Shown one piece after another: positions 1 to 42,886 of a stretch of 42,886 bases of DNA (positions are counted from its first letter, which is position 1; the number at the start of each line of letters is the position of its first letter). A program made the position numbers and the translations under genes. Source of the stretch: Deltaproteobacteria bacterium (GTDB lineage Bacteria > Desulfobacterota > Desulfuromonadia > Desulfuromonadales > BM103); NCBI GenBank assembly GCA_024279915.1, contig JAJRRB010000015.1, forward strand, positions 1 through 42,886, written 5' to 3'. Below the pieces are notes generated by a model. It was not told the origin of the DNA. It searched no databases and saw only the letters and a list, made by a program, of their open reading frames with translations.

Positions 1-169
1 AGCAGAGATCTTCCTTTTTAATTTCTTATCTGTGTCTGGAAAAACAAGCATATGACCTCAATTATTACTAAAAAAAGACGAGTCAATATTGTCTCAAACA
101 CCTTGGTGGCCGAGACAACCAAACTCGTGTGTCAGCGGCGTCATTAACAGCAAGAACTAAGCTTTTGGA

Positions 170-703
170 TTATAATCCCAATGCTCGTCCGTATATTTCG
201 GGAGAAAAACCGCGAATTGTTTGTCCGCCGATTACCGCCACAGGTACTGAACCACTGGGGTTGAGTTTACGGTGCTGTTTGGCAGCGTGAGAATTCTTTT
301 CTACGTCGTAGGCCTTGAACGGCACCCCCTTACTTTGCAAAAAAGACTTGGCCTTGACACAATAACCGCACCAGCTTGTTACAAAGAGTTCAACTTTCGG
401 AAAAGATTTACGAGTGCGTTTGTCAGTAATCTGGCGTTTGGTTTTTGTAAAGTATTCTGCGGCATTATCAACACCATCAGACAAGGTTTTCTGGATTTCT
501 TCGACAACAGTCTTGTTGGAACGGTATTCAACTGTTGCCAGGTCTTTCGGTTCATAAATTTTGACTTCGGTGCCCTTAGGCGGAGGCGTGTCTTGATAGG
601 TCACTGTCCCGTTTTTGTCTACCCATTTGTAAATTGCTGCGTGGCTGGCACCGGCAGTAGACACCAGGCAAATCAATGTAATCAAACAAAAGACCAATCT
701 CAT
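170..703 (-). CDS. Exported DUF4124-glutaredoxin fusion protein
   Basis: About 177 residues. A signal peptide begins MRLVFCLITL, followed by a DUF4124 domain (IYKWVDKNGTVTYQDTPP) and a glutaredoxin/thioredoxin-fold domain with redox motif CGYC and a cis-Pro loop (SGSVPVAVIGG). The likely role is thiol-disulfide chemistry in the envelope. DUF4124 plus glutaredoxin is a known architecture, but its substrate is not known. The frame extends 12 codons further upstream. I chose the ATG at 703 because it starts the signal peptide and has a purine-rich RBS (GGGGGAG) about 8 bases ahead. No operon partner is visible; the next gene is about 170 bases away. Confidence 0.85.
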   Translation of the reverse strand: MRLVFCLITLICLVSTAGASHAAIYKWVDKNGTVTYQDTPPPKGTEVKIYEPKDLATVEYRSNKTVVEEIQKTLSDGVDNAAEYFTKTKRQITDKRTRKSFPKVELFVTSWCGYCVKAKSFLQSKGVPFKAYDVEKNSHAAKQHRKLNPSGSVPVAVIGGQTIRGFSPEIYGRALGL

Positions 704-875
704 AAATACTCTCCCCCATATACAGTCAGCAGCACTCAATCATACAGTAAGACAATACAAAAAAGGCAAAAGCTATCCCCCTAACCAGAGAATAGCTTGT
801 ATACGTTTCATATTCCCCCTTGACTTTACTTATCATGGATCTGGCGACCGAGAAACGTTCTGCATATTAGAATGG

Positions 876-1151
876 CTAGCTGCGCCGCAAATAAATCTCT
901 CGGCGATGTCCAACAGCCAAAGCTAAGACAACAAGTTGCTGATCTTGAATTTCACAAATGATTCTGAAAGCCCCCACACGATACCGCCACAAACCAGCCA
1001 TCTCTCCGCGCAGTGGTTCACCAAAATGCCTGGGGTTCTTGCAACTGTCTATACGATCCTCAAGCCAGTCGATAAGCCTCCTTTGTATAGGCCGGTCTAG
1101 CTTGCGCAGTTGCTTTTCGGCAAAATCACTGACCTCAACTGTCCAGGCCAA
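876..1151 (-). CDS. RelE/ParE-family toxin
   Basis: A 91-residue RelE/ParE-superfamily protein. The N-terminal FAEKQLRKLDRPIQRRL helix, the GLWRYRVGAFRIICEI strand pair and the C-terminal LAVGHRREIYLR are typical of RelE toxins (mRNA interferase) or ParE toxins (gyrase inhibitor). Sequence alone does not separate the two. It starts at TTG (1149-1151) with a good RBS (GAGGAAAG, about 6 bases upstream). It overlaps the end of the upstream antitoxin by 17 bases, so the two are translationally coupled. The conserved basic C-terminus (GHRREIYLRRS) is intact, so the toxin is probably functional. Confidence 0.9.
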   Translation of the reverse strand: MAWTVEVSDFAEKQLRKLDRPIQRRLIDWLEDRIDSCKNPRHFGEPLRGEMAGLWRYRVGAFRIICEIQDQQLVVLALAVGHRREIYLRRS

Positions 1152-1347
1152 GATCTTTCCTCAAAGCTCTTAGAGATTTACTGTTGCGAGTCTCGGTGAG
1201 AGCCTGCCTTGCTAGCTCCAGATCTTCATTATCTTCCAAATAGCGAACTATCGCTTCACGCACCACGGCGCTTCGATTGCTACCCTTTGATTTGGCCAGC
1301 AGGTCAATTTCCTGTTCTAAATCTTTTTCTAATCGAATTGCGAGCAT
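1135..1347 (-). CDS. Ribbon-helix-helix antitoxin
   Basis: A 70-residue RHH (CopG/RelB-type) antitoxin. The N-terminal strand MLAIRLEKDLEQEIDLLAK and helix GSNRSAVVREAIVRYLED form the DNA-binding fold. The acidic, disordered-looking C-terminus should wrap the RelE/ParE partner encoded immediately downstream. The frame extends 13 codons upstream, but ATG 1347 is preferred: it begins the conserved RHH strand and has GGAGG five bases upstream. Expected to repress its own operon through the inverted repeat at 1365-1383. Confidence 0.9.
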   Translation of the reverse strand: MLAIRLEKDLEQEIDLLAKSKGSNRSAVVREAIVRYLEDNEDLELARQALTETRNSKSLRALRKDLGLDS

Positions 1348-1364
1348 AAATGCCTCCATAAGCA

Positions 1365-1383
1365 TGTAATACATTGTATAACA
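1365..1383. promoter_or_regulatory. Inverted-repeat operator of the toxin-antitoxin operon
   Basis: TGTAATACATTGTATAACA is a near-perfect palindrome: arms TGTAATAC and GTATAACA differ at one position around a 3-base centre. It lies 18 bases upstream of the antitoxin ATG, where RHH antitoxins usually bind to autoregulate. The role is inferred from position and symmetry. Confidence 0.6.
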
Positions 1384-1386
1384 CAA

Positions 1387-1686
1387 ACATGGGTTTGTTC
1401 AACAAAATATGGATTATGACAATCAAGGGAGGGATATACACTCATTATCCTCAGGCGTCAAAATATCGGCTGTCTCGGAAGTTGTTTCAGCGACTAATGA
1501 GAGTCAAAATCGGCTGCTCTGGATAATTCCTAGAAACCCTGAGAAATTAGTGGTTTAGATGTTTAGGCTGGAGTCCAACTCGACCCAATCTTACAATCTG
1601 TTTCAGATCAAATTTGAACCATTACAGTTTTATCCAAAGGGGACACCGCAGTAAGAGTCCCTTGTTATGTAACTACCTACTGACCC
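1387..1686. other. Intergenic, no gene seen
   Basis: About 300 bases upstream of the toxin-antitoxin operon and downstream of the DUF1232 gene. No ORF with coding character. Two related stretches near 1458-1480 and 1503-1525 (each with GTCAAAAT followed by CGGCTG) form a weak direct repeat of unknown meaning. Confidence 0.4.
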
Positions 1687-1920
1687 TCATGTGGAATCTA
1701 CATCAATAGTCCTCTCATCTGTTTCACCACGTCGAAAGATATTCGGCAGATCGATGCCGAAATATTTCAGGCACATCAGCAGCAGAGCCACCGCCGCCGC
1801 CTCATCGAGATTGCCGATGAAAGGTAGGTTGTCGGGGATGATTTCGAATAGACCCGCTGTCGGGTTAAGAATGTAGAGTGCCGATAACAGACCGAGACCG
1901 AAAACGATGGGTTTTTTCAC
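1687..1920 (-). CDS. DUF1232 (YkvA-like) small membrane protein
   Basis: About 77 residues. The segment LYILNPTAGLFEIIPDNLPFIGNLDEA, followed by a hydrophobic helix (AAAVALLLMCLKYFGIDLP), matches the DUF1232 signature, an amphipathic/membrane helix with a conserved P-D-x-x-P-x-x-G-x-x-D motif. Function is unknown for the family. The frame has GTG at 1926 and at 1920. GTG 1920 fits the RBS (GAGG, five bases upstream) better. It lies 28 bases downstream of the diguanylate cyclase gene on the same strand, so co-transcription is possible. Confidence 0.75.
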   Translation of the reverse strand: MKKPIVFGLGLLSALYILNPTAGLFEIIPDNLPFIGNLDEAAAVALLLMCLKYFGIDLPNIFRRGETDERTIDVDST

Positions 1921-1948
1921 GCTCACCTCACTGCAGAGTTACCGCTTA

Positions 1949-3580
1949 TCAAGAGTATTCGTATTTTTTATCTGAAACAATGACCCGGTTTCGCCCCTGG
2001 TGTTTCGCCGCATAAAGCGCCTGGTCAGCGTCTACAATCAGATCGTGAACCGTGGGCGCATCGGGACAGGTCGCAACCCCAATACTAATGGTGAGTTTCA
2101 GATCAATCGTACCCGGTTCAAAAACAGCGGCTTCGGTTGCTGCCCGGATACGCTCGGCGACAAAGAGCGCCCCTTTAGCATCAGTTGCCGGCAGAATAAC
2201 AGTAAATTCCTCGCCACCATAGCGAAAGACCAGATCATTCTCGCGAACCGAATGGCTGAGGATTTCGCCAAGGTGCTGCAAGACCGCGTCACCAGCAACA
2301 TGGCCATGGTTATCATTAACTTGCTTGAATTTATCCAGATCCATCATCAACAGAGCGAACTTGTTGCCGTACTTCTGATACTCCGCAAACGCGTGATCTA
2401 TACACTGACGAAAATGTCGTTTGGTGAAGGTTTTGGTCAACTCGTCGGTTATAGCAATGGAGTAAAGTCGGGCATTATCGAAGGCCACCGCAATATGACT
2501 GCTGATCACCGCGCCGAGGTTGAGGCGAACACGGTCAAATTGGCCGTCGCCTTTCCTGGCGACAACCAACGCAAGTCGTTGCCCGCCCTTCTCAATCGGC
2601 ATACAGATTTCTTTGACATCTGCAGAGACCTTTGTGACATTTAATGTACCCTCCAGCCAGCTCTGCACGACCTCGTTTTCTGTATCATCCTCTGATATTT
2701 TCTTACGTTCAATCTTGCCGCTCGCACTGGTCCAGACTGAGGCACTATAATCGTGCTGACCACGGGCGAGGACCAGCACCATTTCATCAGCGGCCAGAAT
2801 ATCCTTAAAGATGTCGATGACAATACCTTTAAGCACTTCCATATCCAGAGTCTTGCTCAGGCTTTCCACCATGACATAGAGCAGACGCAGCTCCTCGTTG
2901 CGCGTTGCGATCTCAAGGATATATTTATCGATCCCCCGGGAGAGCAGTCTGGAAAACAAGGGGACAAGGACGATAAGACAGAGCAGACCTGAGCCGATAA
3001 GAATCAGTTCAATTCCAGCGATAAGTGAATACGTAGACTCCAGCGAACGGTCAATAATCAGTTTACCGTTGATGGTCGCGGTAGAGCCGTGACACTCGTA
3101 ACAATCTTCTTCGTTGTAGATGAGTGAGATATTGCGGTGAGTTTCATCGTCTGTGTCGAGAACGATGGCATCTGTCTCTGGTGCCGTGCCAGCAAGAGTG
3201 TGGCATACACGACAGGAGCCCTCTTCATACTGATCTATAGAGGTGCCAATCGCCTCTTTGTTTGATGAATAGGTGACCTTGCTCTGGTTGTTCAGTATGA
3301 ACACCTGAGAGACGGCTTCATTCTCTTCGACAATTTTTTCCAGGGTTTTCTGAATGGCGTCGGGGGCTCGCAAAATCATCAGGTGGTGGAGGTTTGAATC
3401 AATAGTGACAGCGAGTTCCTTGGTTCTAACCTTGCTGTCATTGACCAGAGTGTCGCGAAGCTTAACGGCAATGAACACCATGGTCACCACAATGGTCACC
3501 GTAAGGACACCAAGAATGGAGAGGAGCATTTTCCTCTTCAACTGATAAAGCCAGTCACTTTTCGGCTCTTGGGAACTCAT
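1949..3580 (-). CDS. Membrane diguanylate cyclase with periplasmic di-haem sensor, GAF and GGDEF
   Basis: 543 residues. Order: TM1 (about 18-40), a periplasmic domain with two c-type haem motifs, CRVCH (123-127) and CYECH (160-164), TM2 (about 186-212), a linker helix, a GAF-like domain (about 235-375) and GGDEF (about 380-535). The active site reads RYGGEEF and is preceded at the usual five-residue spacing by an intact RxxD inhibitory site (REND). It should make c-di-GMP from two GTP under control of haem redox state or a haem ligand. Di-haem sensor domains are known in Geobacter-type signalling proteins. The signal sensed here is inferred. ATG 3580 is chosen over a GTG seven codons upstream because AGAGGG lies nine bases before it. 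Confidence 0.92.
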   Translation of the reverse strand: MSSQEPKSDWLYQLKRKMLLSILGVLTVTIVVTMVFIAVKLRDTLVNDSKVRTKELAVTIDSNLHHLMILRAPDAIQKTLEKIVEENEAVSQVFILNNQSKVTYSSNKEAIGTSIDQYEEGSCRVCHTLAGTAPETDAIVLDTDDETHRNISLIYNEEDCYECHGSTATINGKLIIDRSLESTYSLIAGIELILIGSGLLCLIVLVPLFSRLLSRGIDKYILEIATRNEELRLLYVMVESLSKTLDMEVLKGIVIDIFKDILAADEMVLVLARGQHDYSASVWTSASGKIERKKISEDDTENEVVQSWLEGTLNVTKVSADVKEICMPIEKGGQRLALVVARKGDGQFDRVRLNLGAVISSHIAVAFDNARLYSIAITDELTKTFTKRHFRQCIDHAFAEYQKYGNKFALLMMDLDKFKQVNDNHGHVAGDAVLQHLGEILSHSVRENDLVFRYGGEEFTVILPATDAKGALFVAERIRAATEAAVFEPGTIDLKLTISIGVATCPDAPTVHDLIVDADQALYAAKHQGRNRVIVSDKKYEYS

Positions 3581-3770
3581 AGTGTTAGACCCTCTCGACA
3601 CGCCATCTCAGGCAAGTTGACCCGAAGAATCTGAGCAAGCTTGCATAATTCCAGTGATCAACGACACAAAACAACTTTTATAAATCCGATTTAATCTATC
3701 GTAGTTCGCAGATAGGGTCAAAAATGTAGATGTTATTTTACTCTCACTTTTTATTGATTATACCTGCCAG

Positions 3771-3830
3771 GAGGCTGTCGGACTATACGGGCCGAATTTG
3801 CAGCCGGGTCATGGATAGTCCGACAGCCTC
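3771..3830. repeat. 16-bp perfect inverted repeat (terminator or MITE-like end pair)
   Basis: GAGGCTGTCGGACTAT (3771-3786) is repeated perfectly inverted at 3815-3830 with a 28-base spacer. It lies seven bases beyond the stop codon of the CoA-binding protein gene. It could act as that gene's transcription-end hairpin, but there is no adjoining U-run. The long spacer and exact arms also fit a tiny transposon remnant. Confidence 0.6.
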
Positions 3831-3836
3831 ATAGGC

Positions 3837-4241
3837 TCAATGCTCGTGATACCCCATAACCACTAACATACAGCTGCCATCAGCAATGATGTTCACCCCG
3901 GCCTCTTCGCAGGCTGTCACAGCCTGGGCACTCTCGGCCCCAGGCTGCATCCAGATGTTCTTGATGCCTTTGGCAATCGCTTCTTCAACGACTTTTTCTG
4001 TCACTTGGGGCGGCGTGATGATTGAGATACTATCAACATGGCCTGGCAAGTCACTCACCGAAGCAACACATGCAAGACCTTCAATCTGCTTTGCCACTGG
4101 ATTTACCGGGATAACAGTACGCTGATTCTGCTGATAACAACGCAGGACTTTATTGCCATATTTATAAGGTTTGGATGAGGCACCAACAACGCCAAAGGCA
4201 TCTGCGTCAAGAAAGGTATCGATACGTTCAGAGATCGTCAT
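3837..4241 (-). CDS. CoA-binding domain protein (YccU-like)
   Basis: 134 residues, a single Rossmann-type CoA-binding domain. Key stretches are GVVGASSKPYKYGNKVLR, VIPVNPVAKQIEGL, a central SIITPPQVTEKVVEEAI and the C-terminal IWMQPGAESAQAV...GSCMLV, all typical of the YccU/succinyl-CoA-synthetase-like family. The domain binds CoA or an acyl-CoA; the physiological reaction is unknown. ATG 4241 has GGAG about eight bases upstream. It follows nuoN on the same strand with a gap of about 195 bases and is probably a separate unit. Confidence 0.85.
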   Translation of the reverse strand: MTISERIDTFLDADAFGVVGASSKPYKYGNKVLRCYQQNQRTVIPVNPVAKQIEGLACVASVSDLPGHVDSISIITPPQVTEKVVEEAIAKGIKNIWMQPGAESAQAVTACEEAGVNIIADGSCMLVVMGYHEH

Positions 4242-4287
4242 GGGGAAGCTCCGTGGTTAATGTCATTTTCGAGTTGGAAACGAGTAA

Positions 4288-4386
4288 TTTTTTGCAAGGT
4301 CTAGGAAATCAGGCATTTGAGCGGAAGCGTAGCTCTTTACGCCGCACAACCAAATGAGCAGATTGACGCTGAAATTGCGAAAAAGG
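4288..4386. repeat. Possible short dispersed element between nuoN and the CoA-binding gene
   Basis: A block of about 100 bases whose ends are roughly inverted (TTTTTTGCAA at the left; TTGCGAAAAA at the right, which reads TTTTTCGCAA in reverse). The interior is GC-rich with several short self-complementary pieces. No ORF crosses it. I read it as a candidate intergenic repeat or RNA element; no second copy was found in the window. Confidence 0.25.
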
Positions 4387-4437
4387 ACCGTTTGCGGACG
4401 AAAATGTGCTTCCACTATTTTAACTCAAAGATGATCC

Positions 4438-5853
4438 TCAGGGTAAGAGGCGACCGATCAGACCAAAGAGCATTTCCGGGAAGAGGCCGAGTAACAGAAC
4501 TGCGGAGGAACAAACAGCAAGGACAGCATGTTCGAGGGAGGTTCCGACATGCCAACGAGATGCTGACACATCGGACTGAAAGAGCAGCATGGCAACACGC
4601 AGGTAGAAAGCGAAGGAAATGACTGAGGCGAGGACGCCGATCATGACCAGGCCGATGTAGCCGGATTGCAACGCGGCGTGAAAAATTGCGAATTTTGCCA
4701 TGAAACCAGCTGTAGCGGGCAGGCCCGCCAACGACAGCAGGAGTAGCACTAGTACTGCGCAGCGCACCGGATGCTGATAGCCAAGACCGCGCCATTGATC
4801 GAAAGACATCGGCTCGCCGCGCTTGTCAGCGAGAGAAGCGATCACAGCAAAAGCACCAAAGCTGGCAACAACATAGACCACCACGTAGAAAGTTGTCGCA
4901 ACCAAACCCTCGGAGGTCTGACAGAGCAGGCCCACCAGAAGCGTACCCATGTGAGTCACAGAGGAATAGGCCAGTAGCCGTTTGAGGTTCTTCTGATTGA
5001 GTGCGCTTAAGGCACCGACCAGCATGGTCAAAGCCGCCAGCAACCAGATCAGATCAACCAGGTCATGCCATATCGGCCCGGCCATCGCCAGCATTCCGAC
5101 CAAAGCGGCGACCACCGCCCCCTTGGATCCGGTGGCCAAAAGACCCGTAACTGGTGCGGGAGCTCCCTGGTAAACATCGGCTGTCCAGAGATGGAAAGGT
5201 GCCAGGGAAATTTTGAAGCCAACGGCGATCAGGATCATTCCCCAACCGAGCAGACCCCAGGCGTGCAGTTCGCCGGTAGTCGTCAGCTGAACCACAGCTT
5301 CAGGTAAGGCCAGGGTGCCAGATGAGGCATAAATCAGAGCAATACCAAAAGCCATGAAACCAGTGGCAACCGCACCCATCAGCAGATATTTAAGGCCAGC
5401 CTCGGCAGCCATTTCACAATACCGGTTACTGGCAATCAAGATATAGAAGGCCAGAGTGAACATTTCAAGCGCCAAAAAGAGTCCGAGCAGATGCGTAGCC
5501 GATGAGAGTAGTGCCATTCCCGCCGCCGCATAGAGAATCAGAGAGACATATTCACCGGCACCGATTCCCTTTTCGATAACAAACCGGCCAGCAATCATCA
5601 GTCCGGCTGCTGCCAGTAACGACCAGAGAATGGTAAAGAAACGAGCGTAGCCACCAGCGCTGAAGAGTCCGGCAATCTCGGCGACCGGCGGTTGTACCAG
5701 GCCAGCAGCAACAGCTGCCAACAGGGCCGTGACAATTCCGCCAGCGATCAACGGGCGAGGTTCACGGTACCAGGCGCCGGCCATAAGAATAGCCGTCCCA
5801 CCAAAGACCAGGATCAATATCGGCAGCAAAGCGAGCAGGTCAAGTAAACTCAT
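4438..5853 (-). CDS. nuoN: NADH-quinone oxidoreductase subunit N
   Basis: 471 residues, the antiporter-like membrane subunit N of complex I and the last gene of the operon. About 14 hydrophobic segments. The conserved proton-path stretches are visible: LALEMFTLAFYIL, with the TM5 Glu, and KISLAPFHLWTADVYQGAPAPVTG, with the TM7 Lys and following His. Length matches the family. Its ATG overlaps the nuoM stop by four bases (ATGA), implying translational coupling. It should pump one of the four protons moved per NADH. Confidence 0.97.
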   Translation of the reverse strand: MSLLDLLALLPILILVFGGTAILMAGAWYREPRPLIAGGIVTALLAAVAAGLVQPPVAEIAGLFSAGGYARFFTILWSLLAAAGLMIAGRFVIEKGIGAGEYVSLILYAAAGMALLSSATHLLGLFLALEMFTLAFYILIASNRYCEMAAEAGLKYLLMGAVATGFMAFGIALIYASSGTLALPEAVVQLTTTGELHAWGLLGWGMILIAVGFKISLAPFHLWTADVYQGAPAPVTGLLATGSKGAVVAALVGMLAMAGPIWHDLVDLIWLLAALTMLVGALSALNQKNLKRLLAYSSVTHMGTLLVGLLCQTSEGLVATTFYVVVYVVASFGAFAVIASLADKRGEPMSFDQWRGLGYQHPVRCAVLVLLLLSLAGLPATAGFMAKFAIFHAALQSGYIGLVMIGVLASVISFAFYLRVAMLLFQSDVSASRWHVGTSLEHAVLAVCSSAVLLLGLFPEMLFGLIGRLLP

Positions 5854-7340
5854 GGCAGCCCTCCCGCTAACAGGTTAGCAACGGTACCGTGCAAGGGTGC
5901 CAGGAAAGGTTCCGGATAAACCCCGATCCAAACCACCAGAACCGCCATGGGCAACAGGATCAGCCATTCGCGCAGTGTCAGATCCGGCAGAATGCGCTCC
6001 TTGTGGGCCGGACCCCAGAGAACACCCTGAATCAGGCGCAGCATGTAGGCTGCCGCAAAGACCACGCCGAGCAGGGCAACTACCGCCCAGACCGGATGTT
6101 GCTGGAAGGTGCCGAGCAGGACCAGGATCTCACCAGCGAAGTTGGCCAGGCCAGGCAAACCGAGCGAAGCCAGCGAAAAGAATAAGAACATAAAGGCAAG
6201 ACAGGGTGCCTGCCCCCAGAGGCCGCCTAACTCCTGCATACTTCGTGTGCCGGTCCGTTCACGAATCAGGGCGACCAGAACAAAGAGTGCGCCGGTGGTA
6301 ATACCGTGAGTCACGATCAAAAGGATACTGCCCTCCCAGGCAGTCAACTGCCAGGCCGCCAGGCCAAGCACCACCAGACCGAGGTGGGAAATTGACGAAT
6401 AGGCGAGCAGACGTTTGATGTCATCCTGATGATAGGCATTCCAGGCAGCATGAAAGAGTCCAACCAGGGCCAGCACGCCAAGAATCGGCAGGAAGTTTTC
6501 CGTAGCATTGGGGAAAAGCGGGAAAGCCACGCGAATCAGGCCGTAGATGCCGGTTTTCAGTAACAGACCGGTCAGATCAAGCGAACCTGCCGCCGGTGCT
6601 TCGGTCAGAGCATCGGTCAACCAGGTGTGAAATGGCACCAGCGGCGATTTGACTATGAAGGCCGCCATGAAACCTGCAAAGAGCCAGCCTTCCTGGGCAG
6701 CAGTCAACTGCGTTTGCAGCAGATCACCGATGACAAAGGTATAAACACCGCTCTGCGCACCATGGATCTGATAGAGCGCGATGATCGCAATCAGCATGAA
6801 AAAACTGCCGACCAGGGTGTAGAGGAAAAACTTAAGTGCCGCCTGGCGACGATTGGCGCCACCCCAGACGCTGATTAAAAAGAACATCGGAATCAGCGCC
6901 ACTTCCCAGAAGAGATAGAAGAGCACCAGGTCGTAGGCGAGAAAAATCCCCATCAGTCCGGCTTCAAGCAAGAGCAGCAGAGCAAAGAAGCTGGAGACAT
7001 GACGTTCGACACGCCAGGCGAGCAATACTGCAGCCAGTTGCATGAAGGCGGTGAGCAGCACCATCAGCAGGGCAATACCGTCCATCGCCAGCACATAGCG
7101 AATGCCGTAACGCTCAATCCAGGCAACGTCTTCGTAAAGCAACCAGCGGCCATCACTCTGGCCATGGCAGACAAAGAGGTAGAGGGCAATACCGAAAACC
7201 GCCAGCGAAGTAGCCAGTGACAGGGCGCGACAGTCAGCGGGCCGCTTGCTGTGCAGCAAGCAAAGCAGAGCACCAACCAATGGCAGCACCACCAGCAGAC
7301 TCAGCCATGGAAATTGTGGAAGGCTCGTCAACAAGCTCAT
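5850..7340 (-). CDS. nuoM: NADH-quinone oxidoreductase subunit M
   Basis: 496 residues, antiporter-like proton-pumping subunit. FYLFWEVALIPMFFLISVWGG contains the conserved TM5 Glu, VKSPLVPFHTWLTDALTEAP the TM7 Lys and loop, and YSSISHLGLVVLG the second half-channel. It starts with ATG sharing one base with the nuoL stop and overlaps nuoN by four bases. Family length is about 500 residues, so it is complete. Confidence 0.97.
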   Translation of the reverse strand: MSLLTSLPQFPWLSLLVVLPLVGALLCLLHSKRPADCRALSLATSLAVFGIALYLFVCHGQSDGRWLLYEDVAWIERYGIRYVLAMDGIALLMVLLTAFMQLAAVLLAWRVERHVSSFFALLLLLEAGLMGIFLAYDLVLFYLFWEVALIPMFFLISVWGGANRRQAALKFFLYTLVGSFFMLIAIIALYQIHGAQSGVYTFVIGDLLQTQLTAAQEGWLFAGFMAAFIVKSPLVPFHTWLTDALTEAPAAGSLDLTGLLLKTGIYGLIRVAFPLFPNATENFLPILGVLALVGLFHAAWNAYHQDDIKRLLAYSSISHLGLVVLGLAAWQLTAWEGSILLIVTHGITTGALFVLVALIRERTGTRSMQELGGLWGQAPCLAFMFLFFSLASLGLPGLANFAGEILVLLGTFQQHPVWAVVALLGVVFAAAYMLRLIQGVLWGPAHKERILPDLTLREWLILLPMAVLVVWIGVYPEPFLAPLHGTVANLLAGGLP

Positions 7341-9220
7341 CAGGTCCCTCCCCCATCAACTAGCTTCAAGAGGAACCAGCCGAGCAGAATCAAAAAGCCC
7401 CAGGCGAAAGACGAGAGATAAGTGGTCAGCCTGCCTGTAGTCATTTGTGTGAGCAGACGTCCCCAACCGGTGGCCATCTTCGCCAGAAGAGTGAGAGAGC
7501 CATCAAAGAGAGACCGGTCACAGCCAGAGGAACAGAAGCGGGCCATGGCAGTAAAGGGCCGCACAAAGAGCCGATCAACCAAAGCATCCGCATACCAGCC
7601 ATTTAAGAGGAAGCGGCTGACCGCGTTTTCCTGCGGAGCCTGATAAGTGCGGTAGCGTCGATGCGCCGCGAACCAGCCAAGGGCAGCTATCGCCACAGCG
7701 AGACCAACCAGCATCCATTCCACTGCTTGGCTGGCAACCACTGCCCGCCCGGCCAGGTCGTCATACCAATGATGCAGTTTTTCACCACCACCGACAAAGG
7801 CAGGCAGGTTGAACAGTCCACCAAGCAAACCAAGCATAGCCAGCGGCCAGAGCGGCCAACGCATCAAGAACGGCAGGGAGGGCGGCTGACCCGTGCCACG
7901 ATACTCGCCAGCGAAGACCAGATAAACCAGGCGGAAAGTGTAGAAGGCGGTCAAGAGGGCTGTCACCACTCCGATCAGCCAGAAGATTTTATAGGTTGGA
8001 TCCGGGTGGGTGAAGAGCGCCAGCAAAACACCATCTTTGGAGAAGAACCCACCAGTCAGTGGCAGCCCGGCCAGGCAAACCGCTCCGGCCAAAAAGACCC
8101 AGAAGAGTTCAACCGGTCCACGTCGGGCGAGCCCGCCCATCTTGAAGATGTCATTTTCATCGCCAGCCAGATGGATAATACAACCAGCAGCCATAAAGAG
8201 CAGAGCCTTGAAGAAAGCATGGGTCAAGAGGTGGAACATGGCCCCGGCGACGGTGCCAGCACCAACCGCCATGAACATGTAGCCGACCTGGCTCATGGTT
8301 GAATAAGCCAGCACCCTTTTGATTTCACGCTGAGCCATGGCACAGGTGGCAGCGTAAATGGCTGTCAGAGCGCCGATGGCAGTGATTGCGGTCATAGCAA
8401 CTGGAGAGAGGGAGACCAGCGGGAAGAGTCGACAGAGCAGGTAGACGCCAGCCGTGACCATGGTTGCAGCATGGATCAGTGCTGAAACCGGTGTCGGCCC
8501 AGCCATGGCATCAGCCAGCCAGGTCATCAGCGGCAATTGCGCCGACTTGCCGCAGGCACCGAGCAGCAGCAAGAGACTGATAACAAGCACAACCCCTGGA
8601 GAGATCGTAGCCGCCTGAGCATTGATTTCACTGATTGACAGCGTGCCAGTCACGGCAAACGGCCAGAGCAGAGCGATGCTGAGAAAAACATCACCTACGC
8701 GGGTCACGAGAAAAGCTTTGGTACCGGCCTTAGCGTTATCCAGGTTACGATACCAGAAACCAATCAGGCCGTAGGAACAGAGACCAACGCCCTCCCAACC
8801 GAGGAAGAGCACCAGCATGTTGTCGGCCAGAACAATCGCCAGCATGGCAAAAACGAAGAGATTAAGCAGACTGAAGAAGCGGGCGTAATCATCCTCTTTA
8901 CGCATATAACCGACAGCATAGAGGTGGATCAGGGTGGCAACACCGGTCACCATCAGCGTCATCGGCGCTGCCAGGCGATCGAAATTAAGCGCGAAGGAGA
9001 CATCGACGGCACCACTGTTGAGCCAGGTAAAGAGCACCGCGCGGGTGCCTTCACCTTCGGCGTAACCCCAGAAGAGCATGGTCAGCACAAAAGCGCTGGC
9101 CACGCCAATCACCGCCATGACCTCGGCAAAGAGGCGCGGCAGGCGCATGCCAAAGCACATGTTGACCACCGCACAGAAGAGCGGCATCAGAGGTATGAGG
9201 AAGAGCAGGCTCTCGTTCAT
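7340..9220 (-). CDS. nuoL: NADH-quinone oxidoreductase subunit L
   Basis: 626 residues, the distal antiporter-like subunit with the long lateral helix at its C-terminus. Recognisable blocks: VLFLGWEGVGLCSYGLIGFWY (TM5 Glu), PLMTWLADAMAGPTPVSALIHAATMVTAGVYL (TM7 region and catalytic His), and VLAYSTMSQVGYM. The C-terminal half has the amphipathic HL helix and a last TM (FLILLGWFLLKLV). Overlaps nuoK by four bases at its start. Complete for the family (about 610-630 residues). Confidence 0.97.
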   Translation of the reverse strand: MNESLLFLIPLMPLFCAVVNMCFGMRLPRLFAEVMAVIGVASAFVLTMLFWGYAEGEGTRAVLFTWLNSGAVDVSFALNFDRLAAPMTLMVTGVATLIHLYAVGYMRKEDDYARFFSLLNLFVFAMLAIVLADNMLVLFLGWEGVGLCSYGLIGFWYRNLDNAKAGTKAFLVTRVGDVFLSIALLWPFAVTGTLSISEINAQAATISPGVVLVISLLLLLGACGKSAQLPLMTWLADAMAGPTPVSALIHAATMVTAGVYLLCRLFPLVSLSPVAMTAITAIGALTAIYAATCAMAQREIKRVLAYSTMSQVGYMFMAVGAGTVAGAMFHLLTHAFFKALLFMAAGCIIHLAGDENDIFKMGGLARRGPVELFWVFLAGAVCLAGLPLTGGFFSKDGVLLALFTHPDPTYKIFWLIGVVTALLTAFYTFRLVYLVFAGEYRGTGQPPSLPFLMRWPLWPLAMLGLLGGLFNLPAFVGGGEKLHHWYDDLAGRAVVASQAVEWMLVGLAVAIAALGWFAAHRRYRTYQAPQENAVSRFLLNGWYADALVDRLFVRPFTAMARFCSSGCDRSLFDGSLTLLAKMATGWGRLLTQMTTGRLTTYLSSFAWGFLILLGWFLLKLVDGGGT

Positions 9221-9522
9221 CCACGCATCCCGTTAAAATCATCGGCGACTAAAGTGCGCTTGCGCCGCCACAAATAAACCACCATGGCCAGTGCCACTGC
9301 GACCTCTGCAGCAGTAATTGCCATAAGCATGATTGAGAAAACCTGACCATCGACCTGCTGCCAGTAAGCTGAAGCCGAGACAAAGACCAGCGAGGCCGCA
9401 TTGAGCATTATCTCAACGCCGATCAGAATCATGAGGATCTGGCGTCTCAGCAGGACGCAAGTCAAACCGAGCACAAAGAGTACTACAGCGAAGGCCAGTG
9501 CATGTCCGAAGGGTAACATCAT
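9217..9522 (-). CDS. nuoK: NADH-quinone oxidoreductase subunit K
   Basis: 101 residues, a three-TM subunit of the membrane arm. The conserved Glu residues lie in MILIGVEIMLNAASLVF and ITAAEVAVALAMVVYLWRR. The open frame reaches a TTG at 9555, but ATG 9522 (or the adjacent ATG 9519) gives the usual length of about 100 residues and the normal N-terminus. The RBS is weak. It is separated from nuoJ by about 148 bases containing a long hairpin, unlike the otherwise tightly packed operon. Confidence 0.95.
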   Translation of the reverse strand: MMLPFGHALAFAVVLFVLGLTCVLLRRQILMILIGVEIMLNAASLVFVSASAYWQQVDGQVFSIMLMAITAAEVAVALAMVVYLWRRKRTLVADDFNGMRG

Positions 9523-9551
9523 GAGTTCACACTCAAAGATGCTATGGCTAA

Positions 9552-9660
9552 GCAAAAATTTCGCCCTACAAGGCTTGGTGCTTTTTCAGGGGAGAAGGCA
9601 TACATAGGATATGTCGAGGTCCTGAAAAAATGCCATAACGCCGTAGGGCGGACTTTTTGC
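9552..9660. repeat. Long imperfect hairpin element between nuoJ and nuoK
   Basis: About 109 bases folding on a common centre. Paired arms are GCAAAAA (9552-9558) with TTTTTGC (9654-9660), CGCCCTAC (9562-9569) with GTAGGGCG (9643-9650), CTTTTTCAGG (9581-9590) with CCTGAAAAAA (9621-9630, nine pairs), and a central ACATA/TATGT. It reads like a REP/MITE-type intercistronic element and would form a large stem in the nuo mRNA. Confidence 0.7.
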
Positions 9661-9670
9661 GACGCCATCA

Positions 9671-10177
9671 TCATTTTTCTTCTCCCTTCGGTAATGGCTT
9701 GCCAAGCATATAGGCACCAATGGTCGCGAAAAGCAGTTGGAAGGAAACCACCTCCACGGCCAGAGCGTAACGGCCAAAGAGAGCTTCGCCAACCGCCTGT
9801 GGTGCCAGATAGAAATCACCGATCTGCTTACTTGCCGCCGGATCCTGGAGAATCAACAGGAGGGAGCAAGCCATCAGGCTCGCCGAGAGCAAGGCCAGCG
9901 GCAGCCAACGTTGCCAACCCGGACCCTCAGGAGTCTCCTGTGGTGCCAGGCCAAGCATCATGATGATAAAGAGGAAGAGCACCATGATCGCGCCAGCGTA
10001 GACGATCACTTCAAAAGCCGCCACCAAAGGGGCACCAAGCAGATAGAACATCATCGCCAGGGCAAAGAAACTCACCACCAGATAGATCACCGCGTGCACC
10101 GGATTGCGCCGCGTGATGCAGAGCAAGGTCGCTGCAAGCATGATGAAGCCAAGTATGTAGAATAGTAGTGACGCCAT
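9671..10177 (-). CDS. nuoJ: NADH-quinone oxidoreductase subunit J
   Basis: 168 residues with five hydrophobic segments. Conserved TM3 stretch FEVIVYAGAIMVLFLFIIMMLG, which carries the pi-bulge region linking quinone chemistry to pumping, is intact. ATG 10177 has a short purine run (AAAGGG) upstream. Flanked on both sides by repeat-bearing gaps (about 140 bases to nuoI, 148 to nuoK), the only large gaps in the operon. Confidence 0.96.
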   Translation of the reverse strand: MASLLFYILGFIMLAATLLCITRRNPVHAVIYLVVSFFALAMMFYLLGAPLVAAFEVIVYAGAIMVLFLFIIMMLGLAPQETPEGPGWQRWLPLALLSASLMACSLLLILQDPAASKQIGDFYLAPQAVGEALFGRYALAVEVVSFQLLFATIGAYMLGKPLPKGEEK

Positions 10178-10206
10178 TTATACCCTTTAAGTCAAAACCT
10201 TAAATG

Positions 10207-10280
10207 GGACGCTGATAAGATCTGATGAACGCTGATTATAAGATTTGGTGATCATGCTTTTTCTGCGTTAATCAGCGTCC
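10207..10280. repeat. Hairpin repeat between nuoI and nuoJ
   Basis: GGACGCTGAT (10207-10216) pairs perfectly with ATCAGCGTCC (10271-10280). Internally, GAACGCTGATTA (10228-10239) echoes the arm and TGCGTTAATCAGCG (10264-10277) answers it. From memory, this sequence type recurs between genes in many bacterial genomes (not checked). It lies inside the nuo transcript in a gap of about 140 bases. Confidence 0.65.
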
Positions 10281-10317
10281 AATTGCTTGTGCTTTTCTCT
10301 GTGTCTCCACAGCTAAC

Positions 10318-10848
10318 TCAAGGCAATAATGCTTTCGGGTCCACCGGGCCGTATTCGTCTTCGTTGCCACCACGCTCGTTGGCCACGCCAACGCCTGAGT
10401 GTTCATAATAATTGTATTCATCATCCTTGCCGCAACCATCGATCAGCAGATCTTCTTTTTCCTGTACCAGCTTGAGCACATCACGGTTGCAGATCTCATA
10501 ATCGGGCGTGGTCTGGATCGCCATGGTCGGGCAGGCTTCGGCACAGAGCCCGCAGAAGATACAACGGGCAAAGTTGATGCGGAACCAGGCCGCGTAGCGG
10601 CGACCGTCCTCAGCTTCGGCGGCCTGCATCGAAATACAGTCGACCGGACAGGCAGCACTGCACAACTGGCAAGCGACACAGCGCTCACTGCCATCAGGAT
10701 TACGGGTCAGCACGATGCGCGCCCGATAACGCGGCGGCGGTGTACGCTTCTCTTCCGGATACTGAATCGTCACCGGTTTCTTAAAAAGATAACCGAGGGT
10801 GATCCAGAAGGGCTGCAGAGTGCCTTTTATGTCGCGCCAAAAATTCAT
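10318..10848 (-). CDS. nuoI: NADH-quinone oxidoreductase subunit I
   Basis: 176 residues, the peripheral-arm ferredoxin-like subunit holding clusters N6a and N6b. Two 4Fe-4S motifs are intact: CVACQLCSAACPVDC and CIFCGLCAEACP. The N-terminal amphipathic helix (FWRDIKGTLQPFWITLGYLF) sits on the membrane arm. The acidic C-terminal tail (DEYNYYEHSGVGVANERGG) is typical of the family. The start ATG 10848 has only a weak RBS; the gap to nuoH is about 50 bases. Confidence 0.97.
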   Translation of the reverse strand: MNFWRDIKGTLQPFWITLGYLFKKPVTIQYPEEKRTPPPRYRARIVLTRNPDGSERCVACQLCSAACPVDCISMQAAEAEDGRRYAAWFRINFARCIFCGLCAEACPTMAIQTTPDYEICNRDVLKLVQEKEDLLIDGCGKDDEYNYYEHSGVGVANERGGNEDEYGPVDPKALLP

Positions 10849-10898
10849 AGATAAAGTCAGTAATCAGAGAAAAACAACATCCCGCCTGCTTTTCTTCG

Positions 10899-11894
10899 TC
10901 AAGAGTTCATTGCCAAACGTATGGCTCCGGTAATCACGACATTCAACAGCGCCAGCGGGATCAGCACCTTCCAACCAAAACGCAGCAACTGATCGTAACG
11001 TGGTCGTGGCATACTGCCGCGCGCCCAGATAAAGAGGAAGGCCACAAAGAGCACCTTGCCGATAAACCAGACCACCGGTGGCAGAAACGGTCCGTGCCAG
11101 CCACCAAGGAAGAAAACCGTGGTCATGGCACCGATAACAATCAGGTTGATATATTCACCGACAAAGAAGAGGCCGAAGCGCATGCCGGAATACTCAGTAT
11201 GGAAGCCGGCGACAATTTCGTTTTCTGCCTCTGGCATATCAAAAGGAGTCCGTTTCGATTCGGCGGTAATGCTGATCATGAAGATGATAAAGGCCAACGG
11301 GTGCTGCAATATATTCGGCCAGGTGGACTGCGCCATAACGATCTCGGTCAAGGAGAAAGACTTGGCAGTCATCACCACCGGTATTAAAGAGAGACCGAGG
11401 GCAAGTTCGTAAGAGAGCATTTGCGCCAAACCGCGCATGGCACCAAGCAGAGAATATTTTGAATTGGAGGCCCAGCCACCGAGGACCACACCGTAAACAG
11501 CCAGTGAGGAGAGACCGAAGAGATAGAGCAGGCCGATGTGCAGGTCACAAACCACCATCGGGATTTCGCGACCAAAAAGAGTCAGCGGCGGCGAAAAGGG
11601 CACCACAGCAAAGCTGAGCAGGGCAGTCAGAGCGGTCAAACCGGGGGCAAAGAGGAAAATCCACTTATCAGATCGGGCGGGGACAAAGTCCTCCTTGGTG
11701 ATAAGTTTGATTACATCGCAAAGTGGCTGAATCATACCACCGGGGCCAACCCGGTTCGGTCCGTAACGCATTTGCATACGACCAAGAATCTTGCGTTCTG
11801 CCAGCACCAGGTACGCCGCCATGGAAAGCACCACGCCAAAGATCAGGCCGAGCTTGACCAGGATGAGAATCAGGGTGATCAGCATTTCGTTCAT
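10899..11894 (-). CDS. nuoH: NADH-quinone oxidoreductase subunit H
   Basis: 331 residues with eight TM segments; forms much of the quinone chamber. Conserved loops seen: RMQMRYGPNRVGPGGMIQPLCDVIKLITKED and the charged loop KRTPFDMPEAENEIVAGFHTEYSGMRFGLFF, whose acidic residues feed the E-channel. The start ATG overlaps the nuoG stop by four bases. Length is normal for bacterial NuoH. Confidence 0.97.
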   Translation of the reverse strand: MNEMLITLILILVKLGLIFGVVLSMAAYLVLAERKILGRMQMRYGPNRVGPGGMIQPLCDVIKLITKEDFVPARSDKWIFLFAPGLTALTALLSFAVVPFSPPLTLFGREIPMVVCDLHIGLLYLFGLSSLAVYGVVLGGWASNSKYSLLGAMRGLAQMLSYELALGLSLIPVVMTAKSFSLTEIVMAQSTWPNILQHPLAFIIFMISITAESKRTPFDMPEAENEIVAGFHTEYSGMRFGLFFVGEYINLIVIGAMTTVFFLGGWHGPFLPPVVWFIGKVLFVAFLFIWARGSMPRPRYDQLLRFGWKVLIPLALLNVVITGAIRLAMNS

Positions 11895-14293
11895 GCTTTA
11901 CCCTCCTTCTCAAGCTGACAGTCAAGCATGCTGCCCGGTACCATTCCTTCGAGAGCGGTATCCCAGAGTTGCGGGGCCAGTATCAGGCCGTTGACCATCT
12001 TTTCGTCAGTACGAATAACTACGTGACAATGGCCAAAGTGAGTAGTCAGGCGAGCCCGATCACCAGCCGACAAACCAAGCTTTTCGGCCTGCTCAGGGTG
12101 CAAAACAACATAAGGCTTTGGTTGCGTTGCTGCCAGAGGTGACGACAGGTGCGCCAGCCAGTGTGAGCCCACCGGTCCGGTTATCGCCAGTAGTTTCAGG
12201 GCATCAGTCACTCCAGTCTGGAGGAGATCCTGCTCTGCAGCTGGTGGCAAGGAGCCCTGGGCGGAAAAACGCAAACCGGTGCTTTCAGCATCAATAGCCG
12301 AGAGTCCGACAAAGCACTCATCGCTCTGCTCAATGGTTTTACGCAGAGCAGCAAGAGTCGTATCGCGTTCAAGCAATTCGGCCAGCAGCCACCAATCTGC
12401 TTCAGGAGCAGAACCTGGCGTTGTCTGGAAGAATTCACGCGGTGGGTGGTTACCTGCACCGGTCTCACTGATCGGCAGACCGGGATCAATGACCGCCTGA
12501 AACGCCTGCAGGCGTCCTTCGTTATTCATATAGCTACCGGCCATCTCAGCATTAGCACGGGTCGGCAAGAAGATATCGGCGCGTTGCGCAGCCAGCCCCG
12601 GTGTCGCATCAAAACTCACCAGCAATTCCAGGTGACCGAGAGCGGCCTGGGCGCGCGAGGGATCCATGGCCTCCCGGAAGGGGTCGCTCTCCAGACAGAC
12701 CAATGCGCGAATAGTACCCTCCTGGATCGCATCAAGAATCGTATCAAAATCGGGACCGTCACCCGCCAGCAAGGCACCGCCATAACTATTCGGTCCTGCC
12801 AGCATAGTCATCACACCAACCGCGCACTCTGCTGATGACAATTGCGCAGCCGTGGAACAAAGCGCATCGACCCCTTTACCACCAAGCAGATCAGCACCGC
12901 CGATTAGAACGGGACGCTGGGCTGAATCAAATTGTTCGCTGAGATTTTCAAGGAACGCGTGCTCGTGATTGTCAAAAGCATGCAGATCCTTCTGAGCAAG
13001 AGCTGTCAGGACGTCAGTCAGACGTTCCATAGCCAAAGGCAGATGACTCGCTGCGCAGGGCAGTTCCACTGGACGAGGATCAATGACGATAACCTTGCCA
13101 CCGTTGCGCACGGCCTGGCGTATGGCCAGAGCCAGCATCGGTCCTTCCGCCAGCGGATCCGCGCCAAAGAGCACGATCAAGTCGCTCTGCCTGAGATCTT
13201 CAAGACTACGGCCATGCTCACCGAGCCGGGCTGCCAGAGTGCGGGCGGCATGATCACGCCCCTGATGCGCTTCGTAAACAAGCTGTTGCGAGCCCGTTGC
13301 AGCGGCCCAATCACGCAACAACACGCTGCCTTCGAAGCTTGCGCGCGAAGAGCCGAGAAAAGCGATACTGTTCGGGCCATGCTCACGAGCCATCCCGGCA
13401 ACCCGCTCACGGGCGGCTGTCAATGCCGCAGCAACTGCCACTGGTTGACCATCGACACGTGCTTGCCGTGGCCGTTCCTGATGATTGACATGGTCATAAC
13501 CGAATCGACCACGATCACAAATAAAGAAGCCGTGGGTCTCACGGTTGATTCCGGCCTTGACCCGCTGCACTTCACGATAGCGACCGCCGGGAATGGTCGC
13601 ACAACCAAGACTGCAATGCGGGCAGATTGATGGCGCTTCCTGCAGATCCCAGAGCCGTGTCTTGAAACGGAACGGCTTGCTGGTCAGCACTCCAGTGGGA
13701 CAAGCGTCGATGATATTGCCGGAGAAGGGGCTTTCCAGAGTTCCTTCCTGAAAGCGACCGTACTGAATGCGGTTACGCGAACCAAACACGCCGTAATCGG
13801 TGCCACCGCAATAGTCACGATAGGTGCGCACACAGCGGTAGCAGGTAATGCAGCGGTTCATCTCTTGTTGCACAAAGGGGCCAAGATCCTGGTTGGTAAA
13901 GGTGCACTTCTTGCCATTGTAACGGCGTACACCGTGACCACCAGCCACCGTCATCTCCTGCAGCTGGCATTCGCCACCTTCATCACAAACCGGACAATCG
14001 TGGGGGTGATTAGTCATGGCCCACTCGATAACATGTTCGCGGAGTTCAATTGCATCAGGATCAGTCGACGAAACCACCATGCCGTCCTGAGCCTCAACCA
14101 TACACGCCATCTGCAGCCCTGTGACCGGGCCATCGACAAACATCATGGCACAGAGGCGACAGGAACCGACCGCTCCCAGCGCTTCGTGATAACAGAAGTG
14201 AGGGATAACGATGTCGAGTTCACGTGCGGCTTCGAGGACGTTGGTCCCTTCAGGCACGGTCACTTCAAGATTGTCGATCGTCAGTTTAGGCAT
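11891..14293 (-). CDS. nuoG: NADH-quinone oxidoreductase subunit G
   Basis: 800 residues, the large iron-sulfur subunit. The N-terminal 2Fe-2S domain (FCYHEALGAVGSCRLC), the His-Cys3 4Fe-4S motif (HDCPVCDEGGECQ), the next cluster motif (CITCYRCVRTYRDYC ... DACPTG) and a molybdopterin-oxidoreductase-type 4Fe-4S motif (CPHCSLGC) follow in order. The rest is the degenerate molybdopterin-like domain and a small C-terminal barrel (LSAGDRARLTTHFG). CPHCSLGC matches the extra cluster (N7) found in some bacterial complexes. It lies 21 bases after nuoF and overlaps nuoH by four. Confidence 0.97.
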   Translation of the reverse strand: MPKLTIDNLEVTVPEGTNVLEAARELDIVIPHFCYHEALGAVGSCRLCAMMFVDGPVTGLQMACMVEAQDGMVVSSTDPDAIELREHVIEWAMTNHPHDCPVCDEGGECQLQEMTVAGGHGVRRYNGKKCTFTNQDLGPFVQQEMNRCITCYRCVRTYRDYCGGTDYGVFGSRNRIQYGRFQEGTLESPFSGNIIDACPTGVLTSKPFRFKTRLWDLQEAPSICPHCSLGCATIPGGRYREVQRVKAGINRETHGFFICDRGRFGYDHVNHQERPRQARVDGQPVAVAAALTAARERVAGMAREHGPNSIAFLGSSRASFEGSVLLRDWAAATGSQQLVYEAHQGRDHAARTLAARLGEHGRSLEDLRQSDLIVLFGADPLAEGPMLALAIRQAVRNGGKVIVIDPRPVELPCAASHLPLAMERLTDVLTALAQKDLHAFDNHEHAFLENLSEQFDSAQRPVLIGGADLLGGKGVDALCSTAAQLSSAECAVGVMTMLAGPNSYGGALLAGDGPDFDTILDAIQEGTIRALVCLESDPFREAMDPSRAQAALGHLELLVSFDATPGLAAQRADIFLPTRANAEMAGSYMNNEGRLQAFQAVIDPGLPISETGAGNHPPREFFQTTPGSAPEADWWLLAELLERDTTLAALRKTIEQSDECFVGLSAIDAESTGLRFSAQGSLPPAAEQDLLQTGVTDALKLLAITGPVGSHWLAHLSSPLAATQPKPYVVLHPEQAEKLGLSAGDRARLTTHFGHCHVVIRTDEKMVNGLILAPQLWDTALEGMVPGSMLDCQLEKEGKA

Positions 14294-14314
14294 ATTTAAT
14301 CGGTTACTTAGTTA

Positions 14315-15586
14315 CTACTTAAATGGACAACATCCCTTGCGGATATGGTCCTTGATTTCATCTGCAAAGAGGCGCAGCAGCGCTTCTACCGGGCCCATGG
14401 CGCCCTCGGCCAGAGCGCAGAAGGAGCGCCCCTTGATATTGCGGCCCTGATCTTTGAGCATAACCAGGTCATCTTCGCTTGCCTGGCCGAACTCGATGCG
14501 GTCGAGCAACCAGGAGATGGTTACCAATCCGTCGCGACATGGCGTACACCAACCGCAACTCTCCCGGGCGAAAAACTGGTTGAGGTTGCGGGTTACCGCC
14601 ACCATGCAGGTGTTTTCGTCAAAGACCGTGACACCGGCGGTACCGAGACGACTCTCGACCTTCTCAAGGGGATCGAAATCCATCATCAGGTCGAGGTGTT
14701 CCGCAGTCAGATAAGGTGTTGACGCACCACCCGGCAGACACGCTTTAAACTTTTTCCCAGCTCGCACACCACCGCCGAAATCTTCCACCACCTCACGCAG
14801 GGTGATGCCAAGGGGCAGCTCGAAACATTCGGTCCGGTTCAGATGCCCGGAGAGACCAAAGAGTTTGGTTCCGGCACTTTGCGGATTCAGTGCCAGGTTC
14901 TGGAACCATGCTGTACCGTTGGTCAGGATGTGCGGCACAGTCGCCAGAGTCTCAACGTTATTGACATTGGTCGGCCGACCGAACAGACCACGCTGAGCCG
15001 GGAAGGGTGGCTTGGTGCGCGGATTGGGTCGACGCCCTTCAAGACCATTGAGCAGCGAGGTCTCTTCACCAAGAATGTAACGCCCGGCACTACGGTGCAC
15101 GTGCAGTTCGACATCAAATCCAGAACCAAGGATATTTTTGCCCAGATAGCCCGCTGCGATCGCTTCTGCAATTGCCCGCTCAACCCGTTGTGAGCAGTCT
15201 TCGTAGGCGTAGCGCAGAAAGATGTAACCGATCGAGGCTTGCAGAGCATAAGAGGCAATCGCCATCCCCTCTACCAGTTGATGAGGATCAGCCAGAAGTA
15301 GCTGGCGATCCTTATAGGTTCCTGGCTCCATCTCGTCGCCGTTGCAGACCAGGTATTTATCTCCCGGTTGATCAGCCGGAAAAAAAGACCACTTGATGCC
15401 GGTCGGGAATCCTGCACCGCCACGACCGCGCAGGTCGGATTCCTTGACCCGCCCGCAGACTTCTGCCGGTGACATCTTTAGCGCCGCACGCAACCCCTGG
15501 TAGCCACCGTTCTTCTCGTATTCGGGCAGCAGGATCGTCTCGTTTGGCCGACGATTTTTGAATAGAACCTGTGGATACGAGTTCAT
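14315..15586 (-). CDS. nuoF: NADH-quinone oxidoreductase subunit F
   Basis: 423 residues, the NADH- and FMN-binding subunit. LRGRGGAGFPTGIKW is the FMN/NADH Gly-rich loop, NGDEMEPGTYKDR the NADH pocket, and GEETSLLNGLEGRRPNPR the second conserved block. The C-terminal 4Fe-4S (N3) motif is ESCGWCTPCRDG with a downstream Cys (GRSFCALAEG). There is no extra ferredoxin domain at either end, so this is the plain respiratory form, not a bifurcating hydrogenase type. Four bases separate it from nuoE. Confidence 0.97.
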   Translation of the reverse strand: MNSYPQVLFKNRRPNETILLPEYEKNGGYQGLRAALKMSPAEVCGRVKESDLRGRGGAGFPTGIKWSFFPADQPGDKYLVCNGDEMEPGTYKDRQLLLADPHQLVEGMAIASYALQASIGYIFLRYAYEDCSQRVERAIAEAIAAGYLGKNILGSGFDVELHVHRSAGRYILGEETSLLNGLEGRRPNPRTKPPFPAQRGLFGRPTNVNNVETLATVPHILTNGTAWFQNLALNPQSAGTKLFGLSGHLNRTECFELPLGITLREVVEDFGGGVRAGKKFKACLPGGASTPYLTAEHLDLMMDFDPLEKVESRLGTAGVTVFDENTCMVAVTRNLNQFFARESCGWCTPCRDGLVTISWLLDRIEFGQASEDDLVMLKDQGRNIKGRSFCALAEGAMGPVEALLRLFADEIKDHIRKGCCPFK

Positions 15587-15590
15587 ATCC

Positions 15591-16085
15591 TTAACCCTCG
15601 GCCGCTATCGCGGCACGCTCCTGCTGCAGAATTTCGTCGATCTTCTCAGTCGTCAGGAGGCCATGCGTAGTCAAGCCGATCATCATTGCCGGAGCATCAC
15701 CGCAGGCACCGAGACAACAGGTTGGCAGCAGGGTGAACTGTCCATCAGCCGTAGTCTCACCCAGGCTGATGCCGATACTTTTTTTCAGGTGATCGGTAAT
15801 CATCTCGGCACCGGTCGACCAGCAGCAGATCGAATCACAAATATGAATAACCCGCTTACCGACCTCACGCCGGAAAATCTTGTCGTAGAAAGTGGCAAGT
15901 TCTTCCACTTCAATCGGTAGAACTCCGAGCGTTTCGGCCGTCAACAGCACACCGTCGTCAGGCACCCAGCCATGGTGCGACTGAATCGCCCGCAGCAAAT
16001 CAACAATCAACTCATGGGGATGAGAAATCGCTGCCGCTTTGGCTTTGAAGCTGTCGATCTGATTTTGTGGTAAAAGTTCGCTCAT
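15591..16085 (-). CDS. nuoE: NADH-quinone oxidoreductase subunit E
   Basis: 164 residues, thioredoxin-like 2Fe-2S subunit (cluster N1a). The four Cys ligands are seen in CDSICCWSTGAEM and LLPTCCLGACGDAPAMM. Each pair has an additional neighbouring Cys (CC), which is unusual but does not disturb the ligand spacing. The N-terminal helical part (LLRAIQSHHGWVP) is typical. Six bases downstream of nuoBCD, four upstream of nuoF. Confidence 0.96.
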   Translation of the reverse strand: MSELLPQNQIDSFKAKAAAISHPHELIVDLLRAIQSHHGWVPDDGVLLTAETLGVLPIEVEELATFYDKIFRREVGKRVIHICDSICCWSTGAEMITDHLKKSIGISLGETTADGQFTLLPTCCLGACGDAPAMMIGLTTHGLLTTEKIDEILQQERAAIAAEG

Positions 16086-16091
16086 AAAACC

Positions 16092-18482
16092 TTACCTGTC
16101 CAGGTCCGCCAGAATAAAATCAATCGCACCCAACACCATGATTAAATCCGAGATCATCCAGCCTTTGGTGATCTTTGGAAAAACCTGCATATGGGCAAAA
16201 CTCGGAGTGCGGATACGCAATCGGTACGGGGTGTTGCCGCCATCGCTGACCACGTAGTAACCACACTCACCTTTACTCGATTCGATGCCACGGTAGCATT
16301 CGCCACGTGGCGGCGTCAGGCCACTGGACACGTTCATGAAATGATGGATCAGTGACTCGATATCCTTCTTGCCAGCATTGCGCTCCGGGTAGGCATAGCG
16401 CAAATCTTTGGTTACATAGAGGCCATCCGGCATATCGGCAGCGGCCTGCTTGACGATACGCAGACTCTGACGCATTTCGTTGAGTCGCACCAGGTAGCGC
16501 GCGTAGCTGCAACCAGCGGTCTCGGTCGGAACATCAAAATCAAAACGTTCGTAACCGGAGTAGGGCATTTTCTTGCGCAAGTCCCAGTCGATCCCGCAAG
16601 CTCGCAAGTTGGCCCCGGACATACCCCAATCGATGGCTTCATCAAGGGTTGTGACCCCGATACCCTCGGTGCGCGCCCTGAAAATCGGTCCATCGGTCAA
16701 CATGCGATCAAGTTCATCGATGCGCTTGTCAAAATCACTGGTAAAGATATCCACCGTTTCTTTCCAGCCATCAGGGAGATCCATCGGCAGACCACCGATA
16801 CGGAACCAGGCCGGATGCATACGCCCACCGGTAATCTGCTCGATAATGTCGAAAATCTTTTCACGCGATTCGAAGGTGTAGAAGACCGGGGTCATGGCGC
16901 CGACATCGTGGGCGAAGGTGCCAAGCCAGACCAGGTGACTGGAAAGTCGAAACAGCTCACAGAGCATGACCCGGATCACCTGGGCGCGCTCCGGGACTTC
17001 GACACCGAGCATGGTCTCTAGCGGTAGCAGGTAAGCGAGATTGTTCTGCACACCGGAGAGGTAATCGATGCGATCAGTGTAAGGAATGTACTGGTTCCAG
17101 TGCTGGCGTTCGGCGATCTTTTCGGCACCGCGATGATGGTAACCGAGATCAACATCGACATCCTCGACCTCTTCGCCATTGAGCTTGGCGACCAGGCGCA
17201 AAACGCCGTGGGTGCCAGGATGATGCGGGCCAAGATTGAGAATCATGGTCTCGTCATCGACACGCTCCATCTCATTGCCGCCGAAAAAGCTCTCCGCGTC
17301 ACGCGGTACCATCTTCATCGCCGCTTCCGGCGTAAAAGGCTCCATCTCCGTAGCGCGGCTGACATGTTCCTTGCGCAGAGGATGGCCCTGCCAGTCATGA
17401 GGCATAAGAATGCGACGCATGTCGGGATGACCTTTGAAATCGATACCGAACATATCGAAGACTTCGCGCTCGTACCAGTTGGCCGTGGTCCAGACATCGG
17501 TGATGGATGGTGCGGTTGGTTTCTCGCCTTGCAGCGGCACCTTGACCCGCAGGTAGCCGGGATCATCGTAAGAGAGCAGATGGTAGACCAGCGTAAAATC
17601 GTGGTCAGGACGCTTTTGCCTGGCGCGTTCGTCGATGGCGGTCAGATCTTCGAGACGACGGTACCTGGTTGGTGCCTGCTCCTTGAGGAAGCGCAGCAGC
17701 TCCGGTGCCGTTTCGGTATCTGTCCAGAAGGTCGGCATATCGACGCCCTTGGCGTCTTCACGTACCTTCTCGCCGAAATGTTCATGCAGGGTTTTACGTA
17801 GGTCAGGCGTCGAGGCAACGAATTCGACGCGCGGCTGGGCTGGTCGCCATAATTCAGCAGCACGGCTGCCCCAGAAGTTTGGTGACTGAGTGGAGGTGCC
17901 GCGATTCGGGCTGTTGCCGAAACCTGGCCCGCGTGTATCGCGACTTTTACTGACGCCATCGACCAACAGCGGCAGGCTGGTACCCTCACAGCCACCCTCC
18001 ATACCGAGAACCATGCGAGCGGGCTTCTCATCGGCGGCAATCTTTTCCTGCAGCATGATCAGTCCCTGTAAAAAAGCTTCCGGGCGAGGTGGGCATCCAG
18101 GCACGTAAACATCGACCGGCAGCACCTGGTTAACTCCCTGCATGACGCTATAAACATCGTACATGCCACCGGAGTTGGCGCAGCTGCCCATGGCCATGAC
18201 CCACTTGGGATTCGCCATCTGCTCGTAGACGCGCAACATGCTCGCGCCCATTTTTTTAAAGGGTGTTCCGGAAATGATCATCAGGTCGGCCTCACGCGGC
18301 GTACTGCGTAAAACCTCGGCACCGAAGCGAGCGATATCGAAACGTGGCGTCATGCTGGTCATCATTTCGACAAAACAGCACGACAGGCCGAAGAACATCG
18401 GCCAGAGACTATTCTTGCGACCCCAGTTGATGGCATCGTCCAGCGTAGTCAGAATGACATTGGGAGGTAACTGTTCGCTCAC
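16092..18482 (-). CDS. nuoBCD: Fused NADH-quinone oxidoreductase subunits B, C and D
   Basis: 796 residues. Residues 1 to about 170 are NuoB, with cluster N2 ligands C35, C36, C101 and C130 ([24 protein letters not shown]). About 170-215 is a polar linker. About 218-395 is NuoC ([25 protein letters not shown]). From about 403 is NuoD ([15 protein letters not shown], the quinone-site loop; GYHHRGAEK). The frame is continuous with no stop, so this is a true three-way fusion. CD fusions are well known (E. coli); BCD fusions are rarer but known in some bacteria. The start is GTG, overlapping the nuoA stop as GTGA. Confidence 0.96.
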
Positions 18483-18967
18483 GTGACGCTCCCTTGTACT
18501 TTGTGCTGATCATTATGCGCCTTGCGCTGTTCCTTCTGTGCCTTACGTCTCTCACGCTGCGCGCGCGGTTCCCAATCAAGACCACCGGTCTTCCAGATAT
18601 GTACCAGACCAAGAAAGAGAATGAAGATAAAGAAACAGACGTGGGCGAAACCGGGCCAGCCGAGGCGATCAGAAGCAACGGCCCAGGAGGCGACAAAAAT
18701 CACCTCAACATCGAAGATAACGAAGAATATGGCCACCAGGTAGAAAGGTACCGGACCTTTGACACGAGCATTATCGAGGGGCAGGATACCCGATTCATAG
18801 GGCTCCTGTTTCTGTCGGGAACGGGTCTTGTGGCCAAGACCCCAAGAGAGCAGCAAGAGGACCGCAATCAGGAAAACCGCGATACCACTATAGATTCCCA
18901 GAGCCAGATACGACTCGAAATCGGGTTGTGTCGTCATCAGTTGTGAAGGATCGGCCACAGGTGACAT
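18479..18967 (-). CDS. nuoA: NADH-quinone oxidoreductase subunit A
   Basis: 162 residues, a three-TM membrane subunit and first gene of the operon. The conserved [35 protein letters not shown] block is intact. After the last TM the protein has an unusually long, strongly basic tail, [20 protein letters not shown], longer than most NuoA C-termini. The start ATG 18967 is used; GGAAGG lies a rather long 15 or so bases upstream, so an internal ATG at 18937 cannot be excluded. No clear promoter was recognised in the 100 bases upstream. Confidence 0.94.
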
Positions 18968-19076
18968 ATGTTCGGTAAATGCCCTTCCAAAAATAGAAGT
19001 CTGACCCGTTGTCAGCCTTTTTAAAGTCTCGAATCAGACTAGCATAAAATCCGGCCAAGTCCATCGTTGCAGAGGA

Positions 19077-19534
19077 TCAGTTTTCGTTTCTGCCCATCTC
19101 GATGGCGGCTCTGGCCAGAACATCACAGCGTTCATTTTCGGCATGACCGTCGTGCCCCCGGACCCAGAACCATTCCACCTCGTGCGGTTCGGTCAACTCC
19201 AGCAGTCGCTCCCAAAGATCACGGTTGGCAACCGGCTTCTTCTGAGAATTTTTCCAGCCACGCCTGATCCAGCCATCGATCCACTCGGTCATACCTTTTT
19301 GACATACTGCGAATCGGTCGTCATCTTGACTTGACAGGGACGCGTCAACGCTTCAAGTCCGGCAATAGCACCGAGCATTTCCATGCGATTATTGGTGGTC
19401 TCCGGGTCATAGCCGGAGAACTCTTTTTCGTGATCCCCACAGCGCATAACGGTTCCCCAGCCACCCGGACCTGGGTTGCCAGAGCACGCACCGTCGGAAA
19501 AAATCTCTACCTGTTTATTTACAGATTTACTCAT
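19077..19534 (-). pseudogene. rnhA: Ribonuclease HI split by a -1 frameshift
   Basis: Two overlapping frames together give one complete RNase HI of about 152 residues. The first frame (19534-19289) holds [23 protein letters not shown] and TTDSQYVKK, i.e. the first three catalytic acids. The second (19292-19077) begins [15 protein letters not shown] and holds [14 protein letters not shown], with the catalytic His and last Asp. They join exactly by a -1 shift at C AAA AAG (minus strand, about 19301-19295), restoring the family sequence QYVKKGMTEW. The first stop and second ATG overlap as ATGA. This may be a homopolymer sequencing error, a mutation, or real recoding. Confidence 0.85.
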
Positions 19535-19691
19535 CTTTGAAATGCATCCAATCTTAAAGTTATTGTTAAAACCTTTACGCATCCTAACACAGCTCTTTTT
19601 GCAATTCAGCCCTGATAAATCGGTATACAGATTAAAATTCATGGGCATGTTGCTAAAGAGAAACTGCCAACATCGACCACTCCAGGGAAAG

Positions 19692-19730
19692 AAAAAACCC
19701 CTCTGGGATTATCAAATATAACCTCCCAGA
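19692..19730 (-). terminator. Possible terminator after the UPF0324 gene
   Basis: On the minus strand CTGGGA...TCCCAG (with an inner TTAT/ATAA pairing) overlaps the gene end. It is followed by AGGGG and a run of six U. The five-base gap before the U-run makes this a moderate call. Confidence 0.4.
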
Positions 19731-20650
19731 ATCAGGACCAGGACCGTAACACTGACGACGATCCAGAGCAGGAGTCCCAGCAACAAGGGTCGCACTCCTA
19801 CTTGCTTGAGAACTTGCTTCGTTAAGCCTGCCCCGATCAGAAACAGGGTCATCACCAGCGTCTGCGTGGAAAGAAGATAGAGACCATCCCAGATCGAGTC
19901 GAAAGCTGGCAACCATGAATTGATAAAAGCGGCAGCGATAAAGCCAAGAATAAAGAGAGGAATGCCAACTCTTTCTTCCGATTTCCAGATAAACCCTGCA
20001 ACCAGAGTGTAGGGAGCAATCCATAAAGCCCTGGTCAGTTTGGCAGTAGTACCGACGGTCAATGCCACGGCTCCGAATGTGGCTGAAGCACCGACAACAC
20101 TGCTGGTATCATGAATTGCCAAAGCCGCCCAGAGACCGAATTGATGCTGATTGAGTTCGAACAGATGACCAAGTGGAGGAAAGAGAATCAAGGCAGCAGC
20201 ATTGAGAGCAAAAACCGTTGCCAAAGAAACCGCAATTTCTTCGTCCTTGGCCTTAATTACCGGTGCCATAGCGGCAATCGCGCTACCGCCACAGATTGCA
20301 GTCCCGAAAGAAACCAGGGTTCGGGTGTTTGACGAAACTTTCAGCGCCCGACCAAGGACTTCTCCCAGACAGATCGTCGCAGTAATACTGACCAGGGTGA
20401 GCAATAGAGAACTTTTGCCAACTTCAATCACCTCGCCGATGTTGACACCAAAACCAAGTCCAACAACCGACAACTTCAGCAAGAGATTACTGGCCTTAGA
20501 GGTCCATTCCGGGAGAGGATTGCCGAAGAAAAAACTGAACGAGAAGCCTGCGACCAAGGCAACAGGAGAGGTGACGATGGGAATAGCCGTCAGCAGAAAC
20601 AGACCGATAAAAATCCGCTTATTTAATTTCCGCTGGTCTTCATTCAGCAT
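19712..20650 (-). CDS. UPF0324/YeiH family membrane protein (putative sulfate exporter family)
   Basis: 312 residues with about ten hydrophobic segments. Family signatures: GLGFGVNIGEV near TM3, GTAICGGSAIAAMAPVIKAKDEEIAVSLATVF, and LAIHDTSSVVGASATFG. Homologues are annotated as putative sulfate or sulfonate exporters, but transport substrates are mostly unproven. The start ATG lies inside the last codons of the ureohydrolase gene (11-base overlap), so the two are co-translated. The operon position suggests export or uptake linked to the amidino/diamino compound metabolism upstream; this is inference. Confidence 0.85.
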   Translation of the reverse strand: MLNEDQRKLNKRIFIGLFLLTAIPIVTSPVALVAGFSFSFFFGNPLPEWTSKASNLLLKLSVVGLGFGVNIGEVIEVGKSSLLLTLVSITATICLGEVLGRALKVSSNTRTLVSFGTAICGGSAIAAMAPVIKAKDEEIAVSLATVFALNAAALILFPPLGHLFELNQHQFGLWAALAIHDTSSVVGASATFGAVALTVGTTAKLTRALWIAPYTLVAGFIWKSEERVGIPLFILGFIAAAFINSWLPAFDSIWDGLYLLSTQTLVMTLFLIGAGLTKQVLKQVGVRPLLLGLLLWIVVSVTVLVLILGGYI

Positions 20651-21590
20651 CTGAATCTATTTTTTCAGCAAGTAGGCAGAGAATCTCATACATGATTGTC
20701 GCCCCGATCAAAGCAGTATTGCCGAAGGGATCGAAGGGCGGTGATACTTCAACGACATCTGCGCCGACCAAGTTCAACCCTCTCAGCCCACGAATTAAGC
20801 CCTGCGCCTCTATCGTCGTCAGACCCCCAACTTCTGGAGTCCCTGTGCCCGGGGCGAAAGCGGGGTCAATGCTGTCAATATCAAAAGAAACATAGGTCGG
20901 CTCGTCGCCAACCACCCGCCGCGCCTCAGCAATGACTTTTTCTACGCCAAGTTGATTGAACTCCTCTATATACACAATCCGGATACCATGCTTGGAACCA
21001 AACTCCCAACATTCATCAGAGTTTGCGGCACCACGAATCCCAATTTGAATGGTTCGTTTCGGATCCAGCAAGCCTTCTTCGACAGCCCTGCGGAAAGGCG
21101 TTCCATGGCTGTACTTGGAATTCATTTCTTCATCACAGCAGTCTGTATGAGCATCAATATGCACCAGACCGACAGGGCGCTCTTTGGCTATAGCCCTCAT
21201 GATCGGCAAAGTAATCGAGTGATCACCACCGGCGCTTAATGGCACGATGCCAAAGCGATGAAGATTCTCATAGAAACCGGTTATGTCGGCAAGGCTGGCT
21301 TCAACATCAAAAATCTGCTTGAAACGAACATCACCGACATCGGCGATTCTGCATAATTCATACGGATTGACTCGCGTCACATGGTGAATCATCCGCATCA
21401 TGCTCGACATATCTCTTATCTGCCTGGGCCCTTGGCGCGCTCCCGACCTGGCTTCAACGGCACCGTCATAGGGCACTCCCACCAACGCGATGTCCAAATC
21501 GTTCAGATCGGTTGCCAGTGGCGTTCTCATAAAGGTAGGGATTCCGCAGTAACGCGGTTCATTCATGGGATTATTGCTCTGCTCCGCCAT
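20640..21590 (-). CDS. Agmatinase-family ureohydrolase (amidinohydrolase)
   Basis: 316 residues, arginase/agmatinase fold with all Mn ligands: GGDHS (H124), DAHTD (D146, H148, D150) and SFDIDSIDPAFAPGTGTPEVGG (two Asp). The N-terminus (EPRYCGIPTFMRTPLATDL) resembles guanidinobutyrase/guanidinopropionase-type members as much as SpeB. The enzyme should hydrolyse a guanidino or formimino group to urea or formamide; the substrate is unresolved, so no gene symbol is given. The RBS is strong (AAGGAG, seven bases). It starts 15 bases after the end of the diaminopropionate ammonia-lyase gene and overlaps the UPF0324 gene. Confidence 0.88.
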   Translation of the reverse strand: MAEQSNNPMNEPRYCGIPTFMRTPLATDLNDLDIALVGVPYDGAVEARSGARQGPRQIRDMSSMMRMIHHVTRVNPYELCRIADVGDVRFKQIFDVEASLADITGFYENLHRFGIVPLSAGGDHSITLPIMRAIAKERPVGLVHIDAHTDCCDEEMNSKYSHGTPFRRAVEEGLLDPKRTIQIGIRGAANSDECWEFGSKHGIRIVYIEEFNQLGVEKVIAEARRVVGDEPTYVSFDIDSIDPAFAPGTGTPEVGGLTTIEAQGLIRGLRGLNLVGADVVEVSPPFDPFGNTALIGATIMYEILCLLAEKIDSDAE

Positions 21591-21605
21591 GTTGTCTCCT
21601 TAGCC

Positions 21606-22829
21606 TCAGGCCAACGGCTGATATTTCCCGTGCCAGAGGATTTCACGATAATTTTCAGGATCTGTCGCGCCCTCGGTATTAAAGAACAGCAGATTGGAAT
21701 CAGGACCTATTTTCAGATCTTCTTTTAATTTGCCAAAATCAGGGTTGTTAACCAAGAGGTCCAGTAGGCCGATACCCAGCGAGCCGGACTCCCCGGCTTC
21801 AACAGCATCGTCACCTCTCAGAGGATTAGCCAGGATACGAATTCCGTTGGCCGCCACGAAGTTGCCGCAACTGATATAGCAACAGGGGAAATCTCGCAAA
21901 AGCTCCCAGGCAAGGGGACTGGGTTCACCGCAGGCCAGACCGGCCATGATGGTGTTCAGCTCTCCGCCAACGGCGTGAGGGAGGCCATCACCGGCCGCTG
22001 CAGAAGCAAGCATACAGGCCGCATTATCAGGCTCCATGACAATGAAACGGGGCGGATTGTCCTGAAACTGGTTGAGCAGGTAGCCGATCACGGCAGCGGC
22101 CATCGATCCCACCCCGGCCTGAACAAAGACATGGGTCGGTCGGCTTATTCCTGCCTGTAACGTCTGGCTCACAGCCTCGGCACACATGGTCATATAACCC
22201 TGCATGATCCAGCTCGGGATTTCAGTGTAACCCTCCCAGGCCGTATCCTGAACAAGATGCCAGCCATGTTCTTGAGCCAGGCGGCGAGCCAGGCGTACCG
22301 TATCATCATAATTCAGAGCGGTGACTTCAACACGAGCGCCATGGGAACGAATGGCCTCCACCCGGGAGACTGACGACCCTTTGGGCATGTAGATAACTGC
22401 TTGTTGTCCTAACTGCTCAGCAGCCCAGGCAATAGCGCGACCATGATTACCATCGGTGGCAGTGGTCAAGGTTATCTGGCCGAGGCGCTGCCTCACCTCG
22501 TCGCTCACCAGATAAGCAAAATCGACGGAGTCTATATCCTGCTTCAGTTTTTGGCACAAGAGTCTCGCAACGGCATAACTGCCACCCAACACCTTGAAGG
22601 CTCGGAGGTTAAATCGCGTTGACTCATCTTTGACTAAAATCTCACCGCATCCCCATGCCTTGGCCAGTTGATTCAACCTTACCAGATCCGTTGACTGATA
22701 ACCTGGAAGCTGACGGTGAAACCGCAGCACCTTCTGCGCCTCGGTTTCAGAAAAGCTCTCTTGAATGCTTGCTGCCTGAGGATATCTTAGCAAATACTTA
22801 AATCCATACTTTGGGATTTTCATCGTCAT
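21606..22829 (-). CDS. dpaL: Diaminopropionate ammonia-lyase
   Basis: 407 residues, fold-type II PLP enzyme. The Schiff-base Lys is K79 in FNLRAFKVLGGSYA. The phosphate/substrate loop is TATDGNHGRAIAWAA, and VFVQAGVGSMAAAVIGY and EAGESGSLG match DpaL (YgeX). It converts 2,3-diaminopropionate to pyruvate and two ammonia. The frame is open for 32 codons further upstream, but ATG 22829 has AGGG about seven bases ahead and the family N-terminus (KYGFKYL). It heads a cluster with the ureohydrolase and UPF0324 protein, suggesting use of an unusual amidino-diamino acid. Confidence 0.9.
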   Translation of the reverse strand: MTMKIPKYGFKYLLRYPQAASIQESFSETEAQKVLRFHRQLPGYQSTDLVRLNQLAKAWGCGEILVKDESTRFNLRAFKVLGGSYAVARLLCQKLKQDIDSVDFAYLVSDEVRQRLGQITLTTATDGNHGRAIAWAAEQLGQQAVIYMPKGSSVSRVEAIRSHGARVEVTALNYDDTVRLARRLAQEHGWHLVQDTAWEGYTEIPSWIMQGYMTMCAEAVSQTLQAGISRPTHVFVQAGVGSMAAAVIGYLLNQFQDNPPRFIVMEPDNAACMLASAAAGDGLPHAVGGELNTIMAGLACGEPSPLAWELLRDFPCCYISCGNFVAANGIRILANPLRGDDAVEAGESGSLGIGLLDLLVNNPDFGKLKEDLKIGPDSNLLFFNTEGATDPENYREILWHGKYQPLA

Positions 22830-22977
22830 CTGCGTTCCCTTTCTTTGACAACTGGCAACGAGCAACCAAGCCTGTTGTCCATTGTACCAATCCTTATCAC
22901 CACACCAAAAGAGAAAAAGGGCCACCTTCTTATAACAGAAGATGACCCTACAGCTTTATAGCCTTACAGCCTTGTTT

Positions 22978-23142
22978 TTAGTAAATCACAATATAACCAT
23001 GATCCGTAGCGATCTTGGAGATTTCCAGGACATCTTCGATCTGGTAGGAAGTGCCATCGAGCACGAAAGTGTAACCTTCTTCCGGGTTCTTTTTGGCAAG
23101 GTCCATCAAATATTCAAAGCTGGCGGTTTTAATTGTTTCCAC
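22978..23142 (-). CDS. Small conserved-looking protein, 54 residues, function unknown
   Basis: A GTG-started frame (GTG at 23140-23142) encoding METIKTASFEYLMDLAKKNP, then a Gly-Tyr turn, TFVLDGTSYQIEDVLEISKI and the ending TDHGYIVIY. It has an excellent RBS (AGAGGAG, eight bases ahead), no Cys and a balanced charge, predicted as helix then strands. It lies 76 bases downstream of the HisN-like gene and about 150 upstream of dpaL, on the same strand. I do not recognise a family. Codon use and the RBS make it a credible gene. Confidence 0.7.
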   Translation of the reverse strand: METIKTASFEYLMDLAKKNPEEGYTFVLDGTSYQIEDVLEISKIATDHGYIVIY

Positions 23143-23218
23143 GCCATCATCTCCTCTAGTCGACGTCCATCCAGAAACTCCGGATGGATGCGCGTACTGT
23201 TTTCGCTTTGGAAACGTG

Positions 23219-24031
23219 TTAAAGCAGGGCCATCACTTCTGCATGCAGCCGTTTGTTGCCAGCAGCCACCACAAAACCACCGGCAACCGGACTCTTGCCT
23301 TGCGCATCGGTGATCACACCGCCAGCCGCTTCGATAATCGGAATCAACGGGACGATGTCGTAAGGCTGCAGGGTGTCTTCAATCACCAGGTCGATCTGAC
23401 CGAGCGCCAGCATGCAGTAGGAATAACAATCGCCACCGAAACGTTGCAAGCGGGCCTTTGCTGCGACCTTTCTGAAAGTCGCCAGATTCTCAGCATTAGC
23501 GAACATACTCTCGTGGGTACAGTAGAGTAGAGCCTCTTCAAGACGGACGTCCTGCCGACTCTGCATGGCAAGGGTTTGGCCCCCGTGCTGCAAAAAAGCA
23601 CCTGCCGTACTGCCATAAAAGAGTTCGTCCGTTGCCGGTTGGTGCATCAGCCCCGCAAGCACCCGATCGCCCTGCTGTAATCCGACCAAAATGCCCCAGG
23701 TGGGAAAACCGCTGATAAACGCCTTGGTGCCATCAATCGGATCGATGATCCAGTTGATATCGCTCATCCCCGGCGTGATGCCATCTTCTTCACCGATAAC
23801 ACCGAAAGTCGGGCAGCAGCGAGTCAGTTCCGCGCGCAGATAAGCCTCAATTTCGCGATCGGCCTGCGTCACCGGATCAAAGCTGTGCTCATCAAGCTTG
23901 TTCTCCACCTGCAGAGGCTGACGGAAATAGCGCATGGCTATTTCGCCCGCACCCTGCATCGCCTGTTGCGCAAAGCTCAGCGCCTCGGCAATATCCTGAG
24001 GAGTCAATTCTGTCAAAGGGGCTTTATTCAT
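23219..24031 (-). CDS. hisN: Inositol monophosphatase-family phosphatase, HisN-like
   Basis: 270 residues. Metal-binding motifs are intact: GEEDG (Glu), DPIDGTKAF (Asp-x-x-Asp-Gly-Thr) and QPYDIVPLIPIIEAAGG (Asp). GGDCYSYCMLALGQIDLVIE is characteristic of the HisN-type histidinol-phosphate phosphatases rather than SuhB or CysQ. It could therefore supply the last phosphatase step of histidine synthesis, but other sugar phosphates cannot be excluded. The frame extends to a TTG six codons upstream; ATG 24031 is chosen, with AGGA about ten bases before it. Confidence 0.82.
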   Translation of the reverse strand: MNKAPLTELTPQDIAEALSFAQQAMQGAGEIAMRYFRQPLQVENKLDEHSFDPVTQADREIEAYLRAELTRCCPTFGVIGEEDGITPGMSDINWIIDPIDGTKAFISGFPTWGILVGLQQGDRVLAGLMHQPATDELFYGSTAGAFLQHGGQTLAMQSRQDVRLEEALLYCTHESMFANAENLATFRKVAAKARLQRFGGDCYSYCMLALGQIDLVIEDTLQPYDIVPLIPIIEAAGGVITDAQGKSPVAGGFVVAAGNKRLHAEVMALL

Positions 24032-24124
24032 GGGCTCGAAATCCTGCAAAGAAGAGATAAGTTGCTGAACATTCTATAGGAAAGTGGGCTTATCATCAAA
24101 ACAAAGGTTTTTTCGGGTTTAACC

Positions 24125-24208
24125 ATCCTGTCTATCCTGTTCATCCCTGTTAGAGAAATGCCTTTAAAGTCAAAATCATTTTACAGGGATAGACAGGATG
24201 AACAGGAT
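24125..24208. repeat. Inverted repeat between queF and hisN
   Basis: A 26-base arm (24125-24150) of CCTGT/TATCC/TTCATCC units is matched in inverted orientation at 24183-24208 with a few mismatches caused by swapped subunits. From memory, this repeat type is common between genes in many bacteria (not checked). The position suggests a transcript-end or RNA-stability hairpin between the two minus-strand genes. Confidence 0.65.
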
Positions 24209-24237
24209 AGGAGCTGTAACCAGAAAGATTTTACAAG

Positions 24238-25068
24238 CTATTGCCGCGCCAACCGCAAATTCTCCACATCATACTCAAAGTTACTGCGATACGGATTGAT
24301 ATCCAGACCACCACGACGAGTATAACGTGCATAAACCGTCAGCTGCTCTGGTTGGCAAAAGCGTATCAGATCGGTATAGATCCGTTCAACGCACTGTTCA
24401 TGGAATTCGTTGTGTTGCCGAAAAGAGATCAGGTAGCGCAGCAGGGCCTCCTGATCGATTTTTGCCCCCTGGTAGCGAACCAGCAGGCTGCCCCAATCAG
24501 GCTGGTTAGTCACCAGGCAGTTGCTTTTCAATAGATGGCTGTGCAGTGTTTCACTGACCTGCTGTCGAGGGTCAGCCGCACCCTTAAGGAGTTCAGCGTT
24601 CAGAGAGTAATGATCAATTTTGATATCGAGTTCATCGATGCACTGCCCCGGTAGAGTGGCAAAGGACTCAGTGGCAAACGCTGCGGCACTGAGCAAACGC
24701 ACATCCACCGGTGCTCCGGCAGCACCACCCAGATCCTGACTCATCAGAGCGCGCACTGATTCGAAATCATCAAAGCGGGTCTGGTTGAAAGAATTGAGAT
24801 AGAGCTTGATTGATTTCGATTCGATCAGGTTGGCCGATTCGCATGGGATACGAAGCTCCCCCATGGCAACCACCGGTTTGCCCTGTGGAGTCAACCAGGA
24901 GAGCTCGTAAGCATTCCAGATATCCACGCCGTGAAACGGCAGATCATCAGTCAGGCCAATCTCTTCACGCTTGAGTTGACGTGGTATCGGACAGAGCAGA
25001 CCGGGGTCGTACTCGGACTTGTAAAGGGTCAGCTTGCCGAGAGGTAGATTGGCTTCGTATTCGTTCAT
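24238..25068 (-). CDS. queF: NADPH-dependent 7-cyano-7-deazaguanine reductase (preQ0 reductase)
   Basis: 276 residues, the long two-domain (T-fold tandem) QueF. The signature motif ESKSIKLYLNSFN and the catalytic Cys in SNCLVTNQPDWGS are present, with the C-terminal FHEQCVERIYTDL and RRGGLDINPYRS blocks. It reduces preQ0 to preQ1 in queuosine tRNA modification. Only four bases separate its ATG from the stop of the upstream helicase gene, so the two are co-transcribed. No preQ1 riboswitch is seen. Confidence 0.95.
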   Translation of the reverse strand: MNEYEANLPLGKLTLYKSEYDPGLLCPIPRQLKREEIGLTDDLPFHGVDIWNAYELSWLTPQGKPVVAMGELRIPCESANLIESKSIKLYLNSFNQTRFDDFESVRALMSQDLGGAAGAPVDVRLLSAAAFATESFATLPGQCIDELDIKIDHYSLNAELLKGAADPRQQVSETLHSHLLKSNCLVTNQPDWGSLLVRYQGAKIDQEALLRYLISFRQHNEFHEQCVERIYTDLIRFCQPEQLTVYARYTRRGGLDINPYRSNFEYDVENLRLARQ

Positions 25069-25072
25069 GGTC

Positions 25073-27112
25073 TTATTCTGCCTCTTCCCCCATCAGCTTG
25101 GCAAGCATATCCGACATACTGAGTTCTCCTCCACCCTCACCTTCGGTAAGGTGGAATCCGGCCCGGGCTTCCTCCTGACGCACCTCTTCAGGGATCTCTG
25201 CCAGAAAACGACTGAGTTCGCGCGGCTCTGCCTTGCCATACTTTTTACGTGCGTCGGCATGCAGGATGGTCAACTTTTCCCGGGCACGGGTGATACCGAC
25301 GTAGCAGAGGCGGCGTTCCTCATCGACATCAAAGGCTTCGGACACAGATTTCTTGTGCGGCAAAAAGCCCTCTTCGAAGCCAGGCAGGAAGACGTGGGGG
25401 AACTCCAGGCCTTTACTCGAATGCAGGCTCATCAGCACCACAGCATCCTTGGCCAGCTTTTTCTCCTTACTGTCAGAGCCCGGTTCATCACGATCGAGCA
25501 GAGCAACCTTTTCCAGGAAACCGGAGAGTGTCGGCTTACCATCGCGCTCCTCGTAGGTGGCGATCGCGTTGATAACCTCCTGGACATTCTCGATGCGGCG
25601 TTCGACTTTCTCGCGCGAATCCGGTTCGCGGCGCAGCTCAGCTTCGAGACCGATCGCAGCAAACAGATCTTTTGCCGTACCAGCCAGCCTGCCGCCGCGA
25701 AACCAGCTCTTGTGGTCTTCGACCAGGGCGATAAAACCCTCCAGGGCATCGACGGCCCTGGCATTGATGCCGGTAATCATGCGCGCTTTTCTGAGCACCT
25801 TCCAGAGTGGTTCCTTGCTGCTGATCGAGGTGCGGATCAGCAGATCAGCAGTCGTTCGGCCAATACCACGACGCGGGTAATTGAGGATACGCAGCAGGTT
25901 GACCTCGTCGGAGGGGTTGACGATGAAACGCAGATAGGCGATGGCATCCTTGACCTCCTTGCGATCAAAGAACTGCTGGCCGCCGATCAGCACATAGGGA
26001 ATGTCGGCAAAACGCAGCTCCTGCTCAAAAACCATGGTCTGGGCGTTGGTGCGCATCAAGATGGCGTGATCCTTATACGTCATACGCTTGGCGTCCACAT
26101 TATGGCGAATACGCGCGATCACGGCGCGCGTTTCATCTTCGGCATCAAGACACCTGACCACACCGATCTTTTCGCCGTCACTGCCAGCAGTCCAGAGCAC
26201 CTTCTCCTTGCGCTTCTTATTGTGCTTGATCAACTTGTTAGCGGCATTCAGAATGTTCGCCGTGGAACGATAATTCTGTTCCATTTTGATGACGTGAGCA
26301 CCGGCAAAATGCTTTTCAAAATCGAGGATATTGCCCGGGTCAGCGCCACGCCAGCCATAAATAGACTGATCATCATCACCAACCACGCAGAAGTTGTTCC
26401 ACTTGCTGGCGAGCCGCCGCATCAGGGTAAATTGGGCGATATTGGTATCCTGGTACTCATCAACCATGATGTACTGGAAACGTTCCTGGTAACGCTCTTG
26501 AACCTCGGGGAATTCATCGAAAAGCCGCACCACCAGCATGATCAAGTCGTCAAAGTCGACCGCGTTGTAGCTTTTCAGACTCTTCTGGTATTCGGGATAG
26601 ACTCTCTGCGCCATCTCGCCGACCACATCACCGCGCATAAAAGGACCAAACTGTGCTGGTGATTTCAGGCTGTTTTTGGCATCGGAGATCTTCCAGAGAA
26701 TAGCATCGGGAGTCAGGCCATGATCAGGATTGATCGTGTTCATCAGATCCTTGATCAGGCGCTGTTGATCGGAGGCACCGTAAATACTGAAATTACGCTT
26801 GTAGCCAAGATGCTCAATATCGGCACGCAGAATGCGACAGCAGAGCGAATGAAAGGTCGAAATCTGGATACGTTCTGTTTTGCTGCGACCGGCCAGAGCA
26901 GCGACTCGCTCCTGCATTTCCTTCGCGGCCTTGTTGGTAAAGGTCACCGCCAGCACTCGCTCCGGATCAACACACTTTGAGCCAACCAGGTGAGCCACCC
27001 GGTGCGTGACCACATTGGTTTTACCAGAGCCAGCTCCAGCCAGCAGTAAAAGCGGTCCTTCGGTATGCAAAACCGCTTCAAGTTGTTGCGGATTGAGAGT
27101 GTTCAGATTCAC
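25073..27112 (-). CDS. UvrD/Rep/PcrA-family 3'-5' DNA helicase
   Basis: 679 residues, superfamily 1A helicase. Motifs in order: Q-motif and Walker A (LNPQQLEAV, AGAGSGKT), TFTNKAAKEM, Walker B VDEYQDTN, GDDDQSIYGWRGA, EQNYRST, LMSLHSSKGLEFPHVFLPG and YVGITRARE. Length and the ending favour a Rep/PcrA-like enzyme; which one is not settled. The start is GTG 27112 with a weak RBS. A 542-residue open frame on the opposite strand is a shadow of this gene. Confidence 0.94.
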   Translation of the reverse strand: MNLNTLNPQQLEAVLHTEGPLLLLAGAGSGKTNVVTHRVAHLVGSKCVDPERVLAVTFTNKAAKEMQERVAALAGRSKTERIQISTFHSLCCRILRADIEHLGYKRNFSIYGASDQQRLIKDLMNTINPDHGLTPDAILWKISDAKNSLKSPAQFGPFMRGDVVGEMAQRVYPEYQKSLKSYNAVDFDDLIMLVVRLFDEFPEVQERYQERFQYIMVDEYQDTNIAQFTLMRRLASKWNNFCVVGDDDQSIYGWRGADPGNILDFEKHFAGAHVIKMEQNYRSTANILNAANKLIKHNKKRKEKVLWTAGSDGEKIGVVRCLDAEDETRAVIARIRHNVDAKRMTYKDHAILMRTNAQTMVFEQELRFADIPYVLIGGQQFFDRKEVKDAIAYLRFIVNPSDEVNLLRILNYPRRGIGRTTADLLIRTSISSKEPLWKVLRKARMITGINARAVDALEGFIALVEDHKSWFRGGRLAGTAKDLFAAIGLEAELRREPDSREKVERRIENVQEVINAIATYEERDGKPTLSGFLEKVALLDRDEPGSDSKEKKLAKDAVVLMSLHSSKGLEFPHVFLPGFEEGFLPHKKSVSEAFDVDEERRLCYVGITRAREKLTILHADARKKYGKAEPRELSRFLAEIPEEVRQEEARAGFHLTEGEGGGELSMSDMLAKLMGEEAE

Positions 27113-27224
27113 AGAAATGTACTCGTAAAGGGTCTGGTTGACGGAAAAGCCCCTGCCGTTAGGTGGCTGGGAAAAGGTTTTGAGATACTATGAAAAAAGA
27201 AGGGGAAAGGCAAGGGAAGCTTTA

Positions 27225-27273
27225 GGCTGTAGAGCCTTAAGGTTCAACCTTAAAGCCTTAAGGCCCTACAGCC
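27225..27273. repeat. 18-bp inverted repeat downstream of sthA
   Basis: GGCTGTAGAGCCTTAAGG (27225-27242) pairs with CCTTAAGGCCCTACAGCC (27256-27273), 17 of 18 positions, around a 13-base loop. It lies just past the sthA stop and may end its transcript, although no U-run follows on the minus strand. The unit CCCTACAGC occurs twice here, and CCTACAGC recurs near 22946 after dpaL. Confidence 0.6.
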
Positions 27274-27285
27274 CTACAGCTTCTC

Positions 27286-28689
27286 TTACAACCGGTTAAA
27301 ACCATTCAACGCCGCAACCCGATAAGCCTCCGCCATAGTCGGATAATTGAACGTCGTATTGATAAAATACTTAATATTATTATGCGGCGCGGGCTGAGCC
27401 ATGATCGCCTGGCCGATGTGGAGAATCTCAGCAGCGTTTTGCCCGAAGCAGTGAATACCAAGTATTTCCAGCGTCTCACGGTGGAAGAGCAGCTTAAGCA
27501 TACCGGCTTTGTGAGCCGTGATCTGTCCACGAGCCAGGTTGCGGAAGAAAGAGTGCCCTACTTCGTAGGGGATGCGCTGTTCAGTCAACTCGCGTTCCGT
27601 ACCGCCAAGACAACTGATCTCCGGAGAGGTGTAAATGCCGGTCGGGATATCCCTGACCAGACGCTCGTCACAGTAGCCTTCGGCAATATGGGCTCCGGCA
27701 AAACGGCCCTGGTCGTAAGCGGCACTCGCCAGATTGGGGAAGCCGACAATATCACCGACCGCATAAATATGCGGCAGGGCCGTCTGATATGCTTCATTCA
27801 CGCCAAGGTTGCCACGATGATCAATCGCTATGCCGAGAGCCTCAAGCCCCATCCCCTCTGAATTACCGGTTCGTCCGTTGGCCCACAACAGCATGTCCGA
27901 CTTGATCACCTTACCGGTTTTCAAGTGTAAGATAACGCCGTCCTCATTCACCTCGACCCGCTCATACTCTTCGTTCTGGCGAATCAGAATACCCTGTTCG
28001 TCACGCATGTGGTAACTCAGCGCATTGCTGATCTCTTCATCGAGATATTCGAGCAAACGCTCACGGGTGTTAATCAGGTTGACTCGCACACCGAGATCAG
28101 AGAATGCCGAAGCGTACTCACAGCCAATCACACCGGCCCCATAAACCGTCAGCGTCGCAGGCAGTTCACTCATTTGCAGAATGGTATCGCTGTCAACCAC
28201 GCGGGGAGTACTGAAATCAACATCCTCTGGTCGATAAGGATGGGAGCCACTTGAGATGACAAAGTAATCCGCCGTAAACTGGCGAGAGTTGCCTGACTCG
28301 TCAGAGACGTCGACGCTGTGTGGGTCGACAAAAGAGGCAAAGCCCTCAATCACCTCAACCCTGTTGCGCTCATAGAATCCCTCTCGATCACGAACCTGCT
28401 GACCAACCACATCCTTTATCGCAGCCATAAGGTCGTCGGTGGTTATTTTTACAGGGTGGTGCACCCGATCGAACAGACGACTTTTTTTCTCTTCTGAATA
28501 TTGTCGAACCACGTGAATGAGAGTCTTGCTCGGGATCGTCCCCATGTGCGTGCAACCACCGCCCACAAGAGCGTCGCTTTCAATAATAGCGACAGATTTA
28601 CCCGCCTTGGCCAGCTTGATTGAAGCACCTTCACCGCCTGGGCCGCTTCCGATCACAATGACATCAAAATGGTTTTTCAATAATTCCAT
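27286..28689 (-). CDS. sthA: Soluble pyridine nucleotide transhydrogenase
   Basis: 467 residues, flavoprotein disulfide-reductase fold. FAD loop [19 protein letters not shown], the active-site region [15 protein letters not shown] with only one of the two redox Cys (as in SthA, unlike dihydrolipoamide dehydrogenase), NAD(P) loop [19 protein letters not shown] and C-terminal dimerisation block [16 protein letters not shown]. It equilibrates NADH and NADPH pools in the cytoplasm. ATG 28689 has AGGA seven bases upstream. Transcribed alone from a probable promoter just upstream. Confidence 0.93.
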
Positions 28690-28736
28690 AAGAATTCCTG
28701 ACTCAGGTTATTGGGATGAATGAATGGACTCATTAA

Positions 28737-28764
28737 GAATAAAGGAAAGTGGTAATTTTGCAAT
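28737..28764 (-). promoter_or_regulatory. Possible sigma-70 promoter of sthA
   Basis: On the minus strand TTGCAA is followed after 16 bases by TATTCT, about 50 bases before the sthA ATG. The match is moderate. Confidence 0.3.
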
Positions 28765-29081
28765 TAAACAAACCCAACAAGGTAGCAAGCAAGCAAAGGT
28801 CAGGCTTGCGATTTAATAATTTGCGCTTTTATCGTGGCAACGACACCTGTACCATCCCAGCCTTTTGAATTCGGACAGTGCCATACAATACCAAAGTGTC
28901 AACACGCACACTGGGTATAGAAAAGGCTCTTATGCCTTAAAGTTTCTTTCAATTATCTTTGTTACACAGTTGTGCCAAAAACCTCTCCATGTCACACAGC
29001 AGAAACACCATATCTTGTCGTAGTAATTTATAAGCTCCTGATTCTAATACAAAAAAATAAACTACGGTGCACACCTATGCC
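28765..29081. other. Intergenic between divergent sthA and the Cys-rich gene
   Basis: About 320 AT-rich bases between divergent transcription units. No ORF with coding character. The only clear signal at its right edge is the sigma-54 promoter at 29082-29097. Confidence 0.4.
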
Positions 29082-29097
29082 TGGCATGTGATTTGCC
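29082..29097 (+). promoter_or_regulatory. Sigma-54 (-24/-12) promoter of the Cys-rich gene
   Basis: TGGCATG-TGAT-TTGCC matches the sigma-54 consensus (TGGCACG-N4-TTGCW) with exact spacing; only the sixth and last bases differ. Transcription would start about 29108, giving a 90-base leader before ATG 29202. An enhancer-binding activator would be required. Confidence 0.65.
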
Positions 29098-29201
29098 AAT
29101 TATTATTCTTGAAATTTCAGTGATATTGGGACGAACGAGGTAGAAGCAACAACTTCATGCAGGCGATGTTAGCACAGGAAGTAACGCCGAAAGGATTAGA
29201 C

Positions 29202-29417
29202 ATGGTTATTTACAACTGCCAAACCTGCAAAAAAGAAAATCGCTGCTCTCTTCAGAACGATTATGCCCGACACTCTTTATTTGCTTTTGGCCATGACACT
29301 GATGTTCCTGATTGTCAATGGTATCAACCTGATAATTGGCGTGGTGTTGAAGGCGTAATAGAGACCCATCATGTCCAATTGAAATGGCAGGAGAACATTA
29401 AATTAACAACAATTTAA
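29202..29417 (+). CDS. Small Cys-rich protein, 71 residues, function unknown
   Basis: Starts MVIYNCQTCKKENRCSLQND and has four Cys (C-x2-C-x5-C and a later DVPDCQWY), which could bind zinc or an iron-sulfur cluster. No signal peptide and no TM, so it is probably cytoplasmic. I do not recognise a family. ATG 29202 is chosen over an in-frame ATG at 29157 because AAAGGA lies about seven bases upstream of it. It is the only plus-strand gene in this part of the window, and a sigma-54 promoter lies about 105 bases ahead. Confidence 0.7.
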   Translation: MVIYNCQTCKKENRCSLQNDYARHSLFAFGHDTDVPDCQWYQPDNWRGVEGVIETHHVQLKWQENIKLTTI

Positions 29418-29601
29418 ACCTGTTTGAACTCTTTCCAATTCCAAACAAGATGTAGTGCAGAGATTGTCATGTTTTGAATGATGCTTAAATCAAACAACTG
29501 CTTCATTATTTGTAAGCTTGAGGTATATCTCTCATAATTTTTTGCTGCTCTTAGAGGAGGTTCTCTTGGTTGAACTTGCCACATAATGCTTTTTTCTGAA
29601 A

Positions 29602-30024
29602 TTACTTTTCAGCAACCATCTGTACAACTTGATCACTCTGATGCTTAACCGCTTCAGACATTTTGATTGACCCGTTGAAGATCACACCGTCCTCGATTGT
29701 TATCGCTGACGTTTCTATATTTCCGTCAAATTGAGCTGGAGCTCTGAGCTCTACACGTGCCTTGGCTTTGATGTTACCTTGAAAATGGCCGCTGATAATC
29801 AAAGAGCCCACATTTACTTCGGCCTGAAGTTTGGCAGTTTCACCAACGACCAAGAGATCCTCAGAAGAAATTTCTCCACGAAACGTCCCATCTATACGCA
29901 TGCTTTCGTTAAACACCATGCGACCTTCAAACTCACTTCCAGCGCCAAGAAAAGCCTTAATATTATTTTCCCCAGACCCTGATTTCCTGCGTCCAGTGGT
30001 ATTGTTTTCTTTATTTGCAAACAT
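29602..30024 (-). CDS. Bactofilin
   Basis: 140 residues. A disordered polar N-terminus (NKENNTTGRRKSGSGENN) precedes a right-handed beta-helix core with regular hydrophobic repeats (FLGAGSEFEGRMVFNESMRIDGTFRGEI, LLVVGETAKLQAEVNVGSLIISG, AITIEDGVIFNGSIKM), the bactofilin (polymer-forming cytoskeletal) domain. Such proteins assemble membrane-linked filaments used for shape, polarity or chromosome and pilus organisation. AGGA lies eight bases before the ATG. It is 30 bases downstream of the receiver gene, in the same transcription unit. Confidence 0.93.
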   Translation of the reverse strand: MFANKENNTTGRRKSGSGENNIKAFLGAGSEFEGRMVFNESMRIDGTFRGEISSEDLLVVGETAKLQAEVNVGSLIISGHFQGNIKAKARVELRAPAQFDGNIETSAITIEDGVIFNGSIKMSEAVKHQSDQVVQMVAEK

Positions 30025-30054
30025 ATTATCAATCCTTTGCCGTCTAGAGATTTA

Positions 30055-30432
30055 TTAGCTAACGACCGCTTTATTAGACAAGTTTTTTTTAGTGTTATAA
30101 ATAAGACTTGCCTTGCGGACGGGTTTGGCCAAGTAGTCAATTGCTCCTTGATGCTTTGCTTCAACGAGGGATTGAAGGCGGGGGTTTCCTGTAATGATGA
30201 CTACAGAACAATCTGGTTGCAGTCCTTTGAGAGCTTTAATTGCTTCGATACCGTTATCAACACCAAGTCCGATATCGAGAAAAAGCAAATCAAATGGCTC
30301 TGCTTGCATCCGCTTTATGCAATGGGATAGAGAATCTGCCGTTTCAACTTGATAACCTTCTTCACTTAAAAATTCGGAGTATGTGAGACGGATACTTTCC
30401 TCGTCATCAGCAATCAATATTTTTTCTTTCAT
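30055..30432 (-). CDS. Single-domain response regulator (receiver only)
   Basis: 125 residues consisting only of a REC domain: acidic pair in ILIADDEES, phospho-acceptor Asp in LLFLDIGLG, switch Thr in VIITGNP and Lys in YLAKPVRK are all present. No output domain, so it should act by protein-protein contact like CheY. ATG 30432 (GAGG five bases upstream) is preferred over an upstream frame extension. It precedes and is probably co-transcribed with bactofilin, suggesting phosphorylation-controlled filament behaviour (inference). An exact sigma-54 promoter lies about 80 bases upstream. Confidence 0.92.
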   Translation of the reverse strand: MKEKILIADDEESIRLTYSEFLSEEGYQVETADSLSHCIKRMQAEPFDLLFLDIGLGVDNGIEAIKALKGLQPDCSVVIITGNPRLQSLVEAKHQGAIDYLAKPVRKASLIYNTKKNLSNKAVVS

Positions 30433-30509
30433 GACATCCTCACTTCTTTGGCATATCTCACACATCGCCATAGCTTGGAATTCCACCTTCTCAGCTACCC
30501 ATTAAATAG

Positions 30510-30525
30510 AGCAACCGCCGTGCCA
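30510..30525 (-). promoter_or_regulatory. Consensus sigma-54 promoter of the receiver-bactofilin operon
   Basis: On the minus strand TGGCACG-GCGG-TTGCT matches the sigma-54 -24/-12 consensus at every position with correct spacing. The predicted start is near 30499, about 67 bases before ATG 30432. Confidence 0.8.
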
Positions 30526-30757
30526 ATAAACATATGTGTACTGTCTAGGTTACGCAGACGTGGTTACAGTAAGTTTTTGTGCGGGTTTGATAGAGATTGA
30601 ACCAATACGATAATGTTAAATCTGAAAGGGTGCTGTGTGACAGCGATATATGATTGGCACATAAATGAGTAACAGGTTGCTACACATGTCGAGCAACTTT
30701 TTGCTTCAGTCGATTTACTTGCCTAGCATCACCACATTGTATGGTTCTTGGGGAAAA

Positions 30758-30775
30758 GGGTCAGGCTTGACAAAC
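30758..30775 (+). repeat. Left terminal inverted repeat of the RAYT element (intact)
   Basis: GGGTCAGGCTTGACAAAC. The same sequence, inverted, occurs at the other end as 33768-33757 plus 31747-31742, where it is interrupted after GGCTTG by the group II intron. The similarity continues weakly inward (GGAGTTAATGACC against AGACTTACTGCTC). The RAYT stop codon lies within this repeat. Confidence 0.85.
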
Positions 30776-31716
30776 GGAGTTAATGACCTTCGCCTTCAAC
30801 TGTTCAAGGGTTGCACTCAAATCGTCATCTTCAATAGCTCGAAGTTCAATCCGTCTGGCGGCTTGACTCAAACCGGAAAGGTCTCGATGAAGCTTCTTGC
30901 CTAAATCCTTCAGTTGGATTTCATCAGATTGCCTGACAAGCCAAGCTGCAACGGCACGTGCCTCAGCAAAAGGCCTACACCTGCCCTGGCCCGACAAAGA
31001 TTCAATGTTGATTCCATAACAATCACAAACGACATCAAGGATCGCATTCATCGTCATTGGTTTGGAGAAACGCTCTTCAGCGCGATTAAGTGCCTGTTCG
31101 ATAAAACGATCGTCGCCAAGAGCACGTCCCTCAAAGGAGCCGCGATGAAACTCCCTCTTGTACCCATCGTCAAAGCCATCCTGAACAAATCGCCAGTAAC
31201 CCTGCTGCGCTTTCTCCCTGTTGTTCTCATTCCACTGACTTAAAACCCAATCGGTTGTCAACCAAGGTGTTTTCCTTTGGCCGAGAAAACATCCATGACT
31301 TGACCACGGATAATTGTCAAGATCTTTGACTATGCCAGCTCGTAATGGATTGAGATGGATATAGCGTACGAGTTCCAGAAGGTAGTCATCCTCATCAATC
31401 AACAAGGCCTTAAAGCGACCCTGGAAGAGATGCCCCGTTCTTTTCTGCTTTCGGTTGATGTGCTGCGTGTAACGAAAGCTTAAGTTTTGCATAACTTTTG
31501 ACAGTGGGGTATCCGTGACTTGCAAGGCAAGATGAACATGGTTGTTCATGAGGCAATAGGCATGAACCCTGTGATGATATTTTTCCTGTCCTTGCTGCAG
31601 CAGGAGGAGAAACCTCGAACGGTCTGCGACGTCAAAAAAATGTTCTGGCCGCCGTTGCCACGAAGCATGACATGGTAAACGGCACCAGGATAATGGATGC
31701 GAGGTCTTCTTGGCAT
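30761..31716 (-). pseudogene. REP-associated tyrosine transposase (RAYT) with a -1 frameshift
   Basis: True start ATG 31716: MPRRPRIHYPGAVYHVMLRG, the RAYT N-terminus. After GNGGQNIF the frame shifts -1 in a run of seven T (31634-31640) and continues DVADRSRFLLLLQQG, the catalytic HUH (YCLMNNHVHLAL), the Tyr region (LSFRYTQHINRKQKRTGHLFQGRFKA) and a C-terminal HTH resembling DnaA domain IV (AEARAVAAWLVRQS). With one extra base the product is 318 residues. The slip site reads U UUU UUG, a classic -1 heptamer, so programmed frameshifting is possible; a dead gene or a base-calling error is the alternative. No RBS precedes the ATG. Confidence 0.85.
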
Positions 31717-31747
31717 GGAGAGAGTCTAGAGCAGTAAGTCTGTTTGT

Positions 31748-33756
31748 GTCGCGGTAGGAATACCGGTTACCCGGCACCCCCCGCACAGATCCCGGCGAGC
31801 GGATTTCCCGCACCGGGCTCCTGCCTCAGGTCGTAACGCGCAAACGTGCTTCTGGATAATCATGATAGATGCGCGGATATGGCCACCAGCGTTCCGCCAA
31901 GCGGTTGATGCGTTCCCAAGTGATTCGGTTTCGCTGACTACGTCGACGTACCGTCCACCACCAGTAGCGCATCAGATGATATCGAAAGGCACTGAGTCTG
32001 CGACCATTGCGTGGCACCCCATAATATCGGTAGTGTCCGAGCAATACAGTTCGCAGCCAAGCCCCCACCTCTTTGATGGGCCAGTGCATGCGTTTTCGTA
32101 GCTCGACTTTGAGTTCCTTGAGCTTGCGCTGCATCTTCTTTCGTATCGTTTGCCGCAGCACCGCGAACTTGCCTTTCCGGGTCTTGCCACAGATATGCGT
32201 AAAACCAAGAAAGTCAAAGCTCTCGGGCTTGCCGTCGCCACGCTCTTTCCGATTGCTCGCCGCATAGCGGCCGAACTCGATCAATCGCGTTTTGTCGGCG
32301 TGCAGCTCCAGATTGAACTCTCTGAAACGTTCGATGAGTTCGCTGTAGAACTGCTTGGCGTCGCTTTGGTTCTGGAAACCAACAACTATGTCATCAGCGA
32401 AACGAACCATAATCACGGCGCCGCGCCCTGTCTGCTTTCGCCACCGGTCGGCCCAGAGGTCGAACACGTAATGAAGGTAGATGTTCGCTAGCAAGGGGGA
32501 GATACTCCCTCCTTGCGGCGTTCCTTCCTTAACCCGTGTCAACTCGCCATCCTCCAGCACGCCAGCATTGAGCCACTTTTTGATGTGGCGCACGACGCGC
32601 TTGTCCGCAATGCGGTGCTCGACAAACTTCACCAGATGTTCGTGGTTGATGGCATCGAAAAAGCCACGTATATCGGCATCGAGCACCCAGTTCACCCTTT
32701 TCTTAGTAATTCCAACCGTCAACGCATCTCACGCGTTATGCGGTCCGCGTTTGGGTCGGAATCCGTGCGAGAAGTTCTTGAAATCGGTTTCGTAGATGCA
32801 ACCCATAACCTCGACGGTAGCGCGCTGGACTATCTTGTCTTCCAGCACAGTGATACCGACCGGCCTTTGGCTGCCATCTATTTTGGGCACGTAGGCCCGT
32901 CTCACCGGTTTTGCACGATACGCTCCGCGTTGCAGCCTGCCGGAGAGCTCTTGGAGGTTTTCTTCCAGTCGCTCGCCATAGTGCTGCCAGGTCACGTCAT
33001 CAACGCCTGCCGCCGCGTTACGCTTGATACCGCGATACGCTTGCTTGAGGTGGTCAATGTTGTAGACATGATGCCAGAGCGTAGTGAACTGCATCTGCTT
33101 ATCCTTTGTTGCTGCTTGCCGTATGCGTTGTAGCGCGTTTGGCAGGTTCACGGGGCGGCTACAGGAATCGTTCCTTGGCTGTTGCTGCGGTTTCCCGCTT
33201 TGTGCCCGTTTAGGATGATCCATACCTAATCCCTTTCCTGACGCTGTGTTCAGAACCTGTCTTGCTCCAACGCATTGCCTTTGGCCAATCCCCTTCTCTC
33301 CACCCGCTCCGCCGTTCACGGCGCACCGTGACTTTTGTTCGCGAACTTCTTCGATACTATGGGACTGTCCGACTTCCCGCTACCGTGCATCGCCGCCTTG
33401 ATCCGTTGGGATTCGCGGCGCGGGCCTCACCGCCATCGGTTGAGGCCGGTTGCGGGATCTCCCGGTTCCCGTGTGAGAAACTTGCATGCGTGCGCAGGGT
33501 CTTAGACCACGCGGGGCCGAATCGTCTCTCGCGAGAAAACGAGACGATCTGTGTTGCCTTCCGATAGGCTTGAAATCGTCGGCACCCCGGAAGAGTGTCC
33601 TTTCGCGGCTCAATATCCCGGCCCGCATGCCCCCTGTCAACGCTTCGCCGCCACCCTCACGGATGACCACGCATGACTCGGGGCCAATGTGGTTCGCTAC
33701 TCCTTCATTGTATGAGACTTTCACTCACTATCTCTCACCGGTTTTCACCGGCGCAC
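31748..33756 (-). mobile_element. Group II intron (about 2.0 kb)
   Basis: The 5' end is GTGCGCCGG (33756 downward), matching GUGYG. The 3' end is CCTACCGCGAC at 31748, after a domain V hairpin (31820-31788; GAGCCCGG...GGGATC) and a short domain VI. Flanks join to GGGTCAGGCTTG/ACAAAC, identical to the undisturbed repeat at 30758, which fixes both ends. A candidate EBS1, CAAGCCT at 33572-33566, is perfectly complementary to IBS1 AGGCTTG. It encodes a reverse transcriptase-maturase without an HNH endonuclease. Domain V ends GGATC where GGUUC is usual, replacing the expected G-U pair of the catalytic triad by G-A. Confidence 0.88.
31826..33223 (-). pseudogene. Group II intron reverse transcriptase-maturase interrupted by TGA
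   Basis: The first part (from ATG 33223) has RT0-RT2 features: KRNAAAGVDDVTW, YVPKIDGSQRPVGI and HGFRPKRGPHNA, then TGA at 32731-32729. The same frame resumes DALTVGITKKRVNWVLDADI with the rest of the RT: EGTPQGGSISPLLANIYL, catalytic MVRFADDIVVG (FADD in place of YADD), FDFLGF and the maturase X domain (WLRTVLLGHYRYYG ... ITWERINRLAERWWP). Homologues read HNALDALTVGI-like at the stop, so one codon (Leu expected) has become TGA. No HNH motif. 465 codons in all. Loss of function is likely unless the stop is read through. Confidence 0.85.
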
Positions 33757-33799
33757 CAAGCCTGACCCCTTATTTGACCCCTTATTCATGTTTTTCCTT

Positions 33800-33837
33800 C
33801 CACAAAGCACCCGCAGGGAACGCGGGATGCTTTGCGG
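33800..33837. repeat. REP-like hairpin beside the RAYT element
   Basis: CCACAAAGCACCCGC (33800-33814) pairs with GCGGGATGCTTTGCGG (33822-33837) with one bulge and one mismatch, around the loop AGGGAAC. The position next to a RAYT end fits a REP palindrome. Confidence 0.5.
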
Positions 33838-34465
33838 TTATAAGCATTGTCGCTTATTGCGCCAATGCCACATATATCAGCAGGGATAATCAGAACTTCG
33901 GCGCGCCGAAGTGAGACATTAAGCAGTGCAACAACCAAGAGATGGACCGGTTTTTAGTATATATGGTCTACTTCTCCATATGCACGATTACTCACTCCTG
34001 TGTGCTCTGTAAATTAAGGGCTAATTCTTATTTGTCAGGGCCAGTAAGAATTTCGCATTTTGGCCAAGCTGAACAGCCGAAGCAATGTAAGAGTATAAAT
34101 AGGACTAACCCACAAAATGATGGCCACCTGGAGTAATTCAGAGTGGTCATTTGTCAGGGTATTTAGTGATCGGGTGGTACTCATGTTTTTGGTCGGACGA
34201 TTTTGGGTGACATAACTTGTCGGGCTGCAAGTAAAAACTCTCTTGGAACCCACCGCCTCATACTTTATTACTTGAATAAATTGTTGAGATTTTAATCTTT
34301 ATCAATTATCTTAAAACACTGTTCTGAGTGAAGCAAGATCCACTTTAATTTGCTCTGTGTGTCAATCTAATGTGTAGGTACAGATTGATTCTGTTATTAA
34401 TCACCTGCTCCTGCGCGTAACAACCTTCCGGACAAGTGCGACTTACCGGAACATTAAGGCCTGTC
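33838..34465. other. Intergenic with repeat fragments, no gene
   Basis: About 630 bases without a credible ORF. Contains the 12-bp palindrome TCGGCGCGCCGA and the start of the 100-bp direct repeat (33896-33996), plus two copies of TTTGTCAGGG (near 34030 and 34152) and a GTGGTCA/TGGCCAC pair near 34121-34147. These look like worn insertion-sequence remains. The right end is the leader of the BTAD regulator. Confidence 0.4.
33896..33996 (+). repeat. Direct repeat copy 1 flanking the accessory segment
   Basis: Begins CTTCGGCGCGCCGA and ends TCTCCATATGCACGATTACTCACT-like sequence. A diverged copy in the same orientation occurs at 42307-42398. The two outer blocks are well conserved and the middle is diverged with about nine bases of length difference. 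Confidence 0.6.
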
Positions 34466-37400
34466 GTGTCTTTCTCTACCGTAAGTCAACTCAGCAAATT
34501 CCAGCCTCCTCGTATTGAGGGTGCGCCCCTGCTTACGCGATCGCGACTGCACCAGCGCCTGACCAGCGTTGATGGTGTTCAGTTTCAGGTCGCGCAGATT
34601 GAAGCTCAGGCCGGCCAAGGAAAGACGGTCTGTGTTGCGCAGTACCTGAAAACCGCAGAGCTCACCTACTGCTGGTATCAGCTCGACCCGGAGGATGGCG
34701 ATCCCCTGTTGCTGGCCGCCAATCTGGTCGCGGCACTTCGCTTGCAAGCAAACGAATTTGCTCCAATCAAGCTCGAGAACATGCTGCGACACGGTGAAAT
34801 TGGCTCCGAACATGTCGCACAGATCGCTGACCTGCTACTAGACGCCCTCGAAAATACCGAGCTGGTCTGTGTGTTTGATGATGTGCATCATATCGCAGGG
34901 TTTGCCCAGAGTGAGAAGTTGCTGGCACTTTTACTACAAGGCGCGAGGGTTTCTTTGCGTTTTATCCTCTTGTCGCGGCATGCTCTGCCGCAGGTCATAA
35001 GCGCCTCCCTGCCAGATAGAGGCACCCTTCGGGTGGGTAATGCCGAGTTAGCCTTCAATCACCACGAAATTGCCGAATTATTTAATATCGTCATCTCCCG
35101 ACCTTTGACCCTCAAAGCGGTTACCGAACTGCACCGGGTGACCGAAGGGTGGAGCATGGGTCTGCGTCTGCTCGGTTTGGGGTTGCCCGATGAAAGCGCC
35201 GACAAGCGTCAACAACGGCTTACCTCCCTGAACCTCAAGGGACATAGCATCATCGATTTCTTTATGCGCGAAGTGTTCTCGGCCTTTCCGCTAACAACCC
35301 GCGAGACTCTGCTGCGCCTGTCACTGCTTGAGCGCATTCCGATGGAGCTAGCAAAGGAGTTATCAAATGATGGGCAATCCAGGCTAGATCTGAAGTCCCT
35401 GCTTGCTGACAATCTGTTCATCCGCTTCCACGAAGGGGAGACTGACACCCTCGTATTCCATCACCTGTTTCGTGACACACTGAGAGAATGGGCGCTTACG
35501 CAGCTTTCGCCAACGGAGATCACTGCAGTGCAGGCCACTGCCGCTACCTGGTACAGCAATGCCGGACAGCACGAACAGGCGCTACACCACTATCTCAAAG
35601 CAGCATACTTTGAACAGGCGGAAGTGATGCTTAAAGAAATCGGTTTTGAGCTCATGGCCGGAAATCGTCTCGTAACTTTGGCCGGCTTTTTGGCCGAAGT
35701 TCCCGAGTCTGTTGACGGAAGCCGTCCGTGGTTTGGTTATTTTCGTGGACTCCTCCACCTCAACACTACACCACCACTAGCCCTTGCCGAGTTCGAACAG
35801 GCCCGCCAGAAATTCGAACTGGCAGATGACAACATCGGTGAACTGCTTTGCCTGATCGAGTGCATTGCCTTCCATGTTCTCGTCGATGGGGCCTTAAATG
35901 CGGCGCGGCCCTTGCTCGTCCGTGCCGAGGAGTTATTCCCGGCGGCGGTTGACCGCTTGCACCCTCGCTACCATCTGCATGCAGCGTCAATTCTGGCGCT
36001 TGCATCAATTTTTATTAATTGTGATTTTACCAAGGCACAATTTTACAACAAGATCTCGGCTCAACTAGCTGAACAGGAAGGGACAGCCAATGCGCGGGCG
36101 GTTTCCTTGATCGGTATGTTGTCTGCTGCGTTTTTTTATATCGATTTCACGAGCGGTGCTGTCCTTGTCGAACAAGCCGCACCAGTATTGCGCGACCAAA
36201 GCCTTTCCCCTTACTGGCAGATGGTGATGCGGGTGATGATTTGTGATTACCTGTATATGAGTGGGCAATTCGATAGTTATCACCACCATTCGCAGGTGGT
36301 GAGAGACGCTGCGAACGCTGACCTGGCCCTCCGTTCTGTGGCCGGACCGTTGATGCGGTTGTGGGATATTGATATTGCGTTTTCATACGGCGCTACTGCA
36401 AAAGCTCGGCAACTTCTCGACGACGCTCTGACACGGAACGAACAGGAACTGACAAATCATATACGATCGCAGTACTTGGCCTACAAGGCATTGATTGATG
36501 CAACAGAGGGACGCGTTGGCGCGCTGTCAGTTGTAGCAGAAGCCTGGCACCTGCGAGAACTGTCAGGCGGCGTGTACCATAGTAATGAATGTCTGGTGGC
36601 AAGCGCCAGCGTGCACACCCTGCTCGGCGAAAAAAACCGCGCACAGGAACTTCTGCAGCAAGCGCAAAGCCTAATCGTCAACGAACAGGGTTTCCTGCTT
36701 TTGCCAACACTGGCTTGCCAGGCCTGGCTCGCAATCGAGAGCGGAGATGTGGCCGTTGCTGACGCCAAGACAGAAGAATTCATGGTGCGTCAAAAAAGTG
36801 ATGACCTTGAACACTTTTATGCCTGGAGTCCAAAAATTATTCGTGCAGTGCTGTCACGAGCTGTACGCAACGACTGCGAGGCAAAACGTGCAAGAAGCCT
36901 TGCCGCCAAGCGACTCGCAGTGGCGATTGATGACGACGGCACTTGTATCCCGCTACTCACCATCCGGACACTTGGGGGACTACGTTTGGAACTGGGAGAG
37001 TCGGTTCTCTCTTCTCGCGATATCGGTCCGCTGCATCGAACATTGTTGGCACTGTTGCTTGCCTCCCCAAATCATCAGTTGCATGCCAGTCGGTTGCAAT
37101 GTGAGTTGTGGCCCGAAAGCGACGAGAAGAAGGCTCGCACAAAATTCGACATGATGTTGCTTCGCCTGCGGCGCTTGTTCGAGAAAACATTCGGTACAGA
37201 GTCAGGTAAAATCTACCTGTCACAAAAAAACGGGGTGCTCAGCCTTGTGCACTGCCGAATCGATGCCCATCTATTCCGCCAGCATGCCGAAGCCGGCCTC
37301 AAATACCTGGCGCGCGGCGAAGTCTGGCACGCCGACAATGAATTTCGTCGAGCGTTTGTTCTCTGGAAAGGGGAGTTCTTGGCCCATGAAACAACTGAGC

Positions 37401-37699
37401 ACGAAACTGAGGTGATCCGCGAGGGGCTTCGGTCGACCTTCCGCGGCATAGCGATCGCCTGGTCCAAACTACATCTGTCGTGGGAAGATACTGGCGCGGC
37501 GGTTGCCATTGCAGAGCAGGCGTTCAATATCGACCCGGCCGATGCCGAACTGGTCAAGGCCTTGTATCAGGCCAACATTCTTAATGAGACGCCGCATAAG
37601 GCACAAAAAACACTATCCGACTACCGATACGCACTGTTGAGCAGCGGATACGACCCCGCCGAGGCTGATGAAGCCGTCAAAGAGCTATGGGACGCTTAG
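34466..37699 (+). CDS. Large STAND ATPase transcription regulator with winged helix and BTAD domain
   Basis: 1077 residues. A MalT/LuxR-like N-terminus (KFQPPRIEGAPLLTRSRLHQRL) leads into a NACHT/NB-ARC-type ATPase: Walker A AGQGKT (about 49-54) and Walker B LVCVFDDVHH (about 128-137). A long helical TPR-like sensor region follows (about 350-800), then an OmpR-type winged helix (LRTLGGLRLELG, about 831-920) and a bacterial transcriptional activation domain (DAHLFRQHAEAG ... FLAHETTEHETEVI, to the end). The C-terminal HTH is of SARP/BTAD type, not LuxR type. GTG 34466 is chosen because AAGG lies six bases ahead; a GTG 30 bases upstream lacks an RBS. It probably regulates the lipoprotein gene downstream. 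Confidence 0.85.
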   Translation: MSFSTVSQLSKFQPPRIEGAPLLTRSRLHQRLTSVDGVQFQVAQIEAQAGQGKTVCVAQYLKTAELTYCWYQLDPEDGDPLLLAANLVAALRLQANEFAPIKLENMLRHGEIGSEHVAQIADLLLDALENTELVCVFDDVHHIAGFAQSEKLLALLLQGARVSLRFILLSRHALPQVISASLPDRGTLRVGNAELAFNHHEIAELFNIVISRPLTLKAVTELHRVTEGWSMGLRLLGLGLPDESADKRQQRLTSLNLKGHSIIDFFMREVFSAFPLTTRETLLRLSLLERIPMELAKELSNDGQSRLDLKSLLADNLFIRFHEGETDTLVFHHLFRDTLREWALTQLSPTEITAVQATAATWYSNAGQHEQALHHYLKAAYFEQAEVMLKEIGFELMAGNRLVTLAGFLAEVPESVDGSRPWFGYFRGLLHLNTTPPLALAEFEQARQKFELADDNIGELLCLIECIAFHVLVDGALNAARPLLVRAEELFPAAVDRLHPRYHLHAASILALASIFINCDFTKAQFYNKISAQLAEQEGTANARAVSLIGMLSAAFFYIDFTSGAVLVEQAAPVLRDQSLSPYWQMVMRVMICDYLYMSGQFDSYHHHSQVVRDAANADLALRSVAGPLMRLWDIDIAFSYGATAKARQLLDDALTRNEQELTNHIRSQYLAYKALIDATEGRVGALSVVAEAWHLRELSGGVYHSNECLVASASVHTLLGEKNRAQELLQQAQSLIVNEQGFLLLPTLACQAWLAIESGDVAVADAKTEEFMVRQKSDDLEHFYAWSPKIIRAVLSRAVRNDCEAKRARSLAAKRLAVAIDDDGTCIPLLTIRTLGGLRLELGESVLSSRDIGPLHRTLLALLLASPNHQLHASRLQCELWPESDEKKARTKFDMMLLRLRRLFEKTFGTESGKIYLSQKNGVLSLVHCRIDAHLFRQHAEAGLKYLARGEVWHADNEFRRAFVLWKGEFLAHETTEHETEVIREGLRSTFRGIAIAWSKLHLSWEDTGAAVAIAEQAFNIDPADAELVKALYQANILNETPHKAQKTLSDYRYALLSSGYDPAEADEAVKELWDA

Positions 37700-37986
37700 C
37701 TACTTCATCTCCTACCTCCCTTACTTGTTCTCTTCGACGTTTCCTTTGAACAAGAGTCAGAGGCATTCCCCTACCGAGATTGAAGAGCCTATGGAAGAGT
37801 TATGGTCTGATTAGATCTGCCATCAACGACACAACTGCAAAAGAAAAATCCTCAGATTTTCATAAATTTCTCGCCCGTAAGATAAATGTAAGACCCCGCC
37901 AGTACCATAAATACAATGCTGTTCTAAAAAGAAGTTAATCCTGACTGAGAATTTAAAAATATCACTAATTTGTGAGGGTAACGATC
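37700..37986. other. Intergenic between regulator and lipoprotein genes, no gene
   Basis: About 290 bases, AT-rich, no ORF of coding character and no clear terminator for the regulator gene. The lipoprotein promoter and leader lie at its right end. Confidence 0.4.
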
Positions 37987-38034
37987 TATGCAACCCTTTT
38001 ATGCAAAATGATAATTTCACGTGCCTTTAGGCAC
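37987..38034 (+). promoter_or_regulatory. Direct repeats and hairpin in the lipoprotein leader
   Basis: TATGCAA occurs twice (37987-37993 and 38000-38006) at 13-base spacing, followed by a -10-like GATAAT (38010-38015) and a small perfect hairpin GTGCC-TTTA-GGCAC (38021-38034), 30-75 bases before the lipoprotein ATG. Direct repeats fit a BTAD/SARP-type binding site, but the usual SARP spacing is different; the role is inferred. Confidence 0.4.
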
Positions 38035-38062
38035 CATAATCAGAAAAAAGGGGGAATGTTCT

Positions 38063-39970
38063 ATGCGACAATCTGGTAAGTTTCGTCTCTTCTGTGTCTT
38101 ACTGAGCACCGCTTTTCTTGCTGCTTGCGGCGGCGACGGAGGGGGTAGCTCAACCTCAAGTCCTTCCACATCTACCCCATCAGTTTCCGGGGTCGTTGCC
38201 GATGGCTACCTGGTCGGTGCCACCGTCTGTTCCGACCAGAACTTAAACAAGCAATGCGATGATGGTGAACCTATCGCTACAACTGAAGCAGGTGGTGCCT
38301 ACACCTTAGAAGGGGATGATCTCGATCTCTATCCGTTGGTTGTTGAAGTTACCGCCACGGTTATTGATGAAGATACCGGTACAGCGGTTGGAAAACCCTA
38401 TATCATGTCGGCTCCAATTCCTGCAAACTTAACTGCTGAGCAGGTGGTCACGCCGATTACCACTCTGGTGCAAAACCTGATCGATACAGACCAGACCCTG
38501 ACCAGAACCGAGGCCGCAGATGCGGTGAAAGCCAAGCTCGGCGTAGGTGCAGATGTCGATCTGTTCGAAGATTTCGTTGCACAGGATAGTGCTGAATATG
38601 ATTTGTTGCACGCTACCGCCCGGGTTATCGCCTCTGTTATGGCTGACTCACAAGACGCTATGGCCGCCGCCGCCGAAGCTCGTGGAGTTTCTACTGAAGA
38701 CCTCATTGCCGAAATTGTCAATCAGGTCATGGACCAATTGGAAACTATCGTTGCAGATGTCGTAGATGCACAAACTTCTGCTGGTGATACTTTTGACCCG
38801 GCAGATTTGGATATAACAACGGTCCCAGTTGAAGTCGCTGATACCGAAGATATAGAAGGTGTTGCCAATCTCAATGCATACGGTATCACTTCAAGTGGTC
38901 GTTGGGGGGGCAGCTATATTCAAGCTCGCAACTACGAGGCGAGTGTAGGCTCCAACACCAAAGCCTTTATCGCCTACACCAATCAAACAGGTGAGGCTCT
39001 TGATTCGGTTATTACTAAAGTAGAGATGTATTCCGGCAATAGCCTGCTAGGCACCCAGACCTCTGCGATATTGCAAAACCAGTACGTCTACAACTGCCTA
39101 GGCGTCAGCTGCGCCGTAACAGATCCCTACCTCGAGGAATACGCTTATTTCTTCTCCGTCGCCGGACCGCTTGCCGCCGGAACCTATGAATTTGACACTA
39201 CCCTGACTGACGCAGGTGCAACCGTCCTGACCACTGCGGTTGACTACCCCGGCGATCTGCAACTGCCCTACATCAACAGCTCAACCCAGACCGCGACCTG
39301 GGTTGACGGCAACCTGGTGCTCAGTTGGGATGCAGCTGTCGGTGATAACCTAGACATGGTTGATCGACTGCAACTGGTGATTTCGATTCCAAACGATCCA
39401 GAAAGAAATGAGCTCTACGTCAAACTGCCTGTTGACGCAATATCGGTAGAGCTTCCGGCAGAACTTGTCGCCCCATTCGGACTCGCTCCAGGGATCAACG
39501 GTTATGCTGATGTCTGGCAAATGCAGACCAGAGCCTATGATGCCGCTCGCAATAACTATGCACGGGGTATTTCCAAAAAAGTTCGATTGCCTGGCATACA
39601 AATCTTCACAACGGAGTGGCTCAACGGCAAAACCCTCTACGATGTCTGGTTCGGGAGTACCAATCAGGTCAATGACTCGGCAGGCGTGGACAAAATGGTA
39701 TTCGACAGTACTAACATAACCATTACTAGCCTGCTGAATGGCGATGCCGTCGATGGTGTCGTCCCATACGAGGTGACCAATGGCAAGCTGCATGAGGCTG
39801 GCGATGCAACTGAAGAAAACACCATCGTCTGTAGTACTGCTGATTTTATCGAGGTAGTTCACACCGTAAACGGCACATTTGATAATATCGACCGCTTCTA
39901 CTTCGACCAAACTGCGGCAATGGATTTCGCTGCAACCCTGAGCGGGACGATCCCATCAATCTGTCAATAA
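38063..39970 (+). CDS. Large surface or periplasmic lipoprotein, function unknown
   Basis: 635-residue precursor with a lipoprotein signal: MRQSGKFRLFCVLLSTAFLAAC, lipobox LAAC, lipidated C22, then a Gly/Ser-Thr linker. Next comes a repeat-type beta domain (SGVVADGYLVGATVCSDQNL) with Cys pairs and acidic Ca-binding-like turns, a helical segment (about 125-250), and a beta-rich C-terminal half. No enzyme motif was recognised. The Ser/Gly linker lacks an Asp at +2 (Cys-Gly-Gly), so sorting to the outer membrane is expected. ATG 38063 has AGGGGGAA upstream. A strong terminator follows, and a truncated paralogue lies beyond it. Confidence 0.85.
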   Translation: MRQSGKFRLFCVLLSTAFLAACGGDGGGSSTSSPSTSTPSVSGVVADGYLVGATVCSDQNLNKQCDDGEPIATTEAGGAYTLEGDDLDLYPLVVEVTATVIDEDTGTAVGKPYIMSAPIPANLTAEQVVTPITTLVQNLIDTDQTLTRTEAADAVKAKLGVGADVDLFEDFVAQDSAEYDLLHATARVIASVMADSQDAMAAAAEARGVSTEDLIAEIVNQVMDQLETIVADVVDAQTSAGDTFDPADLDITTVPVEVADTEDIEGVANLNAYGITSSGRWGGSYIQARNYEASVGSNTKAFIAYTNQTGEALDSVITKVEMYSGNSLLGTQTSAILQNQYVYNCLGVSCAVTDPYLEEYAYFFSVAGPLAAGTYEFDTTLTDAGATVLTTAVDYPGDLQLPYINSSTQTATWVDGNLVLSWDAAVGDNLDMVDRLQLVISIPNDPERNELYVKLPVDAISVELPAELVAPFGLAPGINGYADVWQMQTRAYDAARNNYARGISKKVRLPGIQIFTTEWLNGKTLYDVWFGSTNQVNDSAGVDKMVFDSTNITITSLLNGDAVDGVVPYEVTNGKLHEAGDATEENTIVCSTADFIEVVHTVNGTFDNIDRFYFDQTAAMDFAATLSGTIPSICQ

Positions 39971-40021
39971 TCACTGAGCTCGTTATGTCAGATAAGATTA
40001 TGATCTGAACCCATGAAATCC

Positions 40022-40054
40022 AAGGCCGGATGACGTTGCGTCATCCGGCCTTTT
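40022..40054 (+). terminator. Rho-independent terminator of the lipoprotein gene
   Basis: A perfect 14-bp stem (AAGGCCGGATGACG / CGTCATCCGGCCTT, 40022-40035 and 40039-40052) with a three-base loop, followed by a T-run. It lies about 50 bases after the stop. Confidence 0.92.
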
Positions 40055-40160
40055 TTCATATGAACTACCCCACCGCAAGCAGCTTGGTATCAATAAGTTC
40101 CAAGCAATCTCTACGCGGCAAGCCGCGGGTAATTAAACCCATAGAAGTTCAACGACCCGG

Positions 40161-40346
40161 GATAGTATTGAAAACTGGACGGACAATATCCCCCAGGGCA
40201 GCGATCTGACGGTAGATATCCCACTGTCGGCAATTCCCGCTAACTATACCTTTGAGGTTGGTGAGGTAGAATTCTGGTCGACAGATGCCCTGCAGCGCAA
40301 TTACGTTTTAGTTTACGAATTCCGCCCTGCTTCTAATTTTCCGTAG
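40161..40346 (+). pseudogene. 3' remnant of a lipoprotein paralogue
   Basis: An open frame without a start, ending at TAG 40344-40346: DSIENWTDNIPQGSDLTVDI, then SAIPANYTFEVGEVEFWSTD and LQRNYVLVYEF. It resembles the C-terminal part of the neighbouring lipoprotein (ELYVKLPVDAISVELP ... INGYADVWQMQTRAYDAARNNYARG), with the same VxxPxxAI and aromatic-D-A-x-R/Q-R-N-Y patterns. An in-frame stop lies at 40134-40136. This is the decayed end of a second gene copy. Confidence 0.7.
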
Positions 40347-40380
40347 CAAGCTGACCTGGAAAAACCTTCGAATGTTTTGC

Positions 40381-40411
40381 AAGGGCCGCCTTCTGGCGGC
40401 CCTTATTTCTT
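40381..40411 (+). terminator. Rho-independent terminator after the remnant
   Basis: A perfect 10-bp stem (AAGGGCCGCC / GGCGGCCCTT) with loop TTCT at 40381-40404, followed by ATTTCTT. It lies 35 bases after the remnant's stop codon, showing that a complete gene once ended here. Confidence 0.85.
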
Positions 40412-40636
40412 GATACACAAACGCCTCGTTGAGACAATCTACGCCACCACCACACCCTGTAAGTATATACAGTGCTGATTACCGTAAGCATCCTACGAAT
40501 ATCAGAGTAAGGAGGCTTCGGTGGGGAGATGAGCTTGGGCTTGCTGGCTAGAGTCTTAGTCTGAGTACGGGTTTCTTATAAGTCACGATATTCAGTAAAC
40601 CTAGAACCTCTGACCTTTGGTATTATTTTAAATCCT
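40405..40636. other. Intergenic left flank of the insertion sequence, no gene
   Basis: About 230 bases between the terminator and the insertion sequence. No ORF of coding character, no clear repeats. It may be the left part of the sequence the IS entered. Confidence 0.35.
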
Positions 40637-40653
40637 GATATGGCTGACAGTTG

Positions 40654-40975
40654 TCAACAGGAGACACCATTCCCGCCCACTGCGTTTTTGTGGTTTGGTT
40701 TTTAATATGATTCCAAAGCAATGTCAGAGGCGGAACCTGTGTTGCGACGGTTGATCACTCTGATATTCGCGGGTTGGTTACCGCCTGACTTGGCTTCGTC
40801 GCGGAGCTGCCTCTTTCTCTACCGCACGTGAGTTCGACCGGTGGTCTTATCAATGAGGATTTTCGAGGGTTCTCCAGACCGCGGTTGCGCCTCTGGTACT
40901 ACCTTGGAATGTTTGGGTTAATTGTTCATCTATTCCTCCTGTTAGATATTTTATCAAACGCTTTCTATCGAATCT
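40654..40975 (-). ncRNA. Candidate guide RNA (seekRNA/bridge RNA) region of the IS1111-type element
   Basis: About 320 non-coding bases between the transposase stop and the right-hand inverted repeat, with several short self-complementary blocks (for example near 40739-40810). The assignment rests on element type and position; no structure was computed and the exact RNA ends are unknown. Confidence 0.45.
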
Positions 40976-42088
40976 TCAGGCCGCAGGAGTTGCCACTTCA
41001 TTGGCAATCGCCCACATAAATCCACAAAGTTCTCTAGCAATTGCCGTAATAACCAACTGATTTGCCTTCCCTTTTTCTAACAATCGTTTGTAGCGGTTGC
41101 ATAAACGGAGTTGCGCCTTCCACGATATTGCGCAAACGTTTTGCGGCATCCCTTCTTGTCTTAAATGGAGCGCAGTGCTTACACGAGCTGGTAGACGATA
41201 GGCCCAAGCCGCTTCAACTAGGACACGACGAACATGACCGTTGCCGGTCTTGGTAATAGATCCACGCTTTGTTTGTTCTCCGCTGGAATGTTCTAATGGG
41301 ACCAGTCCAAGATACGACATCAACTCCACAGGGCTGGCAAAACGGGTTAAGTCACCAAGTTCAGCAATAGTAGTGGTTGAAACGATCAAAGAGACCCCAC
41401 GCAATGTCTGCAATGCCTGGGCAACAGGAAACATGCGCCATTGTGGTAGAAGCCTCTGGATTTGTTCTGTCAGACGATTAACCCGATCGGTGCATTCAGA
41501 CAGGGCATCGAGAGATTCCTGCAAAACGATCTGTTGGGCGGGGTGTGGCATTTTGATGATGGCAACCCAACGGAAATGGGCCTTACTCCAGGGCGTCTTC
41601 CCACTGTAACGATACCCATGACGAAGAAGAAATGCCAAGATGCGTTGCTTCGCCTTTCTCTCTACCGATCGGGCGTCTTCTCTGGCCCGGGTCAGGTCTC
41701 GCATCGCCTCGTCTTCTAAGGCGGGCACGTAGATGCTTGTCAATTCGCCAGCTCGGTGCAATCGCGCCAGCATCTGTGCATCCCGGCGATCAGTTTTGAT
41801 GCGGTTGCCACTCTGGCGGGGAATCATTGAAGGAGCGACGACAATACAGTCGTATCCATTGCTACTGAGATGTCGATAAATCTCATAACCGCAGGGTCCG
41901 GCTTCATAGGCAAAATGTAGCTCAACCCCTTTCGCTTCCAGTTTCCGGATCACCTTGTCGAGAGCAGTGAGGTTGCCGTCAATCTTGCCGTAGCTTCTCA
42001 CTTCGCCATCCCGACCAGCGTCGGCAAAGGCTACTTCGATAGAGTTTTTGTGGACGTCCAGACCGACATACATGATAATCTTTTTCAT
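40976..42088 (-). CDS. IS110-family transposase (DEDD and Tnp20 domains)
   Basis: 370 residues. The N-terminal DEDD RuvC-like domain shows MYVGLDVHKNSIEVAFAD (first Asp), YEAGPCGYEIYRHL (Glu) and KTDRRDAQMLARL (Asp pair). The C-terminal Tnp20 domain shows LRGVSLIVSTTTIAELGDLTRF, SYLGLVPLEHSSGEQTKRGSITKTGNGHVRRVLVEAAW with the catalytic Ser region. The frame opens 31 codons earlier, but ATG 42088 has GGAGG seven bases ahead. No frameshift or stop, so the element looks intact. Confidence 0.95.
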   Translation of the reverse strand: MKKIIMYVGLDVHKNSIEVAFADAGRDGEVRSYGKIDGNLTALDKVIRKLEAKGVELHFAYEAGPCGYEIYRHLSSNGYDCIVVAPSMIPRQSGNRIKTDRRDAQMLARLHRAGELTSIYVPALEDEAMRDLTRAREDARSVERKAKQRILAFLLRHGYRYSGKTPWSKAHFRWVAIIKMPHPAQQIVLQESLDALSECTDRVNRLTEQIQRLLPQWRMFPVAQALQTLRGVSLIVSTTTIAELGDLTRFASPVELMSYLGLVPLEHSSGEQTKRGSITKTGNGHVRRVLVEAAWAYRLPARVSTALHLRQEGMPQNVCAISWKAQLRLCNRYKRLLEKGKANQLVITAIARELCGFMWAIANEVATPAA

Positions 42089-42306
42089 GACCTGCCTCCT
42101 TGGTTTTGGCTCTGTTTTGGATTCTCTATGAGAAGCCAACATAACCCACGTTGCAAGGGGCAGGTCTCTTTTTGTCTTCAACTGTCAGCCATTATGTCTC
42201 TCGCAACTCGTTCTCGGATGTCCTTAGGATTTCTGAGAGACTCACCCTAGACGGAAATATTCAGACACATCATTGAGACCAACAACTTTTACGCGTCTGA
42301 GTAGAT

Positions 42307-42398
42307 CTTCGGCGCGCCGATATGAAGGCTAAAAATAGAGAAGCAGATGGCAGGAGGTATATAAAGTACCCACCTCTCCATAAGCACAATTACTCACT
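42307..42398 (+). repeat. Direct repeat copy 2 flanking the accessory segment
   Basis: Begins CTTCGGCGCGCCGA and ends CTCCATAAGCACAATTACTCACT-like sequence, matching 33896-33996 in the same orientation with a diverged middle. It lies just outside the insertion sequence. Confidence 0.6.
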
Positions 42399-42707
42399 GT
42401 CAGTAATAAGTTCCGACGATGGGAATTTCACAAGCGCAAGATAACAACAAAGCGCCTCGGAGACATTCCTGAGGGCTTTCCTGGTGGCACTTGCAAACCA
42501 ACCCCAAATGCGGCGAGAAGAGACTCTGAGGGCCTCAGAAGCGGATAATACAGAGACTCTTGAGACATTACAGGCCAAGAGGAGATCGGCGCTTCTCTGG
42601 CCGCCGTAACGCCATCACGTCAGTTTCCCCTGCTGAACCCCTGTGAGTTGGTTACACAAACCAACCTACAACCAACCTTTTCCCAAAGTTACCGACTGAA
42701 AAGCAAA
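42399..42707. other. Intergenic, no gene
   Basis: About 310 bases between the repeat and the tRNA terminator. A 62-codon open frame on the minus strand (42390-42578) has no RBS and an unconvincing composition. TTGGTTACACAAACCAA (42646-42662) is a small palindrome with loop. Confidence 0.35.
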
Positions 42708-42740
42708 AAAGCCCCTCTGCTTTTTCAGCAGAAGGGCTTT
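42708..42740 (-). terminator. Terminator of tRNA-Glu
   Basis: On the minus strand AAAGCCCTTCTGC / GCAGAGGGGCTTT with loop TGAAAAA (one G-U pair), followed by TTT. It lies just past the tRNA 3' end. Confidence 0.85.
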
Positions 42741-42747
42741 TGTTTTT

Positions 42748-42825
42748 TGGTGTCCCCATGGGGATTTGAACCCCAGTCGCCGCCGTGAAAGGGCGGTGTC
42801 CTGGGCCAGGCTAGACGATAGGGAC
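42748..42825 (-). tRNA. tRNA-Glu (TTC)
   Basis: 78 bases including an encoded CCA. Acceptor GTCCCTA pairs with TGGGGAC followed by A-CCA. The anticodon arm CCGCC-CTTTCAC-GGCGG gives anticodon TTC. T-arm GGGGTTCAAATCCCC is canonical. It could serve as an attachment site, but no integrase is seen nearby. Confidence 0.97.
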
Positions 42826-42837
42826 ATTTAAAATGTT

Positions 42838-42872
42838 TCCGCACCCAGCAGTTTAACACTACTGGGTGCGGA
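42838..42872. terminator. Strong hairpin upstream of tRNA-Glu
   Basis: TCCGCACCCAGCAGT / ACTACTGGGTGCGGA, 14 of 15 pairs, loop TTAAC. It probably belongs to the transcription unit at the window edge (terminator or tRNA-operon processing stem). There is no long U-run, so the role is uncertain. Confidence 0.4.
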
Positions 42873-42886
42873 TTTAAAAATGGTGA

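Follow-up and report, generated by a model that had tools for sequence, protein, structure and literature searches.

A group II intron inside the terminal repeat of a RAYT element, and related introns at RAYT-type tips

Organization of the locus

The window, that is, the whole stretch of 42,886 nt analyzed here, contains a RAYT gene that sits between two inverted terminal repeats, the arrangement expected of a RAYT element. The right repeat is an intact 18-mer and includes the stop codon of the gene. Its inverted partner on the left is split after its 12th base (minus strand), the outer part GGGTCAGGCTTG being separated from the inner ACAAAC by an insert that runs from 33756 to 31748 and carries a reverse transcriptase gene (Table 1). 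With up to one mismatch, GGGTCAGGCTTG occurs three times in the window, against 0.29 expected. An earlier note on this DNA, made from the sequence alone, had described the same layout, with an intact repeat, a partner split by a 2,009-base insert, and a RAYT start 31 bases downstream of the junction, and all three points hold (the ATG is at 31716). Outside the intron, positions 33757-33781 contain two RAYT-type tips in tandem (GGGGTCAAATAAGGGGTCAGGCTTG, minus strand); similar tandem tips are found in another genome of the sample (G031).

Table 1. Features of the intron-bearing RAYT element (positions in the window)
Feature	Position	Strand	Basis
Group II intron, 2,009 nt, 5' GTGCGCC ... 3' CCTACCGCGAC	31748-33756	-	RF02005 and conservation drop at the 3' boundary
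Domain I part	33497-33721	-	Rfam RF02005 (group-II-D1D4-6), 188 bits
EBS1 CAAGCCT, intron positions 185-191, loop closed by GAT/ATC	33566-33572	-	Pairing and covariation
IBS1 AGGCTTG, last seven bases of the 5' exon	33757-33763	-	Sequence and covariation
5' exon GGGTCAGGCTTG, outer 12 bases of the RAYT left terminal repeat	33757-33768	-	Sequence
3' exon ACAAAC, inner 6 bases of the RAYT left terminal repeat	31742-31747	-	Sequence
Right terminal repeat, intact, GGGTCAGGCTTGACAAAC	30758-30775	+	Sequence
RAYT gene, Y1_Tnp and DnaA-type C-terminal helix-turn-helix, frameshifted near the N-terminal end	30761-31716	-	ORFs and Pfam
Intron reverse transcriptase gene, two open pieces, Pfam RVT_1 only	31826-33319	-	ORFs and Pfam
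In-frame TGA inside the reverse transcriptase	32729-32731	-	Comparison with 98 related loci
D5 and D6, bulged A at about 31755	31748-31835	-	Fold

Encoded proteins

The RAYT protein (30764-31645, minus strand) contains a Y1_Tnp domain (PF01797, 43.7 bits against a cut-off of 23) and, at its C-terminal end, a DnaA-type helix-turn-helix, Bac_DnaA_C. The start, MPRRPRIHYPGAVYHVMLRGN, and the rest of the protein are read in different frames, which indicates a frameshift. The match to the RAYT family model NF047646 (E = 1.6e-20, 73.5 bits) falls short of the cut-off of 80, the out-of-frame N-terminal part being the probable reason.

The intron protein gives two separate matches to TIGR04416 (group II reverse transcriptase/maturase), both under the cut-off, and the Pfam scan reports RVT_1 only and no endonuclease domain. 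The TGA between the two pieces means that the window intron has no intact reverse transcriptase/maturase; a residue is found at this place in 97 of 98 related loci (Leu in 92) and a stop in 1, some of these loci being two cuts of one place. Many group II introns have no working protein, so the broken maturase bears on the activity of the intron and not on its membership among group II introns. As both protein genes are interrupted, the window copy is probably dead and, taken by itself, is probably a dead nested insertion, with the proviso that this is a draft genome of 99 contigs in which both the TGA and the frameshift could be assembly errors.

Identity and ends of the intron

The insert matches the group II intron family RF02005 with an E value of 2.5e-55 (the gathering score is 49). 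Its ends, GTGCGCC at 33756 and CGCGAC at 31748, follow the GUGYG/AY rule of group II introns. The terminal 88 nt form D5 and, in D6, a hairpin from which UA bulges out; the bulged A lies 8 nt from the 3' end, within the 7 to 8 nt expected for group II. The 93 related D5-D6 hits end together (84 of them at profile position 84), which partly reflects how the profile was built, from a sequence trimmed to the end of the intron. For this reason, conservation on both sides of the boundary was compared in 85 related ends from these hits: it is 98% and 78% at positions -2 and -1 of the intron, and 42% and 34% at the first two bases beyond it. The 3' end is therefore defined independently of the repeat, and the group II intron with base-exact ends proposed in the earlier note is confirmed.

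EBS1-IBS1 pairing

The heptamer CAAGCCT in the domain I loop, which the earlier note had picked as EBS1, pairs with the last seven exon bases at all 7 positions, as expected of the group II interaction between a domain I loop and the 5' exon. A loop-reading pattern could be applied to 81 of the 106 introns with distinct 5' junctions (see below), leaving 25 loops unread. In these 81 introns, the longest EBS1 pairing run with the intron's own exon averages 5.80, against 3.67 with shuffled exons (the highest of 300 shuffles is 3.96), and the window loop pairs over a shorter run with every other intron's exon than with its own. The same interaction emerges from a covariation scan in which exon positions -1 to -20 were set against the domain I columns of 79 introns, with no place given in advance: the six best pairs are exon positions -1 to -6 with intron positions 185 to 190, in antiparallel order (z from 8.2 to 11.6). 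Thus, the scan selects the very intron positions of CAAGCCT, and the pairing runs and the six covarying positions lend support to EBS1-IBS1 homing, on which the note had relied.

The note had further suggested folding domain I as a check on the EBS1 position, and here the outcome is divided. The minimum-free-energy fold of a 56-nt piece does not contain the EBS1 hairpin. The three bases on each side of the loop nevertheless form 2.43 of 3 pairs on average in 70 loops, compared to 1.69 when shuffled (the highest of 500 shuffles is 1.89). Accordingly, the predicted loop rests on covariation and not on the energy fold of this piece. Among the 79 scanned introns, there is no consistent antiparallel signal for an EBS2 that would read the GGGG[AT]C motif discussed below, and no other intron-side reader of this motif was found in the scan. 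A conserved CCCC stretch of domain I, complementary to GGGG, was not counted, as introns at other sites have it too and the model structure shows it paired.

Empty sites and number of targets

The earlier note had proposed a search of related genomes for the joined site, and the unsplit 18-mer is indeed found, without any mismatch, in 8 other genomes of the order (G018, from the same genus, G031, G091, G098, G107, G111, G122, and G124). With up to two mismatches, it is present in 47 of the 136 genomes of the order, giving 122 matches versus 39 for the reversed pattern. Two of the three empty sites inspected (G018, G031, and G091) have a RAYT start directly behind them. That of G091 is followed by a RAYT gene with 68% DNA identity over 632 nt, and that of G031 by a RAYT-like start, judged by eye from 72 matched nucleotides; the repeat in G018 shows no match to the RAYT gene alongside.

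These sites are few in any one genome. In the 3.83-Mb genome of the window, GGGTCAGGCTTG has four exact copies, two of them in this element, and 45 copies at one mismatch versus 20 for the reversed pattern; across the order, the 18-mer at up to two mismatches has 0 to 14 matches per genome. The abundance of REP copies that usually marks a RAYT element is therefore not seen with the four exact copies of GGGTCAGGCTTG, and the earlier estimate of hundreds of targets per genome does not stand.

Relatives of the intron and their insertion sites

Relatives were collected by a reverse transcriptase search of named genomes, from which the best 80 of at least 550 confirmed loci were taken, and by searching twice with a covariance model of domain I, once in the order (24 of 136 genomes) and once in the phylum (51 of 395). 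Together, they yield 106 distinct 5' junctions, after exclusion of domain I hits that score below 45 bits or do not start at model positions 1 to 4, and of those with less than 20 nt upstream or with identical last 20 nt. Some of the regions compared were hand-picked among the hits, most of them scoring above about 55 bits. The covariation scan and the domain I tree use the 79 junctions of at least 180 bits, and the reverse transcriptase tree uses 64 introns with a readable piece of at least 150 residues. On the domain I tree, the label "RAYT end" includes one-off variants of [GA]GGG[AT]C, and on the reverse transcriptase tree it requires the exact motif.

Many of the relatives share a site type. 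Among the junctions of the GAAA type (introns that start with GAAAGCGCC or similar), 23 of 47 have GGG[AT]C exactly 14 nt before GCGCC, compared to 14 of 2,412 at other offsets. The domain I tree, for which the EBS1 columns were masked, places 15 RAYT-type sites in a single branch of 16 rows with support 88; 13 of these sites are exact, and those of L004 and L150 are one base off. The sixteenth row of the branch, L148, is 5'-truncated (the match begins at model position 4) and has no true junction, so that all 15 readable junctions of this branch are at RAYT-type tips. EBS1 varies within the branch to fit the different tips. The reverse transcriptase tree has a branch with 7 of 7 RAYT-type sites and support 97. 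On neither tree are the site types as clustered in any of 200 label shuffles as they are in reality.

The window intron starts with GTGCGCC, not with GAAAGCGCC, and lies outside the 16-row branch. It has GGGTC in the same -14 register, unlike all others of the 59 introns in its set. By domain I, the three introns nearest to it (L070, L269, and L314) are in unrelated sites, and the closest by reverse transcriptase among the best 80 of at least 550 loci (L067, 80%) has a different 3' exon, ATAAGTG, its 5' end not being on the contig. Accordingly, homing into a RAYT end may be a one-off event on the window's own twig. The branch next to that of the window intron includes L160, L272, and L271. The exon of L160, AAGGACGTCC, is one base off the tip AGGGACGTCC of a RAYT in the same genome; L272 lies against the outer end of a RAYT element, in the opposite orientation; and L271 has GGGGATCG and is the only member of that branch that satisfies the labelling rule, L160 and L272 having been recognized as RAYT sites by eye, outside this rule.

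These placements bear on whether ordinary homing simply met, once, a RAYT repeat that happened to match, the twig of the window intron having no tendency for RAYT ends. The other sites of L070, L269, L314, and L067 fit such a coincidence, as does the absence of an intron from the other two exact GGGTCAGGCTTG tips of this genome. Against it stand the sister branch, where all 15 readable junctions are at tips of this kind, and the adjoining branch, which holds L160, one base off a RAYT tip, and L272, at a RAYT outer end. We regard coincidence as unlikely, if far from negligible.

The proposal of the earlier note that this type of intron homes into RAYT/REP ends is thus right in kind, yet such homing belongs mainly to another branch than that of the intron for which it was made. 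Homologs consistently sitting in unrelated sites, which the note had named as evidence to the contrary, are what is seen for the nearest relatives and the opposite of what is seen in the sister branch.

The window's own genome also encodes an intron of the RAYT-tip branch, about 658 nt long and without a reverse transcriptase gene (L004, 2359-3016; G000:C56:31858-32515). It is located at the tip GGGGGCAGGTC, and its EBS1 loop is shortened.

RAYT-type tips as insertion sites

The link between this motif and RAYT elements was assessed in 54 RAYT genes from eight genomes. GGG[AT]C is found 125 to 65 nt upstream of the transposase domain in 44 of them (about 0.2 per gene expected), and in 31 of the 54 the 11-nt tip is found inverted downstream. 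Several introns can be matched to an intact element. In G035, the exons GGGGTCAAGTC and TACGGTTGAC, when joined, equal an intact RAYT end of the same genome (C1:1738781), and the 11-mer has 18 copies in this genome versus 4 for the reversed pattern. The exons CGGGTCGGACC and AAGTTAACTGCCTGAAATAAAACG of a G105 intron are joined in another RAYT about 3.5 kb away (37 of 38 bases), and the joined site of GGGGACATTCT and ATAATTCCCC from G124 is found upstream of a RAYT in G065 (29 of 33).

Broader counts are less favorable. The 9-mer of the intron exon is present in sampled RAYT loci of the same genome in 3 of 22 cases, the reversed 9-mer likewise in 3 of 22, and loci of other genomes give 46 of 396; these lists hold 1 to 11 loci per genome, with the window's own element and L153 falling outside them. 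Joined empty sites with at least 28 of 40 matches are observed for 4 of 13 introns, compared to 46 of 520 swapped pairs (a mean of 1.15 per 13) and 0 of 48 other introns, and none is found at this level for the remaining 9 of the 13. This threshold was adopted once a looser one had proved unable to separate the groups (own, 9 of 13; other, 28 of 48; swapped, 217 of 260). The RAYT identity assigned to the sites of most members therefore rests on tip motif and register, and not on a matched empty element.

The same data could be read to mean that the GGGG[AT]C motif, or a hairpin, is recognized as such, in the way that terminators are by class C introns, and that RAYT ends are hit as its carriers. 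The motif is constant where IBS1 is variable, and matches to RAYT loci of the same genome are not enriched, both in line with that reading. On the other hand, GGG[AT]C is the usual RAYT tip here (the 44 of 54 genes above), and in the four joined-site cases the 3' exon, too, continues as in RAYT loci. On balance, it seems doubtful that RAYT ends matter only as carriers.

Other intron branches and arrangements

A different branch, with the 3' end CTCCGAC, is found in antisense orientation exactly at Shine-Dalgarno sequences. Among its 17 members, 15 are usable, and 9 of these have a Shine-Dalgarno complement at the junction together with a nearby antisense ORF (at least 60 codons, start 6 to 23 nt from the junction), compared to 1 of 46 other introns. 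These nine loci are L073, L074, L075, L076, L077, L096, L099, L100, and L108 (5' junctions). Nine antisense ORFs, from eight of these loci and from L083, were scanned, and 6 of them contain a Pfam domain. The EBS1 sequences of this branch are themselves Shine-Dalgarno-like (GGAGG and AGGAGA). The literature matches listed include no report of introns antisense at Shine-Dalgarno sites.

In L125, the 5' junction of the intron adjoins the 3' end of a second family copy (exon CCCTACCGCGAC), and the two form a tandem pair.

Proposed mechanism

We consider it probable that the intron reached its place by retrohoming into the RAYT repeat and that it belongs to a large intron family for which RAYT-type tips are a recurrent landing site. 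An endonuclease-less group II intron would have entered the left terminal repeat, with EBS1 pairing with the tip of the repeat, and the insertion, placed behind base 12, neither duplicated nor removed any of it. For the RAYT/REP families, it is established or proposed that the transposase handles their ends as single strands. Because of this, and because no endonuclease domain is found in the intron protein, entry may have occurred by reverse splicing, probably into single-stranded DNA at the RAYT end. Splicing would then restore the repeat in the RNA. One sister branch uses such tips at every readable junction, in the same register, with GGGG[AT]C about 11 nt before the intron and EBS1 tracking the tips by lineage, and the common GGGG[AT]C might itself be recognized.

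Some loci invite the opposite order of events, in which an element that already carried the intron was mobilized by the transposase, the intron being cargo rather than an invader of the repeat. In L161 (2500-5700, minus strand), a reverse transcriptase piece lies between two copies of the same RAYT tip, and RAYT elements are found inside or against pieces of the intron family in L155 (3846-5100), L205 (reverse strand, 1340-1440), and L093 (600-800), a picture that would fit movement or trapping of intron DNA by the transposase. The window intron, by contrast, lies inside the repeat, with exact ends and a fitting EBS1, and unsplit repeats exist elsewhere, all of which makes capture very improbable for this copy.

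Retrohoming into the repeat thus remains the preferred reading for the window copy. Its extension to the whole family, namely, that RAYT/REP tips are a standing niche of these endonuclease-less introns, with EBS1 repeatedly retuned and the exposed tip supplying an entry site that needs no cut, we hold to be about evenly poised between right and wrong. The interest of the window copy lies in this wider pattern of RAYT-type tips recurring in an intron family with retuned EBS1 sequences.

Comparison with known systems

A 2015 review distinguishes three target specificities among group II introns of bacteria, namely, homing sites, terminators, and attC sites, the latter two being used by class C introns (PMC4424553). 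As described there, the class C (IIC) introns resemble the family studied here in having no endonuclease domain and in using a recurrent motif instead of one unique gene site; they differ in that the EBS1-IBS1 pairing is here six to seven bases long and variable between lineages, and the motif is a transposon tip. A 2022 survey of group II introns treats their distance to terminators (PMC8919778). Among the literature listings, which consist mostly of open papers seen in extract, nothing describes introns homing into RAYT ends or a branch at RAYT tips, except for one table entry (PMC1525189) considered below.

RAYT tips, if the present reading is true, would be a further target specificity beside these three. 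The correspondence between EBS1 and tip would form a visible code that can be traced across many lineages, and the introns a natural series of retargeted elements, useful for the study of how target choice evolves and for programmable introns. It would also connect two families of mobile elements for which single-stranded DNA may be a shared requirement.

The home site of RmInt1 lies in an insertion sequence. Like the introns described here, RmInt1 is an endonuclease-less retroelement (PMC8914252). The target here is instead a RAYT terminal repeat, and many different tips are used.

A 2006 study of REP-targeting insertion sequences has, in its table for Pseudomonas putida KT2440, the entry "Group II intron 2/9" with REP sequences (PMC1525189). 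The likeness is that mobile elements, group II introns included, are found in or by REP sequences; that entry is a minor count in one genome, whereas here the register is base exact, EBS1 covaries, and the pattern extends over a whole branch. A 2021 study describes, from Halorhodospira, endonuclease-less IIB introns of the class E protein type that lie near an IS200/IS605 element and attC arrays (PMC7923331). These introns, too, have no endonuclease and cluster with single-strand elements, and a role for hairpins was proposed; in the part of the paper available, however, the IS200/IS605 element lies beside the array, and insertion in its ends is not described.

Finally, IStrons likewise join a ribozyme to a DNA transposon, an insertion sequence (PMC4227781). 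Theirs is a group I ribozyme in a fixed chimera, whereas the intron described here is a separate group II retroelement that would have invaded the repeat of a transposon.
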